In this document: in pieces, positions 1 through 64,000 of the stretch
How the letters are laid out: the number at the start of each line of letters is the position of its first letter
How positions within the stretch are numbered: position 1 is the first letter of the stretch
Assembly (NCBI GenBank): GCA_002368355.1
Contig: AP018281.1
Location: 248,001-312,000, forward strand
Reading direction: 5' to 3'
Length of the DNA stretch: 64,000 bases
Source of the DNA: Chondrocystis sp. NIES-4102
Lineage (GTDB): Bacteria; Cyanobacteriota; Cyanobacteriia; Cyanobacteriales; Xenococcaceae
Program-made: the position numbers and the translations under genes
Notes under the pieces: generated by a model
Databases searched by the model: none
The model's input: only the letters and a program-made list of their open reading frames with translations
What the model was told of the DNA's origin: nothing

Positions 1-1278
1 GGAATGCTAGTAGTTGATGAAGAACAAAGATTTGGGGTAAACCAAAAGGAAAAAATTAAAGCCTTTAAATCTGAGGTGGATGTTTTAACCCTCTCGGCTA
101 CTCCCATTCCCCGTACTCTTTATATGTCTTTATCGGGTATTCGCGAGATGAGTTTGATTACTACTCCCCCACCTTCCCGTCGTCCAATTAAAACCCATCT
201 TTCCCCCTATAACCCTGAAGTCGTTCGTAATGCAATTCGTAATGAATTAGATCGGGGTGGACAGATATTTTATGTTGTCCCTAGGGTAGAAGGTATTGAG
301 GAAGTTAGCGCGCAAATAAGGGAAATGATTCCTGGTGTAAGAATTGCGATCGCTCATGGACAGATGCCAGAATCGGAATTAGAATCTACCATGTTAACTT
401 TTAGTAATGGGGAAGCAGATTTATTAGTTTGCACCACTATTATTGAGTCTGGGTTAGATATTCCCCGTGTAAATACAATTATTGTGGAAGATTCCCAGAA
501 ATTTGGCTTGTCGCAACTATATCAGTTAAGAGGTCGAGTAGGACGAGCAGGGATTCAGGCACACGCTTGGTTACTATACCCCAATAAACACACTTTATCA
601 GATCTAGCTCGTAAAAGACTCAGAGCTTTACAAGAATTTAGTCAACTGGGTTCGGGTTATCAATTGGCAACTAGGGATATGGAAATACGCGGTGTGGGTA
701 GTCTTTTGGGTGCAGAACAATCAGGACAAATGACTCAAATAGGTTTTGATCTTTATATGGAAATGCTGCAAGAAGCAATTCAAGAGATCCAAGGTCAAGA
801 AATACCCAAGGTAGATGATACCCAAATTGATCTTAAGCTTACTTCCTTTATTCCTACCAGCTACATCGCCGATCAAGAACAAAAAATGGATGCTTATCGG
901 GCGATCGCTACTGCAACATCGAAAAAAGAACTCGTGCAGATCGCAGCAGAATGGGAAGATCGTTATGGATCAATCCCTGCGCCTACCCAACAGCTAATTC
1001 AAGTGATGGAATTAAAACAAATAGCTAAAGCGATCGGTTTTTCTCGCATTAAACCTGAAGGACAACAAAATATTGTGTTAGAAACCCCTATGGCTGAACC
1101 TGCTTGGAATTTAATGGCGGAAAATCTCCCTAAGCACTTGCGATCGCGTTTTGTTTATGCGCCCAAGAAGGTTATTGTACGCGGTTTGGGTATTGTTAAG
1201 CCTAATGCGCAATTAGATAGTTTGATTGAGTGGTTGGGTACAATTTTCAAGGCTTTACCTGAGTTGGAGTTAGTTTAA
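1..1278 (+). CDS. mfd: Transcription-repair coupling factor Mfd, C-terminal part (5' truncated by window edge)
   Basis: The reading frame is open at base 1, so the gene begins upstream of the window. Seen: the DEEQ Walker B box ([11 protein letters not shown], nt 7-39), the SAT motif in [10 protein letters not shown], the motif V segment [14 protein letters not shown] and motif [15 protein letters not shown], followed by the TRG-like [13 protein letters not shown] segment and a C-terminal domain of about 140 residues. This order is that of Mfd rather than RecG. Mfd is a DNA translocase that pushes stalled RNA polymerase off lesions and recruits UvrA. About 425 of the usual ~1150 residues are visible. 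No adjacent gene shares an obvious function. Confidence 0.97.
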
Positions 1279-1328
1279 TCTCTCGCTCATACGCTAAGAC
1301 GCAAAGGTGTTGTTGTAAGATTTATTTT

Positions 1329-1787
1329 ATGAAATTAGCAGAAGCTTTGATATTAAGGGCTGATTGTCAAAGGAAAATCTATCAAATTAAGGATAGGTTG
1401 ATTAGAAGTGCTAAGGTTCAAGAAGGAGAAGAACCTCCAGAACAACCTGAAGTTTTACTTGAAGAACTTAATAGTTTGATTGATCAATTGACGGATTTGG
1501 TTGGGAAGATTAATCGTACTAATTCTTCTACTATGTTAAATAATAATCTTAGTATTTCTGATGCTTTGGCTCAACGCGATACTATGCAGTTAAAACGCAA
1601 TGCTTATGATGCTTTAGTTGAAACCGCAGCCAGCAGACAGGATAGATATGGTCGGGCAGAAATTAAGTATATTAGTACTGTAAATGTTGCTCAATTGCAA
1701 ACGGAAGTCGATCGCCTGGCTAGGGATTATCGCTTACTTGATACAAAAATTCAGCAGGCTAATTGGAATACTGAATTAGTAGAATAA
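1329..1787 (+). CDS. DIP1984 family protein
   Basis: A 152-residue soluble protein that is almost entirely charged and helical, starting MKLAEALILRAD and containing the family's conserved RNAYDALVETAASRQDRYGR-like centre followed by a VDRLARDYRLLD segment. I recognise this as the DIP1984 family (also called septicolysin-like in some annotations), whose biochemical role is unknown. It begins 50 bp after the mfd stop on the same strand, so it may be cotranscribed with mfd, but conservation of that linkage cannot be judged here. No signal peptide or membrane segment is visible. Family assignment rests on overall pattern only. Confidence 0.8.
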   Translation: MKLAEALILRADCQRKIYQIKDRLIRSAKVQEGEEPPEQPEVLLEELNSLIDQLTDLVGKINRTNSSTMLNNNLSISDALAQRDTMQLKRNAYDALVETAASRQDRYGRAEIKYISTVNVAQLQTEVDRLARDYRLLDTKIQQANWNTELVE

Positions 1788-2023
1788 ATAAAGTTGCTAG
1801 CTAAGATATTAGAAGTGGATACAACCCGTCAACTGGGAAAGTTGAAATTATTTAGGTTTATTACATTTATCCTTTTTTGGGTATTGGGACTATACCTACT
1901 TTTTAAACAAATTAAGTCCAGCAATGTAACCACTGTAATGTGCATTGTTAATGTTACTACCATGTATCGATCTATTGTCTTAGTGAGGGTGGGTAAGGGG
2001 ATTTGATACTTTGTTTAAAAATT

Positions 2024-2317
2024 CTACGAACAATAAGGTGTAATATCTTCACCACAATCGGCTAGAAAGCAAAGTGCGCGAAACCTTAGTTCTATTAGCT
2101 GTTCGTATAGAGGATTGAATTTACATAAAGCAGGAATACGAATAATGACTCGACCAAACGCCTTTATTTCACGTGCAAAGGGACATTGAGAGGGAATCAA
2201 CTTAACAATGCGTAGTGCCGTTTTTTCCTCTTTAATCTCTAAACGTTCAAGCCATTGTTGAAAAAATTGCCAAGGATTTTTTGATTTCTGTTTATTGTTT
2301 TGAATTAGAGTTGTCAT
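2024..2317 (-). CDS. Mo-dependent nitrogenase C-terminal domain protein (Mo-nitro_C)
   Basis: A 97-residue protein with the pattern PFAREIKAFGRVIIRIPALCKFNPLYEQLIELRFRAL followed by FLADCGEDITPYC, typical of the small cyanobacterial family named after the C-terminal extension of some nitrogenase proteins (Pfam Mo-nitro_C). The name does not imply nitrogen fixation: these proteins occur in non-diazotrophs, and no nif gene is visible in the window. Conserved cysteines sit near residues 45, 64, 88 and 96. The gene stands alone between a 230-bp and a 540-bp spacer. Function unknown. Confidence 0.8.
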   Translation of the reverse strand: MTTLIQNNKQKSKNPWQFFQQWLERLEIKEEKTALRIVKLIPSQCPFAREIKAFGRVIIRIPALCKFNPLYEQLIELRFRALCFLADCGEDITPYCS

Positions 2318-2850
2318 TGTTTTTAATTTTTTTTTACTTAACTGTTATCTCGCTATTTATAAGTTAACAGAATCCAAAACCAATTTTAATATAAATTACT
2401 TTTATCAATTATTGGCAAAATTTATCTTTCAAGATGTTGGAATTCGCGCTCCGCCAACCTTACGAATCGCTCGATACGATAAGATAATTCCAATCAGCAA
2501 TCGCTAAATAAAATGCCTATAGATTCGAGCCTTTACCTTGAAAATTGGAACTAGTACTTCAAGTTAAAGAAGTTGCTCAATGTATATTTATTTAAAGTGA
2601 TTTGATATAACAGTGAGAGAATTATAATATTTGTAAAACAAAGCAATCTTGCGATTTTTCAAAAAAAATTTCACATAATTATTTTGTTAGATATCCTCCT
2701 ATTGAATTAACCCAAATGTTGTTGTCAGCGTATTCTAAGGCAGCAACTTATGGTTAAAGACATAATGGCGTGTTTGCTGTCGTTGTAAGGAGAGATTATA
2801 AGACGATCGCGCGTTGTCATGATTAATACAGGATACAGTAAAGGAAAATC
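2318..2850. other. AT-rich spacer without a recognised gene
   Basis: About 530 bp containing no convincing reading frame on either strand. An HIP1-like GCGATCGC-related sequence (ACGATCGCGCG) occurs near 2803. A purine-rich AAGGA at 2841-2845 could serve the following glycosyltransferase gene. No tRNA, repeat array or clear terminator was found. Confidence 0.5.
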
Positions 2851-2862
2851 TTGAGATTATTG

Positions 2863-3597
2863 ATGTATTCTAAAGTTTCAATTATTATTCCCACCTTAAA
2901 TGAGGCTGATTTTTTAGCCAGAACATTAGATCATTTGGCTGTCTTAAATCCTCCTCCTAAAGAGATTTTGATTGTTGATGGTGGTAGCCAAGATTCTACC
3001 CTAGAAATTGCTCGCAATGCAGGTATTTCTCCCTTGATTTCCCCACAAGCAGGTAGATCAGTACAAATGAACCTGGGAGCAAAAGCAGCTACAGGGGATT
3101 ATTTATGTTTTCTCCATGCTGATACTTTTGTACCTGATGATCTGATGATGATTATTGAGAAGACGTTAGGGGATGTTAGTATTGCTGGGGGTGGTTTTAT
3201 TTCCTTGATGAATAGTCAAGATCAGATTCGTTGGGGAGTATCTTTGCATAACTATTTAAAATCTTACTATGCAGCCTTGATATTTCGACCTCATTTATTT
3301 ATCAAGGGTTTAAGAATTTTATTTGGCGATCAAGTGATTTTTTGTCGTCGTCGGGATTTTTTCAATTGTGGTGGCTTTGATGGGGAGTTACCCATTATGG
3401 AAGATGCGGATCTTTGTATGAGATTAGTTAAATACGGCAGAATATATTTAGTTAATCGCGTTGTGCAATCGAGCGATCGCCGTGTGGCTAAATGGGGTTG
3501 GTTTAAGGCTAATTTGATCTACCTTTATATTGGTTGTTTATGGGGAGTGGGGGTATCTGGAACTTATCTTAAGCAGTTTTATGAGGATATTCGCTGA
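2863..3597 (+). CDS. TIGR04283-type family 2 glycosyltransferase (arsenosugar-biosynthesis type)
   Basis: A GT-A glycosyltransferase: VSIIIPTLNEADFL at the N-terminus, the IVDGGSQDST nucleotide-sugar segment, FLHADTFVPDD as the DXD-like metal site, and GGFDGELPIMEDADLCMRL as the acceptor/catalytic region. This combination fits the TIGR04283 family, which is named for its association with arsenosugar biosynthesis; the enzymatic step itself is not shown by the sequence. ATG at 2863 is preferred; a TTG at 2851, five bases after AAGGA, would add four residues. The 3' end overlaps the convergent DUF547 gene by 19 bp. No arsM or arsS gene is visible nearby. Confidence 0.82.
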   Translation: MYSKVSIIIPTLNEADFLARTLDHLAVLNPPPKEILIVDGGSQDSTLEIARNAGISPLISPQAGRSVQMNLGAKAATGDYLCFLHADTFVPDDLMMIIEKTLGDVSIAGGGFISLMNSQDQIRWGVSLHNYLKSYYAALIFRPHLFIKGLRILFGDQVIFCRRRDFFNCGGFDGELPIMEDADLCMRLVKYGRIYLVNRVVQSSDRRVAKWGWFKANLIYLYIGCLWGVGVSGTYLKQFYEDIR

Positions 3598-4280
3598 TTG
3601 AGATGCCAATCGTAGTTAAGATATTTAATTGTAGTAGATTCACTGATAACAATGGATGGTGATAAATAAGTCTGGATGTATTTTCTAAGTGAGGGGGAAA
3701 CCTTAAGAAAGTCTTGTTTATACCATTTAAAGATTTTGCTACAGTATAGTATTTGTTGCCCTTGGTCGTAAAATACTTTTTGCGGATTATTAATAAACCG
3801 TTGAGCATCTTCCTCTAGTTGAATTTCCAGGCGATCGCCATTATAGGCTTGATTACGCAATAGGGGACAGCCAATAGCAGCACAAACTAAAGCAAAATGG
3901 ATACGAGGGTCATTATATTTTTGCCGTATAATATCATGTTCGATATTATTGAGGGTATAGGATTGTTGGTTAATTTTATATACTGGACGAGAAAAGAATT
4001 TGAAGAAAGCCAACCAATTAGGTACGCCTAAAAAGTTAGGTAAAATGGATTCTAGGGGATAAGATTTTAATATTTGTTCTATAACTAAGGCATTATAAAG
4101 ATTGATCCAGAAAGCCAATTGTGACTGCAAATCTAAGGATTCTGGATTAATTTGAGATAATTCTTCTAGCCAATTAGTTAGTTTTGTTGCTGATTGTCCT
4201 TGCATTTGTTGATAATTAATTAATCCTTGTTGATCAACATATTGCTGGAGTAATTCATCCCAAGGTTGAAAATTTAACAT
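3579..4280 (-). CDS. DUF547 domain-containing protein
   Basis: A 233-residue protein with the DUF547 hallmarks: LAFWINLYNALVIEQIL near residue 57, DIIRQKYNDPRIHFALVCAAIGCPLLRNQAY in the middle and a FYDQGQQILYCSKIFKWYKQDF segment near the end. The HFALVCA..GCP stretch carries the conserved His and Cys residues that make the family look like a cysteine-protease-type fold; enzymatic activity is not established. No signal peptide is visible. It is convergent with the glycosyltransferase (19-bp overlap) and only 6 bp from the divergent rhodanese remnant, so any promoter for one lies inside the other. Confidence 0.85.
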   Translation of the reverse strand: MLNFQPWDELLQQYVDQQGLINYQQMQGQSATKLTNWLEELSQINPESLDLQSQLAFWINLYNALVIEQILKSYPLESILPNFLGVPNWLAFFKFFSRPVYKINQQSYTLNNIEHDIIRQKYNDPRIHFALVCAAIGCPLLRNQAYNGDRLEIQLEEDAQRFINNPQKVFYDQGQQILYCSKIFKWYKQDFLKVSPSLRKYIQTYLSPSIVISESTTIKYLNYDWHLNQRISS

Positions 4281-4286
4281 AATATC

Positions 4287-4743
4287 GTGTTTATTAAAAT
4301 AGTAAGCTGGCGACTAATTAAATTGTTAATTCAATTGCAGTTTCCCGAAATTAAACAATTATCAACACAAGATTTAGCTACTTGGTTATCAAATGAGCAA
4401 GTAACCCCACCTTTATTATTAGATGCTAGAACACCTGAAGAATATCAAGTTAGTCACCTGCTTAATGCTCAACTTGTTCCCCATAATTTAGAAGATTTAA
4501 ATAAGCAAAAGATAGATGTTTCTACCCCAATAGTTATTTATTGTTCAGTAGGATATCGTTCGGCTGCGATCGATCGCTCGTCGTCTTCAAGCCCAGGGAT
4601 ATGGTAATGTTTTTAATTTGAGTGGTTCTATCTTTCAATGGGTAAATGAATATCGCCCAGTTTATCAATCACAAACTATAGTAACGCAAGTTCATCCTTA
4701 TAATAAGTTGTGGCAATATTTATTAATTAATCCTTTTGAATAA
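4287..4743 (+). pseudogene. Rhodanese-like domain protein, frameshifted by a 4-bp HIP1 duplication
   Basis: The first part (from a GTG at 4287; TTG at 4323 also possible) encodes a rhodanese domain: LLLDARTPEEYQVSHLLNAQLVP and the active-site loop VIYCSVGYRSAA with its cysteine. Frame is then lost and a TAG-type early stop follows at 4605-4607. Removing four bases from GCGATCGATCGCT (4566-4578) restores a GCGATCGC octamer and an open frame reading ARRLQAQGYGNVFNLSGSIF, the normal rhodanese C-terminus, ending at 4741-4743. The intact protein would have been about 150 residues. Active-site loop is complete but the final helix and strand are lost, so the product is probably inactive. A sequencing error is the alternative explanation. 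Confidence 0.85.
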
Positions 4744-5197
4744 AATTAATTTAAGTAAGGTAAATTTAGAATTAGTTATCAATGGATAGTTGACAATTGA
4801 TAATTAAGAATTAGTTGCTCAAGTACTTATCAATTATTGAACAAATTTTTTTTATATTTAATTAGTATCTAACTATCAATCGCTAGTTTATTTACTGCCT
4901 AGTTGTAATTATCCTTATTTCAGTCTTTTAATCATAAAAAGTATAAAATAAAACATGGACTGGGATAATAAAAAAAAGTGATTAACTTGCGTGTAAAATC
5001 AAAAGTATTCTCCAATAATATCCTAGGTTAGATAGTTAATTGCCAGAAAAATATCGCCATTAGGAGCAAAACCAAGTCAAAGTAATGAGGCAAAAATTAA
5101 TTATTGACGATGAGAATTTAAGATCTTTACAAATAACAAGGACTGCTAATTATTGCGCGATTTAGCCTAATTTACTCACAACTAATTAAGACTGGGA
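4744..5197. other. AT-rich spacer without a recognised gene
   Basis: About 450 bp, very AT-rich, with short direct repeats of AATTAG/CAATTGATAA type but no reading frame of quality, RNA gene or recognisable terminator. Confidence 0.5.
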
Positions 5198-5491
5198 TTA
5201 ATTAACATTAAAATTACGAGCCATATTTCTACAACCAGCACAATCACAGCCATAAAGTTGGATTGCTTTTTCTCCTTGTCGATCAGCTTCTGCTGCGGTT
5301 TCTGCATCCATTTGATTACAGCTACAATCAGCAAAAGGATAATCAGTTTTGCTTTCGGGAATTTCCGCAATGCCACTACCTAATTGAGGCGCAGTAAATA
5401 CATACTCTCTGGCTTCGACAGAATTAGCAGTCATTAAACTTAAAGCAATAGAGCCAGAACAACCAAGCATAGTTAATAGTTTCTTGTTCAT
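5198..5491 (-). CDS. Small Cys-rich exported protein, family not recognised
   Basis: A 97-residue protein with an N-terminal signal peptide (KK, hydrophobic stretch to about residue 23, NSVEAREY as a plausible cleavage region). The mature part carries five cysteines in two clusters, DCSCNQ at 55-60 and GCDCAGC at 81-87. CXC and CXCXXC clusters suggest binding of a soft metal or an oxidised disulfide arrangement in the periplasm; this is inference. It is divergent from the permease gene, with 89 bp between the starts, so the two could share a control region and a substrate. I do not recognise a named family. Confidence 0.7.
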   Translation of the reverse strand: MNKKLLTMLGCSGSIALSLMTANSVEAREYVFTAPQLGSGIAEIPESKTDYPFADCSCNQMDAETAAEADRQGEKAIQLYGCDCAGCRNMARNFNVN

Positions 5492-5580
5492 CTTTTTAGT
5501 TCTAATGAAAAATCAATTATAGCTTGCAAAAAAAAAAATTTAGACAGTAATAATAGATTAAAATATCTGCAAAATAAAAC

Positions 5581-6564
5581 ATGAGTCAGGTACATAACGC
5601 CTTTACTTTATTTATCAGCTTGCTCGTAGAAGCAATACCATTTCTCTTATTAGGGGTATTACTTTCAAGCTCGTTACTATTTCTAATTAATGAAAAACAA
5701 CTATTAAATAAACTCCCCACTAATCCCTTTTTAGGAGCAATTGTTGGTAGTTTAATTGGTTTCCTGTTTCCTGTGTGTGAATGTGGCAATGTGCCAGTAG
5801 CTCGTAGACTATTACTACAAGGTGTTTCTCCTGGGGTGGCGATCGCTTTTCTTTTAGCTGCACCTACAATAAACCCCATTGTTATCTGGTCTACCTGGGT
5901 AGCATTTGGAGATCGCCCTGAAATTGTCATTTTTCGGGTCATCTTTTCCAGTGCGATCGCAATTTGTATTGGCTGGGTTTTTAGCTCCCAAAAGACTGCT
6001 GAAAATATCTTACAAACTAATTTTGCTCAAAGATATCAAGCGGTAAAACCTAAAGACTCAATTTCACCCTTACTACAATCTGGAACTTTTATAATTCAAC
6101 AGGGAAAAACGATCCCGATGAACGACACTTTAATATCTCAGGGTAATAGTTCCAGTTTTGAGGGCAAATGGCAAGCTTTTCTAGAAAACGTCTGGCAAGA
6201 ATTTAGTGAATTAGGAGGTGTGTTAGTCTTAGGTAGTGCAGTAGCAGCAATGATTCAAGTATTTGTACCACGAGAATTTATTTTTAATCTAGGTCACGAT
6301 CCGATCAGTTCAATTTTGGCAATGATGTTATTAGCAGCCGTTGTTTCTATCTGTTCGACGGTTGATTCTTTTTTTGCCCTCTCCTTTGCAACTACCTTTA
6401 CTAGTGGCTCACTGCTTGCCTTTTTAGTTTTTGGACCAACAATAGATATTAAGAGTATTGGTTTGATGGCAACAATCTTTAAACCTAAAATCATTGTTTA
6501 TATCTTCACCCTAGTTGCACAGTTGACTTTTATTTTCACCTTAACCTACAGTTATTTCTTTTAA
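5581..6564 (+). CDS. ArsP-like / UPF0718 permease (PF03773)
   Basis: A 327-residue integral membrane protein with about eight hydrophobic segments in two halves. The family hallmark FPVCECGNVPVARRLLL is at residues 63-79 and the conserved AAPTINPIVIWSTWVAFG follows at 93-110; the second half carries a matching ICSTVDSFFALSFA segment. The COG0701 family includes ArsP, which exports trivalent organoarsenicals, and many uncharacterised members. The CEC motif is present, but the substrate cannot be read from sequence. It lies opposite the Cys-rich exported protein and 2 kb from the arsenosugar-type glycosyltransferase. Confidence 0.85.
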   Translation: MSQVHNAFTLFISLLVEAIPFLLLGVLLSSSLLFLINEKQLLNKLPTNPFLGAIVGSLIGFLFPVCECGNVPVARRLLLQGVSPGVAIAFLLAAPTINPIVIWSTWVAFGDRPEIVIFRVIFSSAIAICIGWVFSSQKTAENILQTNFAQRYQAVKPKDSISPLLQSGTFIIQQGKTIPMNDTLISQGNSSSFEGKWQAFLENVWQEFSELGGVLVLGSAVAAMIQVFVPREFIFNLGHDPISSILAMMLLAAVVSICSTVDSFFALSFATTFTSGSLLAFLVFGPTIDIKSIGLMATIFKPKIIVYIFTLVAQLTFIFTLTYSYFF

Positions 6565-6678
6565 TCATCATGCTTTAGGCGACTGATTATTATATTCTTG
6601 TTAAATAACGACCTTTTAGTCATATTTCCGTTAAATTTTAAACAGTTCTATCCCGATAATTATTTTCGTCGAAACTAC

Positions 6679-7536
6679 ATGAGTAATAATTTATACCAAG
6701 AGATTCGCCAATTTTATGATGCTTCTAGTGGACTATGGGAAAAAATCTGGGGTGAGCATATGCACCACGGTTACTACGGCAAAGGTGGTAACTACAAGAT
6801 AGACCGTCGTCAGGCACAGATAGAATTAATTGAAGAATTATTGCTCTGGGCTGGTTGTAATCAAGATCAAAAACCTCAAAATATTATAGATGTTGGTTGT
6901 GGCATCGGAGGGAGTACCCTATATCTTGCTAAAAAATTCGGAAGTTCTGCTACAGGTATCACACTATCACCAGTACAGGCGGATAGGGCAACCGAGAGGG
7001 CAAGTCAAGCAGATTTAAGTGCGCGGGTAAGATTTGAAGTGGCTAATGCTTTAGAAATGCCTTTTCAAGATAATACTTTTGATCTAGTTTGGTCATTAGA
7101 AAGTGGCGAACATATGCCCGATAAAACTAAATTTTTGGCAGAATGTTATCGAGTTTTAAAACCAGGGGGCAAACTAATCCTAGCTACTTGGTGTCATCGA
7201 GAAACCAATTCCCTAGCAGGAGATTTAACACCTAGTGAAATGGCACATCTCAAAGAAATATATCGTGTCTATTGCTTACCCTACGTAATCTCATTATCAG
7301 AATATCGAGCGATCGCCCTCAATTGTGGTTTTAAAAACTTACAAGCCGATGATTGGTCTACAGCAGTTGCGCCTTTTTGGGATGTAGTCATAGATTCAGC
7401 GATCGCGCCTAAAGCGGTTATTGGTTTATTACAAGCAGGTTGGCAAACTATAGAGGGGGCATTATCCCTCAAGTTAATGAGCGATGGCTACGCCCGTGGG
7501 TTGATTCGCTTTGGTGTAATCTCTGCAATTAAATAA
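6679..7536 (+). CDS. Tocopherol O-methyltransferase (gamma-tocopherol methyltransferase)
   Basis: A 285-residue SAM-dependent methyltransferase starting MSNNLYQEIRQFYDASSGLW. The SAM-binding loop DVGCGIGGST is at residues 71-80 and the post-I acidic region and LVWSLESGEHMPDK motif follow. The WGEHMHHGYYG segment near residue 24 is typical of the tocopherol/MPBQ methyltransferase group. It methylates gamma- to alpha-tocopherol at the membrane. ATG at 6679 is preferred over an upstream TTG-type start at 6598 because the extra 27 residues look unlike the family. It is 31 bp upstream of the HPPD gene on the same strand, the same arrangement as slr0089-slr0090 of Synechocystis. Confidence 0.88.
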   Translation: MSNNLYQEIRQFYDASSGLWEKIWGEHMHHGYYGKGGNYKIDRRQAQIELIEELLLWAGCNQDQKPQNIIDVGCGIGGSTLYLAKKFGSSATGITLSPVQADRATERASQADLSARVRFEVANALEMPFQDNTFDLVWSLESGEHMPDKTKFLAECYRVLKPGGKLILATWCHRETNSLAGDLTPSEMAHLKEIYRVYCLPYVISLSEYRAIALNCGFKNLQADDWSTAVAPFWDVVIDSAIAPKAVIGLLQAGWQTIEGALSLKLMSDGYARGLIRFGVISAIK

Positions 7537-7567
7537 AGAAGCTCAACAGCAACGCTGGCAATAATTT

Positions 7568-8629
7568 ATGAAGATCGACCATGTTCATTTCTACACCAGA
7601 AATGCAGCAACAACAAAAGACTGGTTTATCGATAATATTGGTTTTAAAGCGCAAGGCAAATCTATTAATCAACACACCCATACCGAAGTAATTGCCCTCA
7701 ACTCGGTTTTTTTAGTGTTTTCTTCCCCCCTAAGTTTGATTAGTCCTGTAGCTCAATATCTTAATTCTCATCCTTCAGGAGTGGTGGATATTGCCTTTAG
7801 AGTCGATAATCTCCAAACAATTATTAATAAGGCAAATGATTTAGGGGTTGAAGTATTACATCCTCCTAAGATAAACCAACAGTTTAATTATAAATATGCC
7901 AAAGTCCTGGGCTGGAATAGTTTGCAGCATACATTAATTGAAACTACTACAGCAGAGCCGTTATTATACTATTTACCAGAAATAACCATCGACCCATATC
8001 AGGCAAAATCTAATTTAGCTACCAATATCACCGATATCGATCATATAGTCTTGAATGTGAGGCAAGGGTCATTACAGACGGCAGTGGCGAGATATCAAGC
8101 CCTGTTTGATTTTAAGATACAGCAAAGTTTTAAAATAAAAACCAGCAATTCAGGCTTATCTAGTGAGGCATTGGTAGATCAAGAAGGAGAAGTACAATTT
8201 AATATTAATGAACCTACCACAGCTAATTCACAAATCCAGGAATTTATTGATTATAATCATGGGTCAGGAATTCAACATTTAGCCCTGCGATCGCACGATT
8301 TAATTGCAGATATTGCTCAAATAAGACAGCATGAGCTTAACTTTTTAACTATTCCTCCAACATATTACCAACAACTCGAACGTCTATGTAGTTTAACTGT
8401 AACCGAATTACAAGCGATCGCCAGACAACAGATTCTCATTGATAGTGATCAAACTAATCCCCAATCATTATTAATGCAAATTTTCACACAACCAATCTTT
8501 GAGCAACCAACCTTCTTTCTAGAGTTTATCGAACGTCGGCAAGCAGCTACAGGATTTGGTCAAGGTAATTTTCAGTCTTTGTTTGCTGCGGTGGAAAGAG
8601 AGCAGATTAAACGCGGGAATCAAAGCTAG
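7568..8629 (+). CDS. hppD: 4-hydroxyphenylpyruvate dioxygenase
   Basis: A 353-residue two-domain vicinal-oxygen-chelate protein. The Fe(II) ligands are visible as His159 (DIDHIVLN), His237 (GIQHLALR) and Glu319 (FFLEFIERR), spaced as in bacterial HPPD. It converts 4-hydroxyphenylpyruvate to homogentisate, the aromatic head group of tocopherols, in the cytoplasm. It follows the tocopherol methyltransferase by 31 bp and is very likely cotranscribed, giving an early and the last step of the pathway in one unit. The ATG at 7568 fits the usual N-terminus (MKIDHVHFYTRN). Confidence 0.95.
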   Translation: MKIDHVHFYTRNAATTKDWFIDNIGFKAQGKSINQHTHTEVIALNSVFLVFSSPLSLISPVAQYLNSHPSGVVDIAFRVDNLQTIINKANDLGVEVLHPPKINQQFNYKYAKVLGWNSLQHTLIETTTAEPLLYYLPEITIDPYQAKSNLATNITDIDHIVLNVRQGSLQTAVARYQALFDFKIQQSFKIKTSNSGLSSEALVDQEGEVQFNINEPTTANSQIQEFIDYNHGSGIQHLALRSHDLIADIAQIRQHELNFLTIPPTYYQQLERLCSLTVTELQAIARQQILIDSDQTNPQSLLMQIFTQPIFEQPTFFLEFIERRQAATGFGQGNFQSLFAAVEREQIKRGNQS

Positions 8630-8644
8630 TGTATGATCGCTCAA

Positions 8645-8756
8645 GTGATTATCGTTTATAAGTGGGGAGTGAATAGGTAGTAGGTAGTAGGTAATGGAGG
8701 TTGAGTAGTCAAGTAACGAGTAACGAGTAGCTAAAAGCTAATAGCTAAAAACTATC
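8645..8756. repeat. STRR-type short repeats between hppD and the 2OG oxygenase gene
   Basis: Runs of GTAGTAG heptamers (around 8676-8693), AACGAGT repeats (8714-8730) and AGCTAAAAGCT units (8730-8750) fill the spacer between convergent genes. Blocks of the same units recur at 13.9, 31.7, 35.9, 39.0, 41.5, 46.1 and 56.1 kb. Confidence 0.75.
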
Positions 8757-9731
8757 TTATAAATTACCTAAACCAATTTCCTGTAAACGCTGAGTTAAAA
8801 ACGCGCCTGCGCTGATATCTTCAAATTCTTTAGGATGTTGCTCGTCTATGCAGCTATCCAAACAACTAAGATCCATAGAAGAAACTGGGTGCATAAAAAA
8901 GGGAATAGAATAGCGTGCAGTATGACTTAATTCTTTAGGTGGATTAACAACTCGATGAATAGTAGATTTTAATTTCTTATTAGTTAATCGCTCTAACATA
9001 TCTCCCACATTTACCACTATCTCATCGTTTAATGTAGTAACAGGAATCCATGTACCATCTTGACGTAAAATCTCCAAACCTTCAGCACTCGCTCCCATTA
9101 ATAAAGTCAGCAGGTTAATATCGCCGTGGGCTGCTGCACGCACTGCGCCTGTTGGTATATCTTGTGTGGGATCTAGGGGGAAATAATGAATAGCTCGCAG
9201 AATACTATTACCGCCCCGCACCTGATGATCAAAATAGAATTCTTCTAATCCTAAATAAAGAGCGATCGCTCGTAAGATTTGTATGCCAACTGCTTCTAAA
9301 ATACGATAAACCTCCACAGTAATTGTGGCAAATTCAGGTACTTCTTGAGGAAATATATTAGCAGGATACTCTAAAGCAGATCTGTCTACCTCACCGACTT
9401 CTTGCCCAACGTGATAAAATTCTTTCAAATCGCCGATATTTCTACCTTTAGCGTGTTCTTTTCCTTTGGCGGTATAACCTCGTTGCCCATGTAAACCTTC
9501 AACTTGATAGTTTAATTTGGTTGTTTGTGGGAGAGCAAAAAATTCTTTAACAGCACTATATAGATTCTGGGTTAAAGTCGCAGACAATCCATGATTTTTA
9601 ATAGCTACAAAACCTATCTCTTGATAAGCATGACCTAAAGTTTCCACAAAATATTGTTTACGCAAAGGGTCATTAGAGATAAAATCCTCTAAATCTAGGG
9701 TGGGAATTTCATAATCTATTAAAGTATTCAT
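8757..9731 (-). CDS. 2-oxoglutarate/Fe(II)-dependent dioxygenase, isopenicillin N synthase-like
   Basis: A 324-residue jelly-roll oxygenase. The metal triad is seen in AAHGDINLLTLL (His and Asp) and STIHRVVNP (second His), and the co-substrate-binding ARYSIPFF (RXS) motif follows. The N-terminal DIOX_N-like part contains GFVAIKNHGL. These enzymes couple 2-oxoglutarate decarboxylation to oxidation of a small molecule; the substrate here is unknown. Family members in plants make flavonoids, gibberellins or ethylene, and bacterial relatives include an ethylene-forming enzyme, but the sequence does not allow a choice. Transcribed away from hppD's end, convergent; starts ATG. Confidence 0.88.
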   Translation of the reverse strand: MNTLIDYEIPTLDLEDFISNDPLRKQYFVETLGHAYQEIGFVAIKNHGLSATLTQNLYSAVKEFFALPQTTKLNYQVEGLHGQRGYTAKGKEHAKGRNIGDLKEFYHVGQEVGEVDRSALEYPANIFPQEVPEFATITVEVYRILEAVGIQILRAIALYLGLEEFYFDHQVRGGNSILRAIHYFPLDPTQDIPTGAVRAAAHGDINLLTLLMGASAEGLEILRQDGTWIPVTTLNDEIVVNVGDMLERLTNKKLKSTIHRVVNPPKELSHTARYSIPFFMHPVSSMDLSCLDSCIDEQHPKEFEDISAGAFLTQRLQEIGLGNL

Positions 9732-9824
9732 TCATAAGTGATAGTTAACATTGATTTAAGGGATGGGGAATGATGGCATCGCTTAGATCCTTAATCTTCC
9801 CCTTTCCCTATGTAAACAAGCAAA

Positions 9825-10778
9825 TTAATTAAATACAGGTGATTCTAAATCAGCAAATAAGGCAGTACTGAGATAGCGTTCTCCGAAACTAGGCTGTATC
9901 ATCACAATTAGTTTATCCTGATTTTCTGGTCTTTTAGCCACTCGAATAGCTGCTGCCAAGGCTGCACCACTAGAAATACCAGACAATAAACCCTCTTCGC
10001 GAGCCATACGACGACCAAACTCAATTGCCTCATCGTCGGATACAGTAATCACTTCGTCGATCAAATCAACCTTTAAAACTTCGGGTATAAAACCTGCGCC
10101 GATACCTTGTATTTTATGGGGTCCTGGTTTACCTCCTGAAAGTACAGGACTATTTATAGGTTCTACAGCGATCGCTTTTAATTCTGGTTTATATCTTTTG
10201 AGAACTTCAGCTACCCCTGTAATAGTTCCCCCTGTACCAACTCCTGAGACAATGATATCAACTTTTCCTTCTGTATCTGCCCAGATTTCTTCGGCGGTGC
10301 TAATTTTATGAATTTCGGGATTAGCAGGGTTATTAAACTGCTGTAGCATATAAGCATCGGGGACATGATCCGCAATTTCTTGTGCTTTTCTAATACAGCC
10401 TCCCATCCCTTCGCTACCTGGAGTTAATTCTAACTGTGCGCCGTAGGCTTTTAACATCGCCCGTCTTTCTTTACTCATGGTTTCGGGCATAGTCAAGATT
10501 AATTTATATCCTTTAGCAGCAGCAGCCATTGCTAAGGCAATTCCTGTGTTTCCCGATGTCGGCTCAACTAAAATGGTTTTTCCAGGAGTAATTGCACCAT
10601 TTGCTTCAGCAGCATTAATCATATTTACCCCAATGCGATCTTTAACTGAGGAGGCGGGGTTCATTCCTTCTAACTTAACAACTATTTGGGCAACACATCC
10701 TTCTGCTTGGGGAATTCGATTAAGCTGTACTAAAGGAGTTTTTCCCACTAGTTCGGTAACATTTTTGGCAATTTTCAT
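9825..10778 (-). CDS. cysK: Cysteine synthase A (O-acetylserine sulfhydrylase)
   Basis: A PLP enzyme of 317 residues. The PLP lysine lies in [11 protein letters not shown] (Lys46), the asparagine loop in [15 protein letters not shown], and the phosphate-binding [10 protein letters not shown] and serine-containing [10 protein letters not shown] follow in order. It joins O-acetylserine and sulfide to cysteine. ATG at 10778 is chosen over a TTG three codons upstream. The gene is preceded by a long spacer carrying a structured minus-strand RNA candidate that ends about 125 bp upstream of the start, so leader-based control is possible. The length and motifs are complete. Confidence 0.96.
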
Positions 10779-10903
10779 AACAGGCAAGGTAGAAATACGT
10801 ATTTTTATTGTGCTGGTTTAATCAATAATCTACCGAGATATTTTTAAATAATTTATATTTGTTAGCTTTATTTTTTTTTATATACCATTATGAAATATTA
10901 TCC

Positions 10904-10989
10904 CCAAAAACTATCCGCCCCCACAAACTGATAACGGTCAACAACAATGGATTATATATTGCTGCTTTTGCTATCACCTGTGAGGGCGG
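10904..10989 (-). terminator. Long GU-rich hairpin followed by a U-run, upstream of cysK
   Basis: Read on the minus strand, CCGCCCUCACA (10989-10979) pairs with UGUGGGGGCGG (10925-10915) over 11 bp with one U.G wobble. Inside it UGAUAGC pairs with GUUAUCA and AGCAGCAAU with AUUGUUGUU, again using G.U wobbles. These wobbles would be C.A mismatches on the plus strand, so the structure belongs to minus-strand RNA. AUAGUUUUU follows the stem. It may end the upstream RNA or act as a conditional terminator for cysK. The large size is unusual for a simple intrinsic terminator. Confidence 0.5.
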
Positions 10990-11176
10990 TCTAGAGGGTC
11001 TCTTAGTCGAAACCTAACTGCTGGAAGGAACTCCAACAATGTCTACCTAGCTACCTCCGAAGAGGTTTAGATGTGACTGCTTAGAGAACAGCCCCAGCAC
11101 ACAGCTGGTTATCATCAACTAGGAGACCCATGTTACTACTACTAGATTCTGTCATGGGCATCACCTCCTGTATCCC
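10990..11176 (-). ncRNA. Structured RNA candidate (leader of cysK or independent sRNA)
   Basis: A stretch much richer in GC than its flanks and lacking a long reading frame. On the minus strand it shows a stable ACCUC-UUCG-GAGGU hairpin (11066-11053) with a C(UUCG)G tetraloop, a CAGC-UGUGU-GCUG hairpin, and a long-range stem GGGUCUC (11129-11123) with GAGACCC (11002-10996). It also holds a 24-codon frame (ATG 11155, stop 11083-11081) with a perfect AGGAGGTGAT eight bases or fewer upstream and four successive Ser codons at positions 4-7. A 6S-type RNA, a cysK leader, or a small-protein mRNA are all possible. I could not assign a known family. Confidence 0.5.
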
Positions 11177-11216
11177 TAAATGGTTAGCGATAAAATTCTA
11201 TCTAAAGTTAATATAG

Positions 11217-12581
11217 CTAAATTTTATAATTTCGGCAAGATTGTACAAACTTTTTAGGTAAAAATTTAAATTCTCCCCAGTGAAGATGGAGATAGGAAGC
11301 GTGTAATTGTTTAATACTATATCCTTCGATGAGTTTGGGGCTTGAATGGTGAACACCCTGTAATTGCCATAAAGGGTTTTTTACAGGTAGAGTTAATTGC
11401 GATCGATGAAATTCATGTCCTCTAATTATTTGTTGTGCAGATATTAAAGAACTATCTTGTAAAGCTTGCGCCTGTCGATATCCTAAAGTTAATTTGGCGA
11501 ACATTGTCACTAAATTAGGAATTGCACCCACCATTGACCAAGTTTTCCCTTGAAGGTCGGTTAACTCTTGAGTTAGATACATCAAACCTCCACATTCAGC
11601 ATAGGTAGGAATACCCTGTTTAATTATCTGTTGAAGTTGTTGTAAAACAGTTTGATTAGCTGCTAATTGTTGGGCAAATATCTCTGGAAATCCACCACCG
11701 AAATATAGCCCTTGGATATTATGGGGAATATGATCATCTTTGATCGGACTCCAAAAAACTAGTTGCGCCCCTAATTCTTGCAGGATGTCTAAATTATCCT
11801 GATAGTAGAAATTAAAGGCTTGATCAAATGCGATCGCAATTCTTGTAGTTATGGGTTGTTGCTGGCTAGGAGGGCTTGTTGCTGGTTGTTGCTCAATTAA
11901 TGGTAATAGTTTATCCCAATTAAAGGATGTACTGGCAAGATGGGCTAGTTTAGTAAATATTTTCTCGATTTCAGGAAGTTCGGCGATAGGAATGAGTCCT
12001 AAATGACGATCTCCCAGAGTTATATTTTGATTGCGTCTAATTACTCCTAAAATCGGCATCTCAATACTATTTAAAGCTGTTTCTAATAATTCCAAATGGC
12101 GATCGCTCGCTACTTTATTAAGAATTACCCCAGCTATGGTTACTCTAGGATCGAGATTACGATAACCTAGGGCGATCGCAGCAATGGAACTTGATAAACT
12201 AGAGCAATCTAGTACTAAAGCTACGGGTATATTAAGTAATCTTGCTATATGAGCGGTGCTACCATAATCATTTAACGCTTCGGGATTATCTAAATCTCGA
12301 ATACCATCAAATAAGCCCATCACCCCTTCAATTACCACCCCCTCCCCTTGATTTGCATAACGCTCAAAACAAGTTTTGACATACTGGCAAGAAGTTAAAA
12401 ACGGATCTAAATTACGGCAAGGTAAACCTGTAATTGCCTTATGAAACATCGGATCAATATAGTCAGGGCCGACTTTAAATGATTGAATTCTTTTAGCTTT
12501 AGTTTTTAAATAAGCAAGTATGGCTAAAGTAATAGTTGTTTTCCCAACTCCAGAGCGATCGCCAGCAATAATTAATGCCAT
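11217..12581 (-). CDS. cbiA: Cobyrinate a,c-diamide synthase
   Basis: A 454-residue two-domain protein. The N-terminus MALIIAGDRSGVGKTT carries the P-loop of the dethiobiotin-synthetase-like ATPase domain, with KVGPDYIDPMFH and EGVMGLFDG following. The C-terminal class I glutamine amidotransferase domain is marked by YFGGGFPEIFA and the nucleophile loop YAECGGLMYL, with EFHRSQL near the end. It amidates two carboxylates of cobyrinic acid in B12 synthesis. ATG at 12581 is chosen because an upstream start at 12647 adds 22 residues ahead of the P-loop strand. No other cobalamin gene is adjacent. Confidence 0.93.
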   Translation of the reverse strand: MALIIAGDRSGVGKTTITLAILAYLKTKAKRIQSFKVGPDYIDPMFHKAITGLPCRNLDPFLTSCQYVKTCFERYANQGEGVVIEGVMGLFDGIRDLDNPEALNDYGSTAHIARLLNIPVALVLDCSSLSSSIAAIALGYRNLDPRVTIAGVILNKVASDRHLELLETALNSIEMPILGVIRRNQNITLGDRHLGLIPIAELPEIEKIFTKLAHLASTSFNWDKLLPLIEQQPATSPPSQQQPITTRIAIAFDQAFNFYYQDNLDILQELGAQLVFWSPIKDDHIPHNIQGLYFGGGFPEIFAQQLAANQTVLQQLQQIIKQGIPTYAECGGLMYLTQELTDLQGKTWSMVGAIPNLVTMFAKLTLGYRQAQALQDSSLISAQQIIRGHEFHRSQLTLPVKNPLWQLQGVHHSSPKLIEGYSIKQLHASYLHLHWGEFKFLPKKFVQSCRNYKI

Positions 12582-12708
12582 ATTATATGGATAAATTTTA
12601 ATTTTACAAGTTGAATTTATCTTGTATTTTTGGGAACTATTAAACAAACGCTAATTATACAGCTAGTTTTTGCTCAGATAAAAATGCAATACAACAGCAA
12701 TAAATTTT

Positions 12709-13896
12709 ATGAATAACAATTTTCAGAATCCTTTAGAGGTTCTTAAAGTTAAATCTCAAGAATCTTGGTCTGGCTGTATAGAAATTGTAGAACCTAAAGA
12801 TCCTTCTGTAAGTTGGTATATCTATTTACTCCAAGGTAAAATACAATATGTCACCACAACAACAGGACAACAAACTCGTTTAAATTATCTTTGCCAAAGA
12901 TATACTTCCTGTTTAAATTCTCCCGTCTTAGATCTCAATTCTAATATCTCGGAATATTCCCAATTGTCTCAATGGTTATCTAACCAACAATTAGAAAATT
13001 CAGAAGTAAAAAAAATATTAGTATTGTTTGCTTTAGAGGGTTTAATTCAAGTATTAAGCATTGAAGCTACTAGGATTGAATTTAGACCAGCAAAAAGAAT
13101 TAAACGAGCTTTAGTAAGTTTTGAATTCGGTAAATATTATGTTCAAATAAAAGATCAAATAGAATCTTGGCAAGAAGTCCGAACCTATTTATGGTCATGC
13201 TTAAGTCGTCTTTATTTAGATAAGCAAAATAGTTTAAAATTTCATCAAATATGGCAAGAACTTTATACAACTCCTGAACTTTTACCTCTCTCCAAAACAC
13301 AACAACTTTCCAGCTTTGTTAGTTTATTTATTACTAAAAGTAATATATATCAAATAGCTACTAAAACGCAATTAGAACCTTATTTTTTAGCTACCAATCT
13401 CAAATATACTATTCAAGAAAAAATTATTAAATTATTACCCTGTGCTGAACGACAAATTAAACAACTCAATCAACTCAATCAACAAAATTTAAGTTCAACT
13501 ACTATCAATACCAATTCATCTGCTCTAATTGTTTGTATTGATGATAGCCCAACAATCCAAGAGCAATTAAAATTAACTTTAGAAACGGCTGGATATCAAT
13601 TTTTAGGCATTCTTGATCCCACAGTAGCTATTAAAAATTTAGCCCCACACCAGCCAAAAGTTATTTTCCTCGATATAAATATGCCTAACATCAATGGATA
13701 TGATCTATGTAGTTCCCTTAGAAACTACCAGAAATACAAAGAAACCCCCATTGTGATGCTAACTAGTAGAGATGGCATGATTGATCGAGTTCGAGCTAAA
13801 TTAGTCGGAGCAACGGAATATCTAACTAAGCCTTGTGAAGCAGATAAGTTAATTGAATTAACCAAAGTTTTAGAAAAGTCAGCAGTTGCCACTTAA
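12709..13896 (+). CDS. PatA-like response regulator (DUF4388 domain plus C-terminal receiver)
   Basis: A 395-residue protein. Residues 1-240 contain a DUF4388-type PatA N-terminal domain (WYIYLLQGKIQYVTT) and a linker rich in Gln and Asn at 247-270. The C-terminal receiver is complete: acidic pair Asp278-Asp279, phospho-acceptor Asp322 (IFLDINMP), Thr352 (VMLTSRDG) and Lys374 (YLTKPCE). There is no DNA-binding domain. Relatives (PatA, PixG, TaxP1) act in heterocyst patterning or phototaxis and motility; here the gene is alone, without Che-type neighbours. A paralogue at 25.3-28.5 kb is broken by an insertion element. Confidence 0.87.
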   Translation: MNNNFQNPLEVLKVKSQESWSGCIEIVEPKDPSVSWYIYLLQGKIQYVTTTTGQQTRLNYLCQRYTSCLNSPVLDLNSNISEYSQLSQWLSNQQLENSEVKKILVLFALEGLIQVLSIEATRIEFRPAKRIKRALVSFEFGKYYVQIKDQIESWQEVRTYLWSCLSRLYLDKQNSLKFHQIWQELYTTPELLPLSKTQQLSSFVSLFITKSNIYQIATKTQLEPYFLATNLKYTIQEKIIKLLPCAERQIKQLNQLNQQNLSSTTINTNSSALIVCIDDSPTIQEQLKLTLETAGYQFLGILDPTVAIKNLAPHQPKVIFLDINMPNINGYDLCSSLRNYQKYKETPIVMLTSRDGMIDRVRAKLVGATEYLTKPCEADKLIELTKVLEKSAVAT

Positions 13897-13914
13897 GTAT
13901 TTTGATGACATTCT

Positions 13915-14185
13915 TTTATAATAGCTTTTAGCTTCTTAGCAATGATGCGACCCTATCCCGTGCGAGGGATGCTTTTAGCTGTTAGCTTCAGGAGCGCATA
14001 TGCGAAGCGGTATCCTTGATTGATTCGCTCTTTGTCGGAAACCACGCCCCAGAAGCTCTATTTGGGGGTTTCCCTCATGAGCAACTTTTTCAAGACGCGC
14101 CTTACGTCGATATTATACCCTTGTGGTACGCGGGGTCTCCGCTCTACCTACTACCTACTACCCAAACCGCAACTACCTAATTATC
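13915..14185. repeat. Dispersed-repeat block between convergent genes, with a strong hairpin
   Basis: The spacer holds TTTTAGC/GTTAGC units (13920-13990), a GCGCATATGCGAAGCGG palindromic motif (from 13995), CTACCTACTAC heptamers (14150-14163) and an imperfect hairpin at 14037-14073 in which GGAAACC and CCCCA pair with TGGGG and GGTTTCC. The hairpin lies between the convergent PatA-like gene and folD and may also serve as a terminator, although no T-run follows. Confidence 0.65.
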
Positions 14186-14190
14186 CATAA

Positions 14191-15069
14191 CTAACGTTGT
14201 ACGGCTTTAGCAGCATAACTTTGTACAGTGTTACTTAAAAGCATTGCCACTGTCATCGGCCCTACACCTCCAGGTACAGGTGTAATATAACTAGCGATAC
14301 TTTCAACTTCCTGTGCCACATCACCCACTAATTGAGATTTTCCCTGATTATTTTCAATTCGATTAATACCCACATCCACAACTACTGCACCAGGCTTAAC
14401 CATTTCAGGAGTAATCATACCAGGCTTACCCACTGCTGCTATGAGAATATCCGCCTGACGACAAACTACATCTAAATCTTGAGTGTGTGAATGGGCAATA
14501 GTAACCGTAGCATTTTCCTCTAACAGCATCAACGCTAAAGGTTTTCCCACTAAAATACTTCTACCTACCACTACTGCTTTCTTCCCAGCCACTGTTATAT
14601 TATATTCTTGCAGTAGTCTCATAACCCCCGCAGGTGTACAACTGCGTAAACCAGTTTCCGAACGTACTAATTTACCTAAATTAACTGGGTGTAGCCCATC
14701 GGCATCCTTATTAGGATCAATACAATGTAATAAAGCAATAGAATCTAGATGTTTAGGCAAAGGTAATTGAACTAAAATACCATCGACTCGCTCATCTTGA
14801 TTTAATTGATCAATTACTTGTTCTAGCTCTTCTTGGGTGGTATCGCCAGGAAAATGCTGACCTATCGAAGCAATGCCCACTTTTTTACAGGCTTGCTCTT
14901 TATTACGAACATACACAGCACTAGCAGGATTATCCCCCACCATTAGTACTGCTAAACCAGGTGGACGACCTATAGACTTTTCTAATTCCTTTATCTGGGT
15001 TGTTAACTCTAACTGAATTTTTTGAGCTAGGGCTTTACCGTCTAAGATACAGGGTTTGAGGACAGACAT
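14191..15069 (-). CDS. folD: Bifunctional methylenetetrahydrofolate dehydrogenase / methenyl-THF cyclohydrolase
   Basis: A 292-residue enzyme with the FolD signatures [14 protein letters not shown] (catalytic Lys), [11 protein letters not shown], the NADP-binding [17 protein letters not shown] and the C-terminal [15 protein letters not shown]. It interconverts 5,10-methylene-, methenyl- and formyl-tetrahydrofolate in the cytoplasm. Length and motifs are complete. The gene stands alone, ends in a repeat-filled spacer and is divergent from a lipoprotein gene with about 70 bp between starts. Confidence 0.97.
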
Positions 15070-15140
15070 AGGTAATTTCAGTAATTATAAAAAAGTTAAG
15101 CTGGGTATTGATGACTGGTAAAAAAAGAGAACTAAATTAA

Positions 15141-15542
15141 ATGCTAACTAAGAATTTAAAATTTCAACCAGTGACAAGCAAACTTAAATATATTAGCTTG
15201 TGGGCGACATTAATGGGTAGTTTAATTAGTTGTCAAACACCCCTAATATCTATCAAGCAGATTTCAGAATCTAAGATAGGTAAAACGGTTTATATTACAG
15301 GTAAGGTAGTACATCTAGCCCCTTTTATTGATAATACCGCCTATCAAATAGAAGATAATACAGCAAAAATCTGGGTGGTTACTACCCAATCTGCACCCAA
15401 GTTAGATCATACAATTAGTATTAAAGGTAAAATTGCTTATCAAAGTTTGCCTTTTGCCGAACAAGAATTAGGAGACTTTTATATTATTGAGTTGGAACAA
15501 TTGGATACTCTGGTTAATGATCAACAATCTTCAGCTAAATAA
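15141..15542 (+). CDS. Putative lipoprotein with an OB-fold-like domain
   Basis: A 133-residue protein with an N-terminal hydrophobic segment and a lipobox-like GSLISC ending at Cys31, which suggests lipid anchoring. The rest (about residues 40-125) reads as alternating strands with VYITGKVVHLAPF, AYQIEDNTAKIWVVT and SIKGKIAYQ, a pattern resembling OB-fold domains of the nucleic-acid-binding type seen in small cyanobacterial secreted proteins. The ligand is unknown. The N-terminus before the hydrophobic part is long, and a later start cannot be excluded. It is divergent from folD and convergent with the TraB/GumN gene. Confidence 0.65.
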   Translation: MLTKNLKFQPVTSKLKYISLWATLMGSLISCQTPLISIKQISESKIGKTVYITGKVVHLAPFIDNTAYQIEDNTAKIWVVTTQSAPKLDHTISIKGKIAYQSLPFAEQELGDFYIIELEQLDTLVNDQQSSAK

Positions 15543-15561
15543 ATGTTTGAAGTACAGGGAG

Positions 15562-16587
15562 TTATTTTTCAATAGATAAGCGAAAATTGCTCCTAAATCT
15601 TCTTATTTGATACCCTTTTTGTTTGAGAAGTTCAATTAAGCCTTGCTCTGTTACTAAATGACCCGCACCAACTACTATTAGACTATCTTGCTTTTGTTTT
15701 AATAGTTGTTCTATTTTTGGCATCCAATTTTTATTTCTAGTATAAAGTAGAGATTGGCAATCTTTCGGTTCTTGTTTACACCAACTGTTAATTATCCACT
15801 CAATATTTTCTTCTTGTCCTGAGTCTATGGAATTAGTTAACCAATCTAATTGTTGCTCAATATCTTGGGATTGTTCTTTTATAGCAGATTTACCTAAAGC
15901 GATAGATTCTATCATATCTAGAGTTTCATCTAAATCCATAGAAATATAAGAGTCTGTAATTTTGTCGACTTGATAATCGATAGTTTCAAAGCCAGTTGTT
16001 TTTTTATTTTCGGCTTGAGACATTTGAGAGATTATCCAATCTATACCACAATCAGTTTTATATTCATTGTTTGTCATCCTAAGTGAATCATACATGAGGA
16101 TAAAAACCCAAGGTTTGAGATGAGCTATATTTTCTAGGGGAAACTTTAGTGTCTCTGCTTTTTTCTCTAATAGTTGATATGTTTTAGGGTCTAAAATTCC
16201 TTTCAAACTGTCTTTATGATTAGTGGGAATTCCTTTTTCACGAATTAATGTTAATAAAGATTGTTGAATTTTTGGAGTAAGTAAAGCATTATGAACAGAG
16301 TCCACTTCAAAAACGACTGTTTCCACATCATTGAAAACGTGTTCAAAAGCAGGAGAGCGCAATTTACACTCTTTTCCTACATGATAAGACCCTAAAATAT
16401 ATACACTATATATACTTCCTGGTTTAGAATCGACTCGCCATAATAAAAGTTCTTTTGGCTTATTTGTTTCTGTAGCAAAAGTGGAAGTCGCCGAACTATT
16501 GGCAATAATGAAAAGCAAACTTATGATCAACATGACTCTGTTTTTGACGGTAGAGTAACGTCTAACTGCTTGGTTGAAATTAATCAT
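15562..16587 (-). CDS. TraB/GumN family protein
   Basis: A 341-residue exported protein with an N-terminal hydrophobic signal (MLIISLLFIIANSSATSTFA). The TraB/GumN pattern is clear: LLWRVDSKPGSIYSVYILGSYHVG near the mature start, VVFEVDS, DCGIDWII in the centre and the C-terminal SLIVVGAGHLVTEQGLIELLKQKGYQIRRF. The two GxH motifs are the family's presumed metal-binding site, similar to the Tiki metalloproteases; activity in bacteria is unproven. Alone and flanked by divergent or convergent neighbours. Confidence 0.88.
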   Translation of the reverse strand: MINFNQAVRRYSTVKNRVMLIISLLFIIANSSATSTFATETNKPKELLLWRVDSKPGSIYSVYILGSYHVGKECKLRSPAFEHVFNDVETVVFEVDSVHNALLTPKIQQSLLTLIREKGIPTNHKDSLKGILDPKTYQLLEKKAETLKFPLENIAHLKPWVFILMYDSLRMTNNEYKTDCGIDWIISQMSQAENKKTTGFETIDYQVDKITDSYISMDLDETLDMIESIALGKSAIKEQSQDIEQQLDWLTNSIDSGQEENIEWIINSWCKQEPKDCQSLLYTRNKNWMPKIEQLLKQKQDSLIVVGAGHLVTEQGLIELLKQKGYQIRRFRSNFRLSIEK

Positions 16588-16820
16588 TCCCCTAAATTGA
16601 GTTTTATCGAAATTAATATATAAAGACTGAAATAATCTTAACCGCTACGGCGATCGCTATTTTTTAATTATTATTTTCATATTTGTTATGGCGCGTTAAC
16701 AAATTTTTCCGCCCTCTTGGTATTGATTAGCGCATTTTTCCGTAGCATGAGCTAAATTTTAGGATTAATTGTTTGAAAAACAGCAAACAGTATCAACAAG
16801 CTACACTAATCACAAGTTTC

Positions 16821-17273
16821 ATGAATGAGCAAGAATTTGCTAAACCTGCAATCATAGTAGCGATCGCCATAATTTATCAAGATGACCGCTATCTGATGCA
16901 GTTGCGAGATAATGATCCTAAGATAATTCATCCTGGTGTCTGGGGTCTATTTGGTGGTCATTTAGACCCTGGGGAAAAACCTGAAGCTGGTTTGAAAAGG
17001 GAATTAAAAGAAGAAATTAATTATCCCGTTGCTCAACTTAATAAATTCGGTTGCTATGCTGATCCTAGAATTATTCGCCATGTATTTTCCTGTCCCCTGG
17101 TAGTAAATATAGAAGAGTTGGAACTTAATGAAGGCTGGGATATGGGTTTATTAACCTTTGATCAAATTCAACAAGGATACGCCTACTCACCAAAAGCAGG
17201 ATCAAGACCATTAGGGGATATTCATCGTCAAATAATGCTTGATTTTATTAAATTACAACGCTCACATAGTTAA
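16821..17273 (+). CDS. Nudix hydrolase
   Basis: A protein of 150 residues from ATG 16821 (an upstream TTG at 16773 would add 16). The Nudix box runs GGHLDPGEKPEAGLKRELKEE, matching GX5EX7REUXEEXGU except that the final Gly is replaced in EEINYPV. The context YLMQLRDNDPKIIHPGVWGLFGG before the box is typical of NUDIX enzymes that act on nucleoside diphosphate derivatives. Substrate not determinable. It follows a 230-bp spacer and precedes a 600-bp one. Confidence 0.88.
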   Translation: MNEQEFAKPAIIVAIAIIYQDDRYLMQLRDNDPKIIHPGVWGLFGGHLDPGEKPEAGLKRELKEEINYPVAQLNKFGCYADPRIIRHVFSCPLVVNIEELELNEGWDMGLLTFDQIQQGYAYSPKAGSRPLGDIHRQIMLDFIKLQRSHS

Positions 17274-17883
17274 TCTGGATATGTGCAATTAGAAATGTCC
17301 AGTTAGCAAAGTAGCACAAGTATTTTCTTATATATAAATATGCTTGCAAAATGTTATACATATATAAAAGTTCAGCTTTTGTATAATTAATAGGTAAATC
17401 AAGAAAATTAATATGATAATGAAACTCATTTTTTTTAGCTTTCCTAATCTTTCAGAGGTAGCAATAAATCTCTAAGCAACACCAATAAGCAATTATTAAC
17501 TATGTAAGAATATTTGGGTTTAAAACTTAGATCAACTACAACTAATAAAAAATTAGGAAAAGTGATAAGTATTTTTACTGATTAAATAATAACTAGTTGA
17601 ACAAATAAGAAAATATTTTACTAGTGTATTCTTTTTAACTATAGAATCTACCGATTAATATATATCTATAACTTTAAAGAAAGAATTTATGAAAAATAAA
17701 AACAACTCTAGATCATGAGCGAAAGTAAATTTTCCATAAGATTTAGGGTTATGATCACCCAAAATTAGCTATCGTCACTGTAATTTATCCGTTTGAATCT
17801 TAAATAAAAATAGCCCAAGAGCAAATTATTAAGATTTAAAATAACTATATTTCATTTTTCCTATTGCCAAGTTTTGTTTACTT
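17274..17883. other. AT-rich spacer without a recognised gene
   Basis: About 610 bp of very AT-rich DNA (ATATATAAA-type runs around 17330-17370) with no credible frame or structured RNA seen. It probably holds the promoter of the C-terminal protease gene. Confidence 0.5.
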
Positions 17884-19236
17884 ATGAATAACGCTTCTAA
17901 ACCAATGGCTTTGAGTTTCAACCTCTTAAAATCGAAAAATTTTAGACTTTTAACTGCTTTTAGTGCAACATCCTTATTAGTTTATCAAAGCAGTTCTCCA
18001 GTTGTAGCAGCACTAGAAGAAAGTCCTAAAACTGTGATTGATGAAGTCTGGCAAATTATCAATAGTGAATATGTAGATCCCGATTTTAATCATATTGATT
18101 GGAAAATCAAAAGACAAGAATTATTAAAAGGAAATTATCAAGATAAACAAGCTGCTTATAAGGCAATTCGGCAATCTTTAGAAGATTTAGGAGATCCCTA
18201 CACTAGATTTCTTAACCCAGAGGAATACGAAGAATTAAGCAGCCAAACTTCGGGAGAACTATCGGGTATTGGCATTCGTTTGGGAATTGACAAAAAAAAC
18301 CAAAAACTAACTGTATTTGAGCCTATTCCTAATTCTCCAGCCACAAAAGCGGGATTGAAAGCAGGGGATCACATTACTAGTATCGATGGCAAATCAACCA
18401 CAACCATGACCTTAGAACAAGCCTCCGCAGCTATTAAAGGTAAAATAGGTACTGTTGTTGAATTAACTATTGCTCGTCCAACTAAACCAGCTTTTAACGT
18501 GAGTATTACGAGAGCGCAAATAGAATTACCTGCCGTAAGCTATACTCTCAATCAGGAACAAGATTCTAAAGTAGGATACATCAAACTAGACGAATTTAGT
18601 TCTCACGCTGCCGAACAAATGGAAAAAGCCATTGAAGATTTGAGTAATAAACAAGCCAATGGTTTCGTTTTAGATTTACGAGGTAATCCTGGGGGTTTAT
18701 TATTTTCTAGTGTAGAAATTGCTCGGATGTGGATGGAAAAAGGCGCGATCGTATCGACTTTAGATCGTCAAGGCGGTAACGAAAAGTTTGCTGCCAATGG
18801 TAAGGCTTTGACTGATTTACCTTTAGTAGTTTTAGTTGATGGTTATTCTGCTAGTGCGAGTGAAATTTTAACTGGGGCATTAAAAGAAAATCGCCGAGCT
18901 AAAATTGTAGGTAGTCGTACTTATGGTAAGGGAACAGTACAATCAGTTCACGCCCTTTCCGATGGTTCAGGTTTAGCGGTTACTATTGCTCATTATTATC
19001 CTCCTAGTGGCATGGATATTAATAAAAAAGGTATTGCTCCTGATATTACGGTCAATCTTAATCGAGAACAACAAACTAATTTAAGCATTCATCCTGATTT
19101 AATTGGAACAAAAGAAGATCCACAGTACGCTAGAGCAGTAAATATTTTAAGAAATGAATCCCTTGGTAAAATAAAAGACACTGCACCCCCACTAACTAGT
19201 AAGCCAAGCAAGCTAAATCAGCCTCATTTATACTAA
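17884..19236 (+). CDS. ctpB: Carboxyl-terminal processing protease, S41 family
   Basis: A 450-residue exported protease. After a hydrophobic N-terminus (about residues 22-43) comes the DPYTRFLNPEEYEEL segment, a PDZ domain (about 122-205, GIGIRL and AGDHITSIDG), and the S41 catalytic region with Ser324 (YSASASEIL) and Lys349 (RTYGKGTVQ), 25 residues apart as in Prc. Members cleave C-terminal tails, and CtpA matures photosystem II D1 protein in cyanobacteria. Whether this is CtpA, B or C cannot be settled by motif alone; the symbol is a best guess. It has its own long upstream spacer. Confidence 0.85.
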   Translation: MNNASKPMALSFNLLKSKNFRLLTAFSATSLLVYQSSSPVVAALEESPKTVIDEVWQIINSEYVDPDFNHIDWKIKRQELLKGNYQDKQAAYKAIRQSLEDLGDPYTRFLNPEEYEELSSQTSGELSGIGIRLGIDKKNQKLTVFEPIPNSPATKAGLKAGDHITSIDGKSTTTMTLEQASAAIKGKIGTVVELTIARPTKPAFNVSITRAQIELPAVSYTLNQEQDSKVGYIKLDEFSSHAAEQMEKAIEDLSNKQANGFVLDLRGNPGGLLFSSVEIARMWMEKGAIVSTLDRQGGNEKFAANGKALTDLPLVVLVDGYSASASEILTGALKENRRAKIVGSRTYGKGTVQSVHALSDGSGLAVTIAHYYPPSGMDINKKGIAPDITVNLNREQQTNLSIHPDLIGTKEDPQYARAVNILRNESLGKIKDTAPPLTSKPSKLNQPHLY

Positions 19237-19353
19237 ATTTGAATAGATCAAGGAAGTTACTTTAAAGAGATTTACCTCATAACTGAGAGTTTAGCTGTGA
19301 TTTTGGGCAAATTACTTATAGATACATAAGTAATAGTTTTGGCTGGTTAAATT

Positions 19354-20130
19354 ATGACAACATCACCTGTAGCAACTACGGTAAATTCTCCCAATCTAGT
19401 AACTTCTATTGAAGAAATATCAATTATTATTGCAGCCCAAGATTTGACTCCGACAATGATGAGTCTTGATTTTCTCAAGTTTAGTGGCATTATTCCCAAA
19501 GAATGGGAACTAGCGCAGCAGCCTGTACTTAATCCTAATTTTGCTCAGTTAAACTTTACTAACGGTGTTAATATTAATGCTCAACCGCGCACTATTACAA
19601 TTAGTGAAGGTATAAATAATAAACAACTAAAAGAAAGCGCGATCGCGTCTGTTGCTAGTAACTATATCAGTAAATTACCCCACGCTGAATATCTGGGGTT
19701 GAGTTTTAGCCCCAAGATCCTTATTCCTTTTCCCACTTCGCCTGAAACTCCGCGCCAATATATTACTGATACATTATTAGGTTCTGGTGCTTGGAAAAGA
19801 ATAGGTACAGTGCCACTACAGGCAGGAGTCAACCTGATGTACTTATTAGACAGATGTCAATTATCCCTGAGTATTTCCGAAGCCAGATTACAACAGCCAA
19901 ACCAGCCACCCATAACCGCTCTTTTATTTGCTGGTAACTTTAACTACAATGTTAACCCTAGCGATACTCAAAACAATCGAGTTGTTCAAGTTACAAAATA
20001 TTTGGATAATTGGCAAACAGATTTAACAGAGTTTAGAGACATAGTAAATCAGAAATTCTTAGACACAGATGCTCAAGATCCCAGTCAATCTATTGGTGAA
20101 ACAAGCCTGTTTCCAGGACAAACTCTTTAA
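19354..20130 (+). CDS. Conserved cyanobacterial hypothetical protein
   Basis: A 258-residue protein without signal peptide, membrane helix or recognised domain. It reads as a globular alpha/beta protein with EEISIIIAAQDLTPTMMSLDFLKFSGIIPKEW near the N-terminus and ALLFAGNFNYNV near the C-terminus. The general shape recalls cyanobacterial proteins of unknown function, but I cannot name the family. A weak CTAGT-GT-ACTAG hairpin followed by seven T residues at 20157-20176 may terminate it before rpmF. Starts ATG after a 117-bp spacer. Confidence 0.7.
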   Translation: MTTSPVATTVNSPNLVTSIEEISIIIAAQDLTPTMMSLDFLKFSGIIPKEWELAQQPVLNPNFAQLNFTNGVNINAQPRTITISEGINNKQLKESAIASVASNYISKLPHAEYLGLSFSPKILIPFPTSPETPRQYITDTLLGSGAWKRIGTVPLQAGVNLMYLLDRCQLSLSISEARLQQPNQPPITALLFAGNFNYNVNPSDTQNNRVVQVTKYLDNWQTDLTEFRDIVNQKFLDTDAQDPSQSIGETSLFPGQTL

Positions 20131-20222
20131 TAGATTTGATAGTATTATTTACTCCCTAGTGTACTAGCTTTTTTTAGCTAAACGATTACAATAGAAAGGT
20201 TGTCCTTTTACATTAAATAATT

Positions 20223-20399
20223 ATGGCAGTACCAAAGAAGAAAACATCCAAATCAAAACGCGACAGTCGTAAAGCAACCTGGAAACGTAAAGCAGCATTA
20301 CAAGCCCAAAAAGCTTTATCCCTAGGCAAATCAGTCTTATCTGGACGTTCCAATAGTTTTGTTTATCCTCAAGATGAAGAAGAAGCAGAGGCAGAATAG
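20223..20399 (+). CDS. rpmF: 50S ribosomal protein L32
   Basis: A 58-residue basic protein [20 protein letters not shown], followed by [21 protein letters not shown] and an acidic tail DEEEAEAE. The N-terminus is diagnostic of L32. There are no cysteines, so this is the zinc-independent form, as usual in cyanobacteria. L32 is a late-assembling component of the large subunit. The gene is followed by a good terminator at 20455-20491 and has its own spacer upstream, so it is probably monocistronic. Confidence 0.96.
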
Positions 20400-20454
20400 A
20401 TTATTAATAGATTTACTTTTTTGCTCTTTAAATTAAATCAGTACAATATACAAT

Positions 20455-20491
20455 AAGGGTGTGTGTCTTGAGGATACGCACCTTTGTTTTT
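20455..20491 (+). terminator. Intrinsic terminator after rpmF
   Basis: AAGGGTGTGTGTC pairs with GGATACGCACCTT using a few G.U pairs across a short TTGA loop, followed directly by TTGTTTTT. It sits 56 bp after the rpmF stop and just ahead of the SuoX-like gene. Confidence 0.7.
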
Positions 20492-20511
20492 AATGTTTGT
20501 TAATTGGGATT

Positions 20512-21108
20512 ATGCCCAAAAAATATTTTATCAAACCAGATCCCAGTCAAAGCGATCGCGTTCCACCTGGTCAACATCTAGCTAAAGGTTTTCCCGTCCT
20601 AACCTATGGAGAAACACCTAAAATTACAACTGAGGATTGGATCTTAAAAGTTTGGGGTTTAGTCGCAACCCAACGTTTTGGCTGGTCAGATTTTATGAAC
20701 TTACCCCAGCATGATTTTACTGCTGATTTTCATTGTGTGACTCATTGGTCGAAGTTGGATGTGCAATGGACTGGGATTAAAGTTACAGATTTTCTCAATC
20801 TAATTAACCTCGACTCGCAACCTAAGTATTTACTAATACATTGTTATGGTGGGTACACAACTAACCTGAGTCTTGCAGATTTTGCCCATCAAGATAATTT
20901 TTTTGCTCACACTCTTAATGGTCAACCTTTATCCCTTGAGCATGGAGGCCCAATGAGGCTAATTGTACCTCATCTTTATGGGTGGAAAAGTGCTAAATGG
21001 ATTAATGGTTTAGAATTTCTCGCTCATCAAAAATTGGGTTTTTGGGAGGAGAATGGCTATCATCCAAGAGGAGAACCTTGGGCGCAAGAACGTTATGTAG
21101 GTAGATAA
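20512..21108 (+). CDS. Sulfite oxidase-like molybdopterin oxidoreductase
   Basis: A 198-residue protein of the SuoX/YedY (MsrP) Mo-cofactor fold. The N-terminal VPPGQHLAKGFPVLTYGETPK and the Mo-ligating cysteine in ADFHCVTHWS (Cys75) are clear, followed by GGYTTNLSLADF and the LEHGGPMRLIVPHLYGWKSAKW segment that completes the cofactor site. It lacks the heme and dimerisation domains of sulfite oxidase and has no Tat signal, so it is likely cytoplasmic. Substrate unknown. ATG 20512 is preferred to a TTG five codons upstream. Confidence 0.87.
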   Translation: MPKKYFIKPDPSQSDRVPPGQHLAKGFPVLTYGETPKITTEDWILKVWGLVATQRFGWSDFMNLPQHDFTADFHCVTHWSKLDVQWTGIKVTDFLNLINLDSQPKYLLIHCYGGYTTNLSLADFAHQDNFFAHTLNGQPLSLEHGGPMRLIVPHLYGWKSAKWINGLEFLAHQKLGFWEENGYHPRGEPWAQERYVGR

Positions 21109-21201
21109 CGGGTAGAAACTAAATTTTAATTTGATTTCCATTCCCCATACCTACAGTTTTGATGTATATGTAATATTACTGATAATCTAAATACCTATTT
21201 T

Positions 21202-21954
21202 ATGCTTTCTCTTGAAACCCCACAAGCTAACGTTGAAGCTAAATTAGCTCCTAAAAATCGCATTTTATTAATTGAAGACGAAGACTTGATCAGAGAAATG
21301 GTAGTCATTGCTCTAGAGGAAGAAGGGTATGAAGTTCATACCGCCAGTAATGGCAGAGCAGCATTAAATATGTTGCAAAATCCAGATGTAAGTAAATCTA
21401 AATTAGCTCCAGATTTAATTATTTTGGATTTGATGCTACCTGAAGTAAATGGCTTGGATATCTGCCGTTTATTGCGCTATCAAGGGGATATTACCCCTAT
21501 TTTGGTGGTAAGTGCTAAAGCTAGTGAAACAGACCGTGTGTTGGGGTTAGAAGTTGGGGCGGATGATTATTTAACTAAACCCTTTAGTATGAGGGAATTG
21601 GTGGCTCGCTGTCGGGCTTTAATACGCCGTCAGAAATATAGTAGTAGTAATGCAAGTTCTGTGCAAAAATATGGTGATATCCGTCTTTTTCCTCAAGAAT
21701 GTCGCGTTACCGTTAGGGGAATGGAAGTTAATTTATCACCCAAGGAATTCCGTTTATTAGAGTTGTTTATGAGCTATCCCCGACGAGTTTGGTCACGGGA
21801 ACAATTAATTGAGCAAGTCTGGGGTCCTGACTTTTTGGGGGATACTAAGACGGTTGATGTTCATATCCGTTGGTTAAGAGAAAAATTAGAAATAGAACCA
21901 AGTCAGCCTGAGTATTTGATTACAGTTCGCGGTTTTGGGTATCGTTTTGGCTGA
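21202..21954 (+). CDS. OmpR/PhoB-family response regulator
   Basis: A 250-residue two-domain regulator. The receiver (about residues 19-140) has the acidic pair in LLIEDED, the phospho-acceptor in LIILDLMLP, and the conserved Lys in DDYLTKPFS. The winged-helix DNA-binding domain follows, with LSPKEFRLLELFMSYPRRVWSREQLIEQVWG and TVDVHIRWLREKLE. An N-terminal 18-residue extension precedes the first strand. No histidine kinase is adjacent, so its partner is elsewhere. Regulon is unknown; I do not assign RpaA, RpaB or SphR. Confidence 0.9.
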   Translation: MLSLETPQANVEAKLAPKNRILLIEDEDLIREMVVIALEEEGYEVHTASNGRAALNMLQNPDVSKSKLAPDLIILDLMLPEVNGLDICRLLRYQGDITPILVVSAKASETDRVLGLEVGADDYLTKPFSMRELVARCRALIRRQKYSSSNASSVQKYGDIRLFPQECRVTVRGMEVNLSPKEFRLLELFMSYPRRVWSREQLIEQVWGPDFLGDTKTVDVHIRWLREKLEIEPSQPEYLITVRGFGYRFG

Positions 21955-22363
21955 AAATAATTGTAAGCAAAATAAATATAAAGTAGGGGAGTTTTAGCTA
22001 TTTTATTGCTCTGTTGCTCGGCTGTGATTGGTTGAAATGTAAACAAAAATCAAGAAAAACCAAGATAAATAAATTTACATGAATAAATAGATTTCACCGA
22101 ACCTTACATTTGGGGTTTTGTGGAGTAGAATTAAGTCGCCAAATAAAATATTTTTTAAAGTACAGCCACTTTCTCATTGACCTTTGAGAATGAAATTACT
22201 AGTTATGATCGAGATTCAAAATTGAAACTATCACAAGATAACCTAGGAAAATTAAATTTCTAGGAAATATTCAGTTTTTTCTTAGATTTGTAACTCAGTA
22301 ATAACTTAAAAAAATATAGATCAGCCAATCATAAGTCGTAAATAAATAGGGATTGCCAACAAT
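21955..22363. other. Spacer upstream of sepF
   Basis: About 410 bp, AT-rich, with no frame, tRNA or clear structured RNA. It presumably carries the sepF-proC promoter, which I cannot point to with confidence. Confidence 0.45.
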
Positions 22364-22942
22364 ATGTTTAATGCCTTAAAAGATTTTTTCGGGATTCCTC
22401 AAGATCATACACGTGGACAGGAAGACGTAGAATATGTGGAATATTATCCTGCTCAAGGTGTAGGCGATGATCAGGATTATGTCAACTCGTCGATGCCCAA
22501 TAATCAGCCAGAATTAACTCAAATTTCAGCCCCTAGCAACCATAATCATACTAAACAAGAAATGAAGCTAAATAATGTCATAGGTATGCCTGGATTGGCA
22601 AATGGTAACTCGGAAGTCATAGTTATTGAGCCTAGTTCTTTTGAAGAGATGGCGCAAGTAATTACTGCTTTAAGAGAACGTAAATCGGTGGTACTCAATC
22701 TCAATATTATGAATTCAGAAGATGCTCAAAGAGCAGTTGATTTCGTAGCAGGTGGTACTTATGCAATGGATGGACATCAAGAGAGAGTTGGAGAAGGTAT
22801 CTTTTTGTTTACTCCAAGTTCGGTAAAAGTTAGTAGTCTAACTCAGGTGTTAAGAGATGTACCAACTCCAGAAACTCATATTCGTCGCTCAATGAGTCAT
22901 TTGGACGGTAGAGGACAACAAAGAGATGCGATCGCGCAATAG
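22364..22942 (+). CDS. sepF: Cell division protein SepF
   Basis: A 192-residue protein. The N-terminal membrane-targeting amphipathic helix reads [11 protein letters not shown], a flexible acidic and Gln/Asn-rich linker follows, and the conserved SepF core spans about residues 83-165 ([30 protein letters not shown] and [22 protein letters not shown]). SepF anchors FtsZ filaments to the membrane and is the Cdv2 of Synechococcus. It is 53 bp upstream of proC in the common cyanobacterial order. Confidence 0.95.
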
Positions 22943-22995
22943 ATTCTATTAATAGTATTATTGGATAATGGCGATATCCTTTTGATGAATGATCA

Positions 22996-23814
22996 ATGAC
23001 AAAAGAATCCACATCTAATAATATTCACCTTAGTATCATTGGTGGCGGGGTAATGGCAGAAGCTATTTTATCTCGCCTTCTATCTCAAAAGGTTTTCACG
23101 GCTGATACTGTATTGGTTAGTGAACCATTAGAATCTCGACGCAATTTTTTAGCTCAAAAGTATCAAGTTCAAGTTACCGCAGATAATCAAAGTGCAGCCT
23201 CAGTTGCGTCTATTTTGTTATTGGCAATAAAACCGCAAATATTTGATTCTGTGGTAAGTAAGATTAAGCTTAATCCAAATAGTACAGTAGTTTCAATTTT
23301 AGCTGGAGTAACTTTAAATAAGTTAGAGGAAGCTTTTGAAGGACAGCCAGTAATTCGAGTCATGCCCAATACCCCTGCTACAGTTGGGGCAGGTATTAGC
23401 GCGATCGCTCTAGGATCTCAGGCTCAAACGCAACATCTTCAACAAGCTAAAAAAATATTTACGGCGGTGGGGGAAGTGGTAGAAGTCCCCGAATCAGCGA
23501 TGGATGCAGTTACAGGGTTATCGGGATCAGGCCCCGCTTTTGTGGCTTTGGTAATTGAGGCTTTGGCAGATGGAGGAGTGGCTTCAGGTTTACCCAGAGC
23601 GATCGCTATGCAGTTGGCAACCCAGACGGTATTAGGGACAGCCACTTTAGTTAAGGAAACTAATATTCATCCAGGTGTCTTAAAAGATCAGGTAACAAGT
23701 CCTGGAGGTACAACTATTGCAGGAGTAGCTAAATTGGAAAGTTTGGGATTGCGATCGGCACTTATTGAGGCTGTCAAAGTAGCAACTATTAGATCTCAGG
23801 AGTTGGGTAAATAG
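22996..23814 (+). CDS. proC: Pyrroline-5-carboxylate reductase
   Basis: A 272-residue NAD(P)H enzyme. The nucleotide fold shows in LSIIGGGVMAEAILSRLL, then LAIKPQIF, RVMPNTPATVGAGISAI and the family signature TGLSGSGPAFVALVIEALADGGVASGLPR with the terminal VTSPGGTTIAGVAKLE. It makes the last step of proline synthesis. It begins 53 bp after sepF and is probably cotranscribed; a periplasmic binding protein gene follows 35 bp later on the same strand. Confidence 0.96.
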   Translation: MTKESTSNNIHLSIIGGGVMAEAILSRLLSQKVFTADTVLVSEPLESRRNFLAQKYQVQVTADNQSAASVASILLLAIKPQIFDSVVSKIKLNPNSTVVSILAGVTLNKLEEAFEGQPVIRVMPNTPATVGAGISAIALGSQAQTQHLQQAKKIFTAVGEVVEVPESAMDAVTGLSGSGPAFVALVIEALADGGVASGLPRAIAMQLATQTVLGTATLVKETNIHPGVLKDQVTSPGGTTIAGVAKLESLGLRSALIEAVKVATIRSQELGK

Positions 23815-23849
23815 TTAAAGCGGGAGAAATTAGCAGTTAGGATAGTTGA

Positions 23850-25259
23850 ATGAGCCAAAGCAAAGAAACCACCGCCTTGATATTATCATTATTAATTACT
23901 ATTGGCGTAATAATTGCTGGTTGGAAGTTGTTAAATAAAACAAATAACCCAGATAAATCTGCTAAGGTATCGACTCAACCTACTACTATATCTAAGCAAA
24001 AACTAACTCCAACTCCAGATAAAATAAGTTCAGGCAATCAAGTTTTAATCACTCGCAATGCTACCCCAGAAAAACAAATAGCAGCGATCGCTTTCGGGGC
24101 AAAGGATTATCTAGAAGCTATATATCAATTAGAGCAATCTTTAAGTAGGCAACCAAATGATCCCGAAGCTTTGATTTATCTTAACAATGCTCGTATCGGA
24201 TCAGCAAAATCTTATACCATTGCTGCACCTGTACCTATAGGAACAGAATTAACTACCGCCGAAGAAATATTAAGAGGTGTTGCCCAAGCTCAAACTGAAA
24301 TTAATCAACAGGGTGGTGTTAAAGGTGTACCGATTAAAGTGATTATTGCCAACGATGATAATAAAATAGAAACTGCCCAAACAATTGCGGAAAATTTTGT
24401 GGCAAATAAGGAAATTTTAGGTGTTATTGGACATTTTTCTAGTGGCGTTACCGATGCTGTTGCACCTATCTATGAACAAAATGGTCTGGTGGCTATTTCA
24501 GCAACTAGTACCTCTGTATCATTATCCGATGCAGGGGATTATATTTTTCGCACAGTTCCCAGCGATCGCTTTACTAGTAATAGTTTATCGCAGTATCTGC
24601 TAACTAAAGTTAATCAAACTAAAGTAGCACTGGTTTATAATTCCCAAAGTGAATATAGTAAATCTCTTAAAGATAGTTTTAGCACTGATTTTGTAAGTAA
24701 TGGCGGAGAAATTGTCTTAGAAGCCGATCTATCTCAGGGTAATTTTAATGCTGCGGAGATTCTACAACAAGCCAATAATCAAGGGGCAACTCGATTAGTT
24801 TTTTTAAATGACTCTGAAACATTAGATAAAGCATACTTGCTAATGCAATTAAATAATCGTCAATTGCCAATGTTGGGAGGAGATAGTTTATATAAACCCC
24901 AAACCTTACAAGTTGTAGGGGAGAAGGCGACATCTTTGGTGTTAGCTGTTCCCTGGCATATTTTAGGGAATAAAAACCCCGAATTTAAAGATACTAGTCG
25001 TCGTTTATGGGGGGGAGATGTAAATTGGCGTACAGCGATGGCTTACGATGCAACAAAAGCTTTAGCAATGGGGTTAGATGGTAATCCCACTCGCCAAGGA
25101 ATCAAAGAAACCCTATCGGCAGCTAATTTTAGTTTTGAAGGGGCATCTGGAACAGTAAAATTTTTAGCTTCAGGCGATCGCAACCAAGCTGTTCAATTAG
25201 TCACCGTTCAACCAGGCGAGCGATCTCCTTTTGGTTATGATTTTGTTCCTTTAAATTAG
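23850..25259 (+). CDS. ABC transporter substrate-binding protein, branched-chain amino acid / amide type
   Basis: A 469-residue protein with an N-terminal membrane anchor or signal (about residues 9-28), a TPR-like segment (GAKDYLEAIYQLEQSLSRQPNDPEALIYLNNARIG, about 74-110) and a type I periplasmic-binding domain from about residue 120: GTELTTAEEILRGVAQAQTEINQQGG, GHFSSGVTDAVAPIYEQNGLVAISATST and VALVYNSQSEYSK. The TPR-before-binding-domain arrangement is a cyanobacterial variant. No permease genes are adjacent. The ATPase at 32 kb could act with it, but this is guesswork. Confidence 0.85.
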   Translation: MSQSKETTALILSLLITIGVIIAGWKLLNKTNNPDKSAKVSTQPTTISKQKLTPTPDKISSGNQVLITRNATPEKQIAAIAFGAKDYLEAIYQLEQSLSRQPNDPEALIYLNNARIGSAKSYTIAAPVPIGTELTTAEEILRGVAQAQTEINQQGGVKGVPIKVIIANDDNKIETAQTIAENFVANKEILGVIGHFSSGVTDAVAPIYEQNGLVAISATSTSVSLSDAGDYIFRTVPSDRFTSNSLSQYLLTKVNQTKVALVYNSQSEYSKSLKDSFSTDFVSNGGEIVLEADLSQGNFNAAEILQQANNQGATRLVFLNDSETLDKAYLLMQLNNRQLPMLGGDSLYKPQTLQVVGEKATSLVLAVPWHILGNKNPEFKDTSRRLWGGDVNWRTAMAYDATKALAMGLDGNPTRQGIKETLSAANFSFEGASGTVKFLASGDRNQAVQLVTVQPGERSPFGYDFVPLN

Positions 25260-25300
25260 GCTGTTGCTAATTCATAGTTGTTATGAATTAATTTAGAAAC

Positions 25301-25491
25301 CTAAGTAATATTTAAAGATTTTAGTGAATCTTGATTAGCAAAACTTTGGGTATGTTTTTGAGCTAAAGTTAATAATTCGGTAGCGACAATAGGTTTATTG
25401 AGTAAATCTGATGCACCTGTAATTTTAGCTTTCATTCTTTCAATTATGCCTTCTTGTTCCTGCATAATAATGATGGGAATATTTTTTAGCC
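25301..25491 (-). pseudogene. PatA-like regulator, 3' fragment cut off by the insertion element
   Basis: The sequence encodes WLKNIPIIIMQEQEGIIERM followed by KAKITGASDLLNKPIVATELL, which is the second half of a receiver domain (from just before beta-4 to the end) without its first half. Its frame continues the sequence interrupted at 27414. Joining the two flanks gives ATG-CCC-TGG-CTA, i.e. IRKMP-WLKNIPI, whose length matches the paralogue's GYDLCSSLRNYQKYKETPIVM exactly. The conserved Lys is present in NKPIV. Confidence 0.9.
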
Positions 25492-25552
25492 AAACCACGA
25501 GAAGCCCAGCATTCTGGCGCAGCCGAATGTCTGGATGAATCGTGGGCTGGGT

Positions 25553-25963
25553 CTAGCTTGGCGTATTTTGATTCTCGATATAATTTTTTAATACAGATAT
25601 TGTAACTCCACCACAAGAAGCTATAAAGTAAGACTCATTCCAAAATACTTTTTTCCAATAAATTTTGTTTATTTCTTCTGGAAATTCTTGTCTCAATCTC
25701 CTGCTGGTAACTGATTTAATATTGCCTATGAATTTGGGTAGTTCCATTTGTGGGTAGTACTGAAATAACAAATGTATATGATTGTCTTCTCCATTGAACT
25801 CAATCACTTTGCAATCCCATTTTTCACACAATTCAGTTATCACGTCTCTCAATCTGCTAATCATTTCGCCAGTTAAAACCTTTTTTCTATACTTGGTTGT
25901 CAAAACTAAATGAGCTTTTAAATCAGATACAGACCTGGCACTAGAAACAAAATCATTCCTCAT
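25553..25963 (-). CDS. tnpA: IS200/IS605-family transposase TnpA (Y1 HUH)
   Basis: A 136-residue single-strand DNA transposase. The HUH metal motif is His62-Ile-His64 (NHIHLLF), and the catalytic tyrosine is Tyr128 (LKNYIENQ). LVLTTKYRKKVL at residues 19-30 and GNIKSVTSRRLRQEFP at 80-95 are family-typical. It excises and inserts the element as a single-strand circle, recognising the end hairpins. The protein is full length and appears intact, so the element may be mobile. Confidence 0.95.
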   Translation of the reverse strand: MRNDFVSSARSVSDLKAHLVLTTKYRKKVLTGEMISRLRDVITELCEKWDCKVIEFNGEDNHIHLLFQYYPQMELPKFIGNIKSVTSRRLRQEFPEEINKIYWKKVFWNESYFIASCGGVTISVLKNYIENQNTPS

Positions 25964-26009
25964 TCTTCTTGTGCTACAATAACTGTATCCAATTATAACA
26001 ACGCTGACT

Positions 26010-27395
26010 TTGATTTACAATTATCAGTACCGACTAAAGCCCACTACAGAACACAAGCTAGTACTCAATGACTGGCTTCGGATTTGTCAGTATTGGTATA
26101 ATCGACAGCTTGGCGAGCGGTTTGACTGGTGGGAACAAAATCGTAGCTACATTGATAGATGTCTTTTGGTATGTCATTTGCCTGAACTCAAGGACAAACC
26201 TGAGTTTTACGGACAGAAAAAGCAGTTACCCGTAATCAAACAAGATTTGGTTATTGTAGGCTGGAGTGGTGAATTGCTAGATTTTAACTCTGTGCCATCT
26301 CAAACACTACAAGAGGTGTGCAAAAGAGTCAAACTAGCTTTTGAGCGGTTCATTGCTGGTGATTCAAAAGGAAAGCGTAGTGGAAAACCAAGATATAAAA
26401 ACACTGCTCGTTTTAGGTCAATAGTGTTTGACTCCTTCAAACTACATTCTTGTTCTGTTGGAGGCAAATGGCTTTATTTATCATTACCTAAAATTGGCAT
26501 AATCAATGTGCGCCATCATCGTCCACTGCCTAATGGTGCAGTATTAAAGCAAGCACAGATAATCAAAAAAAGTGACGGATGGTATATTAATCTACGGCTT
26601 CAAGATGATTCTGTACCTGACTTCAAATCAAATATTACTCCCAGTTGGAATAATTCCTTGGGGATGGATGCAGTACTGCATGAAGATGATTATCTGGCTA
26701 CCAGCGAAGGTGTTAAATTGCCTAGCCTTAAGTCTTTTCGCTCCTCACGAGACAAGCTAGCCAAGGTATCAAAACGCAAATCTACCAAAAAGAAAGGTAG
26801 TAAATCAAGACGAAAACTAGCAAAACGGGAAGCAAAACTTCACTCCTCAATAGCTAGAGCTAGAAAAGATCACGCTTACAATACTGCCCACGCGCTACTG
26901 AAAACGGGCAAAAAAGTTTTCTTTCATGAAAAGCTCAATCTTGTTGGGTTGAGTCGAAGGAATAAAGCAAAAACTGATACTAATGGTAAATTTTTACCTA
27001 ATGGGCAGTCGGCGAAATCAGGATTAAATAAGTCTTGGGCTGATGCTGCTTTTGGTCAGTTTTTCAACATACTGAAGTTCAAAGCTGAAAAAGCTGGGGC
27101 TTTGGTAATACCTGTAAATCCACAATACACCTCAATGTTGTTGCCGTACAAAGATGAGTTTGTCTTTACTGATTGCGGTATTCGGGAGTATTGGGATGAA
27201 GAATTAAACCTTTTGATTGATAGAGACGTTTCAGCCTCTATCAATGTCAAGAGAGTGGGGCTGGACTTGTTCCCCACTATAAAACGCTGTAAAGGGAATC
27301 CAGTAGTGATTGCATCTACTACTAATAGTACCTTAAAGGAAGTTCTCTCTACCCTCCGAGGTTTGGAGAAGCCAGCGTTATACTCGAAGAGTTAA
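26010..27395 (+). CDS. tnpB: TnpB, RNA-guided nuclease of the IS605-type element (zinc-finger-less variant)
   Basis: A 461-residue protein with N-terminal OrfB_IS605-type helices (YQYRLKPTTEHKLVLNDWLRIC) and a RuvC fold: Asp220 (SLGMDAVLHEDD), Glu307 (FFHEKLNLVGL) and the DRD of LLIDRDVSASINV (404-406). Usual TnpB places a C4 zinc finger between RuvC-II and RuvC-III; here NPQYTSMLLPYKDEFVFTDCGIREYWDEE has only one Cys, so no zinc ribbon can form. A TTG at 26010 is the start. Its last codons overlap the right-end hairpin, where the guide (omega) RNA is expected. Confidence 0.9.
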   Translation: MIYNYQYRLKPTTEHKLVLNDWLRICQYWYNRQLGERFDWWEQNRSYIDRCLLVCHLPELKDKPEFYGQKKQLPVIKQDLVIVGWSGELLDFNSVPSQTLQEVCKRVKLAFERFIAGDSKGKRSGKPRYKNTARFRSIVFDSFKLHSCSVGGKWLYLSLPKIGIINVRHHRPLPNGAVLKQAQIIKKSDGWYINLRLQDDSVPDFKSNITPSWNNSLGMDAVLHEDDYLATSEGVKLPSLKSFRSSRDKLAKVSKRKSTKKKGSKSRRKLAKREAKLHSSIARARKDHAYNTAHALLKTGKKVFFHEKLNLVGLSRRNKAKTDTNGKFLPNGQSAKSGLNKSWADAAFGQFFNILKFKAEKAGALVIPVNPQYTSMLLPYKDEFVFTDCGIREYWDEELNLLIDRDVSASINVKRVGLDLFPTIKRCKGNPVVIASTTNSTLKEVLSTLRGLEKPALYSKS

Positions 27396-27413
27396 CGTCT
27401 GGAGAAGTCACAG

Positions 27414-28470
27414 AGGGCATCTTTCTAATTTGAGTAGAAAGTTCGTAACCACTAGCATCGGGCATTGTAGCATTCATAATAATAAGATCTGGCTGATTTT
27501 CCAATAAAACTAATAAAGTTTTTGCAGCATCATTAACAGGAATAATTCGATATCCAGCAGGGTTGAGAATTTGAGCAATTTTTTGACAAATTTTAGGATT
27601 ATTATCGACACAGATTACTAAAGGTAATTCTAATTCTTGAATATATTCTCGTGTTTGAAAATTATATTTCTCCTGATCACTTTGATTTTTAGGTACAAAA
27701 TATAAGTTATTTAACTGTTGATCGGGAATTTGTTGTAGAGCGATCGCTTTATTTTTAATCTGTGGTGCTAAAGTACGAATTAATTTTAAAACATCTAATT
27801 TTGTAACTATTGCTAAATCTCTCAATGTTTTTTTACCATTGATCAACATGAATATCTGTTGATATTTCTCTGGTGTTATCTCTTTTTTGAGTTTATTAAT
27901 ATCTATAATTACTGGGGCTAAATTTGGGGAACAGTTATTAATATTTAAAGCTTTCCAATCACTAGCTTGTAATTCTAGACGATGAATAGTTTTTTTATAC
28001 TCAATTTGAATAATTGGTTGTTTAAATAAGGGGCTGTTTAAAATTGCACCCATATTATTATTTTGAGTTCCAAAAATTACTTTTACCGTAGTAATTTGGG
28101 TATCAGCCAATAGACAATCGAATAAAACCTCTTTAATTATTTCCTGTACTATTTCTTTTATTTCTACTATGGTGATTATTTGGCGTTTATATAAAACAGA
28201 TATTAATAAATATTCCCACAGTTCTGAAATTTCTTGTTCTCTCAATCTAATACTTTGACAATTAAGCTGAGGACATAATTGTTGGGTTATACGATACAAT
28301 CTCCTAAAGCGGTGAATGCTACTACTTGCCCAAATTAAATAACCCTTTTTAAAATAAAAACTCCAATTATGTTCTGGTGAGATGGCAACATATATTTTAC
28401 AAGTTTGTTGTAATTCAACAGCGTTATTCAATTCTGTTTTTAGTTGTTTAATCTGATTAAGAGCATTCAT
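27414..28470 (-). pseudogene. PatA-like regulator, 5' fragment (DUF4388 domain plus first half of receiver)
   Basis: About 352 native codons, then about 20 codons read into the element to a stop at 27349. It starts MNALNQIKQLKTELNNA and shows a PatA-type N-terminal domain (YVAISPEHNWSFYFKKGYLIWASSS). The receiver breaks off after GYELSTQIRKMP. Even before insertion the phospho-acceptor was Asn (LIIMNATMP, where the paralogue has LDINMP) and one acidic-pocket residue is Asn (VDNNP), so it was probably a phosphorylation-independent pseudo-receiver. The rejoined protein would have 415 residues. Confidence 0.9.
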
Positions 28471-28614
28471 TTTAAGATACAGATTAAGTGTATATATAAA
28501 AAAGCTTAATAAATACTTTTAGTTTATCAACTGACTAGAGTAACGTCACGCAGTATAATCACCAAACTTTATATAAACTATTTAAATATAAGCAAAACTT
28601 AAGTAAATATATAT

Positions 28615-30519
28615 TTAATTTCGCTCAATTTCTGTATCTCGACGCTCTAATCTTGCGGGCTGATTATTATCTTTTTTATCTACACGTTTCTGTAAATAAT
28701 AGTAAGCAAAAGAGCCAATAATCGTAGAAATAACTAGGAGTGCAATTAAAGGTTTTAACCACTTTGGCTTACTTTTAACTATGACAGTTTCTCCAATTAC
28801 TGGTTGCGGTATTTTAGTATCAGGAAGATCAGATATAGTAGAGGGCTTAGTAGTAATTTCAGTATCATCCTCAAGATAATAAGCAGACATCATTGATGAG
28901 TCTAAATTTAACTTAATATCTGACCATCTCACCAGAACATCAGATACACCAGCTTGAGGTTTTACTTGACAATATACCAAAGCAACGGTGACATTATCAT
29001 GACCATTTTTTTCATTCCCAACACTAATTAATTCTTTAACAGCACTAGCTAGATCCTGTTTTCCTTCTAATACTGGTAAAACCTTGTGTCGCCACTGTTG
29101 TTCGACGCGATCAAAATCACTTAGACCATCGGTACATAGCAAGAAAATACAATCATCCTCAATCATGTAGCGTTGTAAATTGGGATGTAAAGCGGTGGAA
29201 TCTCTCATCCCCAAAGCTTGAATCAAAGCCCCAGCAGATGGATATTGTAAAGAATCTCGATATACTGCATACCCCAAGCGTACTTCCCTAGAAGCCAAAT
29301 CATCATCTATAGTGACTTGGTGGCAACTATTGGCAGTTATCCAATAAATACGAGAATCACCAATATGAGCTAAATATACTTGATGAAGCGAAGCCAAAGC
29401 CATAACTAATGTAGTTCCCATGCGTCGTCTTTCTTGACGTTGTTCACTATCATTACGCTGACTAATAATATCGTTCGAGCCGTTGATATATTCAGTCAGT
29501 TTGCTGAAAATTTCTTCTGCATTACTATTTGGGTGTTCTATAGATAATCTAGAAATTTTACTTTGCAAATACTTGATGGTTTCCTGTGAAGCAATTTCAC
29601 CCCCATCATGACCACCAACTCCATCACAAACAATTGCTAAAGAGTTAGATAAAGCTACAACTGTGTCAGACCCATTAGCAATGGGATAGGCTGCATCTTC
29701 ATTGTTATTACGGTTAGGGCCTGCATCACTTAAGGCGTATATTTGATAAGAATGTTGTTTTAATTGGCTACATTTATTTAAGGCTTGATCTAAAACTGTA
29801 ATGATCTGACTAGCTTGACTAATTGAACCTTGTTGTAAATGGGTGGCTAAATGCTTCAGCAGATCCCTAATACTAGAATGGGCTTGCTTACTCCACTCCA
29901 ACCAAAGATTACCTAAATCTTTAAAACTAGGTTGTTGATCTTCGTCTGCTTGCAGTTGCAGTATTTGAACTACTTGCCCATTAATTCTTAGTAAATCAGG
30001 ATTGAGTAATGTTGAAACTACTGCTTTACTAGCTAAAGGTGTCCATAAATGGGCTATTTGCCAAAGCCAATTGAGTTGTTTAAAAGCGGTAGCACTAGAC
30101 CACAAATCTTGCAGCCGTGGGATTAATTGTTGAGGATAATCTAATTCACCTGTAATTCGACTAGGTACAGTGCCGTAATCTAATAGCCAAGCATCTGTTC
30201 CATCTAAAAGACCGTAAATTTGTGGGACATGAGGGTAACAAGAAAAAAGTTGTAAGTAGGGAACAATCTCTGGGGGAACTTCTTCTGGAGTGATGGGGGG
30301 TTGATGAGGTTTGGTATCTAAAAAAATTTGAGAGCCTAAAACTAAATATCGCTGATTAATTAATTGCTGCTGCTGTAGTGCGGAAACAACTTTCTTATTG
30401 CTCCAGAGATAATGTCTAACAATGGGCGTTTTACATTCACCACAAATAGAAGCGAATAGGGTGTTAGACGCTGCACACTTAGGATTCGAGCATTGTATTC
30501 TAGGCTCAGGATATGGCAT
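28615..30519 (-). CDS. PP2C-family protein phosphatase with N-terminal zinc ribbon and C-terminal membrane anchor
   Basis: A 634-residue protein. Residues 10-29 hold a CX4C...CX2C zinc-ribbon-like element (Cys10, 15, 26, 29). A region of unclear fold follows to about 255. The PP2C domain begins at about 258: SDAGPNRNNNEDA, VCDGVGGHDGGEIAS (metal Asp299), RRMGTTLVMAL, AHIGDSRIYW, LLCTDGLSDF and GHDNVTVALV. A single membrane helix (PLIALLVISTIIGSFAYYY, about 588-606) ends the protein, leaving a short charged tail. Serine/threonine phosphatases of this kind counter Hanks-type kinases; no kinase is adjacent. Confidence 0.92.
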   Translation of the reverse strand: MPYPEPRIQCSNPKCAASNTLFASICGECKTPIVRHYLWSNKKVVSALQQQQLINQRYLVLGSQIFLDTKPHQPPITPEEVPPEIVPYLQLFSCYPHVPQIYGLLDGTDAWLLDYGTVPSRITGELDYPQQLIPRLQDLWSSATAFKQLNWLWQIAHLWTPLASKAVVSTLLNPDLLRINGQVVQILQLQADEDQQPSFKDLGNLWLEWSKQAHSSIRDLLKHLATHLQQGSISQASQIITVLDQALNKCSQLKQHSYQIYALSDAGPNRNNNEDAAYPIANGSDTVVALSNSLAIVCDGVGGHDGGEIASQETIKYLQSKISRLSIEHPNSNAEEIFSKLTEYINGSNDIISQRNDSEQRQERRRMGTTLVMALASLHQVYLAHIGDSRIYWITANSCHQVTIDDDLASREVRLGYAVYRDSLQYPSAGALIQALGMRDSTALHPNLQRYMIEDDCIFLLCTDGLSDFDRVEQQWRHKVLPVLEGKQDLASAVKELISVGNEKNGHDNVTVALVYCQVKPQAGVSDVLVRWSDIKLNLDSSMMSAYYLEDDTEITTKPSTISDLPDTKIPQPVIGETVIVKSKPKWLKPLIALLVISTIIGSFAYYYLQKRVDKKDNNQPARLERRDTEIERN

Positions 30520-30825
30520 AGAGGTTTTAAGCTATTAATCGCACTCCGTTAAATTGGAGTTATAAGTTATATTTGACCAACGGTCACCAACTCCGTATAA
30601 CAGACAAGGGGAGTAATTTTTAACTGCCTATATACAGTAATTTAACTTTAAATTTAGGCAAGTGACCTTATTGGAGCTTGATATTTATCAATTAATTATT
30701 AAACCGATATTATAAACTCATTAAGTATTATCTGATGTCAATTTCCATAGCATTTAAAGTTTTCTCTACCAATATAAATGCTGTCATATTGGTGTAATCT
30801 TCAATTTTTTAGATGTTAATCAATT
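30520..30825. other. Spacer between PP2C phosphatase and acyltransferase genes
   Basis: About 305 bp. A CTCCGTTAAATTGGAG hairpin occurs at 30543-30558, directly upstream of the PP2C start, but no gene or known element is seen. Confidence 0.45.
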
Positions 30826-31569
30826 TTAATTTTCATAGAGTTTCTCTAAACTTTTTTGTAAAGCTAAAGTTAGCTTTTGAGATCCTTGGCGTAATGAATC
30901 GTTAAGATAGTCTGCCACTGTTAGAGGTGAACCAATATCTACTTTAACCTCTGTTCCCCAGGTAGGTATGGGGCGACTATAACGAATCCCTACAGGTAAT
31001 ATTTTAACTCTTCTGTTCAATTTGTCTGTTTCTGCTTGTAAAGCAATCAGAGCCACGCCTCGCTTAAGGGGGTGAATTTGATCATCATTATATATTCCAC
31101 CTTCTGGGAATATAACCAGCATTTCTTGATCTTGCTGTAATATTTCAATGCTATGGTTAACACTATTTAGTTGAGGACGTTCTGTATTAACTGGAAATCC
31201 TCCCATACGGCGAATGAACCAACCTTGTATACCTTTGACCTCGTTTGCAGAAACCATGAAGCGTAAATCTCTACCGCTTACTAATCTCCCTAAAGCATAG
31301 GGAATGATAAAAGCATCCCAACGCGATCTATGTGTAGGAGCAATAATTACAGGATCTTTGTCGGGAATATTCTCTTGTCCAGTAATTTTGATTTTACTAA
31401 AGAAAAGCGGTAAAACTAAATAACATCCTAGCGGATAAAGTATTCTGGCAAGCCAAGGCGAGACCCTAGAGTTTAACTTATCTGAGGGGTCTGAATTTAA
31501 ACTACCACCATTGGACTTTGATTTAAGCTGAGTCATTAATGAACTAAAATTTGCTCCCTGCGGCTCCAT
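30826..31569 (-). CDS. plsC: 1-acyl-sn-glycerol-3-phosphate acyltransferase (PlsC family)
   Basis: A 247-residue membrane-associated acyltransferase. The HX4D catalytic motif is His80-Asp85 (PTHRSRWDAF), and the substrate-phosphate motif FPEGG is at 154-158. A hydrophobic segment (LYPLGCYLVLPLFF, 44-57) precedes the active site, as in PlsC. It places the second acyl chain in phosphatidic acid synthesis, the source of all membrane lipids. The first 35 residues are polar and rich in Ser/Asn; a later start cannot be excluded. Other acyltransferases share the motifs, so the exact acceptor is inferred. Confidence 0.82.
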   Translation of the reverse strand: MEPQGANFSSLMTQLKSKSNGGSLNSDPSDKLNSRVSPWLARILYPLGCYLVLPLFFSKIKITGQENIPDKDPVIIAPTHRSRWDAFIIPYALGRLVSGRDLRFMVSANEVKGIQGWFIRRMGGFPVNTERPQLNSVNHSIEILQQDQEMLVIFPEGGIYNDDQIHPLKRGVALIALQAETDKLNRRVKILPVGIRYSRPIPTWGTEVKVDIGSPLTVADYLNDSLRQGSQKLTLALQKSLEKLYEN

Positions 31570-31674
31570 TCTATTTAATAAGTTAATTTTTCTTTAATTA
31601 AATGTCTGCTGAATACGGACAGTTACTCAGTTGTCATTATCTTTTACTAGCTATAAGTTATGACCTTACAAAGA

Positions 31675-31945
31675 AGGGAGAGGGGAAGGAGTTAGGAGTT
31701 TGGTAGTGGGCGCGGAAAGCGTCCCTGAGCGCACGCTTGCTTTGGTCGCCAAAGCGCGAACGTGACGATAGTAGGTAGTAGGTAGTGGAGGTTTGGGTAG
31801 GGGTTATGAGTCAGGCGTCTAAAGTAACAACTAACGAGTAATCCCACAAGGGGACAATGAGAGTAACGAGCCTGAAGTAACTAAAAGCTAAGAAGCTCAG
31901 AAGCTCAGAAGCTAACAGCTAAAAGCTATATGGAGTCAGGAGAAG
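31675..31945. repeat. STRR block containing one arm of a 66-bp dispersed repeat
   Basis: Contains GTAGGTAGTAG heptamers (31770-31786), ACTAACGAGT repeats and AAGCTCAG/AGAAGCT units (31880-31925). Bases 31710-31775 are, with one mismatch, the reverse complement of 46133-46198. This block fills the spacer between the acyltransferase and the ABC ATPase gene. Confidence 0.85.
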
Positions 31946-32059
31946 CTAATACGTAATATTGTCCTAAGATAAAGACGTATTGCTCTAAAAAATTAAACAA
32001 GGTTAAATTGGTCACGGTCTATAGTTTATACGAGTGTAACTAATTAGAGCTTAAAAGTT

Positions 32060-32824
32060 ATGGAACAAAATTGTTTATTAAAAGCGACAAAACTATCAAA
32101 AAGCTTTGGAGGGATTAAAGCGGTTGATAATGCTCAAATAGAAGTTAGTCGTGGTAGTATTACGGGTTTAATAGGCCCAAACGGCGCAGGTAAAACAACT
32201 CTGTTTAATTTGCTTTCTAATTTTATTAAACCTGATAGTGGTAATATTTTTTTTGATAATCAACCCATTGATCATTTAGCACCTCATCAAATTGCGACTC
32301 TGGGTTTTATTCGTACTTTTCAGGTGGCTAGGGTGTTATCACGCTTGTCGGTTTTAGAAAATATGTTGTTAGCAACTCCTCATCAGACAGGGGAAAATTT
32401 CTTTAAAGTTTGGTTTGAGCAGGGTAAATTGAGGGCGGAAGAAAGGGAAAACAAAGAGCGATCGCTTGCTATTTTGGAATCTGTCGGTTTAGTGGATAAG
32501 GCTTATGATTATGCTGGTGCTTTATCGGGAGGACAAAGAAAACTTTTGGAGATGGCGCGCACTTTGATGACTAATCCGAAATTGATTTTACTCGATGAAC
32601 CCGCAGCAGGGGTTAACCCCACTTTGATTAATCAAATTTGTGAACATATTGTTACCTGGAATCAACAGGGCATTTCTTTTTTGGTGATTGAACATAACAT
32701 GGACGTAATTATGAGTTTATGCGATCGCATTTGGGTAATGGCAGAAGGGACTAACCTCGCTGAGGGTACACCCCAAGAGATTCAAAATAATTCTGAGGTA
32801 TTAGAGGCTTATTTGGGTCAATAA
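32060..32824 (+). CDS. LivG/NatA-type ABC transporter ATP-binding protein
   Basis: A 254-residue ATPase with Walker A GPNGAGKTTLFN, the LivG-typical FIRTFQVARVLSRLSVLENMLLA (Q-loop region), the signature LSGGQRKLLEMART and Walker B LILLDEPAAGVNP with the H-loop in LVIEHNMDV. LivG/UrtD-type ATPases energise uptake of branched-chain or neutral amino acids, or urea; in Synechocystis NatA is this kind. No permease or binding protein is adjacent, which is common for the scattered nat genes of cyanobacteria. Exact substrate is not visible. Confidence 0.88.
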   Translation: MEQNCLLKATKLSKSFGGIKAVDNAQIEVSRGSITGLIGPNGAGKTTLFNLLSNFIKPDSGNIFFDNQPIDHLAPHQIATLGFIRTFQVARVLSRLSVLENMLLATPHQTGENFFKVWFEQGKLRAEERENKERSLAILESVGLVDKAYDYAGALSGGQRKLLEMARTLMTNPKLILLDEPAAGVNPTLINQICEHIVTWNQQGISFLVIEHNMDVIMSLCDRIWVMAEGTNLAEGTPQEIQNNSEVLEAYLGQ

Positions 32825-32871
32825 AACAAGGCAGAAGGCAGAAAGAAGCTATGAATTTGTATTTCTAAAAT

Positions 32872-33195
32872 TTACGCTAATTTATCGCAGATGAGACGAT
32901 TGAGGCTAACATTTTGCTCCGCAGCTTCAATTGCTAACCTGCGATGACGTTCTGGGGTAATGCGAATTTGAAATTTTCCACTATAGCTTTTTGATGAAAT
33001 TGGTACTGGTATCTTTTCTCCTTCAGCTTCCATATCGGCAACTACATCTTTAACTAAGTTAGTGATCCCCTCTATAGCTTTGAGGCGATTTTCATCCAAA
33101 TAAGAAAGGCTGGGAAATTCCGCGCACAAGCCAACAAACTCATTATCTTCTACTGACCAAATGACTCTATAAGCATAATGTTGGTGATTAACCAT
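32872..33195 (-). CDS. hicB: HicB-family antitoxin with RHH-type C-terminus
   Basis: A 107-residue antitoxin from ATG 33195. The N-terminal half is a degraded RNase H-like HicB domain (YRVIWSVEDNEFVGLCAEFPSLS), and the C-terminal half reads FQIRITPERHRRLAIEAAEQNVSLNRLICDKL, the ribbon-helix-helix pattern that binds its own promoter. It overlaps the toxin gene by 8 bp (ATG GTT AAT within ...AAT GGT TAA), so it is translationally coupled in hicA-hicB order. It neutralises the toxin by direct binding. Confidence 0.88.
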   Translation of the reverse strand: MVNHQHYAYRVIWSVEDNEFVGLCAEFPSLSYLDENRLKAIEGITNLVKDVVADMEAEGEKIPVPISSKSYSGKFQIRITPERHRRLAIEAAEQNVSLNRLICDKLA

Positions 33196-33442
33196 TTTCC
33201 TTTTTCTCCAATTTAGTAATTGCAACTAATACTTGTTTAACCTGATAAGGTTTTGCTTTTCCTTGCTTATTTTGTATGTTTACCCTTGGATCTCCTTGCC
33301 ATGGTGTTTTATAAATGCGGTGACTTGTTCCCTTCTGTCTAGGTTCACCAAAGTAATGGTCACAAACTTTAGCCAAATCATCAAACCTTACATCATTTGA
33401 ATTATTTTTGATTTTAGCCACAAGTTTTTTAATTTGTGCCAT
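33188..33442 (-). CDS. hicA: HicA-family toxin (mRNA interferase)
   Basis: An 84-residue protein with a double-stranded RNA-binding-like fold: VRFDDLAKVCDHYFGEPRQK followed by GTSHRIYKTPW with the catalytic His, and a PYQVKQVLVAI segment. This is the longer HicA subtype whose partner carries an RHH. It cleaves mRNA when free of HicB. It is the first gene of the minus-strand module and is divergent from a second Hic module, with about 130 bp between the start codons. Confidence 0.87.
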   Translation of the reverse strand: MAQIKKLVAKIKNNSNDVRFDDLAKVCDHYFGEPRQKGTSHRIYKTPWQGDPRVNIQNKQGKAKPYQVKQVLVAITKLEKKENG

Positions 33443-33573
33443 ACTTAACCATCGTTATAAAAAATAGTATTAATATTCATACTACTCTAACTTGCTTTTT
33501 AGCCTATGAAAATTCTGTGTTAGACACTCCAAATAAAAATTAAGATCAATATGTAAAAAGAGATTAATAAAAA
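33443..33573. promoter_or_regulatory. Shared control region of two divergent HicAB modules
   Basis: The 131-bp spacer lies between hicA (minus) and hicB (plus). It must carry both promoters. AT-rich with TATTAAT and ATTAAT-type hexamers; a specific operator palindrome was not found by eye. Confidence 0.5.
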
Positions 33574-33780
33574 ATGAGACAAGTAATTTTGTATAAAGAT
33601 GAAGATGGTTACTGGATTGTAGAATGTCCTAGTCTTAAAGGATGTGTAAGTCAAGGTAAAACTAAGGAGGAAGCGATCTCTAATATTAAAGAAGCGATCG
33701 CAGGCTATATTGCTGCTTTGGAAGAAGATAAAATACCAATCCCTGAAGAAAATTTTGAAACGTTTTTAGTAGTTGTGTGA
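33574..33780 (+). CDS. hicB: HicB-family antitoxin (short type)
   Basis: A 68-residue HicB domain alone: LYKDEDGYWIVECPSLKGCVSQGKTKEEAISNIKEAIAGYI, lacking any DNA-binding C-terminus. It overlaps the following toxin by four bases (GTGA, stop 33778-33780, start 33777), in hicB-hicA order, the opposite of the neighbouring module. Because it has no DNA-binding domain, autoregulation may depend on another factor or not occur. Confidence 0.9.
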   Translation: MRQVILYKDEDGYWIVECPSLKGCVSQGKTKEEAISNIKEAIAGYIAALEEDKIPIPEENFETFLVVV

Positions 33781-33998
33781 GTAAACTACCAAGTATTTCG
33801 GGACGAGATTGTGTTAAAGCTTTACAGAAAATAGGTTTCTATCAAAAACGACAAGAAGGTAGTCACATGATCATGCGACGCGATAATCCTTTTGCTCAAA
33901 TTGTTGTTCCAAATCATCAAGAAATAGCTAAAGGAACATTAAGAACTATTATTCGAGATGTTAATTTAAGCGTAGATGAATTTATTTCATTACTTTAA
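33777..33998 (+). CDS. hicA: HicA-family toxin
   Basis: A 73-residue HicA mRNA interferase with LPSISGRDCVKALQKIGFYQKRQEGSHMIMRRD, where the His in GSH is the catalytic residue, and VVPNHQEIAKGTLRTIIRDVNLSVDEF, the canonical C-terminus. It starts at a GTG overlapping the antitoxin stop, so it is translationally coupled. The protein looks intact. It is followed 15 bp later by a GNAT acetyltransferase gene. Confidence 0.93.
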   Translation: MSKLPSISGRDCVKALQKIGFYQKRQEGSHMIMRRDNPFAQIVVPNHQEIAKGTLRTIIRDVNLSVDEFISLL

Positions 33999-34013
33999 AT
34001 AGAGATCAAGTGA

Positions 34014-34343
34014 ATGAATTTTGAGAAGAAAGATTTAGATGCCAAGGGTATTCGCATTTCAGTTACAGAAAATGGTTTTGAAGTTGGACGAGCATATATT
34101 TACCTGATGCAGAATGATTTGCACGAGCAGCCATTTGGTTTAATGGAAGACGTGTATGTAAATGAATCATGTCGAGGTAAAGGCATAGGTTCAAAATTAG
34201 TAGAACAAGTAATTGAAATAGCAAAAGAATCAAATTGTTATAAACTCATTGCCACAAGCCGTATATCTAAACCTAAAGTTCACCAACTGTATCAAAGATT
34301 AGGATTTTCTCAACATGGAGTTGAGTTTCGGCTTGATCTATAA
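34014..34343 (+). CDS. GNAT family N-acetyltransferase
   Basis: A 109-residue compact GNAT protein with the acetyl-CoA-binding motif EDVYVNESCRGKGIGSKLVEQ (R/QXXGXG/A) and the following VHQLYQRLGFSQHG. It lies 15 bp after the HicA toxin gene and may be cotranscribed. Some GNAT proteins are toxins that acetylate aminoacyl-tRNA, but those are partnered with RHH antitoxins, not seen here; a generic acetyltransferase is as likely. Substrate unknown. Confidence 0.85.
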   Translation: MNFEKKDLDAKGIRISVTENGFEVGRAYIYLMQNDLHEQPFGLMEDVYVNESCRGKGIGSKLVEQVIEIAKESNCYKLIATSRISKPKVHQLYQRLGFSQHGVEFRLDL

Positions 34344-34365
34344 GATGTCAGGTAATCAGTAATTA

Positions 34366-35814
34366 GTGAATATAAATCGTCTTAGTTTATTTGAGCAATT
34401 TAGTCATCATCGTCAGTCGCTAAGGTTTTTGATTCGGTTAGTGACAATTAGTAGTGCTATTTTATTTTTCTTTAGTAGTTTACAACTGGCTTTATTTCGT
34501 GCTGGCAATGATTTGGCTTTTTTTGATCAATTTTTGTATTTGTTGAGTCGAGGACAAACTCCCATCTCAACTCTTTTAGAAGGAGTTCATTTAATTGGCG
34601 ATCATGGTGCGATCATTCTTTATCCTCTATCTTGGCTATATATTATTTACCCCAGTGTTTATTGGCTATTATTAGTTCAAGCGATCGCTCTTTCTTGTGG
34701 AGCAATTCCTGTTTATGCTCTTAGTCGCTCCTGTGGTTTGAAGGTAAGCTATTGTAGAGCGGTAGCTATCTGTTATGTTCTCTATCCTGCTTTATTTAAT
34801 ATTAATTTTTATACGGAATTTCGACCCGAAACTATTGCTGTACCTGCTTTAATTTGGGCTGTATTAGCAATTAAAAAGAGAAAAATTGCTCAAGGCGCGA
34901 TCGCACTTGTTATAGTCCTTAGTTGTAAGGAGACGATGAGTTTTACTGTTATCGGTTTGGGATTTTGGTTACTCTTAAAAAGACGCTTTATTTATGCTTT
35001 TGCTTGTATCATCACGGGGCTTAGTTGGTTTTTGTTTGCAGCTATTTATTTGATCCCAACTTTTCGGGGTGGGCAACAGATGGCTGGCACTTGGCACTAT
35101 GAATCTTTGGGTAATTCCCTACCAGCTATTGCTTTAAAGATAGTTTCTGAACCTCAAATTTTCTTGATTCGATCTTTAGCTGGCGATCGCTTGTTTTACT
35201 ATTTGCTTTTGGTTTTACCAATTATTTTTGGTTTGCACTGGCGAAAAATTGCTGCTATTATTCCTGCTTTACCTATGCTGGGGTTAAATATTTTGGCTGA
35301 TTTTCCCCGACAGCGAGATTTAATTCATCAGTACTCTTTACCCATCATTCCTTTTTTGTTTGTCTGGTTAATTGCCTCTTTGGTTTATCTGCAACAACAT
35401 CAACTTCGCAGTTGGCTTACTCCTCGCAGGCTGATTATTTGGTCAATTATTGCTTTTATGGCACTGGGTAAATACGGTTATTTTTGGACTCGTTACGCCC
35501 CTTTATACAGTAATATCCCCTCGGTTAATGGTGCTATTAATTTGATTTCCCCTAATGAGAGAGTGCTTACTTCTGGCTATGTTGCCCCCCATTTAAGTCA
35601 TCGTCCCCAAATTATGCTTTTAAGACCTAGTGATAATTTAGCATTAGTGCAAGACAATCAACTTGATACTGTATTAATTGCCTTTAAACACTTAGGTACT
35701 AGCATTAGCCCTCAAACAGCTACACAATTTATGGATGAATTGAAAACAGTAGCTAATTTTAAGTTGGTTTATCATCAACAAGATGTTTTTCTTTTAAAAT
35801 TGCAGGATAATTAG
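34366..35814 (+). CDS. DUF2079 membrane protein, copy 1
   Basis: A 482-residue integral membrane protein with about ten hydrophobic segments. The N-terminal AFFDQFLYLLSRG and LIGDHGAIILYPLSWLYIIYP segments and the FNINFYTEFRPETIAVPALIWAVL motif with HF/FRPE are hallmarks of DUF2079, a family with a GT-C-like glycosyltransferase topology. Its role is unknown; a lipid-linked sugar transferase is an inference. A GTG at 34366 is the start. It forms a tandem pair with the gene at 36073 in the same strand and order. Confidence 0.87.
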   Translation: MNINRLSLFEQFSHHRQSLRFLIRLVTISSAILFFFSSLQLALFRAGNDLAFFDQFLYLLSRGQTPISTLLEGVHLIGDHGAIILYPLSWLYIIYPSVYWLLLVQAIALSCGAIPVYALSRSCGLKVSYCRAVAICYVLYPALFNINFYTEFRPETIAVPALIWAVLAIKKRKIAQGAIALVIVLSCKETMSFTVIGLGFWLLLKRRFIYAFACIITGLSWFLFAAIYLIPTFRGGQQMAGTWHYESLGNSLPAIALKIVSEPQIFLIRSLAGDRLFYYLLLVLPIIFGLHWRKIAAIIPALPMLGLNILADFPRQRDLIHQYSLPIIPFLFVWLIASLVYLQQHQLRSWLTPRRLIIWSIIAFMALGKYGYFWTRYAPLYSNIPSVNGAINLISPNERVLTSGYVAPHLSHRPQIMLLRPSDNLALVQDNQLDTVLIAFKHLGTSISPQTATQFMDELKTVANFKLVYHQQDVFLLKLQDN

Positions 35815-35825
35815 CTTGAATTTAT

Positions 35826-36040
35826 CACAAGGGAGGCTTTTAGCTGTTAGCCATTAGCTTTTAGCAATACGCTCCTCCTACTAACTCCTAACTCCTACCT
35901 ACTACCTACTAACTCCTAACTCCTACCTACTACCTACTAACTCCTAACTCCTACCTACTACCTACTACCTACTAACTCCTAACTCCTACCTACTACCTCC
36001 TACCTACTACCTAACTCCTGACTCCTAAAAACCCCTATAT
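35826..36040. repeat. STRR tandem heptamer block between the two DUF2079 genes
   Basis: About 200 bp made of CCTACTA and ACTCCTA heptamers repeated in register (for example from 35881 to 36018), in near-uninterrupted blocks such as CTACCTACTACCTACTAACT. It is preceded by TTTTAGCTGTTAGC-type units. The longest STRR block in the window. Confidence 0.92.
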
Positions 36041-36072
36041 TTATAGCCAACATTTAACTACTTGATCTAACT

Positions 36073-37461
36073 ATGCTCAAGGTTAAGAATAAATTTCAGT
36101 TTCATTTCCTCACTTGGGCAACTATTATTAGCACCGTAATCCTTTTTACTTGTAGTAGTTTACGTCATGCTTTATTTCAATCGAGTTTTGATTTAGCGAT
36201 TTTCGACAATGCTATTTATTTAATTAGTCAAGGAAAAGAACCCTGGGTTAGTTTTCGAGCTTTGCATATTTTAGGCGATCATGCAGCTTGGATACTATAT
36301 GCCGTTGCTATACCATATAAAATTTATCCAGATATTCATTGGTTATTTCTAATTCAAGCATTATCTTTATCCTTGGGTATTGTGCCAATTTGGTATTTAA
36401 CTAAAGTAGCAAGCTTGAAAAAATCCCAAAGCAGAACTATCTGTATAGCCTATTTACTTTATCCTTTAATTTTTAATGTCAATCTCTTTGATTTTCATCC
36501 TGAAGTTATAGCAGTACCTACACTTTTAGCAGCAATACTAGCAGTACAACTTAATCAATTGTGGTGGTTTATTACTGCGGTAATCGTTACTTTAGGCTGC
36601 AAAGCAATTTTATCCCTAACTGTTGTAGCTATGGGTTTTTGGCTATTAATTTTAGGGAAATATCGCTATGGAATTATTGCTTTAATTTTAGGCTGTGGTT
36701 GGTTTGCGATCGCCACACAAGTAATTATTCCTAATTTTAGTGGTACTGAAGCTGCTGCGGTAGATCGTTATAGTTATTTAGGTGATTCTGTCTTTGAAAT
36801 TGCTAAAAATCTCTTATTTAAACCCCAATTAATCTTAGGTAAAATTTTTTCTGCATCTAGTTTTGAATATCTTCTACTTTTAACCATTCCTTTATGGTGG
36901 GGCTTATCTTGGCGACATTTAACCCCCATAATTGCTGCATCACCAATTTTATTAGTTAATCTCCTCTCTCAAAGTCCTGCACAACGTAATTTAGTACATC
37001 AGTATTCTTTACCTATCCTTCCTTGGTTATTTTTGATCGTAATTATGGGTGTTAGTGCGAATGATATCTGGTTAAAGAATCAGCGTCGTATTTTAATTTG
37101 GTCGGTAATTGCTTTTTTAATTTTGGGGAAATATGGTTATTTTACTAGTCTATATCTACAATCTTGGGATACTTGGCAAGCAACTAAAATAGCAATCTCA
37201 CAGATTGACACCAGTGGGAGTGTTCTAACCACTACTGATATTGCGCCTCATCTTACCCATCGAACCCTAGTAGGACTAACTACTTCTGAGTTAGACATTC
37301 AAGAATTAGCTAAATTTAAATATATACTGCTCAATTTACGCCATCCTGGGTGGGGAAGTTCCACAGAAATAGCCCAAGCTACATTAGAAAAACTTAAACA
37401 ATCCCCTACATTTAAATTAAATTTTCAACAAGACGATGTATTCTTATTTATTCATCGATAA
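36073..37461 (+). CDS. DUF2079 membrane protein, copy 2
   Basis: A 462-residue multi-pass protein clearly paralogous to copy 1 over its length: FDLAIFDNAIYLISQGKEPWVSF, LHILGDHAAWILYAVAIPYKIYPDIHWL and FNVNLFDFHPEVIAVPTLLAAIL match the same positions. It also shares the LNLLSQSPAQRNLVHQYSLPILPWLF segment. The pair has drifted in sequence, so the duplication is old relative to the STRR block now between them. ATG start after a 40-bp stretch following the repeats. Function unknown. Confidence 0.87.
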   Translation: MLKVKNKFQFHFLTWATIISTVILFTCSSLRHALFQSSFDLAIFDNAIYLISQGKEPWVSFRALHILGDHAAWILYAVAIPYKIYPDIHWLFLIQALSLSLGIVPIWYLTKVASLKKSQSRTICIAYLLYPLIFNVNLFDFHPEVIAVPTLLAAILAVQLNQLWWFITAVIVTLGCKAILSLTVVAMGFWLLILGKYRYGIIALILGCGWFAIATQVIIPNFSGTEAAAVDRYSYLGDSVFEIAKNLLFKPQLILGKIFSASSFEYLLLLTIPLWWGLSWRHLTPIIAASPILLVNLLSQSPAQRNLVHQYSLPILPWLFLIVIMGVSANDIWLKNQRRILIWSVIAFLILGKYGYFTSLYLQSWDTWQATKIAISQIDTSGSVLTTTDIAPHLTHRTLVGLTTSELDIQELAKFKYILLNLRHPGWGSSTEIAQATLEKLKQSPTFKLNFQQDDVFLFIHR

Positions 37462-37503
37462 AGACTTGCGCTAAACATATATAACATAAAATATTTCAAT
37501 TAA

Positions 37504-38190
37504 ATGACAATTATCTTAACTAATGACGATGGTATTGATGCTCCTGGAATACGCGCTCTACAAAAGGCTGTATTAGAAATTTCTGAAGAAATAATCATTG
37601 TTGCTCCTAATAAACAATATTCTGGTTGTGGACACCAGGTTACAACCCATCGAGGTATCCAAATAGAAAAAAGATCAACGGTCGAATACGCCATAGATGG
37701 TACTCCAGCAGACTGTACTCGCCTAGCAATCAATCAAATAGCTCCCAATACCAAACTAGTTTTATCAGGAATTAATGCAGGGGGAAACCTGGGAGTAGAT
37801 GTATATATATCGGGAACTGTCGCAGCCGTAAGAGAAGCTGCTATGCACGGTATTGGTGGGGTAGCAATTTCTCATTGGATCAAACGTCCCTTAGTTATTG
37901 ATTGGGAAGTTGCAACTCGTTGGACAAGTAGAGTGTTAAGAGATATATTATCTCGTCCAATGCCTCCTAATAGCTTCTGGAATGTTAATTTACCCCATTT
38001 AGAACCCGACCAACCTGAACCGAAGATTATCGTATGTGAGGCTAGTATTGCGCCTTTGCCTGTGAATTTTCAGATAAAAGATAATATATATTATTACCAG
38101 GGAGAATATGCCAAACGCGATCGCACTCCTGGAACTGATGTAGATATTTGTTTTAGCGGTAATATTGCAGTCACCTTAATCAAGTTGTAG
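37504..38190 (+). CDS. surE: 5'/3'-nucleotidase SurE
   Basis: A 228-residue metal-dependent phosphatase. The metal site is visible in MTIILTNDDGIDAPGI (Asp8, Asp9), the SG in KQYSGCGHQVT and the Asn in LSGINAGGNLGVD. It removes phosphate from 5' or 3' nucleotides and short polyphosphate. The C-terminal GTDVDICFSGNIAVT segment is normal. The 3' end overlaps the convergent thioesterase gene by 11 bp. Forty bases separate it from the DUF2079 gene upstream on the same strand, so a common transcript is possible. Confidence 0.95.
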   Translation: MTIILTNDDGIDAPGIRALQKAVLEISEEIIIVAPNKQYSGCGHQVTTHRGIQIEKRSTVEYAIDGTPADCTRLAINQIAPNTKLVLSGINAGGNLGVDVYISGTVAAVREAAMHGIGGVAISHWIKRPLVIDWEVATRWTSRVLRDILSRPMPPNSFWNVNLPHLEPDQPEPKIIVCEASIAPLPVNFQIKDNIYYYQGEYAKRDRTPGTDVDICFSGNIAVTLIKL

Positions 38191-38683
38191 TATGTCTTAT
38201 TAAAGCATCTTGCACTTTGGGGGGTAATTGACGCATAATTTTACCTTTTTCCCGATCTACCCCCACTAATACTACCTTCCCTGTGACAAATAATTCTTGT
38301 CGATCATAGGATTGAATTTCATAATCCCAATTAATCCGTACTCCTGTAGTCTCTATTAAGCGTGCCTTAACTATTGCTGATACACCTAAACGAATTGGCA
38401 AATGATACCTCAAAGATAGTTCAACCACTGGTAAATCGCATCCTAAAGCGACTAAATCAGCAAACTCTACACCAATTGAACGTAAATATTCTACCCTCGC
38501 CTCTTCCATCCAGGTTAGATATGTCCCATGCCAAACAATTCCTGCATAATCTGTATGATGAGGTTGAGCTTTCACTGGATATTCAAACCATTGCTGAGTT
38601 TGAGCTTGTAAATCTTTTTCAGACTCGATGGCTGAAGTTGGTAATTTTGGTAACTGCGGTGATTGTCTGGATTGATCTGTCAA
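38180..38683 (-). CDS. Acyl-CoA thioesterase, hotdog fold (4HBT/YbgC type)
   Basis: A 167-residue protein whose hotdog domain starts at about residue 32: FEYPVKAQPHHTDYAGIVWHGTYLTWMEEARVEYLRSIG, with the catalytic Asp (TDYAGIVWH) in the 4-hydroxybenzoyl-CoA thioesterase arrangement. It could be the 1,4-dihydroxy-2-naphthoyl-CoA hydrolase of phylloquinone synthesis, a housekeeping role in cyanobacteria, or a generic acyl-CoA thioesterase. The N-terminal 30 residues are polar and family-atypical. It overlaps surE's end by 11 bp. Confidence 0.85.
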   Translation of the reverse strand: MTDQSRQSPQLPKLPTSAIESEKDLQAQTQQWFEYPVKAQPHHTDYAGIVWHGTYLTWMEEARVEYLRSIGVEFADLVALGCDLPVVELSLRYHLPIRLGVSAIVKARLIETTGVRINWDYEIQSYDRQELFVTGKVVLVGVDREKGKIMRQLPPKVQDALIRHTTT

Positions 38684-39356
<673 letters not shown>

Positions 39357-39896
39357 CTAGTTTTGTAGTTTTATTAAAACATTTTGTACTTGCTTATAAA
39401 AAGCATCTCGGCGATCATAATAGGTTTTTAACTGATTAAAACGATCAACAGTTAAATTATTTCTTTGTACAATTTGCTGCGACTGAGTGCAATAACGTTG
39501 AGCAATTTCACGCACATTAGTTTGTAAATTATTTAAAGTGACTTGTTGATCACAAACTATATCTGGTGGTGTTTGATTGATTGTATTTTTAATTTCTTGA
39601 TAAACTTGTCTCCTAAGTATTTCTACTTCATAACCTGCTTTGGCATAATTGACGGTTTCTTCTGGAGTAAATTCTTGACTATAAGCATAAACTGCAAAAG
39701 AAACTACTGGTTGATATACTTTTCCAATATTTAACGATTGGTTTGCTACTCTTAATTGAGAAGGTTTAATTAATATTTCAGGTATCCAGCCATTGCTTAA
39801 GCCTATCGCTGCTAAAACGCTACTACTTACAATCCGAATATATATTTTATTTAACTTAGGTAAAGTCAAATTAAGATTTAACATATTTGATAACAA
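39357..39896 (-). CDS. DUF4168 domain-containing protein
   Basis: A 179-residue protein with an N-terminal hydrophobic segment (about residues 19-36) and a helical DUF4168 domain from about residue 72: FTPEETVNYAKAGYEVEILRRQVYQEIKN, then VREIAQRYCTQSQQIVQRNNLTVDRFNQL. Two cysteines (DIVCDQQ and RYCTQ) may form a disulfide in the periplasm. Family members are found in outer-membrane or periplasmic fractions in bacteria, but function is unknown. Its upstream spacer separates it from the aldo/keto reductase by 140 bp. Confidence 0.8.
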   Translation of the reverse strand: MLSNMLNLNLTLPKLNKIYIRIVSSSVLAAIGLSNGWIPEILIKPSQLRVANQSLNIGKVYQPVVSFAVYAYSQEFTPEETVNYAKAGYEVEILRRQVYQEIKNTINQTPPDIVCDQQVTLNNLQTNVREIAQRYCTQSQQIVQRNNLTVDRFNQLKTYYDRRDAFYKQVQNVLIKLQN

Positions 39897-40037
39897 TTAC
39901 TAGTAAAAAAATTGCTATGTATTCTGAGTTGCTTTTTCAGATTTAAGTTCCTGTATTTGGCGATATTTAGCTAAAAATTTAATTAAATTACACTTGATTT
40001 TTACCTTCTACTGCTAGAAAACATAGATTTTCAATTT

Positions 40038-41219
40038 TTAACTTTGGGATAAACGGCGAACATTTCCACCACCAAGTAAACGATCTGTTTCCAAGAGCAA
40101 GCTAGGAATAGTTTTAGCATAGGGACTATTAACTAGACAGGGGTTAAGATTTAATTGTGATATTCGCTCTGCCTTTTTGCCTGGAAACCAATGACCACCA
40201 TTATTTAAAAGGTTATATCTAGCTTGACCATATTCAATCATGTCGTAGGCAAGGGCTAAATTGCGTAACCATAAAATTATAGGAATATTAACGTTACCTG
40301 GGGTATTTTCATAACTAGGTAAACCTACTTGCCAATTATCAACCCAGTCTTTACCTAAGACCGCGATCGCTGCTTCTTCTAATCTCTCTATAATAGGCGG
40401 TAATATTTGGTCTGCTTGCTCTAATAGGGGTAAAACTTTTAAATGTTCGTCGAAATCTGATGGTCTGGCTGCACCTATACTTAGGGTATGTACTTGGGGA
40501 TGTCCAAGGCAAAATAAATCATTAAACACCATCGGACTTAGGGGTTGGCATAATTCTACTAACTTTGGTGGTGGATTATAAAGATGTCCGCCTTTATCAG
40601 CAGGAGAAATGATAAATACCCCCATGTCTTGTTCCTTGGCTGCTTCAATCGCTGACCAATTCCATTGATTAATGTAGTACCAATGGAGGTTGACATAGTC
40701 AAATTCACCAGTGGCGATCGCTTTAATAATAATTTCTGTTGATCCGTGGGTAGAAAAGCCAATATGTTTTACTAGACCTGCAGCTTGTAATTTTTTGGCT
40801 TCATCGAGACAGCCCCCAGGACGAATAGTATCGTGTAGGGTTTCCTCATTATTAATCCCGTGTATCCCCAATAAATCTACATAATCTAAACGACAAAAGT
40901 TAAGAGATTGTTGGAATTGCCGACGAAATTCTTGAGGGTTAGGTTTAGGGGATACTTTTGTTTGAAAGATTAGTTTTTCTCTAGGTAGCTGGGGTAAAAC
41001 TTCTCCCAATTGCATCTCAGAGCTACCATAACCTCTAGCGGTTTCGATATGATTAATTCCAAGCTCAAAAGCACGATGAATAGTAGCCTCTAAATTGCTC
41101 TGATTATCTTTAGGTATTTGAGACTGAGGTAAATCTTGCCACTTATATTGATATCTCATGCCTCCACAGGAAAAGACAGGCATTTGTAATTCTGTGCGAC
41201 CAAATCGCCGATATTGCAT
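40038..41219 (-). CDS. Aldo/keto reductase
   Basis: A 393-residue AKR. Catalytic residues are seen in HIETARGYGSSE (Tyr; the usual Asp of DTA is Glu here), LIFQTKVSP (Lys) and DLLGIHGIN (His). The N-terminal QYRRFGRTELQMPVFSCGG is typical. The C-terminal extension beyond about residue 280 (LPPIIERLEEAAIAVLGKDWV and following) is characteristic of a cyanobacterial/plant-type subgroup, without the CX2C cluster of Fe-S AKRs. Substrate unknown. It is alone on the minus strand. Confidence 0.9.
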   Translation of the reverse strand: MQYRRFGRTELQMPVFSCGGMRYQYKWQDLPQSQIPKDNQSNLEATIHRAFELGINHIETARGYGSSEMQLGEVLPQLPREKLIFQTKVSPKPNPQEFRRQFQQSLNFCRLDYVDLLGIHGINNEETLHDTIRPGGCLDEAKKLQAAGLVKHIGFSTHGSTEIIIKAIATGEFDYVNLHWYYINQWNWSAIEAAKEQDMGVFIISPADKGGHLYNPPPKLVELCQPLSPMVFNDLFCLGHPQVHTLSIGAARPSDFDEHLKVLPLLEQADQILPPIIERLEEAAIAVLGKDWVDNWQVGLPSYENTPGNVNIPIILWLRNLALAYDMIEYGQARYNLLNNGGHWFPGKKAERISQLNLNPCLVNSPYAKTIPSLLLETDRLLGGGNVRRLSQS

Positions 41220-41569
41220 AATCTAATTATTTTTTTCTGCTTACCTATACAGATATTATTTTAGGTACTATTTGCCGATGACCGTTAGAGTAAGGAGCAA
41301 TATCATACTAAATCCTGTTTAGATACGTTATTTAAAAATTGAGGCACGCTTGCACGCTTGGTTTTAGACTAATTAAAACTACAGATCAATCTTATGTTTT
41401 GGTAATCGGATTTCGTATCAGATAGTTGAGGGACGTTTTTTAGTTATTAGCTTCTCCTGACTCCTGACTCCTAACTTCTTACCTAGTACCTACTACCTAA
41501 ACCCCCAAACCCCCACTACCTATCTCCTCCTGACTCCTGACTCCCCCTGCTTGAAAAAATCAAAGTAGA
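41220..41569. repeat. Spacer with STRR heptamers downstream of pstB
   Basis: The first 200 bp are AT-rich without features. From 41440 the spacer holds TTAGTTATTAGC, then CTCCTGACTCCTGACTCC (41455-41475), CTAGTACCTACTACCT (41482-41500) and a second CTCCTGACTCCTGACTCC (41530-41548) heptamer run. No gene is seen. Confidence 0.7.
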
Positions 41570-42373
41570 TTATCCCCGAATACCATTGATATAGGCTGCT
41601 GTTAATTCGTGCCGTGGTGCAGTAAAAATTTGTTCTACAGTACCGTATTCAACCAATCTTCCTACTTCCGACTGTACCCAAAATAGACCAGTATAATCGC
41701 TGATGCGTCTGGCTTGTGCGAGATTATGAGTAACAATTACTACTGTATAACGTCCCCGTAGACTAGCAATTAAATCCTCCACCACCCCACTAGAAATAGG
41801 ATCTAATGCGCTACAGGGTTCATCAAATAATAAAACCTCTGGTTGTAAGACTAAAGTGCGGGCAATACATAATCGCTGCTTTTGTCCGCCAGATAAAGAT
41901 AGGGCTGAAGTATGGAGTCGATCTTTTACTTCGTTCCATAAGCCGACATCTTGCAGGGTTGTTTGAATTAAGCGATTAAGTCTGGTGCGCCCTTTAATGC
42001 CGTGTTCTTGTAGAGGAAACGCCAAATTCTTCCAAATAGAGAAGGGAAAAGGATTAGGCTTTTGAAAAATCATACCCACTCGGCGACGCAGGGCGATTGC
42101 ATCTATGGGGCGATTGAGAATCTCTACCCCATCTAAGCGAATGCTACCCGTAACTTTGGTCTGGGGAATTAAATCGCTCAAGCGGTTGAGACAAGCCAAA
42201 AAACTACTTTTGCCACACCCAGAAGGCCCTACTAAAGCAGTAATTTTACCCGCCTCAATGGGCATGGTGATATCTTTAAAAGCGGTTTTTTTGCCGTAAG
42301 CTAAACTCAGTCCTTGGGTATGAATTGCAGGGAGAGATAGTAGACTATTGGCTAATTCTGATTTGTTGTTCAA
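41570..42373 (-). CDS. pstB: Phosphate ABC transporter ATP-binding protein PstB
   Basis: A 267-residue ATPase with Walker A GPSGCGKSSFL, PNPFPFSIWKNLAFPL, the signature LSGGQKQRLCIARTL and Walker B LLFDEPCSALDPISSG. I start it at TTG 42373, because an AGGAGG stands eight bases upstream and the codon overlaps the pstA stop by one base (TTGA), the usual coupled arrangement; the reading frame stays open upstream, but those residues lie wholly inside pstA and look unlike the family. It drives high-affinity phosphate uptake with PstCA and PstS. Last gene of arsR-pstSCAB. Confidence 0.92.
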   Translation of the reverse strand: MNNKSELANSLLSLPAIHTQGLSLAYGKKTAFKDITMPIEAGKITALVGPSGCGKSSFLACLNRLSDLIPQTKVTGSIRLDGVEILNRPIDAIALRRRVGMIFQKPNPFPFSIWKNLAFPLQEHGIKGRTRLNRLIQTTLQDVGLWNEVKDRLHTSALSLSGGQKQRLCIARTLVLQPEVLLFDEPCSALDPISSGVVEDLIASLRGRYTVVIVTHNLAQARRISDYTGLFWVQSEVGRLVEYGTVEQIFTAPRHELTAAYINGIRG

Positions 42374-43209
42374 GATAAGATCCTCCTCGCTAACCAAACC
42401 TGGGCTATCCCAGTTGCCAAACCATTGATCAGTAACAATAAAATTAACAACACTAGGGCGCAAGCATAGGCGTTAGCATCTCCACCAGCTACATTCATGG
42501 ATAAATCGAAAATATGAACCGAGAGCGATCGCCCTGAATCTAATAAGGACTCTGGCATTCGATCTACATAACCACTGGTAAAAATCAGTGCTGCGGTTTC
42601 GGCGATCGCCCTACCAATGCCTAATACTAAACCTACAATTAGCCCAGGTGTTGCTGCGGGTAAAAGTAATTTCCACAAGGTGGCGGTACGAGATATTCCC
42701 AAAGCTGCTGCCCCTAAGCGATACTCCGATGGCACAGCCCGAAACCCAGCCTCCGTAGAACGAATCAGGATCGGTAAAACCATACAAGCCAAAGTTAAGC
42801 CACCTGACAAAATTGAAAAACCTAAACCCAAGGTAATGGAAAAGAAAGCATTACCAAACAAGCCAAAAACGATTGAGGGAACTCCTGCCAAGATATCTAA
42901 ACTGCGACCCACCAAACGCCCAAATACACTATCAGTGGTGGTAAACTCAGCTAAGAAAACTGCTGTACCCACACCCATCGGCACAGATACGGCTAGACAA
43001 ACTACTAAAATTAGAATAGTAGATACCAAAATGGGCGCAATTCCCCCTTCTCGTCCTGCATTCTGCGGTACTGTGGTTAGAAATTCCCAAGATAGCTGTC
43101 CTACACCATGCCACAAAATATCACCCAAAATCCAACAGAAAACTGCCGTTACTCCTAAAGCGATCGCCCATAAGACTAAAGTAGGTAACAATAGCCAATG
43201 CTTACTCAT
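42370..43209 (-). CDS. pstA: Phosphate ABC transporter permease PstA
   Basis: A 279-residue permease with six membrane spans. The conserved LDILAGVPSIVFGLFGN and EYRLGAAALGISRTATLWKLLLPAATPGLIVG segment (the EAA-type cytoplasmic loop that docks PstB) are clear. It forms the channel with PstC. It overlaps pstC by 8 bp and pstB by 4 bp, so the operon is tightly coupled. Confidence 0.95.
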   Translation of the reverse strand: MSKHWLLLPTLVLWAIALGVTAVFCWILGDILWHGVGQLSWEFLTTVPQNAGREGGIAPILVSTILILVVCLAVSVPMGVGTAVFLAEFTTTDSVFGRLVGRSLDILAGVPSIVFGLFGNAFFSITLGLGFSILSGGLTLACMVLPILIRSTEAGFRAVPSEYRLGAAALGISRTATLWKLLLPAATPGLIVGLVLGIGRAIAETAALIFTSGYVDRMPESLLDSGRSLSVHIFDLSMNVAGGDANAYACALVLLILLLLINGLATGIAQVWLARRILS

Positions 43210-44080
43210 AAATATTGCTCCTACTCATACCTTCGGCAACAGCAACCAGTAGAGTGATCGCCAGCATCAAGATCAAACCACTGACAAATAGTGCGGAACG
43301 ATGATTCCCCGTAGCGTAAGCCATTTCTAAAGCAATATTAGCAGTCAGGGTACGAACGGGATCGTATAAGCTGCTGGGTGTTTGTACGACGTTGCCACAA
43401 ACCATTAATACTGCCATAGTCTCCCCAATTGCCCGTCCCGTGCCTAAAATTAAACCAGTGAATAAACCAGATTTGGCAGCAGGGATAATTACGGTGCGAA
43501 TGGTTGCCCAAGGAGTAATACCTAAAGCTGTTGCACCCTGAAAATATTCTGGGGGAACTTCGGTAAAACTAGCTTCTGCGGTTAAAGCAATCGTGGGTAG
43601 AATCATGAGGGTTAAAATGACAATTCCTGCTAACAAGCTAGTTCCTGGTGCTTGAAGTTGATTAATCAGTGGTACAAGGACGACTAAACCCCAAAAGCCA
43701 TAAACCACCGAAGGAATACCCGCCAGTAGTTCGATTAACTGCCGATATATTTTGGCAACTACAACAGGGGCATAATATTGACAGAATATTGCCGAACCAA
43801 TTCCTAAAGGTGCAGCCAACACCACCGCACCCAGGGTTACTAAAAGACTTGCCCATAGCATCGGCATCAGGTTATACAAGCCTTCGATAGGATGCCACGA
43901 GCGATCGCTAATAAAACTTCTCCAACCTACCTGTTGCAAGGCTGGTAAGGCTTCGAGTGATAAAAATACGGTGATCAGGATAACGATGATACCTGTAGTT
44001 AAACCAAAGGCGCGTAAACTCCACAGGAGAAAGTTATCACTTTGTGATGGGGACAAAATCTTGCTCTTTAACAATGTCAT
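43202..44080 (-). CDS. pstC: Phosphate ABC transporter permease PstC
   Basis: A permease of about 292 residues from ATG 44080 (an upstream start at 44101 adds seven). Six spans, with ELLAGIPSVVYGFWG and PEYFQGATALGITPWATIRTVIIPAAKSGLFTGLILGTGRAIGET as the conserved loop. Its start region overlaps the end of pstS by about 44 bp and its end overlaps pstA by 8 bp. Partner of PstA in the inner membrane. Confidence 0.93.
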   Translation of the reverse strand: MTLLKSKILSPSQSDNFLLWSLRAFGLTTGIIVILITVFLSLEALPALQQVGWRSFISDRSWHPIEGLYNLMPMLWASLLVTLGAVVLAAPLGIGSAIFCQYYAPVVVAKIYRQLIELLAGIPSVVYGFWGLVVLVPLINQLQAPGTSLLAGIVILTLMILPTIALTAEASFTEVPPEYFQGATALGITPWATIRTVIIPAAKSGLFTGLILGTGRAIGETMAVLMVCGNVVQTPSSLYDPVRTLTANIALEMAYATGNHRSALFVSGLILMLAITLLVAVAEGMSRSNIYE

Positions 44081-44879
44081 GCACTTGAGGTGATTGGGCA
44101 AATTGGATAAATTCCTTATCTAATCCTTGGGGTTGGGTTTTCGTTACCAAATTTAGGGGACGGGAAAGGGGATAGGTTTGATTTTCGATATTTTCTGTAC
44201 TAGCAGCGATTTTATCGAGGGGTAATAATTTGATGGGAACGTCGTTATTGACACTAAATTCTGCCGTACCAATGGAGACATAACCTATAGCGTTGGGATT
44301 ACCCGCTACTGTTTTAATTCCCTGTTGATTGTCCCCTATAACCACCGATGCTTTAACCTGGCTGTTTTCTAATTTAAAATAATCTAAAAATAATTCTAGG
44401 GTAGAACGTCCCTCCGCTTTATTAACCACTGTAATCGGCGCATTTTTGCCCCCAACCTGTTGCCAATTGTCAATTTTACCTGTGTATATCTCAACGATTT
44501 GTTGATCCGAGAGGGATTTAACAGGATTATCTTTGTGTAAAATTACCCCAATACCATCACGAGCGATCTCAAAACTTTGTAGGTCTTTTTCTTCTTCTTT
44601 GAGACTACGAGACACCATACCGATATTTGCCACCCCATTACGAGCATCTGCAATACCCCGCGATGAACCCCCTGTTTGTACATCTACTCGCACATCGGGA
44701 TGTTCTGTTTCAAATTTTTTCCCAATTTCTGTTGCTAAGGGTGCTACCGTACTTGAACCAGTTAAAACTAATTTTCCCTGCAATTGCTCGGAGGTGGTAG
44801 AAGATTGAGTACAAGCTGGTAAGCCCAAATTAACAGTAAGAGCGATCGCCATTAAAGCGTAATTTTTTGGTTTTTTCAT
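44037..44879 (-). CDS. pstS: Phosphate-binding lipoprotein PstS
   Basis: A 280-residue substrate-binding protein with a lipobox LGLPAC (Cys23), LVLTGSSTVAPLATEIGKKFE and TGGSSRGIADARNGVANIGMVSR, the phosphate-binding loops, and RSTLELFLDYF. It catches phosphate outside the inner membrane for PstCAB. It starts 13 bp after the arsR gene on the same strand, which places it directly under the control of the arsR promoter. Relatives also bind arsenate poorly or well depending on hydrogen bonding, which cannot be judged here. Confidence 0.94.
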   Translation of the reverse strand: MKKPKNYALMAIALTVNLGLPACTQSSTTSEQLQGKLVLTGSSTVAPLATEIGKKFETEHPDVRVDVQTGGSSRGIADARNGVANIGMVSRSLKEEEKDLQSFEIARDGIGVILHKDNPVKSLSDQQIVEIYTGKIDNWQQVGGKNAPITVVNKAEGRSTLELFLDYFKLENSQVKASVVIGDNQQGIKTVAGNPNAIGYVSIGTAEFSVNNDVPIKLLPLDKIAASTENIENQTYPLSRPLNLVTKTQPQGLDKEFIQFAQSPQVHDIVKEQDFVPITK

Positions 44880-44892
44880 GCAAAATTCTTAA

Positions 44893-45189
44893 TTATTCTT
44901 CAAAAGACAGCAGACAACAACCCAGATCGATCGCTCGACCAATATTCTTCTGTCTAGTCGTCGATACAAATTGATAGAGTACCGCCTTACCATCCCTGGT
45001 AGCCTCTACTAACCCTGCTTCCCTTAAGACTTTTAAGTGATGGGATAATAAACTCTGCTCTAGTCCCAAAACAGCATTAATTTCTACAACGTGCTTAGGT
45101 TCTTGCATCAAAATTTGCAGCACAGATAAACGGGTGGAATCTGCTAAAGCTTTTAGTTTGTCTGCACAGCTTGCGTTGATATCTTTCAT
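44893..45189 (-). CDS. ArsR/SmtB-family repressor at the head of the pst operon
   Basis: A 98-residue winged-helix repressor: KLKALADSTRLSVLQILMQEPKHVVEINAVLGLEQSLLSHHLKVLREAGLVEATRDGKAVLYQF. Possible ligands are Cys8 and the C-terminal vicinal pair Cys91-Cys92 (DLGCCLLSFEE); the ELCVCD-type alpha-3 metal motif is absent (VLGLEQ instead). C-terminal Cys pairs occur in some As(III)-sensing ArsR proteins. It is 13 bp upstream of pstS and faces a perfect 20-bp palindrome at 45220-45239, so it probably represses its own operon until it binds an inducer. Confidence 0.92.
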   Translation of the reverse strand: MKDINASCADKLKALADSTRLSVLQILMQEPKHVVEINAVLGLEQSLLSHHLKVLREAGLVEATRDGKAVLYQFVSTTRQKNIGRAIDLGCCLLSFEE

Positions 45190-45219
45190 TTGAGCCTAAC
45201 TAGACATGAATTAAAATTT

Positions 45220-45239
45220 ATATGAATAAATATTCATAT
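45220..45239. promoter_or_regulatory. Perfect 20-bp ArsR/SmtB-type operator palindrome
   Basis: ATATGAATA-AA-TATTCATAT is a perfect palindrome, 31 bp upstream of the arsR start and 120 bp upstream of the divergent RppA-like gene. It matches the ATATGAA...TTCATAT layout of SmtB/ZiaR/ArsR operators of cyanobacteria. It could control both directions. Confidence 0.85.
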
Positions 45240-45359
45240 CTTGGCAATTTACCATAAATACAAAGCTATACAGAAAAATTTTGAGGGTTGATAAGTTTTG
45301 GTATGATTTTGGTAACAGACGCTTGCTCTACTTTGGCAACAACTTAATTAAATAGATTT

Positions 45360-46037
45360 ATGAAAATTCTTTTAGTAGATGATGAAACTGAATTAAGTGA
45401 GCCTTTGAGTAGAATTTTGCTACAGGAAGGATATCAAGTAGATCTAGCAAGCAATGGAGCAGCAGGAATGGAGTTAGCTCTGAAAAATCAGTATGATCTG
45501 TTAATTTTAGATTGGATGCTACCTTATCATTCAGGATTAGAAATTTGTCGTGAAGTGCGATCGCGTTCCTTGATTACTCCTGTATTATTTTTAACTGCTA
45601 AAGATACGGTAGACGCTCGTGTTGATGGTTTGGACGCTGGTGCAGATGATTATTTAGTTAAGCCTTTTGAGTTACGGGAATTATTAGCAAGAGTACGTGC
45701 TTTATTACGTCGATCTGGGTTGGATAATCTTAATAGCGACAGGCTCAAAGTTGCAGATTTAGAATTAGATCTGGAAAATCAACTGGCTTATCGTCAAGGA
45801 AAAGGGATTAATCTTTCTGAAAAAGAAATTAAACTCTTAAAGTATTTTATGCAGCATCCAGATCGTTTATTAACCCATGAAGAAATATATGATTATTTAT
45901 GGCAGGGGGAAGAGCAACCCAGTAGTAATGTCTTGGCTGCTTTAGTGCGTTTATTGCGTCGTAAAATTGAGGTGGATTCTCAAACCTCCCTGATTCACAC
46001 TGTTTACGGTAGAGGGTATCGTTTTGGTGTTAATTAG
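45360..46037 (+). CDS. rppA: OmpR-family response regulator, RppA/NrsR-like
   Basis: A 225-residue regulator. The receiver holds the acidic pair Asp7-Asp8, phospho-acceptor Asp51 (LLILDWMLPYHSGLEIC) and a conserved Lys in DDYLVKPFE; the winged helix ends in LIHTVYGRGYRFG. The WMLP, LFLTAKDTVDARVDGLDAGADDYLVKPFELRELLARVRALLRRS and EEQPSSNVLAALVRLLRRKIE segments match the RppA/NrsR subgroup known from Synechocystis, which acts in nickel response or photosynthesis gene control. The histidine kinase that normally follows is absent; a repeat block and an unrelated gene follow. Divergent from the arsR-pst operon. Confidence 0.82.
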   Translation: MKILLVDDETELSEPLSRILLQEGYQVDLASNGAAGMELALKNQYDLLILDWMLPYHSGLEICREVRSRSLITPVLFLTAKDTVDARVDGLDAGADDYLVKPFELRELLARVRALLRRSGLDNLNSDRLKVADLELDLENQLAYRQGKGINLSEKEIKLLKYFMQHPDRLLTHEEIYDYLWQGEEQPSSNVLAALVRLLRRKIEVDSQTSLIHTVYGRGYRFGVN

Positions 46038-46054
46038 GACTTGCTATAGCAATA

Positions 46055-46255
46055 TGAGATGATGTTTTTAGCTTCTGAGCTTCTTAGCTTTGAAATAATA
46101 CAGACTCCTACCCATTACCCATTACCCAAACCCCTACTATCGTCACGTTTGCGCTTTGGCGACCAAAGCAAGCGTGCGCTCAGGGACGCTTTCCGCGCCT
46201 ACTACCTATATCCTGTCTCCCCTCTCCTGACTCCTTACTTATAATTTTTATGCTT
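46055..46255. repeat. STRR block with the inverted copy of the 66-bp dispersed repeat
   Basis: AGCTTCTGAGCTTCTTAGC units, TACCCATTACCCATTACCCA repeats and CTACTACCTA runs fill the spacer. Bases 46133-46198 are the reverse complement of 31710-31775 with a single mismatch. Confidence 0.85.
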
Positions 46256-46258
46256 ACT

Positions 46259-47788
46259 TTACGGCAATTTTTTAAGATTAGTGGGAATAATCTTTAAGTT
46301 ACCGCAATCTCTAGGATCGACCGCAGCTTTAATGCTATATTCATAGTTAATTTCAGGATGAAAATAGGAACTGTAATAAAAAGTGTTTTGTATCTGAGCC
46401 ACAGCAACAGCATTGGGATTAGAAATGCCATGACGACCAATTAAACAGACACGCTCATTGGGAATCATTTGTTTTAAAAGCTCGGTTTTAACATAGTTAT
46501 TATTATTAATAAAAGATGGAATAGTTACAAAGGCTGGTTTAATATAAAAATCACTAATTTTGCTGTAAACAATCGTTAGAAATATTAAACAAACCACTCC
46601 TAAATATTTTGGTTGTAACCATCTGCTAGCTTCGGTATCTATGGCAGTGACAATATATAAGTTCAAAGATACTAAAACAATCATCCAGAACATAAAATAG
46701 CGTAATTCATGAGACTGAGGAAAGTTTGCAGGAATTACGGACATTACTAAGGCGGTAATTAAAGCGCAAGTAGCATTACGGGATTTTTTTTCTAGAGATA
46801 GCCGACGATTTCTGATTTGTTCTTCAATAGTTAAACCTAGTAGTAATAGTAGATTAAAAATTACATAAGCTCCAAAAAAACCACCAGCGCGATCTAAATG
46901 TTTCGGATTTCCTTGATTCCATTGATCTGCTGTCCATTGGGGGGTATTTATTTCAAAAATTGACTGTAACCACTTTTGAGGGCGATTTCCCTGGTTATAG
47001 GTATCGGGAGTTAATTTATGGTTGAGAACAATACCCGCAATTTCTACTTTAATGGGATAGAAAGGATTGCCATAAACAGCGATATTTTTAATTGGTGTGG
47101 CAAAAATTAAAGCAGAAGCAATTATTGCTAGGGGAATGGTTAAACCCAGGCGACGCTGATGAGAATTTGTATATTTTAAATAAAGCCAGATCAATCTAGC
47201 ACCTGCAACTAAACAAATTATAAATACTAAAGGTTGTAACTGCGGTTTTGTATTGGCTGCTGTGGCTGCACCTAAAAAAGCTGCTAAAACTTCTTGGGGG
47301 GTAGGTAAACGAGATTGCCGAAACCAATTATAAATCATCATAATCACCACACTAACCCCAATATTGCCAGGTAAATCGACAAAACTGGTAGTAGCATGGG
47401 TTAATACCGCAGGAATGGTGAAAATAGCAATTACCGATAAATATAGGGGGATTTTAAAATAACTTCTTAAATATAAGAAATAAATAATCAAACTAAAATA
47501 ACAGACTAAATTAGCTGCCTGCATCCTACCTGTCAGTTTCCACAATAAACCCTGAAAAAAATTTGCCAGTAGTGGAAAACCATCATAACGATGTTCGATT
47601 AAATTTTCAGCAAGGAAGGCTTCTTTAGGTATAATTCCCCAAATTCTGGCAGCAAATGGCAATTGATACCAACCGATATCATAGTTAGTATCCATATCAA
47701 TAATTGCTTTAAGAAATATAGCAACAACAATTACCAAAGCGATCGCGCTGAGGATTTTTTCGATTATTTGCCAACGATTTTTTAGCAC
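46259..47788 (-). CDS. Multi-pass membrane protein, GT-C glycosyltransferase-like
   Basis: A 509-residue protein with about 11 hydrophobic segments. The first large loop (DMDTNYDIGWYQLPFAARIWG, near residue 31) carries Asp and Glu residues like the catalytic loop of GT-C glycosyltransferases, and a second acidic TTSFVDLPGN follows. A soluble C-terminal part of about 80 residues begins near residue 425. Function unknown; membrane sugar transfer is an inference from topology. It is not a DUF2079 protein. It is preceded by the SRP RNA gene on the same strand, about 150 bp upstream. Confidence 0.7.
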   Translation of the reverse strand: MLKNRWQIIEKILSAIALVIVVAIFLKAIIDMDTNYDIGWYQLPFAARIWGIIPKEAFLAENLIEHRYDGFPLLANFFQGLLWKLTGRMQAANLVCYFSLIIYFLYLRSYFKIPLYLSVIAIFTIPAVLTHATTSFVDLPGNIGVSVVIMMIYNWFRQSRLPTPQEVLAAFLGAATAANTKPQLQPLVFIICLVAGARLIWLYLKYTNSHQRRLGLTIPLAIIASALIFATPIKNIAVYGNPFYPIKVEIAGIVLNHKLTPDTYNQGNRPQKWLQSIFEINTPQWTADQWNQGNPKHLDRAGGFFGAYVIFNLLLLLGLTIEEQIRNRRLSLEKKSRNATCALITALVMSVIPANFPQSHELRYFMFWMIVLVSLNLYIVTAIDTEASRWLQPKYLGVVCLIFLTIVYSKISDFYIKPAFVTIPSFINNNNYVKTELLKQMIPNERVCLIGRHGISNPNAVAVAQIQNTFYYSSYFHPEINYEYSIKAAVDPRDCGNLKIIPTNLKKLP

Positions 47789-47940
47789 TGATTATCTATT
47801 GATAACTTAACTATGGTATTTCTAAGAAACTCCATTAGTTAATGGACAGCCTATTATTTTAGCCTTGGAGAGTGAAATTTTCGTATATTTTACTGCGGTT
47901 GTTTTTGTAGTGAGATGTAACCGAGTATTTTATATCTAAG

Positions 47941-48036
47941 TGACTCGGATATTACGCCTGTACCAAGCATCCCGTATTGCTGCTGCCTTCCGACCCTGAC
48001 AAGGTTTGGGCGTTAATACCGCATAAGTCCGAATCA
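47941..48036 (-). ncRNA. ffs: Signal recognition particle RNA (small bacterial type)
   Basis: On the minus strand the conserved domain IV is visible: CAGGGUCGGAAGGCAGCAGC, the symmetric/asymmetric loop and GGAA-type tetraloop that bind Ffh. The ends UGAUUCGGA and UCCGAGUCA pair (one G.U), giving a closed RNA of about 96 nt. It works with Ffh and FtsY in co-translational targeting. Ends are set by the pairing and may differ by a few bases. Confidence 0.93.
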
Positions 48037-48102
48037 TTTAATACTATAACATATTTTGTTGTCTAAGTATAATCGAGGCTATTTAATTATCTTTAGCAGA
48101 TT

Positions 48103-49026
48103 TTATCCATCAATCAATATAGCTTCCCCAAACCAATATTCTGTAAACTCTCCAAAGGTTTTAACCTGCATACCATATAGAGGGTTGCCAATTAAAATTA
48201 ATTCTCGTTGGGTATCTATACCTAATAACGCCACAGCGTGGGAAAATCTAGTCCCTTTACCTGTTCTTCTTTTCTCTTTTACGTGTAGTAGGGCAGGTTT
48301 ATTTAAGGTAATTAAATCATCAATAGTTAAATTATGGCGATATTGCGGATTTAAATCTAACTTTTTCATCGCTCTAATTTCCCCTAAAGTTGTTGTTCCA
48401 AAGCGATTAGTTTTAGTTAGTTTAACTACCTCTTGTTCTGTAATTTGAGGATGTTTTCTACTATAACGGGCAAGGGTAGCAATGCTAGAAGGGGCGCAAG
48501 TATAGGGTGTGGTTTGGATAACGATATTATTAATAATTTTCGGTTTACCAACAAAAGCTTGCACGGGTTGGAGAAAGAAAAGCAAAATACTCAAAGAAAA
48601 AGCGATTAGCCCAAAGGGCTACGCAGATGCGATCGCGCCTAAAGCCAAAAGCAGTTTTAAAACTTTTTTTCCTGACCGTTTCCCTGCTAATTCTAAAAAT
48701 AATAATAATCCTAAAAAACCACAACCCATCATCACAATTACTTGATTAAAATAACCTGCAATATAAATAAGTAAGATTGGGGGGAAAATTTGAGGAAGTA
48801 GGGAAATTAAATTATTTTTATCTAAGAAAATTAAAATACCTAAAAAAGGTGCGATCGCACATAGCAACCACACCAAAGGTTTTTGATGATTTTTTAAAGC
48901 ATTGTCAGAATTAATTCCTCTGCTAGCCAGCTTTTTACCTGCAATACTACCCAGAGCAAAAGCCATAATACATCCTAAAACAAAAGTAATCATATAAGAA
49001 TCGACAGAAAGATTATCGAGAGCCAA
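48103..49026 (-). pseudogene. Membrane protein with C39-like cysteine peptidase domain, interrupted by an in-frame amber codon
   Basis: Two frames lie in the same register: 49026-48619 (135 residues, four membrane segments) and 48594-48103 (163 residues from a TTG without a ribosome site). Only TAG at 48621-48619 plus eight sense codons separate them. The downstream part is a C39-like peptidase: QTTPYTCAPSSIATLARY (Cys), RFSHAVALLGI (His) and LIGNPLYG (Asn/Asp position). Read through the stop the product would be one 307-residue membrane protease. The stop lies in a palindromic AGCCCAAAGGGCT motif (48608-48620). Readthrough, decay or base error are all possible. Confidence 0.75.
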
Positions 49027-49140
49027 ACATTAACTCATTTGTTCTAGTATGGAAAAAACTGTGATATGGATCTGTGATCTGACAAAAAAGCGAATAAATT
49101 CCCAACATTATTATTCCCTTGCTTTAAATAAGCCAAATAA

Positions 49141-50358
49141 TTACTCAGGATCTACCCAACGATCATCTGCCTTAATTAAATTAATCAATTCCTCCACTCC
49201 TTGATCTTCAGGAACTTTTTTAATTTCTTCCCGACCACGATAGAGAGAAATATAACCAGGTTGTTTACCTACATAACCATAATCAGCATCAGCCATTTCC
49301 CCAGGGCCATTAACAATACAACCCATAACGGCAATATCTAACCCTGTAAGATGTTTAGTCGCTTCACGCACTTTATGCAAAACTTCCTCTAGGTTAAATA
49401 AAGTCCGACCACAGGAAGGACAGGCGACATATTCCACCATTGTCTTGCGTAAGCCTAAAGCTTGCAAAATACTATAGCAAACGGGAATTTCCTTTTCGGG
49501 AGATTCAGTTAAGGAGACACGAATAGTATCACCAATACCTAAAGCCAAAAGAGTACCGATCCCTGCTGTCGATTTAATTCTGCCATATTCACCGTCTCCT
49601 GCTTCTGTCACCCCCAAATGCAAAGGATATTCCATACCCAATTCATCCATTTTTTGCACCATCAGGCGATAAGCTGCAAGCATTACAGGTACACGGGAAG
49701 CCTTAAGAGAAATAACAAGATTATAAAAATCCAAAGATTCACAAATTTTGATAAATTCTAATGCCGACTCCACCATACCTTCGGGAGTATCCCCATAGGT
49801 AAATAACATTCTTTCAGATAAAGACCCGTGATTAACCCCGATCCGCATTGCTTTACCTTGATCGCGCAGAGAAATAACCAAAGGTTCTAAAGTTTCGCGA
49901 ATTTTATCACCAATTTCGGCAAATTCCGTCTGTGTATATTCCGTGCGATCGCTTTTGGGTTTTTCAAACACATACAACCCTGGATTGATCCTAACTTTAT
50001 CTACGTGCTTGGCAACTTCTAAAGCAATTTTCATCCCATTATGATGCACATCGGCAACCAAAGGTACAGCTTGATAAGTCTCGGCTAATTTTTGCTTGAT
50101 TTCGGCTAAAGCCTTAGCGTGTGCCATACTTGGAACTGTTACCCGTACAATCTCACAACCAATCTCATGTAAACGACGGATAGCTGCTACTGAACCTTCT
50201 ATATCTAATGTATCTTCATTGATCATCGACTGTACTACTACAGGATTACCGCCACCAATAGTAATATCGCCTACTTTTACCCCACGAGTTTTACGTCGAT
50301 GGATTGTAGTGTCAAATGCAGTTGTATCAGTAAGATTAGGATTATCTAAAGTTTGCAT
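49141..50358 (-). CDS. ispG: 4-hydroxy-3-methylbut-2-enyl-diphosphate synthase (IspG/GcpE)
   Basis: A 405-residue enzyme of the MEP pathway. The N-terminal TIM barrel starts [20 protein letters not shown], with [27 protein letters not shown] and IGVNHGSL. The C-terminal 4Fe-4S site is formed by CPSCGR and [10 protein letters not shown]. It makes HMBPP for carotenoid and chlorophyll side chains. Length fits the ferredoxin-dependent cyanobacterial type. Alone, with about 100 bp on either side. Confidence 0.97.
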
Positions 50359-50458
50359 AACAAAGAACTATTGCCTTGATGGCAGAATTTTAAATCTAAA
50401 TTTAAATTCTATTGTAGAGGGTAGACGCTATCGCCCTATAAGTCGATTTAAATTAATA

Positions 50459-50881
50459 TTATCTGATTGACCAATCCTCTATTGTCAATTCTTCAATTTG
50501 ACTAAAGTCTGAGGTGTTACGGGTAAGTAAGATTGCGCCCTTAGCTAGAGAAATTGCTGCAATTTTGAGATCCATACTACCTAAACGAGGATAAGACTTA
50601 GGCAAGCGTTGATATTCTAATGCAGCCATACGGGTAAAAGGAATAACTAAGATTGAACGATAGTCCATTCCAAGTTGTTGTAACCCTTGATAGGCAAAAA
50701 TTTGTTCATCTAAACTTTTGGTGGCTATAACATTAAGCCTACCTCTAAGTTGTTCTTCAAAGGTAATAACAGTTACAGCAACCTCGACTTCTCTAATAGT
50801 TGCTAATCTCGCTAAAATTCTCCTTCCTTCTTGTCCATTACGTTGAATCAAGCTGAGATGATCAGTATCGAGAATATACAT
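50459..50881 (-). CDS. VapC-type PIN-domain ribonuclease toxin
   Basis: A 140-residue PIN-domain protein: MYILDTDHLSLIQRN (Asp5, Asp7 region), FEEQLRG (Glu), SMDLKIAAISLAKGAILLTRNTSDFSQI (two conserved Asp). These acidic residues chelate Mg2+ for single-strand RNA cleavage, usually of initiator tRNA or rRNA. It is 16 bp after the small acidic gene at 50898, the expected antitoxin. The module is on the minus strand and complete. Confidence 0.88.
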   Translation of the reverse strand: MYILDTDHLSLIQRNGQEGRRILARLATIREVEVAVTVITFEEQLRGRLNVIATKSLDEQIFAYQGLQQLGMDYRSILVIPFTRMAALEYQRLPKSYPRLGSMDLKIAAISLAKGAILLTRNTSDFSQIEELTIEDWSIR

Positions 50882-50897
50882 TCTGAAATTTTACTGT

Positions 50898-51101
50898 TTA
50901 CTCAGCCGATTTACGCCATTCTTTACCGAGATCAACTGCCTCATCAAAAGTGGGGTCATAGCTACCAGCAACTTTTGACCACCAAGGAGATTTTGGAGCA
51001 AAACCAGACAAAATCTGTTTCATTTGCGCTAGTTCATTCTCTAAGCTGGCAACTCGTGCTTCTAAACCTTGAGAATGTTCTTCCATTTGTTGAGTAGTCA
51101 T
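50898..51101 (-). CDS. Putative antitoxin partner of the PIN-domain toxin
   Basis: A 67-residue acidic, helical protein: MTTQQMEEHSQGLEARVASLENELAQMKQIL, a short coiled coil, then PWWSKVAGSYDPTFDEAVDLGKEWRK. The C-terminal acidic and Trp-containing tail resembles toxin-binding tails of antitoxins that go with cyanobacterial PIN toxins. No DNA-binding domain of known type is visible, so its identification rests on position (16 bp before the PIN gene) and size. Confidence 0.7.
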   Translation of the reverse strand: MTTQQMEEHSQGLEARVASLENELAQMKQILSGFAPKSPWWSKVAGSYDPTFDEAVDLGKEWRKSAE

Positions 51102-51209
51102 AAAGAATGTCTATGAAATTAACTTCTGTCAAAATTATAGCAAGTCCCAAAACCAGCGATAAATCGATAGTTTTAGTTTAATTACTAACCAGCAGTTAAA
51201 TATTTAAAA

Positions 51210-51455
51210 TCACCATCTCAAAGTGCCAGCATCTTGTCCTTGCTCGCGTTTGATTTTACTCTCGTTCTCAAACCATTGAATAATTTGATGATGGGTAAGT
51301 TGCTCTACGGAAACTTGGTAGTTTTGGGCGATAATTTGTAGCAACCTTTGAGAGGAGATAGTAAGACGGGTAAGAAACTTTTCTGGCGATGATAATAAGG
51401 CAGCGTCTACATCTGCTGATTCTTCTTGAGATAGATATTGCTCTGGTGCGGACAT
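51210..51455 (-). CDS. Small conserved hypothetical protein
   Basis: An 81-residue protein from ATG 51455 (an earlier start at 51476 adds seven). Acidic N-terminus (MSAPEQYLSQEESADVDAALLSSPEKFLTRLTISSQRLLQIIAQNY) and a helical C-terminal part (VSVEQLTHHQIIQWFENESKIKREQ). No known domain. It lies 24 bp downstream of the OYE gene on the same strand, so it may be the last gene of that operon. Confidence 0.65.
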   Translation of the reverse strand: MSAPEQYLSQEESADVDAALLSSPEKFLTRLTISSQRLLQIIAQNYQVSVEQLTHHQIIQWFENESKIKREQGQDAGTLRW

Positions 51456-51478
51456 ATATAATCTTGAATGGTTCAATT

Positions 51479-52585
51479 TTAAGCTTCCTGATAGGTCGCA
51501 AAATCAGTATAACCCTCAGACCCAGAAGAATACCAAATACTCATATCTGCATCGGGGTTGAGTTGCCAATTATTAGCAAAACGAGCAACTAAATCAGGAT
51601 TACTAATATAGGGTCTACCGAAGGCAATTAAATCCGCATCTCCTCGTGCGATCGCCTTTTCTGCTGAGGAGCGATCATAACCACAATTACCCATCAAAAC
51701 CCCATCATACACTTTTCTAAATTCAGCTAGGGTCATGGGTTCTCCTTGTTCGTGGAAACCAAAGGCTAGACCGTCTAATAGATGGAGATATGCCAAATCG
51801 TAGTTATTTAACTGTTGAGCAACATAGGTAAAGGTTTCACGATAATCTGGCGATCCCATATCATTAAAAACGCCATTGGGTGAAAGTCTAACCCCTACTC
51901 TAGATACATCCCAGACTGTCAGAATCGATTCGATAATCTCTTTAAGGAAACGATAGCGATTTTCTAAACTTCCACCATAGCGATCGCTACGATGATTGGT
52001 TTTTGTTTGTAGGAATTCGTCAATTAAATATCCATTGGCACTATGTATTTCTACCCCGTCAAAACCTGCTTCTTTCGCATTGGCTGCTGCACGACGATAA
52101 TCTGCCACAACTTGGGCGATTTCTTCTGTTTCTAAGGGTCTTGGCGTTTCGTAAGGCTGCTTACCATTGGGGGTATGAGCTTCGAGATTTTCAATTTTAA
52201 TAGCAGAAGGTGCTACTGGTAACTGGTTATCTATCTGAAAACTACTATGGGAGGCTCTACCTGTATGCCACAACTGCAAAAATATTAATGATCCCTGGGC
52301 GTGTACTGCCTCAACTACTTGTTTCCAGGCTGCTGTTTGTTCTTGTGTATATATTCCTGGTGCATTTACCCACCCGTATCCTTGTTGAGATATGGCGGTG
52401 GCTTCGGCAATAATTAAACCTGCACCTGCACGTTGAGCATAGTATTCTGCCATCAAGGCATTGGGAATTGCTTGCGCCCCAGCCCGTCCGCGAGTTAAAG
52501 GGGCCATTACTACACGGTTTTTGAGGGTTAAATCTTTGAGTTTTAAGGGGGTAAGTAGATGGGGTACTGTTGTTTGGGCGATCAT
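51479..52585 (-). CDS. Old yellow enzyme family alkene reductase
   Basis: A 368-residue FMN enzyme with a TIM barrel: MAPLTRGRA, LQLWHTGRASH, DGVEIHSANGYLIDEFL (His and Asn bind the substrate, Tyr is the proton donor in the NemA/OYE layout) and LIAFGRPYISNPDLV. It reduces alpha,beta-unsaturated carbonyls or nitro compounds with NAD(P)H. It is the third gene of a TetR-SDR-OYE operon, with 22 bp from the SDR. Similar operons respond to reactive electrophiles. Confidence 0.95.
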   Translation of the reverse strand: MIAQTTVPHLLTPLKLKDLTLKNRVVMAPLTRGRAGAQAIPNALMAEYYAQRAGAGLIIAEATAISQQGYGWVNAPGIYTQEQTAAWKQVVEAVHAQGSLIFLQLWHTGRASHSSFQIDNQLPVAPSAIKIENLEAHTPNGKQPYETPRPLETEEIAQVVADYRRAAANAKEAGFDGVEIHSANGYLIDEFLQTKTNHRSDRYGGSLENRYRFLKEIIESILTVWDVSRVGVRLSPNGVFNDMGSPDYRETFTYVAQQLNNYDLAYLHLLDGLAFGFHEQGEPMTLAEFRKVYDGVLMGNCGYDRSSAEKAIARGDADLIAFGRPYISNPDLVARFANNWQLNPDADMSIWYSSGSEGYTDFATYQEA

Positions 52586-52607
52586 AATTAATTTAATTGA
52601 TAACTGT

Positions 52608-53345
52608 TTACAATTCTTGCTTAGTAGGACGAATGATAATCTCGTTTACATCCACATCCCCAGGTTGCTCGATCGCAAATGTAATAGCCCGTGCGATCGC
52701 GTCGGCATCAATGGCAATTGAGTATAATTGTTCTGCCATAGCACTGGTTTTTTCGTCACTAATGGTATTGGTTAATTCTGTATTCACTGCCCCAGGCGAG
52801 ATATTAGTAACACGTATTTCACCATTAGATTCTTGTCTAATCCCTTCGGAAATGGCTTTTACAGCAAATTTGGTGGCGCAATAAACAGTCCCACCTGCAA
52901 ACACTTTATGTCCTGCTACTGAGGAAATATTGATAATTTGACCCGATTTCTGCCCTCGCATGGTCGGCAATACCGCAGCTACCCCGTATAATACGCCTTT
53001 GATATTGATATCTATCATTTTGTCCCATTCTTCTATTTTTAGGGCATCTAGGGGAGATAGGGGCATTAAACCTGCATTGTTAACTAGTACGTCTATACGT
53101 CCATAAGCCTCCTGGGTTGCTTTGGCTAAGGCTTCTACTTGGGTGCGATCGCTAACATCAGTTATTTGGTATTTTGCTGTACCTCCAGCTTGCTCGATTT
53201 CGGCAACTAGTTTTTGTAGGCGATCTTCTCTTCTGGCAGCCAGCATTAGTTTAGCTCCATTTTTGGCTAATCTTTTGGCGGTGGCTTCGCCTAAACCACT
53301 ACTTGCACCTGTGATTATAATTACTTTGTTGTTAATTTCAGACAT
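52608..53345 (-). CDS. SDR family NAD(P)-dependent oxidoreductase
   Basis: A 245-residue short-chain dehydrogenase: TGASSGLGEATAKRLA (cofactor GXXXGXG), LAARREDRL, VNNAGLMP, ISSVAGH (Ser) and YCATKFAVKAISEG (YXXXK). It lies 6 bp after the TetR gene and 22 bp before the OYE gene. Classical SDR; substrate unknown, probably a carbonyl or alcohol in the same detoxification set as the OYE. Confidence 0.94.
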   Translation of the reverse strand: MSEINNKVIIITGASSGLGEATAKRLAKNGAKLMLAARREDRLQKLVAEIEQAGGTAKYQITDVSDRTQVEALAKATQEAYGRIDVLVNNAGLMPLSPLDALKIEEWDKMIDINIKGVLYGVAAVLPTMRGQKSGQIINISSVAGHKVFAGGTVYCATKFAVKAISEGIRQESNGEIRVTNISPGAVNTELTNTISDEKTSAMAEQLYSIAIDADAIARAITFAIEQPGDVDVNEIIIRPTKQEL

Positions 53346-53351
53346 GATTGA

Positions 53352-53933
53352 TTAGGTTAAAATTTGCTCAAATAAAATTTTGACAAAGGTTTTCATCGGT
53401 AATACGGATTTGGTTACTTTGGCTTGTAAAACTGTTCCCTGCCAACTAGAGAGCATAAACTCCCCCAGTTCATCAAAATCCCACTCACCCCTTATTTCTC
53501 CCGCTTCAGAAGCTGCCCTCAGACATTGCGAAAAGTATCTCTCCCATTCGCTAAATATTCGATTTAGGCGATCGCGAAATAGTTCATTCTGTGCTGATAA
53601 TTCTTGGGCGAGATTACCTATTAGGCATCCATCTGTACATTGGCAGTTCTCCATTTCGGCAATTTTAGATTCAAAAAAGTTACGCAATCTAATTAAAGGC
53701 GAAAATTCTGAAGCTTCTACAAGATATTTCCATTCATTTTGATACTTTTGGGCAAAATCATCAATGATTGCTAATCCAAAATCCTCTTTACTAGGAAAAT
53801 AATAGTAAAACGAACCCTTCGGAACACCAGCAGCAGTTAAGATCTCGTTTAAACTTGCTGCCTTAAATCCTTGCTGCACAATTATTTGTTTGCCAACTTG
53901 GATTAATTGCTCGCGTTTATTGGTACGTTTCAT
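53352..53933 (-). CDS. TetR/AcrR-family repressor, electrophile-sensing type
   Basis: A 193-residue regulator. The TetR HTH reads GKQIIVQQGFKAASLNEILTAAGVPKGSFYYYFPSKEDFGLAI. A Cys cluster NCQCTDGC in the ligand-binding part could act as a redox or electrophile sensor, as in NemR/AcuR-like proteins. It is the first gene of the TetR-SDR-OYE operon and lies directly downstream of a TAGAC...GTCTA palindrome at 53944-53958. TonB-ExbB-ExbD genes begin 110 bp away on the other strand. Confidence 0.92.
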   Translation of the reverse strand: MKRTNKREQLIQVGKQIIVQQGFKAASLNEILTAAGVPKGSFYYYFPSKEDFGLAIIDDFAQKYQNEWKYLVEASEFSPLIRLRNFFESKIAEMENCQCTDGCLIGNLAQELSAQNELFRDRLNRIFSEWERYFSQCLRAASEAGEIRGEWDFDELGEFMLSSWQGTVLQAKVTKSVLPMKTFVKILFEQILT

Positions 53934-53943
53934 AGATTTATAG

Positions 53944-53958
53944 TAGACCAGTCGTCTA
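53944..53958. promoter_or_regulatory. Palindromic TetR-type operator
   Basis: TAGAC-CAGTC-GTCTA, a perfect 5-bp-arm inverted repeat with five-base centre, 11 bp upstream of the TetR start. It resembles the TAGACC-type sites of LmrA/NemR-like TetR proteins. It would autoregulate the TetR-SDR-OYE operon. Confidence 0.72.
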
Positions 53959-54043
53959 GTAAAGTCAAATAATTGTTAAAATCATTAACTAATTTATCCC
54001 AAACTCTTAATTACAATAGGATTTGTCACTCTCGGTGTAATTA

Positions 54044-54943
54044 ATGGTTAACTTAAAGCCAAAAAATCAGCAAGAGCAGGAACAACTAGCTGATTATGAT
54101 TATAAAAAACCAAGACAGCATCTTATATTATTCATCCTAGCTTCGGTTTTGCTCCATAGTTTAGGTGTACTAATTATAGCTTTATCTGAAAATCGCCCTG
54201 TGGTAAAGGAGAAAAAAGATAATCAACCAATAGAATTTGTCATAGTTCCACCAGAGGAAACCAAACCCAAACCACCACCAGAAACTAATAAAAGAGCGAT
54301 TAGAGATTCTGTGGCAAAGCCAACCACGCAAGCTAAGAAAAATATCATACCTGAAGAAATTGCCAAACCTATCGCACCTGCACCTAAACCCACCCCACCA
54401 GCTAGCCAACCTCCTACAAGCACACCACAATCTACACCTGCGCCAAAAGATGATGCAATTGCCACTAAATTACCTGCCAAAAACAATCAAACCCAGAAAA
54501 CTACCCCATCCCCACCAAATCCTATACCCAAGACTGGTGCTGCGGGCTTATTAGGAGGATATCAAAAAAGCCTAGATAATGGAGGTAACGAGGCATTTTT
54601 TAGCCCTGAAGCATTAGCCTATAAAAAGGTTCTCAGTCGAGATCAACTAAATGCCCTCAAAGATATAGACTTAAGCCAATATTTTGCCGAAATAAAACGC
54701 CGAGTCAAAAGTAATTGGCATCCTTCCTATGCGGTAGAAGAATATACAACCTTTTTAACCTTTGAAATTCAAAAAAGTGGTCAAGTTACAAACTTAAAAG
54801 TAAGCAGGAGTTCGGGATCACAGAAAGTAGATCAAGAATCTTTAACAGCAGTGCAAAAATCCGCCCCTTTTGACCCTTTACCCCCAGAATTCCCTTTAGC
54901 AGCTTTAGAAGTAGAATTTACGTTTAATATTTATATCTATTAA
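54044..54943 (+). CDS. TonB-family energy transducer
   Basis: A 299-residue protein with an N-terminal membrane helix (LILFILASVLLHSLGVLIIAL, about 27-48), a long Pro/Lys/Thr-rich periplasm-spanning linker (about 60-175) and a TonB C-terminal domain at about 215-299 (SQYFAEIKRRVKSNWHPSYAVEEYTTFLTFEIQKSGQVTNLKVSRSSG). It transmits the proton gradient from ExbBD to outer-membrane receptors or, in TolA-like proteins, to envelope maintenance. First gene of a tonB-exbB-exbD operon; no receptor gene is visible. Confidence 0.9.
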   Translation: MVNLKPKNQQEQEQLADYDYKKPRQHLILFILASVLLHSLGVLIIALSENRPVVKEKKDNQPIEFVIVPPEETKPKPPPETNKRAIRDSVAKPTTQAKKNIIPEEIAKPIAPAPKPTPPASQPPTSTPQSTPAPKDDAIATKLPAKNNQTQKTTPSPPNPIPKTGAAGLLGGYQKSLDNGGNEAFFSPEALAYKKVLSRDQLNALKDIDLSQYFAEIKRRVKSNWHPSYAVEEYTTFLTFEIQKSGQVTNLKVSRSSGSQKVDQESLTAVQKSAPFDPLPPEFPLAALEVEFTFNIYIY

Positions 54944-54979
54944 TTTAGTCCGTTTAAGACTCATTAACTATTAAAATCG

Positions 54980-55630
54980 ATGGATAAAATCTGGCAATTA
55001 TTTATCAGTGGTGGAGTAGTAATGTTTCCCCTATTGGGGCTTTCGATCTATTCAGGAGCAATAATATTAGAGCGATCGCTTTTTTGGTGGAAAGTTAGCC
55101 GTCAACAACATAAAGTAGTCAAACAACTACTCAAACTTTATCGTGATGATCCCCCAGCAGCAAGTCTAATGCTTAAACGTCATCGCCATTTACCTATTGC
55201 CCGTATATTTCTAGTAGCCTTATCCCTAGAGCGATCGACACCTCAAAAATTCAAACTAGCTTTAGAAAGTGCAGCCCAAGCAGAGATACCAATTCTCAAA
55301 CGTTTTAATAACTCCTTAGAAACCGTGATCAGCGTTGCACCTTTATTAGGGTTACTGGGGACAGTTTTAGGGTTAATCACTTCCTTATCTTCCCTGAAAC
55401 TAGGAGATATCGCAGCCTCCCAAGCCACTGGAGTTACAGGGGGAATTGGTGAAGCTTTAGTTTCTACTGCTGCTGGATTAATTGTGGCGATCGCTACTTT
55501 ATTTTTCGCTAGTATTTTTCGAGGCTTATATCTACAACAAATTGCTTTAATTTTAGAAGTTGGCGGACAACTAGAATTAATACATCTTGATCAATGTCAA
55601 TCACAAGGAGTATACGATGCGCTTACCTGA
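54980..55630 (+). CDS. exbB: ExbB/TolQ-family proton channel subunit
   Basis: A 216-residue membrane protein with three spans and the MotA_ExbB signature: LETVISVAPLLGLLGTVLGLITSLSSL and GVTGGIGEALVSTAAGLIVAIATLFFAS. It begins 36 bp after the TonB gene and overlaps ExbD by 14 bp. It forms the pentameric channel that powers TonB. Confidence 0.94.
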   Translation: MDKIWQLFISGGVVMFPLLGLSIYSGAIILERSLFWWKVSRQQHKVVKQLLKLYRDDPPAASLMLKRHRHLPIARIFLVALSLERSTPQKFKLALESAAQAEIPILKRFNNSLETVISVAPLLGLLGTVLGLITSLSSLKLGDIAASQATGVTGGIGEALVSTAAGLIVAIATLFFASIFRGLYLQQIALILEVGGQLELIHLDQCQSQGVYDALT

Positions 55631-56024
55631 AGAACCAGATATCCCACCAAGTATTAATATTGTGCCAATGATCGATGTGATCTTTGCAATATTGGTCTTT
55701 TTTATAGTTTCTAGTCTATATCTTACTCGTTCTGAGGGTTTACCTGTCAATCTTCCCCGCGCTTCAACGGCACAAGTGCAAAAAACTAAACAAATTACCG
55801 TGAGTTTGGATGCCCAAGGCAAGTTAACTATTAACAGTCAACCCGCCCAACTCCAACAATTAAAAACTCGTATTCAAGAGTTGATCAAAACTGAAGCTAC
55901 AACCACGGTTATTATTAACGCCGATAAAACCGTCCAACATGGTCAAGTAATTGAGATTATGGATCAACTACGGCAAATTCCCCAAGTACAACTGGCGATC
56001 GCTGCTAAAAAACCAGCAAGTTAA
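55617..56024 (+). CDS. exbD: ExbD/TolR-family subunit
   Basis: A 135-residue protein from ATG 55617, preceded by AAGGAG and overlapping exbB by 14 bp. INIVPMIDVIFAILVFFIVSS is the membrane segment with the conserved proton-carrying Asp (MIDVIF). The periplasmic domain follows with ITVSLDAQGKLTINSQPAQL and TTVIINADKTVQHGQVIEIMDQLRQI. Third gene of the TonB operon. Confidence 0.94.
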   Translation: MRLPEEPDIPPSINIVPMIDVIFAILVFFIVSSLYLTRSEGLPVNLPRASTAQVQKTKQITVSLDAQGKLTINSQPAQLQQLKTRIQELIKTEATTTVIINADKTVQHGQVIEIMDQLRQIPQVQLAIAAKKPAS

Positions 56025-56034
56025 ACCAGAGACT

Positions 56035-56210
<176 letters not shown>

Positions 56211-57581
56211 TTATTTACTTAAATAGGCTATAGGATTTACTGCTGCTTGACCTAAAGGATGAATTTCAAAGTGTAAATGTGATCCTGTACTAAAACCTGT
56301 ACTACCCATTTCTGATATTTGTTCACCTTGATCAACTTGTTGACCAAGACTTACCAAAATTCTTTCGTTATGGGCATATAAAGTGACGCTACCGTCTAAA
56401 TGTTGTAGTTTAACAAGATTGCCATACCCACCACTATTCCAACCAGCTTCGATAACCTCACCAGATGCAGCAGCAAAAATTGGAGTCCCAACGGGCGCAG
56501 CAATATCAATTCCAGCGTGTAATCTGCCCCAGCGATAGCCATATCCAGAAGTTAATGCCCCTTGAGCAGGCCAAATATAGCCATCGAAGGCATTGGGTAG
56601 GTATTCTTCAGAAGGAGGTAGAGGAGGCAATTTTAGAGCAATTGTTTCTGCTTGCAAGGAATTAGGATCAAGGTTGTTGTATGGGGAGTCATTTACTGGT
56701 GCGGGATTAATGGGCTGATCATTGTTATTTGACGGGTTACTGGCTATATCCTCTTCGCGATCGCCATATTGAACGCGCATTTGTTCAATTTCTGCTTTTA
56801 ATTTGGCTATGTAGGGATTTTTAGCAGTATGTGAACTAGAATTTTCTTTAGCTGATTTATTAAGTCCGTCGAAGGAGTTTATCTGAGTTTCTGATACTTG
56901 CGCGATAACAGGTGGATTTGTTATGGGAATTTTTAACTGTTGATTTACCTGAATGACATTGGAATTTTTAAGATTATTGATTTTAATAAGTTCTTCACGG
57001 GATACCTGATATTTAGCAGCAATACGATGTAGGGTGTCTCCTGGTTGAACGTTATAAATTTTTAACTGTGGTTGAATTTGAGATTCAGTAGGAGAAGATG
57101 GTTGAGAAGATTCTATTTGGGTATTAGTCGCTAAATCGAGATTTGGTTGAGGGTAGGATGAGCCGTGGCTAAGATTTAGATTATGTTGGGAAGTTGCGGA
57201 GCTTTGATAGGGAATAATATTTTTTGTTGGTGAATGGACTGGATTTATTGCTGAAATGTTTCTAAAATGAGAAGTAATAACACTTAAAATACGTGGCAAA
57301 AATGCGGGGTAATTTGGTTCGGAAGTTTTTGTAGTAGTGCTGGTTGGTGTAAGCAAAGAACTTGAGTTGATTGATTCTTGTTTATTTAAATCTATAGCGT
57401 AAACTGCTTGGTTAGAGGTGGGTTGATAGATTGTCGTTATTGCTATTGAGGCAGTCAAACTTACTTTCATCAGAGGTTTATTCAAGAGTTTGGCTACTTT
57501 AGAGCGGACGCAGCTAGCTTGATTGAGCGAGTTGGTATCTAGATTAGACTTTTGAATAGATAAAGCTTGATGATAAGGCAT
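56211..57581 (-). CDS. LysM domain M23-family peptidoglycan endopeptidase
   Basis: A 456-residue exported protein. Hydrophobic N-terminal region near residues 35-58, a Ser/Asn/Pro-rich linker, a LysM domain (about 175-220: YNVQPGDTLHRIAAKYQVSREELIKINNLKNSNVIQVNQQLKIP), then a coiled segment and an M23 domain (about 338-450) with GYGYRWGRLHAGIDIAAPVGTPIFAAASG, YAHNERI and SHLHFEIHPLG (His ligands). It cleaves peptidoglycan cross-links or activates amidases. Alone; a repeat block follows its 3' end. Confidence 0.93.
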   Translation of the reverse strand: MPYHQALSIQKSNLDTNSLNQASCVRSKVAKLLNKPLMKVSLTASIAITTIYQPTSNQAVYAIDLNKQESINSSSLLTPTSTTTKTSEPNYPAFLPRILSVITSHFRNISAINPVHSPTKNIIPYQSSATSQHNLNLSHGSSYPQPNLDLATNTQIESSQPSSPTESQIQPQLKIYNVQPGDTLHRIAAKYQVSREELIKINNLKNSNVIQVNQQLKIPITNPPVIAQVSETQINSFDGLNKSAKENSSSHTAKNPYIAKLKAEIEQMRVQYGDREEDIASNPSNNNDQPINPAPVNDSPYNNLDPNSLQAETIALKLPPLPPSEEYLPNAFDGYIWPAQGALTSGYGYRWGRLHAGIDIAAPVGTPIFAAASGEVIEAGWNSGGYGNLVKLQHLDGSVTLYAHNERILVSLGQQVDQGEQISEMGSTGFSTGSHLHFEIHPLGQAAVNPIAYLSK

Positions 57582-57862
57582 ACCAATTAGTTAGATTACG
57601 TATGTTTCTATTAATATGTTTTGTAATTTTTTCGTTACCCAAAGCAGTAGCCAATGGCGTAATTGCTTCGCCAAGTATTTTGTAAAATATTTGACAAACT
57701 TTGTAAGTACTTTAGATAAGAAGTTGTATACAAAACTTGTCGGCTATGGTTGTTTATTTTTAAGGAAGGTTAGCTTAAAACTGGAATTTAGACAAGCCCT
57801 AATATAACTTCATTTAAATTTAGTAGTTAAAATTAACTTCATTTAGTTTTAAAACTTAAAAC

Positions 57863-58324
57863 TTAGGAGGAAAACTTAATTTGTCTAAGAGCTTCAAACA
57901 GACCAACCGCGACGCTGACAGAAAGGTTTAAACTACGTACATTTGGCTGTTGCATATCGATTCTGACTTTTTGATGGCAAGCATCAAGTACTTCTGGAGG
58001 TAAGCCTGCTGTTTCTTTACCAAATAAAAGCCAGTCTGTGTTTTGATATTGATAATCTAGATAATTTTTGTTACCTCTTACAGTAAAACCGATCAAGTTA
58101 CCGCCTTTTTGCTGATGAGCTTGCCAAAAAGCAGCTAAATCCTGATGATAATGTAAATCTACATAGGGCCAATAATCCAAGCCTGCCCGCTTAAGATAGC
58201 GATCGCTGATTTCAAATCCTAAAGGGGCAATTAAATGTAACTCTGTTTGGGTTGCAGCACAGGTACGAGCAATATTGCCAGTATTGGGGGGAATTTCAGG
58301 GTTAACTAGAACAACACGAACCAT
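57863..58324 (-). CDS. trmL: tRNA (cytidine(34)-2'-O)-methyltransferase
   Basis: A 153-residue SPOUT methyltransferase: VLVNPEIPPNTGNIARTCAATQTELHLI, DYWPYVDL, LLFGKETAGLP and MQQPNVRSLNLSVSVAVGLFE are the three SPOUT motifs of TrmL. It methylates the wobble base of tRNA-Leu isoacceptors. Complete. Between the M23 gene upstream in the window and gshA. Confidence 0.95.
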   Translation of the reverse strand: MVRVVLVNPEIPPNTGNIARTCAATQTELHLIAPLGFEISDRYLKRAGLDYWPYVDLHYHQDLAAFWQAHQQKGGNLIGFTVRGNKNYLDYQYQNTDWLLFGKETAGLPPEVLDACHQKVRIDMQQPNVRSLNLSVSVAVGLFEALRQIKFSS

Positions 58325-58411
58325 TACATTATCAAGTCAAAAGTTAAACAATTTACTGCGATCGCCAATTTTAAAATTTTTCATCTCAAATCTAAAATTG
58401 GCATCAAAACC

Positions 58412-59569
58412 TTATGCTATTAAAGCAGATTGACAGACCGCATATTCTAACTCTCTTTCTTGTTGGGCAATTTTTTGGATATCTTGCTGGATAATTTCGG
58501 CAACAGACATTCCTTGATCGTGTAATTGTAGCCACTGTTGGGCAGTATTACCTTGACGCAGAATTTTTAAGGCTGGAGATAAAAAGCAACTAAAACCCTT
58601 ACTTTTAGCTATGGGATATACTTCTGTATAAATTTCTTTGATCCAGTCACGGGCGGTTATTATCCTGCCATCCTGCCAATGACGTAATTGAGCATCAAGA
58701 CTTAAATGGGCTGCTGCCATTTCGTTTTCGTCGGTTAAACTTACTAATTCTTGGGGTAAGTCATTACTAGATATACGACTTTGTTGTAGAGGATCAAGAC
58801 TAGGATCGGCGATCATTTGCATAATTCTCGCTTCCAAGAGGGCGGTAATAGCTAAAAGAGCCAATGGATCTACAACTAAATCACAAATGCGTAATTCCAA
58901 ACGGTTAAGATTATAGGGACGGCGATCGCCATTTGGTCTAACAGCACTCCATAAATGACGCACATTGCGCATGGTTTTGGCTGCTAGTTGCTCTTCTGTC
59001 CAATTAATAAAGTGACTATGACTTTCAAATAAGGGTACGTTTTGGGGAGTTTTGGGAAACATCCGCCAACGAGTGGAATGATTACCTGTAACTTTACCAT
59101 CAACGAAGGGAGAAGACGCACTCATCGCTAGATATAAAGGGGCTTCTACCCTAACTAAACGACAGGCTTGCATTAAAATTTCAGGATCGTCAAGCCCAAC
59201 GTTAATGTGAATACTGGCAGTAACTACATTAGTCCCATAGGTTTCTTCGATATAGGTATGATAGGGATTATTCGGATCAGAACGATAAAAGCGATCGCTA
59301 CCACCTAATGATAAAGTGCTACCTGGTATTAAGGTATAATTACCTAGAGTATCTAAATATGTCCTTAAATTTTGTCGAGGTTTAACTAAAGCGCACAACA
59401 GGCGATCGTAACCACAGAAAGGAGCGGTTGTATATTCAACGTTACGACTATCTGGTTCGCGAACAAAACCATCTAAAGTCTGAACAATTTTGTCTGACAG
59501 CCCAACGACTTCCCCAGTGGGAGTGCCAGTGTACATTTCTACTTCAAAGCCCTTAGACAGTAAACTCAT
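58412..59569 (-). CDS. gshA: Glutamate-cysteine ligase, cyanobacterial GCS2 type
   Basis: A 385-residue enzyme. Features include FEVEMYTGTPTG at the N-terminus, VREPDSRNVEYTTAPFCGYD, TYGTNVVTASIHINVGLDD and NRLELRICDLVVDPLALLAITALLEARI. This is the cyanobacterial form of glutamate-cysteine ligase, distinct from the enterobacterial GshA. It makes gamma-glutamylcysteine, the first step to glutathione. Start MSLLSKGFEVEMYTG at 59569. Confidence 0.93.
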   Translation of the reverse strand: MSLLSKGFEVEMYTGTPTGEVVGLSDKIVQTLDGFVREPDSRNVEYTTAPFCGYDRLLCALVKPRQNLRTYLDTLGNYTLIPGSTLSLGGSDRFYRSDPNNPYHTYIEETYGTNVVTASIHINVGLDDPEILMQACRLVRVEAPLYLAMSASSPFVDGKVTGNHSTRWRMFPKTPQNVPLFESHSHFINWTEEQLAAKTMRNVRHLWSAVRPNGDRRPYNLNRLELRICDLVVDPLALLAITALLEARIMQMIADPSLDPLQQSRISSNDLPQELVSLTDENEMAAAHLSLDAQLRHWQDGRIITARDWIKEIYTEVYPIAKSKGFSCFLSPALKILRQGNTAQQWLQLHDQGMSVAEIIQQDIQKIAQQERELEYAVCQSALIA

Positions 59570-59824
59570 ATTTATTCTGATAATTGAAGTTTTGAATATA
59601 ACCTAGTTGCCGTTTAATTAATTGAACAAGATAAACTTACATAAATTGTTACTTTCAATAAAAAATCTCAATAGTTGTTGGCAAGCTATAGCAATATATA
59701 CAATCAATAGTGTAAACGATCACAGTTGACAGAAAATCTAAAGATTATGATTCACACAATCTGGCTTTGATACGCTAAGATTGCAAACTGGTACAAGCAA
59801 GTTAATTTTAAATACAATATTTTT

Positions 59825-59968
59825 ATGGCAACGCTAAATTATTCCACAGATCAACAAGTTAAATATCTGCACCTAGAAGCAGAAATTGATATGCTCTTGC
59901 AAAAGTTAACTAACCTCAAAAAAAAGCAACTTCTGGAGAAAATATCAGTTAAATCTGCAACTGTGTAA
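59825..59968 (+). CDS. Small conserved cyanobacterial protein (47 aa)
   Basis: A 47-residue helical protein: MATLNYSTDQQVKYLHLEAE, then IDMLLQKLTNLKKKQLLEKI, a Leu heptad-like pattern consistent with a short coiled coil. The ATG at 59825 follows a spacer downstream of gshA's start on the other strand. I think similar small proteins occur in other cyanobacteria, which suggests a real gene, but function is unknown. Confidence 0.6.
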   Translation: MATLNYSTDQQVKYLHLEAEIDMLLQKLTNLKKKQLLEKISVKSATV

Positions 59969-60084
59969 ACCAGAAATTTAGGGAATTATTTTAGTTGTAT
60001 TGTACTGATGTCAGGTGTCAGCATAAGATAATTTAATTGGAACTATAAATTTCTGACTCTAGTATCTAAGGAAGTAAATAATTA

Positions 60085-60834
60085 ATGACGATACATCCTC
60101 AACTAGCCAAAGCCTTGGAACAAAAAAATGCTCTTAAGGTGATTAGTGGCTTAAATAATTTTGACCAAGATCGAGTAGTTGCAGTAGTCAAAGCAGCAGA
60201 AGCAGGAGGCGCAACTTTTGTTGATATTGCTGCTCAACCCAGTTTAATCGAAACAATTCGTAACCTAACGGATCTACCAATATGCGTTTCAGCCGTTGAT
60301 CCTCAATTATTTGTAAGTGCCGTTAATGCAGGTGCTGATTTAATTGAAATCGGTAATTTTGATAGTTTTTATAGTCAAGGGCGTAAATTTGAAGCTCCAG
60401 AAGTTTTAGAGATTACCCAGCAAACGAGATCTCTTTTACCTGGTGTTACTCTTTCTGTAACAGTTCCTCATATTTTAGCTCTAGATGAGCAGGTTCGTTT
60501 AGCTGAACAATTAGTAGAAATTGGCGCAGATATTATTCAAACTGAAGGTGGTACTAGTATTGCCCCTAAAAAACCAGGAATTCAAGGTTTAATAGAAAAA
60601 GCAGCCCCAACTTTAGCTGCTGCTTATAGTATTTCTCGTGGCGTAGATGTCCCCGTACTTTGTGCTTCTGGGTTATCTAATATTACTGTACCAATGGCGA
60701 TCGCTGCTGGAGCTTCTGGAGTTGGTGTAGGCTCGGCAATTAATCAGCTAAATAGCGAAGTGGCTATGATCGCGGTGGTACGTAGTTTGGTTGAAGCTTT
60801 AAATACTCAAAAATTATCAGTGATCACTGAGTAG
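60085..60834 (+). CDS. ycf23: Ycf23-like DUF561 protein
   Basis: A 249-residue TIM-barrel-like protein of the DUF561/Ycf23 family, also encoded by red-algal plastids. Landmarks: LKVISGLNNFDQDRVVAVVKAAEAGGATFVDIA, ICVSAVDPQLFVSAVNAGADLIEIGNFDSFY and LCASGLSNITVPMAIAAGASGVGVGSAIN. The fold resembles phosphate-binding barrels; enzymatic role unknown. Its last 11 bases overlap the convergent DegT gene. Confidence 0.9.
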   Translation: MTIHPQLAKALEQKNALKVISGLNNFDQDRVVAVVKAAEAGGATFVDIAAQPSLIETIRNLTDLPICVSAVDPQLFVSAVNAGADLIEIGNFDSFYSQGRKFEAPEVLEITQQTRSLLPGVTLSVTVPHILALDEQVRLAEQLVEIGADIIQTEGGTSIAPKKPGIQGLIEKAAPTLAAAYSISRGVDVPVLCASGLSNITVPMAIAAGASGVGVGSAINQLNSEVAMIAVVRSLVEALNTQKLSVITE

Positions 60835-61972
60835 TTAAAATCTTTAATAAACTATCCTTAAGAGCATCGGCAACTTGTTCTTGCTCCGCTTCTAAAATGC
60901 CAGGAAACATAGGCAAAGATAGTACTTCATGGGCAGCTTGTTCTACTAAAGGCAGTTGCCCTTTTTGATACCCTAAGTTTTGGTATACAGGCTGTAGATG
61001 TAGGGGAATAGGATAATAAATCATGGAAACAATATTTTGTTCTTGTAAGTATTCCTGTACTATAGTTCGGAGAGATTTTATTTGATTTGGATCATTGAGG
61101 ACGCGAATTGTATATTGATTCCAGACATGACAACCACCAGATCTAGCTTGTGGTAACTTAATCTGAGTAAGAGATTGCAATAACTCCTGATAGTAGTTAG
61201 CAGCTTGCTGACGCTGTTGATTCCAAAAATCCAAATGACGTAATTTAATAGTTAAAATAACAGCTTGAATCGCATCAATACGGCTATTAAGACCAATAAA
61301 ATCATGACGATAACGTACAGGCGAACCATGTTCTTTTAAAATCCGCATTTGTTTAGCGATCGCCCGATTATTAGTAGTAATTGCCCCACCATCACCGCAA
61401 GCACCCAAATTCTTAGTGGGAAAAAAACTAAAACAACCCACATCACCGATGCTACCAACCATTAAATCATTCCAGCTAGCACCAGCAGCTTGGGCGCAAT
61501 CTTCGATAACATATAAATTCTGAGATCGGGCGATCGCCATTAATTCTGTCATATCTACAGGTTGTCCAAATAGATGTACAGGAATAATTGCTTTAGTTTT
61601 GGGAGTAATTGCTTGCCTAATTTGTTCTAAATTAAGATTAAATGTATCTAAATCAATATCCACAAATACTGGTTTTGCACCGACTCTGGTAATAACTTCA
61701 GCAGTGGCAAAAAAACTAAAAGGAGTTGTAATAACCTCATCTCCCTCGGTAATATTGAGTGCGCTTAAGGCTAAAAACAGGGCATCCGTACCAGAATTAC
61801 AGCTTACACATTCCTCAACGCCTATGTAACTTGCAAATTCTTGCTCGAAAGTAGCGACGGCTTTACCACCTACATAGCTACCAGAATTAAGAATTTCGAG
61901 AACAGCCAAATTAGCTTCTTCTTGAATTAGTTGATATTGCCGACTTAAATCGACTGGTGGAATCTTAGTCAC
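60824..61972 (-). CDS. DegT/DnrJ/EryC1/StrS aminotransferase
   Basis: A 382-residue PLP aminotransferase of the sugar-transamination type. SGSYVGGKAVATFEQEFASYIGVEECVSCNSGTDALFLAL, FFATAEVITRVGAKPVFVDIDLDTFNL, VEDCAQAAGASWN and the PLP lysine in CFSFFPTKNLGACGDGGAIT are complete. It probably makes an amino sugar for a cell-surface polysaccharide, but no sugar-nucleotide partner genes lie next to it. Convergent with ycf23 (11-bp overlap). Confidence 0.9.
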   Translation of the reverse strand: MTKIPPVDLSRQYQLIQEEANLAVLEILNSGSYVGGKAVATFEQEFASYIGVEECVSCNSGTDALFLALSALNITEGDEVITTPFSFFATAEVITRVGAKPVFVDIDLDTFNLNLEQIRQAITPKTKAIIPVHLFGQPVDMTELMAIARSQNLYVIEDCAQAAGASWNDLMVGSIGDVGCFSFFPTKNLGACGDGGAITTNNRAIAKQMRILKEHGSPVRYRHDFIGLNSRIDAIQAVILTIKLRHLDFWNQQRQQAANYYQELLQSLTQIKLPQARSGGCHVWNQYTIRVLNDPNQIKSLRTIVQEYLQEQNIVSMIYYPIPLHLQPVYQNLGYQKGQLPLVEQAAHEVLSLPMFPGILEAEQEQVADALKDSLLKILTTQ

Positions 61973-62156
61973 TCGTTTAAATTAAGAATTTTTATTTAGA
62001 TAAAATAGTTTAAGAATTTGCAATTGAGTATAGGGTAACGCGAAAGTTGCCATTCAACTGTTTGATTAATAGCAATAGCACTGCACCATAGCAGGCTAGA
62101 GGTACAGTAAAATTGTCCTATTATAAGTGATTGTGTTTTGCAATCATATTTTAATT

Positions 62157-63497
62157 ATGGAATCAGCAGAAAATCACGAACAACAGTCTCAAGCTAATGA
62201 GCCACAACCAGATCAGGATGTTGGTTTATCTAGAATTGAAACTATTAAATTATTAAACGATAGTATTGATAGACTTGAGGCAACAATTAAGGGTATCGAG
62301 TCCAATGAGTTTAATGAGTTACCTTCCTCTGAATCTATTGATAAGTTGGTAAGTACTACTCAAAAATTAGCTGATACAGTTACGCCACCTCCTGTTATAG
62401 AACCTGAACCGATTGTTTCAGAAATTCCCACAACAGTAGTAACAACTGAACCTATCCCCTCTCCTGTTATAGACTCTGAACCGATTGTCTCGGAAATTCC
62501 CACAACAGTAATAACAACTGAACCTATCCCCTCTCCTGTTAAGCAAACTAGTTCTACGACTGGGAATAAACCCCCCACAATTAAAGAACTAAAACAGCAA
62601 CAAGCCATTGCTAATAAGAAAAAACTTAAAAAAATTGTTTCAATGGTTTTAGGAGGAATTACTGTAGCTAGTGCGATCGCAGCTTTGATATGGTTTGGTT
62701 TGCAGCCCAAGGAAATTGATACAGTATCTCTACCTCCAGAAGCGGAGATTATAGTTAACAAGCCAACTAATACTATTCCAAAAGTTCCAGAAGTAGTAAA
62801 CTCACCTGTTATTAGTAATCCTGTTCCAGAAGTAGTAAACCCACCTGTTATTAGTAATCCTGTTCCAGAAGTAGTAAACCCACCTGTTATTATTAATCCT
62901 GTTCCAGAAGTAGTAAACCCACCTGTTATTAGTAATCCTGTTCCAGAAGTAGTAAACCCACCTGTTATTAGTAATCCTGTTCCAGAAGTTCCACCAGTTT
63001 TAAACTCGCCAACTAAAGATAGCGATCAAATTGTCATAAAAACCCCAGCACCCACAAGTAATATAGGTGATCAAGATTCTGAAGTGGATGCACCAACAGC
63101 GATCGCTATTCCGCCAGATTTAAAATCTCCTGGTAGAGCTAAAAACCTCAAAATCGTTACCATTGAGCCTGAGTTAACCTTTACTCCCGAACAGACTTTA
63201 GTAGCTTCGCTACAAGGTAAAATTGCTGAATTGATTAGCAATGATGAAGCCAACATTGTTAATTTTATTAAAGTAGATTTTCCTAATAATAGTCTGATTG
63301 TCTCAGTAACAGATAACTGGTACGAATTAAATCAATCTCGTCAAAACAAATTTGCTAATGAAATTTTGCAACGCTCTCGTAAACTCAACTTTAGCAAACT
63401 AGAAGTTCAGGATGATCAAGGTTCATTAGTGGCTCGCAACCCTGTAATTGGAGATCAAATTATTATCGTCCAAAGTAATAAAAACGAAGCTACTTAG
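62157..63497 (+). CDS. Single-pass membrane protein with proline-rich tandem repeats
   Basis: A 446-residue protein from ATG 62157. The N-terminal cytoplasmic part is acidic, holds a short coiled segment and two 24-residue repeats (EPIVSEIPTTVVTTEPIPSP). One membrane helix (IVSMVLGGITVASAIAALIWFGL) follows near residue 170. The external part carries 13-residue PEVVNPPVISNPV repeats encoded by five tandem 39-bp units (62784-62978). The C-terminal region (about 345-440) reads as a folded domain, ELISNDEANIVNFIKVDFPNNSLIVSV. Function unknown. Confidence 0.8.
   Translation: MESAENHEQQSQANEPQPDQDVGLSRIETIKLLNDSIDRLEATIKGIESNEFNELPSSESIDKLVSTTQKLADTVTPPPVIEPEPIVSEIPTTVVTTEPIPSPVIDSEPIVSEIPTTVITTEPIPSPVKQTSSTTGNKPPTIKELKQQQAIANKKKLKKIVSMVLGGITVASAIAALIWFGLQPKEIDTVSLPPEAEIIVNKPTNTIPKVPEVVNSPVISNPVPEVVNPPVISNPVPEVVNPPVIINPVPEVVNPPVISNPVPEVVNPPVISNPVPEVPPVLNSPTKDSDQIVIKTPAPTSNIGDQDSEVDAPTAIAIPPDLKSPGRAKNLKIVTIEPELTFTPEQTLVASLQGKIAELISNDEANIVNFIKVDFPNNSLIVSVTDNWYELNQSRQNKFANEILQRSRKLNFSKLEVQDDQGSLVARNPVIGDQIIIVQSNKNEAT
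62784..62978 (+). repeat. Five tandem 39-bp coding repeats
   Basis: Units of exactly 39 bp begin at 62784, 62823, 62862, 62901 and 62940, with a partial sixth at 62979. They differ by one or two bases and encode PEVVN(S/P)PVI(S/I)NPV. Number likely varies between strains. Confidence 0.95.
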
Positions 63498-63616
63498 AAC
63501 AGTTGGGTCAATTAAATTATCTACTGCTAGCACTAGCTTTTAACTGCTGGCTGGTAACTGTTCAAAAAACTGTACAATGTCTCTGGAGTAATTTTAAAAA
63601 AAGGATACAGTAACAG

Positions 63617-64000
63617 GTGGTCAAAAAATTGAGTAATGAAATCTTGATTAGCATTGCTGTAGTGGTAATTTGTGGATCAGTATTAGCCGTTTCTGCTTTT
63701 TTTGGTAGTAGCCCCAAACAACAGGCGATCGCTTCTACCATTCAACCATCAACTAATTCTCCCCAGCTAATCGCTCAAAATAATATCTCAGAGGAAAATT
63801 CTATGGATTTAAGCAACGCTACCACAACTAGTTCAGGCTTAAAATATATTGTGGTAAAAGAAGGTGATGGTGCATCCCCTCAAAATGGACAAAATGTAAC
63901 TGTTCACTATACAGGTACTTTAGAAGACGGGACAAAATTTGATAGTTCTCGCGATCGCAATCGTCCTTTTTCTTTTAAAATTGGTGTCGGTCAAGTTATC
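63617..64000 (+). CDS. FKBP-type peptidyl-prolyl isomerase, 5' part (runs off the window)
   Basis: Open from GTG 63617 (TTG 63629 is also possible) to the last base. A hydrophobic N-terminus ([22 protein letters not shown]) suggests export or membrane anchoring, followed by a Ser/Gln-rich linker and the start of the FKBP domain at about residue 74: [45 protein letters not shown] isomerases assist folding of exported proteins. The 3' end lies beyond the window. Confidence 0.9.

What the first reader, a model, noticed from the sequence alone, without database searches (positions are those of the whole stretch)
10904..11176. Strongly structured minus-strand RNA between cbiA and cysK with a Ser-rich 24-codon frame
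GC-rich island in AT-rich surroundings. On the minus strand: a C(UUCG)G tetraloop hairpin (11066-11053), a CAGC/GCUG hairpin, a long-range stem (11129-11123 with 11002-10996), and an 86-nt hairpin whose G.U wobbles only work in minus-strand RNA, followed by U's 130 bp before cysK. It also holds a 24-codon frame (11155-11081) with perfect AGGAGGTGAT and four consecutive Ser codons; the sequence right after the Ser codons is the one that pairs in the long stem. That is the layout of a translation-sensing attenuator for a gene that uses O-acetylserine. A 6S-like or other sRNA is an equal alternative.
Basis: partly seen in the sequence, partly recalled or inferred. Interest (0 to 1): 0.7.

Follow-up and report, generated by a model that had tools for sequence, protein, structure and literature searches.

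The report
Cyanobacteria-wide structured RNA with tiny ORF
A short RNA gene found in most cyanobacterial genomes searched folds into a long rod whose one strand is also a tiny reading frame; it looks like a stand-alone RNA already seen in part (probably ncl0160) rather than a switch for the neighbouring cysteine gene, and what it does is unknown.

Summary
Minus strand 11183-10906 carries a structured RNA, single-copy in this genome, conserved far beyond the genus: 57 of 60 genomes by DNA (own genome included), 278 of 388 genomes of the class by covariance model, and a diverged form in 76 of 101 genomes of a small-genome family. Counts include genomes the models were built from. No Rfam family matches.

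A 28-bp rod is supported by covariation (17 pairs changed on both sides). It overlaps the second half of a 17-24-codon ORF behind a strong Shine-Dalgarno. A terminator hairpin follows.

The cysK-attenuator reading is not supported: cysK is the nearest downstream ORF in 14 of 189 loci; 38 have an opposite-strand ORF there, 24 of those at least 150 aa. This genome's 6S RNA lies elsewhere.

The RNA is very probably the ncl0160 family, reported in 2016 as a conserved sRNA likely translated into 23-25 aa (PMC4734099). That match rests on the description, not on sequence.

Best mechanism: a free-standing, translated RNA whose rod is opened by ribosomes reading the mini-ORF. Codons 2-9 show no sign of amino-acid selection. 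Function unknown.

The parts
11210..11238 (-). sigma-70-like promoter TTGCCG-17-TATATT overlapping the end of cbiA; would start the RNA near 11203 (start inferred)
   Evidence: only promoter-like site found in 10750-11330 (shuffles give 1.9 on average, so weak alone). A test for a -10-like TANNNT at one fixed position in 122 non-redundant relatives found none above 30%; similar TA-rich sites at varying distance are seen by eye only
11175..11183 (-). conserved 5' leader box, family consensus CCGTTTAGG (here CCATTTAGG)
   Evidence: at least 6 of 9 matches and enough upstream sequence in 174 of 192 loci examined
11160..11169 (-). Shine-Dalgarno AGGAGGTGAT
   Evidence: sequence; GGAGGTG[AT]TG found in all 57 loci
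11081..11155 (-). 24-codon ORF MTESSSSNMGLLVDDNQLCAGAVL*
   Evidence: corresponding ORF in the relatives
11115..11129 (-). P1 5' strand GGGUCUC-C-UAGUUGA, inside the ORF
   Evidence: covariation of helices 1 and 2
10996..11010 (-). P1 3' strand UCGACUA-A-GAGACCC
   Evidence: covariation of helices 1 and 2
11103..11108 (-). P1b 5' strand CCAGCU, inside the ORF
   Evidence: 99.7% of cells paired in helix 3
11013..11019 (-). P1b 3' strand AGUUAGG (one bulged A)
11092..11098 (-). P2 5' strand GCUGGGG, inside the ORF
   Evidence: 99.4% of cells paired in helix 4
11020..11026 (-). P2 3' strand UUCCAGC
11053..11066 (-). variable tip hairpin with UUCG loop
   Evidence: sequence; tip region poorly conserved
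10906..10993 (-). terminator-like hairpin: CUAGACCGCCCUCAC ... GUGGGGGCGGAUAGUUUUU
   Evidence: GCGGATAG-T(n) type tail found in 163 of 193 loci; read on the minus strand. The simple terminator scan (loop of 3-8) did not list it

Best explanation
This is a free-standing RNA gene, very probably of the cyanobacterial ncl0160 family, with its own promoter and intrinsic terminator. It would make an RNA of about 300 nt with a strong Shine-Dalgarno, a mini-ORF of 17-24 codons, and a long rod (P1-P1b-P2) whose 5' strand is the second half of the ORF. A ribosome reading the ORF must unzip the rod, so the RNA has two states: translated (rod open, its 3' strand free) and untranslated (rod closed). SHOWN by sequence comparison: conservation, rod by covariation, terminator-like 3' end, kept ORF frame, lack of a fixed downstream gene, presence of a related form in a small-genome family. 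INFERRED: promoter, transcription, that the ORF is translated, that opening and closing of the rod is the regulated step, and that the RNA then acts in trans or controls its own stability and peptide output. No target is known.
For: Distribution: 57 of 60 genomes, 278 of 388 class genomes, 132 of 156 genera, one match in nearly every listed genome; 76 of 101 of the small-genome family by a separate model. Two models from disjoint training sets, R1 and R2, hit the same place in G070, which is in neither set. Rod: 95.4%, 97.7% and 96.9% of cells paired in A1, A3 and A4, 0 of 500 shuffles for percentage paired and covariation score in each; the weakest measure, pair types in A1, was reached by 4 of 500. 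ORF: the other two frames are closed in 166 and 191 of 193 loci, and in 62 and 75 of the 77 loci not chosen by an ORF pattern. Context: 38 of 189 loci have the next ORF on the other strand, 24 of them at least 150 aa; 31 of the 38 keep the terminator. The published ncl0160 description fits: 23-25 aa, always an RBS, stops 47 TAA/34 TAG/2 TGA, against 107/83/3 in 193 loci and 44/30/3 in the 77.
Against: No expression or ribosome data were available. Codons 2-9 show no synonymous excess in the ORF frame (0.117 versus 0.167 and 0.298 in the shifted frames), so peptide-level selection is unproven there. For this window the predicted minimum-energy fold has local hairpins and is 3.0 kcal/mol better than the rod; with all rod pairs enforced the rod lies within 1 kcal/mol of the minimum in 20 of 47 sequences. 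Mean predicted unpaired probability is only 0.49 at the SD and 0.37 at the AUG over 47 sequences. The promoter is weak evidence. Some genomes lack the RNA, e.g. the single-contig G189, so it is dispensable. 116 of the 193 loci were fetched with a pattern that requires ATG and TA at the stop position, which biases ORF counts.
Confidence: 0.6

Rival explanations
1. Plain small-protein mRNA: the 17-24-aa peptide is the product and the rod only sets translation rate or stability.
For: Frame kept in nearly all loci; PMC4734099 concludes the transcript is likely translated; codons 10-22 show synonymous excess in frame 0 (0.374 versus 0.193 and 0.169); Gly at codon 9 in 129 of 133.
Against: Codons 2-9 show no synonymous excess; codon 18 swaps Cys, Arg, Trp and Ser, and codon 20 swaps Gly and Glu, changes that lie in the paired or bulged part of the rod; the synonymous excess in codons 10-22 is confounded by base pairing; stop position differs between lineages (17 versus 23-24 codons).
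Confidence: 0.25
2. Cis leader: conditional read-through of the terminator feeds whatever gene lies downstream, chiefly the PCD-like gene.
For: The PCD-like gene is next in 71 of 193 loci; in 26 of 62 with a recognised terminator the gap is 65 nt or less, leaving little room for a promoter; 151 of 189 next ORFs are co-directional.
Against: Downstream gene is not constant; 38 of 189 next ORFs are on the opposite strand, 24 of them at least 150 aa; no conserved antiterminator pairing was seen by eye.
Confidence: 0.1
3. Serine-sensing attenuator of cysK.
For: Ser codons conserved, ORF overlaps the stem, cysK is the nearest downstream ORF in 11 of 13 loci of this genus.
Against: cysK next in only 14 of 189 loci; the same Ser codons and stem persist elsewhere; terminator-cysK gap 100-258 bp in the 13 with a recognised terminator.
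Confidence: 0.04
4. Purely non-coding sRNA; the ORF is incidental.
For: Nucleotide-level conservation in codons 2-9 that does not follow codon logic (for example the third base of codon 7 is mostly C while the first two vary).
Against: A strong SD plus start plus in-frame stop kept in distant lineages including the small-genome family; three-base length changes in the Ser run, though AGT repeats can also slip by three.
Confidence: 0.08

Closest known systems
ncl0160 of Synechocystis sp. PCC 6803 and its Nostoc sp. PCC 7120 homolog (PMC4734099; attributed there to Mitschke et al. 2011a, which I did not see)
   Same: Conserved cyanobacterial sRNA, 23-25-aa ORF always preceded by an RBS, mostly ATG and sometimes GTG, stops 47 TAA/34 TAG/2 TGA in 83 homologs (section 15 read).
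   Different: Its sequence and Figures S1/S2 were not available, so identity is by description only. The paper excluded the marine Prochlorococcus/Synechococcus lineage. The text read mentions a predicted secondary structure for the Nostoc homolog but no covariation analysis.
Dual-function RNAs: RNAIII and SgrS (as cited in passages of PMC2518516; RNAIII also in PMC1242208)
   Same: Structured RNA with a short ORF inside.
   Different: No target is known here; the ORF lies in one strand of the main helix; homology was not tested.
Yfr6 / Downstream-peptide (RF01704)
   Same: About 250-nt cyanobacterial RNA with a short ORF (passages of PMC1242208 and PMC2864571).
   Different: Its peptide is 33 aa and the widely conserved motif is the 5' UTR; no RF01704 match in 10780-11230 at E up to 10.
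Leader-peptide attenuators (trp or his type; recalled)
   Same: A ribosome on a short ORF would decide which helices form.
   Different: No constant downstream gene, and the terminator is not shown to be conditional.

Membership tests
ncl0160 family | conserved 23-25-aa ORF | tested here: met
   23 aa in 164 and 24 aa in 20 of 193 loci; 7 have 17 aa, 1 has 22, 1 has 34; of the 77 loci not chosen by pattern 54 have 23, 15 have 24, 7 have 17, 1 has 34
ncl0160 family | ribosome-binding site always present; TAA more common than TAG, TGA rare | tested here: met
   107 TAA, 83 TAG, 3 TGA of 193; SD found in all 57 loci; paper 47/34/2
ncl0160 family | homologs in most non-picocyanobacterial genomes (83 homologs in the 89-genome comparison) | tested here: met
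   57 of 60 genomes; 278 of 388 of the class; 11 of the 20 listed misses are in the small-genome families f34 and f49, 90 further misses are not listed
ncl0160 family | sequence identity to the named transcript | not testable with these tools
   sequence not in the text read; no look-ups in supplements allowed; only one paper in the library holds the term
Transcription attenuator of cysK | constant association with cysK or related genes | tested here: not met
   cysK next in 14 of 189 loci
Transcription attenuator of cysK | mutually exclusive terminator and antiterminator | tested here: inconclusive
   alternative pairings exist within the rod region; none conserved with the terminator was seen by eye, and no systematic test was run
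6S RNA (RF00013) | match to the covariance model | tested here: not met
   no match at the locus; the genome's 6S is at C1:2917523-2917706, 75.6 bits
Downstream-peptide / glutamine riboswitch (RF01704) | match to the covariance model | tested here: not met
   no match in 10780-11230 at E up to 10
tmRNA | ARAGORN or Rfam match | tested here: not met
   none in the window
Dual-function sRNA | ORF that is translated | not testable with these tools
   no ribosome profiling or proteomics data available
Dual-function sRNA | base-pairing targets in trans | not tested
   no target prediction was done

The most novel reading that the evidence does not exclude
A cyanobacteria-wide, translation-gated RNA switch that is not a leader of any gene: ribosomes reading a mini-ORF, whose codons rather than peptide matter, open a conserved rod and expose its 3' strand. 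With the P site on the conserved Ser codons 4-5, the ribosome's front edge would sit at the base of P1 (geometry inferred from recalled footprint sizes), so charging of tRNA-Ser or the general initiation rate could set how long the rod stays open. This would be a stand-alone sensor of translation kept across the class, including most of the small-genome family sampled.
Probability: 0.25. Interest if true: 0.85.

Novelty: new member of a known kind. Interest (0 to 1): 0.6.

Why it matters
An RNA found in 132 of 156 genera sampled in the class, nearly always in one copy, with covariation that pins its fold, matches no Rfam 15 family in the searches run and is known, as far as the literature searched shows, only as a probable peptide-coding sRNA without a function. 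The fold, the ORF-rod overlap and the link to the small-genome form make it directly testable in model strains. If translation rather than the peptide is what is selected, it would be a stand-alone ribosome-sensing RNA not tied to any downstream gene.

Tried and rejected
Rfam at gathering threshold on the window and on 20 relatives, and at E up to 10 on 10780-11230: nothing at the locus over threshold (the two matches, PreQ1-III and SNORD44, are far below gathering). tRNA/tmRNA: none in the window. Pfam and NCBIfam on eight of the peptides: no family over its cut-off (one Ly49 hit at E 0.015, 16.2 bits against a cut-off of 31.5). Yfr6 as the small-genome name: rejected, 33-aa peptide and a different motif (passages). 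Passages of PMC5386190, PMC5126843, PMC7760959, PMC3219970 and PMC6202907 were searched for this RNA without a recognisable mention.

A three-pair helix around the SD: one pair is missing in 17 of 47 sequences and shows almost no double change, so not claimed. A local hairpin next to P2 (H2) pairs in only 28-46 of 47 sequences per column pair: not supported. In one search the 'non-rod' energies come from a misused constraint, and the last line of that output ('rod better in 47 of 47') is therefore not used.

One hit outside the class (G481, 24.5 bits) was judged false because its ORF is unrelated; it stayed among the 193 loci as L209. Antisense matches in L095 and L159 (17.6 bits) look like mirror matches of the rod; they stayed in A3 as 2 of 82 rows. 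Only 80 of the 116 pattern loci were given to the model. Weak matches in 8 of 12 re-searched genomes (best E 0.021, 18.1 bits) were set aside on score, not inspected.

Rows dropped: A1 used 47 of 57 loci (dropped as near-duplicates or hard to align: L003, L006, L008, L010, L011, L012, L018, L045, L055, L057). A4 used 28 of 32 (dropped L226, L237, L245, L255). L044 (34-aa frame, one base shorter in P1) and L255 (premature stop) break the ORF; both come from incomplete assemblies (86% and 71%). The 193 loci hold 182 distinct RNAs; after removing repeats cysK is next in 11, PCD-like in 67, and 37 of 178 next ORFs are opposite.

Full report
WHAT IS THERE. The island on the minus strand between cbiA (stop at 11217-11219) and cysK is as described: SD AGGAGGTGAT, a 24-codon ORF with four Ser codons, a long-range stem GGGUCUC/GAGACCC, a UUCG hairpin and a large terminator-like hairpin. 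The minus strand is unusually stable (z = -4.90); the plus strand is not (z = -1.52). The only promoter-like site in 10750-11330 is TTGCCG-17-TATATT at 11238-11210, upstream of the RNA and on its strand, but shuffles give 1.9 such sites by chance, and no -10-like motif at one fixed position stood out in 122 non-redundant relatives.

IT IS A CONSERVED RNA GENE. A DNA search hits 57 of 60 genomes, own genome included, one locus in G000. A covariance model R1 from 47 of those 57 loci finds 278 of 388 genomes of the class (132 of 156 genera), one match in all but two of the listed carriers. In a phylum-wide draw it hits 97 of 292; the one hit outside the class has an unrelated ORF and is taken as false. 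These counts include genomes used to build R1. Twelve genomes without a hit were re-searched with looser filters; the best score was 18.1 bits, so losses exist, for example the single-contig genome G189.

THE SMALL-GENOME FAMILY HAS A DIVERGED FORM. R1 gives weak matches (23.8 and 22.9 bits) in two genomes of family f34. The sequence of one of them finds 51 of 81 family members, itself included. Of 32 such loci, 19 were read by script as 17-aa ORFs with ATG (such as MSSSCLTQGLLIAENAG*), one is broken (L255), and 12 were not called because of a GTG start or another second codon and were read by eye; rods and terminators are seen in folds and alignment. Model R2, made from 28 of the 32, finds 76 of 101 genomes of the family, training genomes included, and also hits G070, which is in neither training set, at the place where R1 hits it (R1: C1:670997-671199; R2: C1:670957-671220, E = 2e-9). 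That bridge supports one family. R2 found nothing in the other 19 genomes, among them G087, G105 and G077, which R1 does hit, so the two forms are far apart. Of the 20 misses listed, 16 have genomes of 1.6-1.9 Mb; 5 more are not listed.

STRUCTURE. The covarying fold is a rod: P1, P1b and P2 (coordinates in 'parts'). In A1, 95.4% of 1313 cells pair, 17 of 28 pairs have changes on both sides, no shuffle of 500 reaches the percentage or the covariation score (4 of 500 reach the number of pair types), and sliding the partner by one column drops pairing to 49-53%. In A3 (80 named loci plus two antisense matches) the value is 97.7%, though that alignment is fitted to the model. In the small-genome set A4, rod plus terminator pair in 96.9%. 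In this window it is nevertheless predicted to be more stable than the rod by 3.0 kcal/mol, so two conformations are possible; over the family the enforced rod is within 1 kcal/mol of the minimum in 20 of 47 sequences.

THE ORF. Over 193 loci the ORF is 23 aa (164), 24 (20), 17 (7), 22 (1) or 34 (1), with stops TAA 107, TAG 83, TGA 3; the +1 and +2 frames are closed in 166 and 191. Caution: 116 of the 193 came from a pattern that demands ATG and TA at the stop. In the other 77: 54, 15, 7 and 1 loci with 23, 24, 17 and 34 aa, stops 44/30/3, other frames closed in 62 and 75. Codon-level tests are mixed (133 distinct 23-codon ORFs): in codons 2-9 the share of synonymous single-base differences is 0.117 in frame, lower than in the shifted frames (0.167, 0.298), so nucleotides rather than amino acids look constrained. 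In codons 10-22 it is 0.374 against 0.193 and 0.169, but that stretch is base-paired, which can mimic such a signal. Ser at codons 4 and 5 is kept in 119 and 127 of 133, as AGT in 118 and 127. In the small-genome family codon 4 is mostly still AGT while codon 5 is mostly TGT.

CONTEXT. Nearest upstream ORFs in 193 loci: cbiA-like 44, psbD-like 38 (plus 2 fragments), contig end 43, others the rest. Nearest downstream: PCD-like 71, porin-like 38, cysK 14, J-domain 7, others; 151 co-directional, 38 opposite, 4 without one (ORFs are mechanical and family names are my reading of the sequences, not library hits). Of the 38 opposite ORFs, 24 are at least 150 aa and 19 have a relative in another locus; 31 keep the terminator. 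So the RNA is not the leader of any fixed gene. In this genus cysK is the nearest ORF in 11 of 13 loci. A cysK-like ORF lies in the 4-kb flanks of 38 loci, median start +2369, so the neighbourhood is explained by gene order at least as well as by control. The PCD-like gene begins within 65 nt of the terminator in 26 of 62 cases, so partial read-through there remains open.

WHAT IT IS. PMC4734099 (section 15 read in full) reports ncl0160, found first in Synechocystis 6803, as widely conserved, with a 23-25-aa peptide, an RBS always, and stops 47/34/2 among 83 homologs; it excluded the marine lineage. Those numbers fit this family closely (107/83/3 here). I could not compare sequences. It is the only paper in the library with that name; searches under other descriptions gave nothing else recognisable in their listings, but subscription papers are not held. 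6S, tmRNA and Downstream-peptide/Yfr6 are excluded.

MECHANISM. Shown by comparison: fold, frame, terminator-like end, independence from the next gene. Inferred: the RNA is transcribed from its own promoter; the ORF is translated; a translating ribosome must open P1 and P1b, and in the 23-24-codon form P2 as well; hence translation and rod are mutually exclusive. Whether the output is the peptide, the freed 3' strand, or RNA stability is not known. I put translation-gated RNA function first, plain peptide mRNA second, conditional read-through third, and the cysK attenuator far behind.

Noticed in passing
window 47939-48035 (-): Bacterial small SRP RNA, 60.4 bits.
   Followed up: no
many loci, e.g. 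L038, L120, L222: The RNA often lies downstream of a psbD-like ORF, and many draft contigs end a few hundred bases upstream of it, as expected if psbD is present in near-identical copies.
   Followed up: partly
L033 (G054): The PCD-like start codon lies 16 nt after the terminator T-tract, so that gene may depend on read-through or on a promoter inside the RNA.
   Followed up: no
L036 (G032): A transposase-like ORF sits between the RNA and the PCD-like gene and no GCGGATAG-type terminator was recognised there (identity by eye only).
   Followed up: no
G109:C1:2018477 and C1:2023811: Two copies about 5.3 kb apart, one typical and one diverged (203 and 109 bits), unlike the usual single copy.
   Followed up: no
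L054, L055 and relatives: A subgroup ends the peptide in ...AGAAH* rather than ...AGAVL*.
   Followed up: no
5' leader box CCGTTTAGG upstream of the SD (window 11183-11175): Conserved stretch with no known role (CC and AGG each 90-98% identical in 122 non-redundant loci that were selected for at least 6 of 9 matches); could be a binding site.
   Followed up: no
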